Part shown: in pieces, positions 1 to 6,863 of the stretch
Numbering within the stretch: position 1 is the first letter of the stretch
Layout: each line of letters begins with the position of its first letter
Source: Deltaproteobacteria bacterium
GTDB lineage: Bacteria; Bdellovibrionota_F; JAHFAK01
Length of the DNA: 6,863 nt
NCBI GenBank assembly: GCA_023250585.1
Contig: JAHFAK010000059.1
Location: forward strand, 1-6,863
Direction of reading: 5' to 3'
Notes under the pieces: model-generated
Told to the model about the DNA's origin: nothing
Seen by the model: only the letters and a program-made list of their open reading frames with translations
Databases searched by the model: none
Translations under genes and position numbers: made by a program

Positions 1-754
1 GATTATTTTTTGAAAGCGTTTGGATAGAGGTTGTTTTTTTATTGATATGAACAGATGAATTACAGAGCTTCTTTTGTAATGCTACCACGAATGCTGCACA
101 CGACCCAGAACCACATGAATAGGTATGACCCGCACCACGTTCCCAAAAATCAACACTCAGTTCATTTCGAGATTTTATCTGAACAAATTCGACATTAATT
201 TTTTCTGAAAAAAGAGGGTGATTTTCAATAAGAGGACCATATGTTTCTATATCTACTGTTTCATCAACAAAGATAACACAATGGGGGTTGCCAAGGGAGA
301 CAAAATTACACATAAACGTCCTATCAAGAATAGTAAGGGGATAATCTTTCATTGAATTTTGTATCATATATTTGGATATTTCTTGAGGTTTAAATGATGG
401 TTGTTCCATATCAAGTATGGACTGGATCATACATTTCTTTTTTTCAAGAATCGTAAGCTCACGAAGTCCTGTTGCCGTCTTAATTCCAATTTTTTTTGAA
501 AGCTTAATTCCTAAATAATTGAGGAGAGCGGGGTAACTTATGAGTGCATTACCGCACATAGCTGATTCTTGACCATTAGGATTATAAAAACGAAAATAAT
601 AGGGTTTTTTTATGCTGTAGGTTACTAATCCATCAGCTCCAATTGATGATCGTCGATGGCAAAATTTTTTTGCTAAAGAAGAAAATGATACATTGAATTT
701 CTTTTCAATAAAAATGAAGTCATTCTGGTTTGCTTGGCATTTATAGAAAATCAT
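1..754 (-). CDS. dapF: Diaminopimelate epimerase (3' end outside the window)
   Basis: This enzyme interconverts LL- and meso-diaminopimelate in the cytoplasm, supplying lysine and peptidoglycan precursors. I translated 251 residues from the ATG at 754. The frame is open to base 1, so roughly the last 20-30 residues of a usual 270-280 are missing. Both halves of the DapF fold are visible. GADGL lies at 39-43, and the first catalytic cysteine is Cys67 in NPNGQESAMCGNA. GNPHCVIFVDE spans 155-165, followed by NVEFVQI and ERGAGH (205-210). The second catalytic cysteine is Cys214 in SCGSGSCA. The start overlaps the lspA stop as ATGA and has no clear ribosome site, which suggests translational coupling. 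Two familiar positions differ: CGNA replaces CGNG, and ERGAGH replaces ERGAGE. A related cofactor-independent racemase of the same fold is possible but less likely. Confidence 0.93.
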   Translation of the reverse strand, partial: MIFYKCQANQNDFIFIEKKFNVSFSSLAKKFCHRRSSIGADGLVTYSIKKPYYFRFYNPNGQESAMCGNALISYPALLNYLGIKLSKKIGIKTATGLRELTILEKKKCMIQSILDMEQPSFKPQEISKYMIQNSMKDYPLTILDRTFMCNFVSLGNPHCVIFVDETVDIETYGPLIENHPLFSEKINVEFVQIKSRNELSVDFWERGAGHTYSCGSGSCAAFVVALQKKLCNSSVHINKKTTSIQTLSKNN

Positions 755-1260
755 GAGTTCTTAGTTTCAAAGATCTGTTTGCCGCGTAGAACTTCAATAC
801 ATAATAAAGCCATTCCGATCACAATTACGCTGTCCGCAATATTAAAAGCCGGCCACCACATGAGATAGATATTGACCTGAATAAAATCGACTACGTACCC
901 ATAAAAAATACGATCAAAGATATTACCTATTGCTCCGCCAATAATGAGTGAATAGGCTATAGTCATGATGCGTTCGGTTGCATCTATTTTCCAAAGCATA
1001 TAGAGAAGAAAAGCCATAACTCCCAAGGGAATCAAAATAAGTATTGGTAATCGTAAAAGCGTAGGCAGATTATTAAAGAGCCCAAATGTAATACCCGTAT
1101 TTTCTAAATATACAAAGTGTAAAATATTCTCGAGCGCGATAAATATTTCATTATTTTTTATATGTGTGACCACTAAATATTTACTTATTTGGTCCAATAA
1201 TGCCGAAAAAATAATGATCGTGAGTGAAAGTGTCATTTTAATTTTTGTATTTCGTTCCAT
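751..1260 (-). CDS. lspA: Lipoprotein signal peptidase (signal peptidase II)
   Basis: This inner-membrane aspartyl protease removes the signal peptide from diacylglyceryl-modified prolipoproteins. Its 169 residues match the usual family length of about 160-170. Four hydrophobic segments are visible (about 10-30, 68-90, 98-113 and 138-158). All family motifs are present: DQISK at 23-27, NTGITFG at 54-60, GGAIGNIFDR at 108-117, VVDFI at 123-127 and WPAFNIADS at 136-144. By comparison with known LspA enzymes the catalytic pair is Asp125 and Asp143. The ATG at 1260 follows a weak purine-rich site (AGAAAG, 1267-1272) that overlaps the upstream stop. The gene sits 11 bases after the VKOR-DsbA gene and overlaps dapF by 4 bases, so all three are probably one transcript. 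The exported lipoprotein at 3289-4431 is a plausible substrate. Confidence 0.97.
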   Translation of the reverse strand: MERNTKIKMTLSLTIIIFSALLDQISKYLVVTHIKNNEIFIALENILHFVYLENTGITFGLFNNLPTLLRLPILILIPLGVMAFLLYMLWKIDATERIMTIAYSLIIGGAIGNIFDRIFYGYVVDFIQVNIYLMWWPAFNIADSVIVIGMALLCIEVLRGKQIFETKNS

Positions 1261-1271
1261 ATATATCTTTC

Positions 1272-2465
1272 TTATTTAGGTGTTTCATTAATAATTTTAG
1301 CCAGAAGTTGATTGAGAAATTGTACGGTTATTTTTCCCTTAATTTGTTTCCCATTAAGATAGAGAGTGGGAGTTCCTTGAACGCCTATTGTGCTACCTTG
1401 TGCAATATCTTTTTCAATCGTGCTCTTAAATTTATTACTTGCCATACATGTTTTGAAATTATCCATATTTAAATTCAATTGATGTGCATAGTTTTCAAAC
1501 TCATGAAGCGATAACTCTCCCTGAAAAAGCTTTGCATGATATTCCCAAAACTTTCCTTGCTCTTGGGCGCAGAGTGATGCATGTGAAGCAGGATAAGCTT
1601 TTTCGTGATAAGATAAAGGAAAGTGTTTAAAGATAAATTGAATTGTATCTCTGTATTGAGGAAGAACCATTTTTATGGGAATAAAAGAAGCTCGACATGC
1701 GGGACATTCATAATCTGCAAATTCAACTAACGTAACTTTGGCCTGTTTGTTACCCCACACAGGGCTGTTCTGTATGTCTATGGAAACAGGATTTTGATTT
1801 TCGTAATATTCAATATATTTTTGATACATGAGCGCCATATTTTCATCTAAAAGATGTGCCTTTTTTATTGAAGGAGCGGCAAGACACGCAATGATAATAA
1901 GCAAGCCCGTAAGTTTTGTATGAAATAAATAAGCGAGATTGCCGTTTTCTCGTGATTGTAACAATTCACGAGTTATCCGATAACTTTCTTTAATACTACT
2001 TATTATACCGGTATTCAGGGATTTCTTGAGCAAAATAAAAAGAACAAGATTTACGCAGTAATCAGCCACACATAAAATACAGAGGGTTTTAATAACAAAT
2101 ACACTAATGAATGCTAAATATACTGAAGAGAGCAATGCAAGTGATACAAGAATAAAAGCAAACGTTGTTTGGAGCCAAAGATATAGAGTATTATAGAGAA
2201 TTCCCGTGAGTATCAAAAAGATAAGCAGTCCGTACAGTGCCATTCCAAAAGCTGCATTTGGTATTCCAAACGTATGTGAATAACTGCTTGCACTTGCGGC
2301 ATCACAATCAATAAAGCTTGAAATCGAACAAAAACTTGGGGTTTCACGAATGCCATACTGTATCTCAATAGTATGACTGAGCATGTACCAGGAAATACCA
2401 AATCCAATGAGAGCAAAAATAAAAGCACTCACTAAGTACTTCTTTTTTATTGGGGTTTCTACCAT
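1272..2465 (-). CDS. VKOR-DsbA fusion: self-contained disulfide-forming enzyme
   Basis: The protein has 397 residues in two parts. The N-terminal part (about 1-150) is a vitamin K epoxide reductase family domain, the functional equivalent of DsbB. It has a loop cysteine pair Cys46/Cys54, the GIPNAAFG stretch (67-74), about four membrane segments and the redox motif CILC (129-132). A further hydrophobic segment (185-200) leads to a periplasmic thioredoxin-fold domain (about 230-392) of the DsbA/BdbD type. That domain has the active site CPAC (254-257) in FADYECPACRAS, the cis-proline region GTPT (364-367) and an extra cysteine pair Cys299/Cys340. Family knowledge says the DsbA part oxidises exported proteins and the VKOR part reoxidises it, passing electrons to quinone. 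The ATG at 2465 has no clear ribosome site. It heads the run leading into lspA and dapF. Confidence 0.93.
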   Translation of the reverse strand: MVETPIKKKYLVSAFIFALIGFGISWYMLSHTIEIQYGIRETPSFCSISSFIDCDAASASSYSHTFGIPNAAFGMALYGLLIFLILTGILYNTLYLWLQTTFAFILVSLALLSSVYLAFISVFVIKTLCILCVADYCVNLVLFILLKKSLNTGIISSIKESYRITRELLQSRENGNLAYLFHTKLTGLLIIIACLAAPSIKKAHLLDENMALMYQKYIEYYENQNPVSIDIQNSPVWGNKQAKVTLVEFADYECPACRASFIPIKMVLPQYRDTIQFIFKHFPLSYHEKAYPASHASLCAQEQGKFWEYHAKLFQGELSLHEFENYAHQLNLNMDNFKTCMASNKFKSTIEKDIAQGSTIGVQGTPTLYLNGKQIKGKITVQFLNQLLAKIINETPK

Positions 2466-2467
2466 AG

Positions 2468-2479
2468 TAGAATATTCTA
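2468..2479. promoter_or_regulatory. 12-bp perfect palindrome just upstream of the VKOR-DsbA start
   Basis: TAGAATATTCTA is a perfect 12-base palindrome that ends only two bases before the ATG of the disulfide enzyme. It could be an operator. It also contains TAGAAT, a -10-like hexamer read on the minus strand. I found no convincing -35 box, so a leaderless promoter is only a guess. A similar GATAGAATAC string lies at 3234-3243, upstream of the small gene that starts block 2. Confidence 0.3.
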
Positions 2480-2534
2480 TAAAAAAAGTATCGTTTTCGT
2501 CTATATTTTTTTAGCAAGATTGATTATTTGTTAA

Positions 2535-2936
2535 TTAATTTTTCTCCAAAGTAAGTACACATTTTTTATGGTCAACTGAATATTTAAAATGCTTGAGAAA
2601 ATTAAGTCCTAATAAAGCTTCAACATTCCGCTCAGGTCGAATACAGACTATGTCAATATTTGTTACAGCACACTCTGAGGAATAAACTAAGAGTTTCTGA
2701 GTTCTTATACGGTATCCTGCTTCTGTCCCTGCTGGGCTACTTACAAGTGCATGGCCTAAGAACTCACTACAATGAGGAGTGTAACCAAGATTTTCCATAA
2801 TGCGCGGATCAACCATAGTCGTACTTGCACCAGTGTCTACTAAAAAATCTAGAATGACTTGTTTAGTGGTTCTGTAGATAATTCCAGGGATGATAATATA
2901 GTCATATTTTTGGGGAGAGAAAGGAATGTTAACCAT
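2535..2936 (-). CDS. Retropepsin-like (clan AA) aspartic protease, cytoplasmic
   Basis: This is a short single-domain protein of 133 residues from the ATG at 2936. A TTG at 2942 would add two residues. The active-site signature FLVDTGAST has its catalytic Asp at residue 34 (36 from the TTG). A hydrophobic flap-side stretch follows, and the C-terminal ALLGLNFLKHFK matches the usual hydrophobic-hydrophobic-Gly near the end of retropepsin halves. Proteases of this fold work as homodimers, each copy giving one Asp. No signal peptide is seen, so it should act in the cytoplasm. The ATG overlaps the stop of the preceding small gene by 8 bases, and GAGAG about 9 bases upstream favours ATG over TTG. 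The substrate is unknown. The partner gene is a natural candidate for substrate or regulator, but that is inference. Confidence 0.82.
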   Translation of the reverse strand: MVNIPFSPQKYDYIIIPGIIYRTTKQVILDFLVDTGASTTMVDPRIMENLGYTPHCSEFLGHALVSSPAGTEAGYRIRTQKLLVYSSECAVTNIDIVCIRPERNVEALLGLNFLKHFKYSVDHKKCVLTLEKN

Positions 2937-3180
2937 GTTCAACGACTCTCATCATTCCTCGTGCGCCAATAGCTTCTCCGAGATTACCCGTATATCTAAT
3001 TATATAAGCGTCATATTCAAAAAGATCACATCGACTAAGTAAAACATCAAGTTGAGCATCATGGTCCAGTACCTCACCAGATTCTAGATGGGTAGGATCA
3101 TCAGGTGAACATAATGGATCGATTATAACGACGTGCTCATTTGGATAATATAATTTAATTTCGTTCCACGTTCTTTTCAT
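2929..3180 (-). CDS. Small protein paired with the retropepsin-like protease
   Basis: I do not recognise a named family. From the ATG at 3180 it has 83 residues; an ATG at 3201 would give 90. I prefer the inner start because the opening MKRTWNEIKLYYPNEHVVI resembles small proteins I recall next to retropepsin-like proteases in other bacteria, which begin with a Trp, a Lys and then a Tyr-Pro. Neither start has a clear ribosome site. The protein is acidic in the middle (SPDDPTHLESGEVLDHDAQL), has no membrane segment or signal peptide, and ends RYTGNLGEAIGARGMMRVVE, which looks like a beta strand followed by a helix. It overlaps the protease gene by 8 bases, so the two are almost certainly translated together. 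Roles as substrate, inhibitor or antitoxin-like partner are all untested. Confidence 0.7.
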   Translation of the reverse strand: MKRTWNEIKLYYPNEHVVIIDPLCSPDDPTHLESGEVLDHDAQLDVLLSRCDLFEYDAYIIRYTGNLGEAIGARGMMRVVEHG

Positions 3181-3251
3181 TTTAATAGAAAAATACCACA
3201 TATTTATTAAAGAGTCTATCTTCTCACTAAAGTATTCTATCCGCCTTCGCA

Positions 3252-3279
3252 GAGTACCATGGCTTTAGCCGTGGGGCTC
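3252..3279. repeat. GC-rich palindromic unit between two minus-strand blocks
   Basis: CCATGGC (3257-3263) pairs with GCCGTGG (3268-3274) across a TTTA loop, with one T.G wobble. GAG (3252-3254) can pair with CTC (3277-3279) outside a two-base internal loop. The unit fills most of the 87-base gap between the lamin-tail lipoprotein stop and the small gene start, and it is far richer in G+C than its surroundings. No T-run follows on the minus strand, so it is not a classic intrinsic terminator. The GGCTTTAGCC core resembles the hairpin ends of IS200/IS605-type elements, but no transposase or tnpB is present. It could equally be a dispersed REP-like unit. Confidence 0.5.
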
Positions 3280-3288
3280 CATCCTAAT

Positions 3289-4431
3289 TCATTGAGGAAC
3301 ATAACCTGGCGAGAATAAAATATTTGGATACACTTCACTATGAAGTACCAAAGAAGGGGACGAGAAAGAAGCTCTTGTCAGTGATTGATTTTTTCCTGCC
3401 TCACTGCCGTACGTTACTTTATTAATAACGGTTTCGTTGGATAGAATAAAAATGCTCGACCCGCTATTTGAAAGAGACAAAGATTTATTGCTGACGAAGG
3501 TCTTCGTATTGTTTAATTTTTCTATAGGTGTACCACCACTAAAAAGAACTATAAAACTTTTTGCAGGTATTATCTGGCCGGTTTCCCATTCATGCTTAAT
3601 CGTTGTTTCTTTACCAACGGCTATTTTAATACGAGAAAGATCTATTGCATGATTTTGCGTATTATAAATTTCAATAAATTCATCTTCGCTGCTACTTCTT
3701 ATGCCATCTTGATTCGCATCTCCATCATTCCCATCAGGTGGATCAGCAAGTATTTCATTAATAATAAGATCATTTTCATTGATTATGCTTTCTGTATCGG
3801 CTTCTTGAATTTCTTCTGATGGATCTTGAAGATCTTGAATTGTTTCAACTTCAGGAGTATTTCCCGAAGGAGCAGTTTTAAATGATCCAAAATACGGCAT
3901 TACTCCAATTAAATTATTATCAATAATATCGCTTATCAAAATGAGATACGTTTTCGAATGCTCAAGCTCTTTTGTAGGGCTAAAAGTCAGGATATTCTTT
4001 TGAATCTCAATGCTTCCTTTAATAGGCGGCGAACACCACGTTTTTGTATCGCCAGCATTAATTTCTTCAAGTATATCTTTAATTTTTGAATGTAATTCTT
4101 TTAAATAAATGCTATTTTCTATTTCTGTTCTTAAATAATACAGATTTTCAAGTTCACTCATAGCTACCTCTGAATTTTCTATACTACACAGAGCAAATGA
4201 ATATGAAGTAATTGATGGGGTATACAGATCGTTTGTGAACGTAACCTGAATTGCATCCGTAGTATGTGCATAAATAGTAGAAAAATTTTTCTCGCTTGTA
4301 TCCATTGGTTCAGTATTCACTACCCGAGTTTGTTTATTCATCGTTTCTTGAAAAACGTCGGTTATGTCATGTTCTCCACAATTAATGAATAGTAAAAGTA
4401 GTGTCATAAAAAAGTTGATTTTAATTTTCAT
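3289..4431 (-). CDS. Probable lipoprotein with Ig-like and lamin-tail domains
   Basis: The protein has 380 residues. A short charged, hydrophobic leader ends in LLLFINCG, giving a probable lipid-anchored Cys18. The -1 residue is Asn, looser than the standard lipobox. Residues about 58-187 read as an SbsA-type bacterial Ig-like domain: IQVTFTNDL near the start, ILTFSPTKELEHSKTYLILI at 147-166 and a closing FGSFKTA. Cys82 and Cys133 could form a disulfide. An acidic linker (about 190-220) precedes a lamin-tail domain (221-375). That domain has INEILADPPDG, a likely calcium-binding DANQDG loop, EDEFIEIYN, LSLSNSGSSIFIL, and the QSLTR and SPG signatures near its end. The start overlaps the preceding gene by 11 bases and has a GAGG ribosome site at 4439-4442. 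It is probably an envelope or surface scaffold protein; the ligand is unknown. Confidence 0.8.
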   Translation of the reverse strand: MKIKINFFMTLLLLFINCGEHDITDVFQETMNKQTRVVNTEPMDTSEKNFSTIYAHTTDAIQVTFTNDLYTPSITSYSFALCSIENSEVAMSELENLYYLRTEIENSIYLKELHSKIKDILEEINAGDTKTWCSPPIKGSIEIQKNILTFSPTKELEHSKTYLILISDIIDNNLIGVMPYFGSFKTAPSGNTPEVETIQDLQDPSEEIQEADTESIINENDLIINEILADPPDGNDGDANQDGIRSSSEDEFIEIYNTQNHAIDLSRIKIAVGKETTIKHEWETGQIIPAKSFIVLFSGGTPIEKLNNTKTFVSNKSLSLSNSGSSIFILSNETVINKVTYGSEAGKNQSLTRASFSSPSLVLHSEVYPNILFSPGYVPQ

Positions 4432-4930
4432 ATAAAATCCTCAACCTTTCTTCGAGCTCTAATAATCTTATTTTTTCTGCATCATTTTTTTCTTCATTAC
4501 TTTGTAATGCTTGTATTTGAAAATGAAGAGAGGTAATTTGATTGAGTTTTTGTAATTTAAATTCATAGAGATTAAAAATATCTTTCAAAATTTTTGGTTC
4601 GGCATCATTATAGAGAAGGCCTTTAAAATCCCATGAAATCGAGCCTCCAAAAGAAACTCTATTGTTGTTATCAAGATCGGTGTTAATCCCACTTCCGTTA
4701 GTTCCAATGCTCACAGTATCCTGACGATTCTTGTCAGCATCAAGTTTAATTTCAGGTAAAAGAAAACTACGGCGGGATTTTTTTAATAACTCAAAATCTT
4801 TTTGTATGAGTGAATTAACAAACATTGTTCCTCGATTTTTTATTTCTTCAAAAGATGCTTCATTTCCAAAAGTCACGCTTTGGAAAATAAAGATTAATAA
4901 ACTACTTATAATAAGCTGATAATAATTCAT
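4421..4930 (-). CDS. Exported protein with a TolC/OEP-like hairpin module (second copy)
   Basis: The protein has 169 residues and no named family that I recognise. Residues 1-22 form a signal peptide (a hydrophobic run ending SVTFGNEA). Residues 25-55 look helical. A strand starts at LLPEIKLDADKN (57-68), then a Gly/Asn/Thr-rich turn, then a second strand VSFGGSISWDFKG (92-104). A long charged helix runs to the end (about 110-168), including an LLELEERLR coiled-coil-like tail. This strand-turn-strand-helix order, with PE at the first strand and W-hydrophobic-G at the second, resembles one repeat of TolC/OEP outer-membrane efflux proteins. Those are normally over 400 residues with two such repeats. 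It overlaps the upstream paralogue-like gene by 29 bases and the lipoprotein gene by 11. No ribosome site is evident, which suggests coupled translation. The function is unknown. Confidence 0.68.
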   Translation of the reverse strand: MNYYQLIISSLLIFIFQSVTFGNEASFEEIKNRGTMFVNSLIQKDFELLKKSRRSFLLPEIKLDADKNRQDTVSIGTNGSGINTDLDNNNRVSFGGSISWDFKGLLYNDAEPKILKDIFNLYEFKLQKLNQITSLHFQIQALQSNEEKNDAEKIRLLELEERLRILYEN

Positions 4931-5609
4931 GATATTTATTTTTGAGACTCAGTAACTCTCGTTTATGGTTGATTTCTTCTCCATCTAAATTCCACAAAGC
5001 ATAAATACTTCCGCTATAAAACGTATCGTTTTTTACTCCATCTATTTTTTTGGTACTGCTATATTGGTAAGCTGCCGCTATATTTACCTCGGGAATATAA
5101 GGGTAGTAACGTAATGACTTTAATAACTCATCAATCATCATGATTGGTTTTTCAAACTTTTTGTCTTTAAATCGCTGATTCGGGATATAGTTGCTTGAAA
5201 AAATAATTTTATTATCCTTAATACTCAATGTGTATGCTTCATGCTCTTTTTCTCTTGTCGAAGGATTAAATGGCTCTTGTTTCTCCTCAATCAAATTAAA
5301 GTCTCGATCAAAAATAAATTGTTGTACGTTTGTATAAAAAATGATTGTTTGAGAACGGGTATTAAAACGTATATCAACAATATCTTGATTAAGTAACTCA
5401 TCACTTCGGAATTGCATCCAAGGACTATACAGATTATTTTTTATAAAGATTTTTTTTCCATCGATGACAATAAAAGTATTGATACTCGAAAAATAATGAG
5501 CTTCTTGAGGATTTTCTAAAGAAAGATTATCGGTAATATCAATTGGAGCGGGCAGGGCATAGAGATATGAGGAAACGATACCTATAAGTAAGCTTAGAAA
5601 AAAACGCAT
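4902..5609 (-). CDS. Exported protein ending in a TolC/OEP-like hairpin module (first gene of the cassette)
   Basis: The protein has 235 residues from the ATG at 5609. A TTG at 5627 would add six residues, but the ATG opens directly into a clean signal peptide (MRFFLSLLIG, probable cleavage after YLYA at about residue 18). The middle (about 25-155) is rich in beta strands, with short repeats such as TFIVIDGKKIFIKNN and TIIFYTNVQQFIFDRDFNLI, like blades of a propeller or sandwich. I recognise no family there. The C-terminal 70 residues carry LKSLRYYPYIPEVNIAAAYQ, then FYSGSIYALWNLDG and a helix KRELLSLKNKYHELLSAYY. This matches the module in the next gene. The product should be periplasmic or in the outer membrane. 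A hairpin over the start codon may control translation. Confidence 0.68.
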   Translation of the reverse strand: MRFFLSLLIGIVSSYLYALPAPIDITDNLSLENPQEAHYFSSINTFIVIDGKKIFIKNNLYSPWMQFRSDELLNQDIVDIRFNTRSQTIIFYTNVQQFIFDRDFNLIEEKQEPFNPSTREKEHEAYTLSIKDNKIIFSSNYIPNQRFKDKKFEKPIMMIDELLKSLRYYPYIPEVNIAAAYQYSSTKKIDGVKNDTFYSGSIYALWNLDGEEINHKRELLSLKNKYHELLSAYYK

Positions 5610-5636
5610 AGAAATGAGTATAAGCAATTTCTATGC
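5606..5636 (-). promoter_or_regulatory. Start-codon-covering hairpin of the envelope cassette
   Basis: GCATAGAAAT (5606-5615) and ATTTCTATGC (5627-5636) are a perfect 10-bp inverted repeat with an 11-base spacer. Read as minus-strand RNA, the AUG at 5609-5607 lies in the 3' arm, so the folded message would hide the start codon. No ribosome site lies nearby. The alternative TTG start at 5627 sits at the edge of the 5' arm. It could be an RNA switch or thermosensor-like element, or simply a DNA operator dyad. Confidence 0.45.
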
Positions 5637-5656
5637 CATATCTTCATCCCATTGAG

Positions 5657-5690
5657 ATTCTTATGATATATGGTATTTTATAAGAATACC
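5657..5690. repeat. Nested inverted repeats in the divergent intergenic region
   Basis: ATTCTTAT (5657-5664) pairs perfectly with ATAAGAAT (5680-5687). Overlapping it, GGTATT (5672-5677) pairs with AATACC (5685-5690). The two structures exclude each other because they share 5685-5687. On the minus strand the segment contains TATAAA (5677-5682), a possible -10 box for the envelope cassette, but no good -35 lies at the right distance. The rest of the 200-base gap between the divergent genes shows no convincing gene. Confidence 0.35.
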
Positions 5691-5710
5691 CGTTTAAAAA
5701 AAGTATTGAG

Positions 5711-5729
5711 TTGATACAAATTGTATTAA
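5711..5729. promoter_or_regulatory. Operator-like dyad upstream of the MNT/HEPN pair
   Basis: ATACAA-A-TTGTAT (5714-5726) is a perfect 13-base inverted repeat. It extends to TTG/TAA flanks with one mismatch, giving arms of nine bases. It lies about 100 bases before the nucleotidyltransferase start and about 100 bases from the divergent cassette, so a bound regulator could act on either. The size and symmetry fit a dimeric repressor site. No regulator gene is visible in the window. Confidence 0.35.
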
Positions 5730-5827
5730 GAAACGAGCATATCCATGACTGAATTCACGAGCACTCTCAAAGATGCTGATTTACTTAATTATGTGAATAA
5801 CCACTAAAAATACCTACATATTAGAGA

Positions 5828-6205
5828 ATGTACATTTCTAAAGTAATAGACAAAAATTATAGATATTCATATAATCATCATATGGAAGATCCATTAATAA
5901 AACGGTTTCTCGATTTAATCACTCCGGAAATCACCCATATACATGAGATATATCTTTTTGGTTCACGATCTCGCAATGATTTTTCTCCAGATTCGGATTA
6001 TGATATTTTAATTGTAGTACATAAAAAAGATCACGCTATGATCAGTAAATTATATGATGCAGTCATGGATATTTTACTTGAGACCGGAAAATTAGTTTCA
6101 TTAAAAATATATCCTCTGGCCGAATTCAACCGTTTAAAATCAATTCCCACTCCGTTTATGAGTAACATTTTAAAAGAAGGTAAAAAAATTGGAATCAACC
6201 ATTAA
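5828..6205 (+). CDS. MNT-type minimal nucleotidyltransferase (antitoxin-like partner)
   Basis: The protein has 125 residues and belongs to the small DNA polymerase beta-like nucleotidyltransferases. The core is IYLFGSRSRNDFSPDSDYDI (41-60), with the glycine-serine pair at 45-46 and two metal-binding aspartates, Asp57 and Asp59. The third strand reads VSLKIYPLAEF (90-100) and lacks the third acidic residue of classical enzymes, as is common in the versions paired with HEPN proteins. In studied MNT/HEPN pairs the nucleotidyltransferase adds AMP to the HEPN partner and silences it; that role is inferred here from family and context. An ATG at 5882 would give a 107-residue form that starts closer to the conserved core. 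Neither start has a strong ribosome site. The gene overlaps the HEPN gene by 17 bases. Confidence 0.88.
   Translation: MYISKVIDKNYRYSYNHHMEDPLIKRFLDLITPEITHIHEIYLFGSRSRNDFSPDSDYDILIVVHKKDHAMISKLYDAVMDILLETGKLVSLKIYPLAEFNRLKSIPTPFMSNILKEGKKIGINH
6175..6180 (+). promoter_or_regulatory. Ribosome binding site for the HEPN gene
   Basis: AGAAGG lies eight bases before a TTG at 6189, inside the end of the nucleotidyltransferase gene. It is the best ribosome site in the window and it decides the start, since no ATG is available before the conserved HEPN helices begin. Confidence 0.65.
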
Positions 6206-6593
6206 AAAATTGATAGAAGGGTATATTCAGAAAGCCATGCAGAAGATGGCTGTTGCAGAAAAATTGTATAATTCCAAAGATTATGAAGATGCTGTTTCGC
6301 GAGCCTATTATGCTGCTTATCATGCTACTCAAGCACTGCTTTTAACTGAAGGGGAACAAGCCAAAACTCATAAAGGCGCAGTTACGCTTTTTGGATTATT
6401 CTTTGTTAAGACCGGTAAATTCAAAAAGAATATAGGAAAATATCTTGCTAACCTTAAAGACGATAGGGAAAGTGGAGATTATGAAGTCTTTTCGTATATT
6501 GATGAAGAAACAGCAAAAATAGCAATGAATGAGGCTAAAGAGTTTCTTAAGGAAGCACAACTCTATTTAAAAACTTTTATTGTAGAAAAATAA
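6189..6593 (+). CDS. HEPN-domain protein paired with the MNT nucleotidyltransferase
   Basis: The protein has 134 residues and is all helical. It starts at TTG, supported by AGAAGG eight bases upstream. The HEPN signature is SRAYYAAYHATQALLLTEG (37-55), then KTHKGAVTLFGLFFVKTGKF (59-78) and a final region DDRESGDYEVFSYIDEETA (91-109). This matches the HEPN family typically encoded beside minimal nucleotidyltransferases. Toxic HEPN RNases carry an Arg-x(4-6)-His motif near the last helices. Here the corresponding segment reads RESGDY (93-98) without a histidine. The only Arg-to-His pair with that spacing is Arg38-His45 in the early helix. RNase activity is therefore uncertain, and a nucleotide-binding or adaptor role is possible. 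The 17-base overlap with the upstream gene implies coupled translation and complex formation. Confidence 0.88.
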   Translation: MESTIKKLIEGYIQKAMQKMAVAEKLYNSKDYEDAVSRAYYAAYHATQALLLTEGEQAKTHKGAVTLFGLFFVKTGKFKKNIGKYLANLKDDRESGDYEVFSYIDEETAKIAMNEAKEFLKEAQLYLKTFIVEK

Positions 6594-6820
6594 AAGGCCA
6601 ACCACCATTACCGTAAAGATAGTGTACTTTAACCCACTTTTGTGTAGGTGGGAATAGTGTTACTACCGTAGGCTTCCTACGCTATGGTAGGCGTGCACAA
6701 GAATAGCAAGTAACCATCCCCTAACTGTTTGCATCGGCAAAAGTACAAGAAACCCTCACTTGTAGGGCAGAAGGCCTATCCTATAAATGCGTAAAAGATT
6801 TTTAAATGAACCTCTCTACT
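6594..6820. other. Gene-free, hairpin-rich segment; possible structured RNA
   Basis: No open frame of note occurs, and G+C is visibly higher than in the flanking genes. Visible helices are TAAAG/CTTTA (6614-6618 with 6627-6631), CCCAC/GTGGG (6633-6637 with 6648-6652), CTACCGTAG/CTATGGTAG (6663-6671 with 6682-6690, one G.T wobble), TTTGC/GCAAA around 6729-6742, and TACAAG/CTTGTA (6744-6749 with 6759-6764). A short AGGCC/GGCCT pair (6595-6599 with 6773-6777) could close them into one multibranched fold. CGTAGG-CTT-CCTACG (6667-6681) is an alternative to the 9-bp stem. The wobble favours a plus-strand RNA, whereas the promoter at 6827-6856 points to a minus-strand RNA ending near the TTTTATTTTT tract at 6586-6595. 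It does not match 6S, SRP, tmRNA or RNase P RNA motifs that I know. Confidence 0.35.
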
Positions 6821-6826
6821 CTTTAA

Positions 6827-6856
6827 ATTATAAGATAGTCATTGAACGAATGTAAA
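6827..6856 (-). promoter_or_regulatory. Near-consensus sigma-70 promoter reading left on the minus strand
   Basis: Read on the minus strand, TTTACA (6851-6856) is followed after 18 bases by a perfect TATAAT (6827-6832). Transcription would begin near 6820 and run through the hairpin-rich segment toward the 3' end of the HEPN gene, antisense to it. No minus-strand gene lies immediately downstream, so the product would be a non-coding or antisense RNA. It is the best promoter match in the window. Confidence 0.5.
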
Positions 6857-6863
6857 GACTAAA

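Follow-up and report, generated by a model that had tools for sequence, protein, structure and literature searches.

A three-gene cassette on the minus strand of the window

The window, by which we mean the whole stretch of 6,863 nucleotides that was analysed, carries two short genes for exported proteins, here called W1 and W2, and a third gene that overlaps the second. The relevant features are the following.

4902-5609, minus strand: W1 (gene 1), an open reading frame with an ATG start (5627 with the upstream TTG), 241 aa; signal peptide, reduced beta-rich (propeller-like) domain and a single hairpin unit at the C-terminus
4980-5093, minus strand: hairpin segment of W1, PEVNIAAAYQ...SGSIYALWNLDG, placed by pairwise and profile alignment
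4421-4930, minus strand: W2 (gene 2), 169 aa; signal peptide and one half-TolC unit
4625-4756, minus strand: hairpin segment of W2, from Pro59 to just past Trp100, placed by invariant residues and model strands
3289-4431, minus strand: third gene, 380 aa; Big_5 domain and Lamin tail domain (LTD)

Both open reading frames described in an earlier, sequence-only reading of this DNA were present on the minus strand, and the peptides quoted there were exact. W1 and W2 each begin with a signal-peptide-like stretch, as read from the sequence, and neither matched any family in a Pfam search. The third conserved member of the cassette, which the earlier reading had not included, is the Lamin-tail lipoprotein gene directly downstream of W2; the N-terminus of its product is lipoprotein-like (...LFINC), and Pfam detected the LTD above the cut-off (E 8.9e-13) and Big_5 below it (6e-4). 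With overlaps of 29 nt between W1 and W2 and of 11 nt between W2 and the third gene, the three minus-strand genes likely form an operon.

W1 and W2 are linked through a widely distributed protein family

The sequence-only reading had proposed that W1 and W2 share a hairpin module. The peptides align as it described, but the pairwise likeness taken alone is close to chance: the direct BLASTP alignment was weak (E 0.028, a single comparison), and when W1 was shuffled 5000 times, 957 of the shuffles scored at least as well against W2 in phmmer as W1 itself. The link between the two proteins is firm because of their relatives, not because of this pairwise alignment. A search with W2 found a class-mate genome at E 3e-6 and, at E 1e-3, a protein from an unrelated genome that combines a propeller-like region with one C-terminal hairpin, and a three-row profile matched 22 of 290 genomes at E ≤0.01. 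Some of the weakest matches of this profile (a Lon-like protease, an adenylosuccinate-lyase-like protein and a coiled coil) were judged on inspection to be clearly chance. The curated family comprises about 150 modules with an invariant or near-invariant Pro and Trp, corresponding to P59 and W100 of W2, both invariant in the 53-row alignment (A7), and in BLAST comparisons some modules find as many as 97 of the 106 others. When the whole genome G000 was scanned with a family profile free of window sequences, W2 was the sole match (E 8.1e-11).

Members of the family were found in all five genomes of the class of G264, in seven of eight genomes of the phylum of G219, in 68 of 195 of the phylum of G176 and in 41 of 46 of the phylum of G132 and G269, where they occur in 28 of the 29 good genomes. 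A scan of named genomes, for which the query was a closely related set of four sequences, recovered 44 loci in Myxococcota, other 'Deltaproteobacteria', Nitrospirota (including Thermodesulfovibrio and a MAG labelled Nitrospira japonica), Omnitrophota and Melainabacteria. Module searches of Pfam, NCBIfam and PDB sequences yielded no family name. In the databases and the mostly open-access literature searched, half-TolC proteins, an association of LTD proteins with TolC, and TolC-like proteins with propeller or HhH domains were undescribed. Judged from these searches, W2 is a member of a large, widely distributed and undescribed family of exported one-unit proteins.

W1 was missed when G000 was scanned with the window-free profile, and its place in the single-unit family comes from shuffle tests only. 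Just three of 5000 shuffles scored as well as its hairpin region against this profile, three of 5000 as well as its N-terminus when matched to the propeller segment of gene 1 from relatives, and none of 5000 as well as the whole mature protein against the full gene-1 profile. A profile score of 36 bits for W1 was set aside, as W1 itself had been included in that profile. The N-terminus of W1 resembles the last blades of a propeller and its C-terminus the unit, which supports reading the extra beta-rich domain noticed in the earlier reading as a reduced propeller. By these alignments W1 is the cassette's gene 1 in a strongly diverged form. The charged helix that had been described after both hairpins is predicted in W2 but is short in W1, where the chain ends a short way into the helix that follows the hairpin and is devoid of the terminal helices. 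A tree suggests that a duplication took place independently in the G219 phylum; it left W1 and W2 unplaced on long branches and did not settle whether they descend from the myxobacterial pair.

One unit per chain in three recurrent gene arrangements

All 154 open reading frames of the family contain one unit per chain and no second unit, the sole apparent double match being two pieces of one module, and the unit is almost always C-terminal. Three arrangements were observed. In arrangement (i), gene 1 encodes a beta-propeller of the Sortilin/Ycf48 type followed by the unit, and gene 2, encoding either the unit alone or, often, a ComEA-like HhH domain and the unit, follows directly; with a Big_5/LTD lipoprotein gene in third place, this order recurs in Myxococcota and related lineages. 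Arrangement (ii), found in Nitrospirota and Omnitrophota, consists of a single gene for a propeller and the unit, and arrangement (iii), found in the phylum of G132, of a single gene for the unit. The Big_5/LTD lipoprotein is usually encoded by the next gene in arrangements (i) and (iii); one phylum has it at 27 of its 30 loci, and it follows the hairpin gene at many other loci too. In relatives having both genes, gene 1 sits directly upstream of gene 2, so the adjacent pair seen in the window recurs elsewhere; relatives with only one such gene show that the pair is not obligatory. The window holds a reduced form of arrangement (i), with W1 in the place of gene 1, followed by W2 and the LTD protein. 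The N-domain of a typical gene 1 is like the BNR beta-propellers of Ycf48 and sortilin, but differs from them in being followed by a C-terminal half-TolC unit, and W1 retains only a reduced, weakly recognisable part of it.

Two further neighbourhoods were recorded. In G027 (L013, 1-5595), a propeller-hairpin gene lies between dnaB/rplI-like genes and a run of genes named from sequence as bamA-, ompH/skp- and lpxD-like; this run is directly downstream of the hairpin gene, a neighbourhood that would fit an outer-membrane role of the hairpin protein. In the class-mate genome (L011, 10164-11045, minus strand), a gene for a secreted protein with G-V-Y-N-P repeats of about 22 residues is divergent from the hairpin gene.

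The family unit corresponds to a single TolC-type repeat

Members of the OEP/TolC family are defined by two tandem repeats in a chain of more than 400 residues and by a trimeric, 12-stranded outer-membrane barrel. We compared a profile of 147 family units with 25 full-length TolC proteins using hhalign. The family aligned to the C-terminal TolC repeat with a probability of 91.6% (E 8e-7) and to the N-terminal repeat with 82.1% (1e-5), each in one comparison, and both alignments span the hairpin and the following helix. Controls remained low, with 1.2% for the reversed family, at most 0.7% for 20 column shuffles and no more than 0.5% for any of 14 unrelated profiles; the two TolC repeats matched each other at 99.7%. 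With single-lineage subsets of the family, the values dropped to 27-30% or 4-11%. OEP was also the Pfam family matched by the largest number of members, 8 of 53 as compared with 2 for the next, with a best E of 0.0014, which is below the cut-off; W1 and W2 had no OEP match at that cut-off, and the family profile matched none of the PDB sequences.

The AlphaFold2 model of W2 (pLDDT 78, pTM 0.52) contains a helix at 27-57, strands at 60-66 and 93-99 and helices at 110-143 and 150-168, and a relative from locus L174 was modelled with the same order of elements (pLDDT 79, pTM 0.61). Both models have the helix-strand-strand-helix topology of a TolC repeat. Foldseek with the L174 model returned OprN first, and TolC-family channels were the commonest relatives, accounting for about 14 of the best 50 chains, at weak E values that were all 0.3 or worse. 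In VIA-align, 145-151 of 176 residues of this model superposed on one repeat of VceC (72-277), OprN (38-240) or TolC (206-417) at 4.5-5.9 Å with a Z of about 5, no higher than for some unrelated helical proteins or designs. The matches listed by VIA-align for the W2 model were mainly helical hairpins, with no TolC chain among them.

Like TolC/OEP proteins (PF02321), the family has a helix-strand-strand-helix order, an LLP-like motif before strand 1 and a Trp in strand 2. It differs from them in having one repeat per chain (W1 241 aa, W2 169 aa) and shorter helices, in its propeller or HhH N-domains, gene pairs and LTD lipoprotein partner, and in scoring below the Pfam cut-off. We conclude that the family unit is a single TolC-type repeat, in agreement with the proposal of the earlier reading that each of these short exported proteins carries one TolC/OEP-like unit; common descent of the family unit and the TolC repeat is likely, though not proven. 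W1 and W2 may work like TolC, but they are not filed as OEP/TolC because they have neither a two-repeat chain nor a score above the Pfam cut-off.

TolC-type proteins coexist with the family: three complete ones are encoded in G000, and matches above the cut-off were found in 12 of 12 genomes tested. Since both occur in the same genomes, the single-unit proteins do not replace TolC. The sequence-only reading had taken full-length TolC homologues in the genome as a sign of decay, and the three in G000, together with the shortness and adjacency of W1 and W2, would suit a full-length TolC gene that was broken by a frameshift and decayed into fragments. However, each open reading frame has its own signal peptide, and single-unit genes are kept in most genomes of two phyla, those of G132/G269 and G219. 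Because they are conserved across phyla as separate, signal-peptide-bearing genes, they are not decay products; conservation refutes the frameshift explanation, which we regard as extremely improbable.

A candidate short outer-membrane channel

The explanation that we favour, and consider fairly probable, is that W1 and W2 belong to a family with one TolC-type repeat per chain whose chains build a short outer-membrane channel. Each unit would run from a helix through a beta-strand, a loop and a second beta-strand into a long helix and a further helix, with both chain termini in the periplasm, and a barrel in the outer membrane would be assembled from amphipathic hairpins, one from each chain. 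About six chains would be needed for the short channel, presumably as a homo-oligomer where there is a single gene and probably as a mixed W1/W2 oligomer in the window. The N-terminal attachments, be they a propeller, a ComEA-like HhH domain or, as in W2, almost nothing, would be placed at the periplasmic mouth of the channel, and the LTD lipoprotein would act as an envelope partner.

It is also conceivable, but in our estimate rather unlikely, that the proteins have the fold or ancestry of a TolC repeat without spanning the membrane; the hairpin would then serve for oligomerisation, in the periplasm or at the surface, within an envelope scaffold or an adhesion complex. The modelled strands are short (7-9 residues) and the loop between them is of low confidence, the helices of the unit are shorter than those of TolC, and surface proteins often have propeller, Ig-like and LTD partners, all of which would agree with such a role. 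Against it, both hairpin strands alternate strongly between hydrophobic and polar residues (z 16-17 versus within-strand shuffles), and the hairpin has a near-invariant Trp, as expected of barrel strands, and TolC is matched in both of its repeats.

Returning to the channel reading, protomers of outer-membrane factors consist of two structural repeats, which have been attributed to gene duplication (PMC8277102). Single-repeat relatives would allow channel formation by unduplicated TolC units to be asked directly, and whether single units preceded the TolC duplication or derive from it becomes addressable. The recurrent cassette of propeller plus unit, HhH plus unit, LTD lipoprotein and ComEC-type hydrolase, which almost every genome of at least one phylum carries, suggests an envelope machine that has so far gone unrecognised.

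A possible connection with nucleic acids

A more specific form of the channel explanation, which we regard as doubtful, is a nucleic-acid port in which the half-TolC oligomer would pass DNA across the outer membrane, while the ComEA-like HhH domains would serve as DNA receptors in the periplasm, partnered by a ComEC-type metallo-hydrolase and the LTD proteins. In many loci of relatives, gene 2 is fused to a ComEA-type HhH domain. This domain matches ComEA (TIGR01259/TIGR00426), but it is joined to a half-TolC unit, scores below the NCBIfam cut-offs and is absent in the window. Of 30 loci in one phylum, 21 have a gene for a ComEC_Rec2-type metallo-beta-lactamase (MBL) protein within 1.5 kb, and such a gene adjoins the cassette in several Myxococcota loci. 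In one phylum, the gene that diverges from the cassette has the C-terminal domain of ComEC (TIGR00361) as its best NCBIfam match (E 1e-30); unlike ComEC, this hydrolase is stand-alone and has no ComEC membrane channel, and it is not found beside the window cassette. Two such stand-alone ComEC-type metallo-hydrolase genes, both divergent from the hairpin gene, as at 21 of the 30 loci of one phylum, are:

L155, 7632-8693: stand-alone ComEC-type metallo-hydrolase
L163, 6709-7701: stand-alone ComEC-type metallo-hydrolase, lipoprotein-like

Bacterial LTDs are known to occur beside MBL hydrolases and nucleases, and in the nuclease ExeM (PMC6085458). On the other hand, Pfam detected neither HhH nor MBL domains near the window cassette, and the ComEC-type matches of G000 are on other contigs; the copies in Nitrospirota and Omnitrophota mostly stand alone, and HhH and MBL domains also serve other functions. 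Taken from the relatives, these associations suggest that the cassette may handle DNA, nucleic acid being the sole specific hint as to its cargo. That several phyla have an outer-membrane DNA port made of single-repeat TolC-like subunits and combined with ComEA-like receptors and a ComEC-type hydrolase, and with it a living single-repeat form of the TolC fold, is put forward here as a speculative proposal with the chances against it; if true, the single-repeat form would make the duplication origin of TolC testable.

Other features of the window

On the minus strand, a gene for a VKOR domain fused to a DsbA-like thioredoxin domain (1272-2465) adjoins lspA (751-1260) and a dapF-like gene (2-754), and at 2535-3201 a retropepsin-like aspartyl protease gene overlaps a 90-aa gene without family. 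On the plus strand, Pfam identified a toxin-antitoxin-like gene pair of a nucleotidyltransferase (Polbeta/NTP_transf_2) and a HEPN protein at 5828-6593. A palindromic, GC-rich element, ccatggctttagccgtgggg, lies at 3255-3280 of the plus strand, with seven copies in the genome and none in the backward control; we read it as a REP or IS200-like element.
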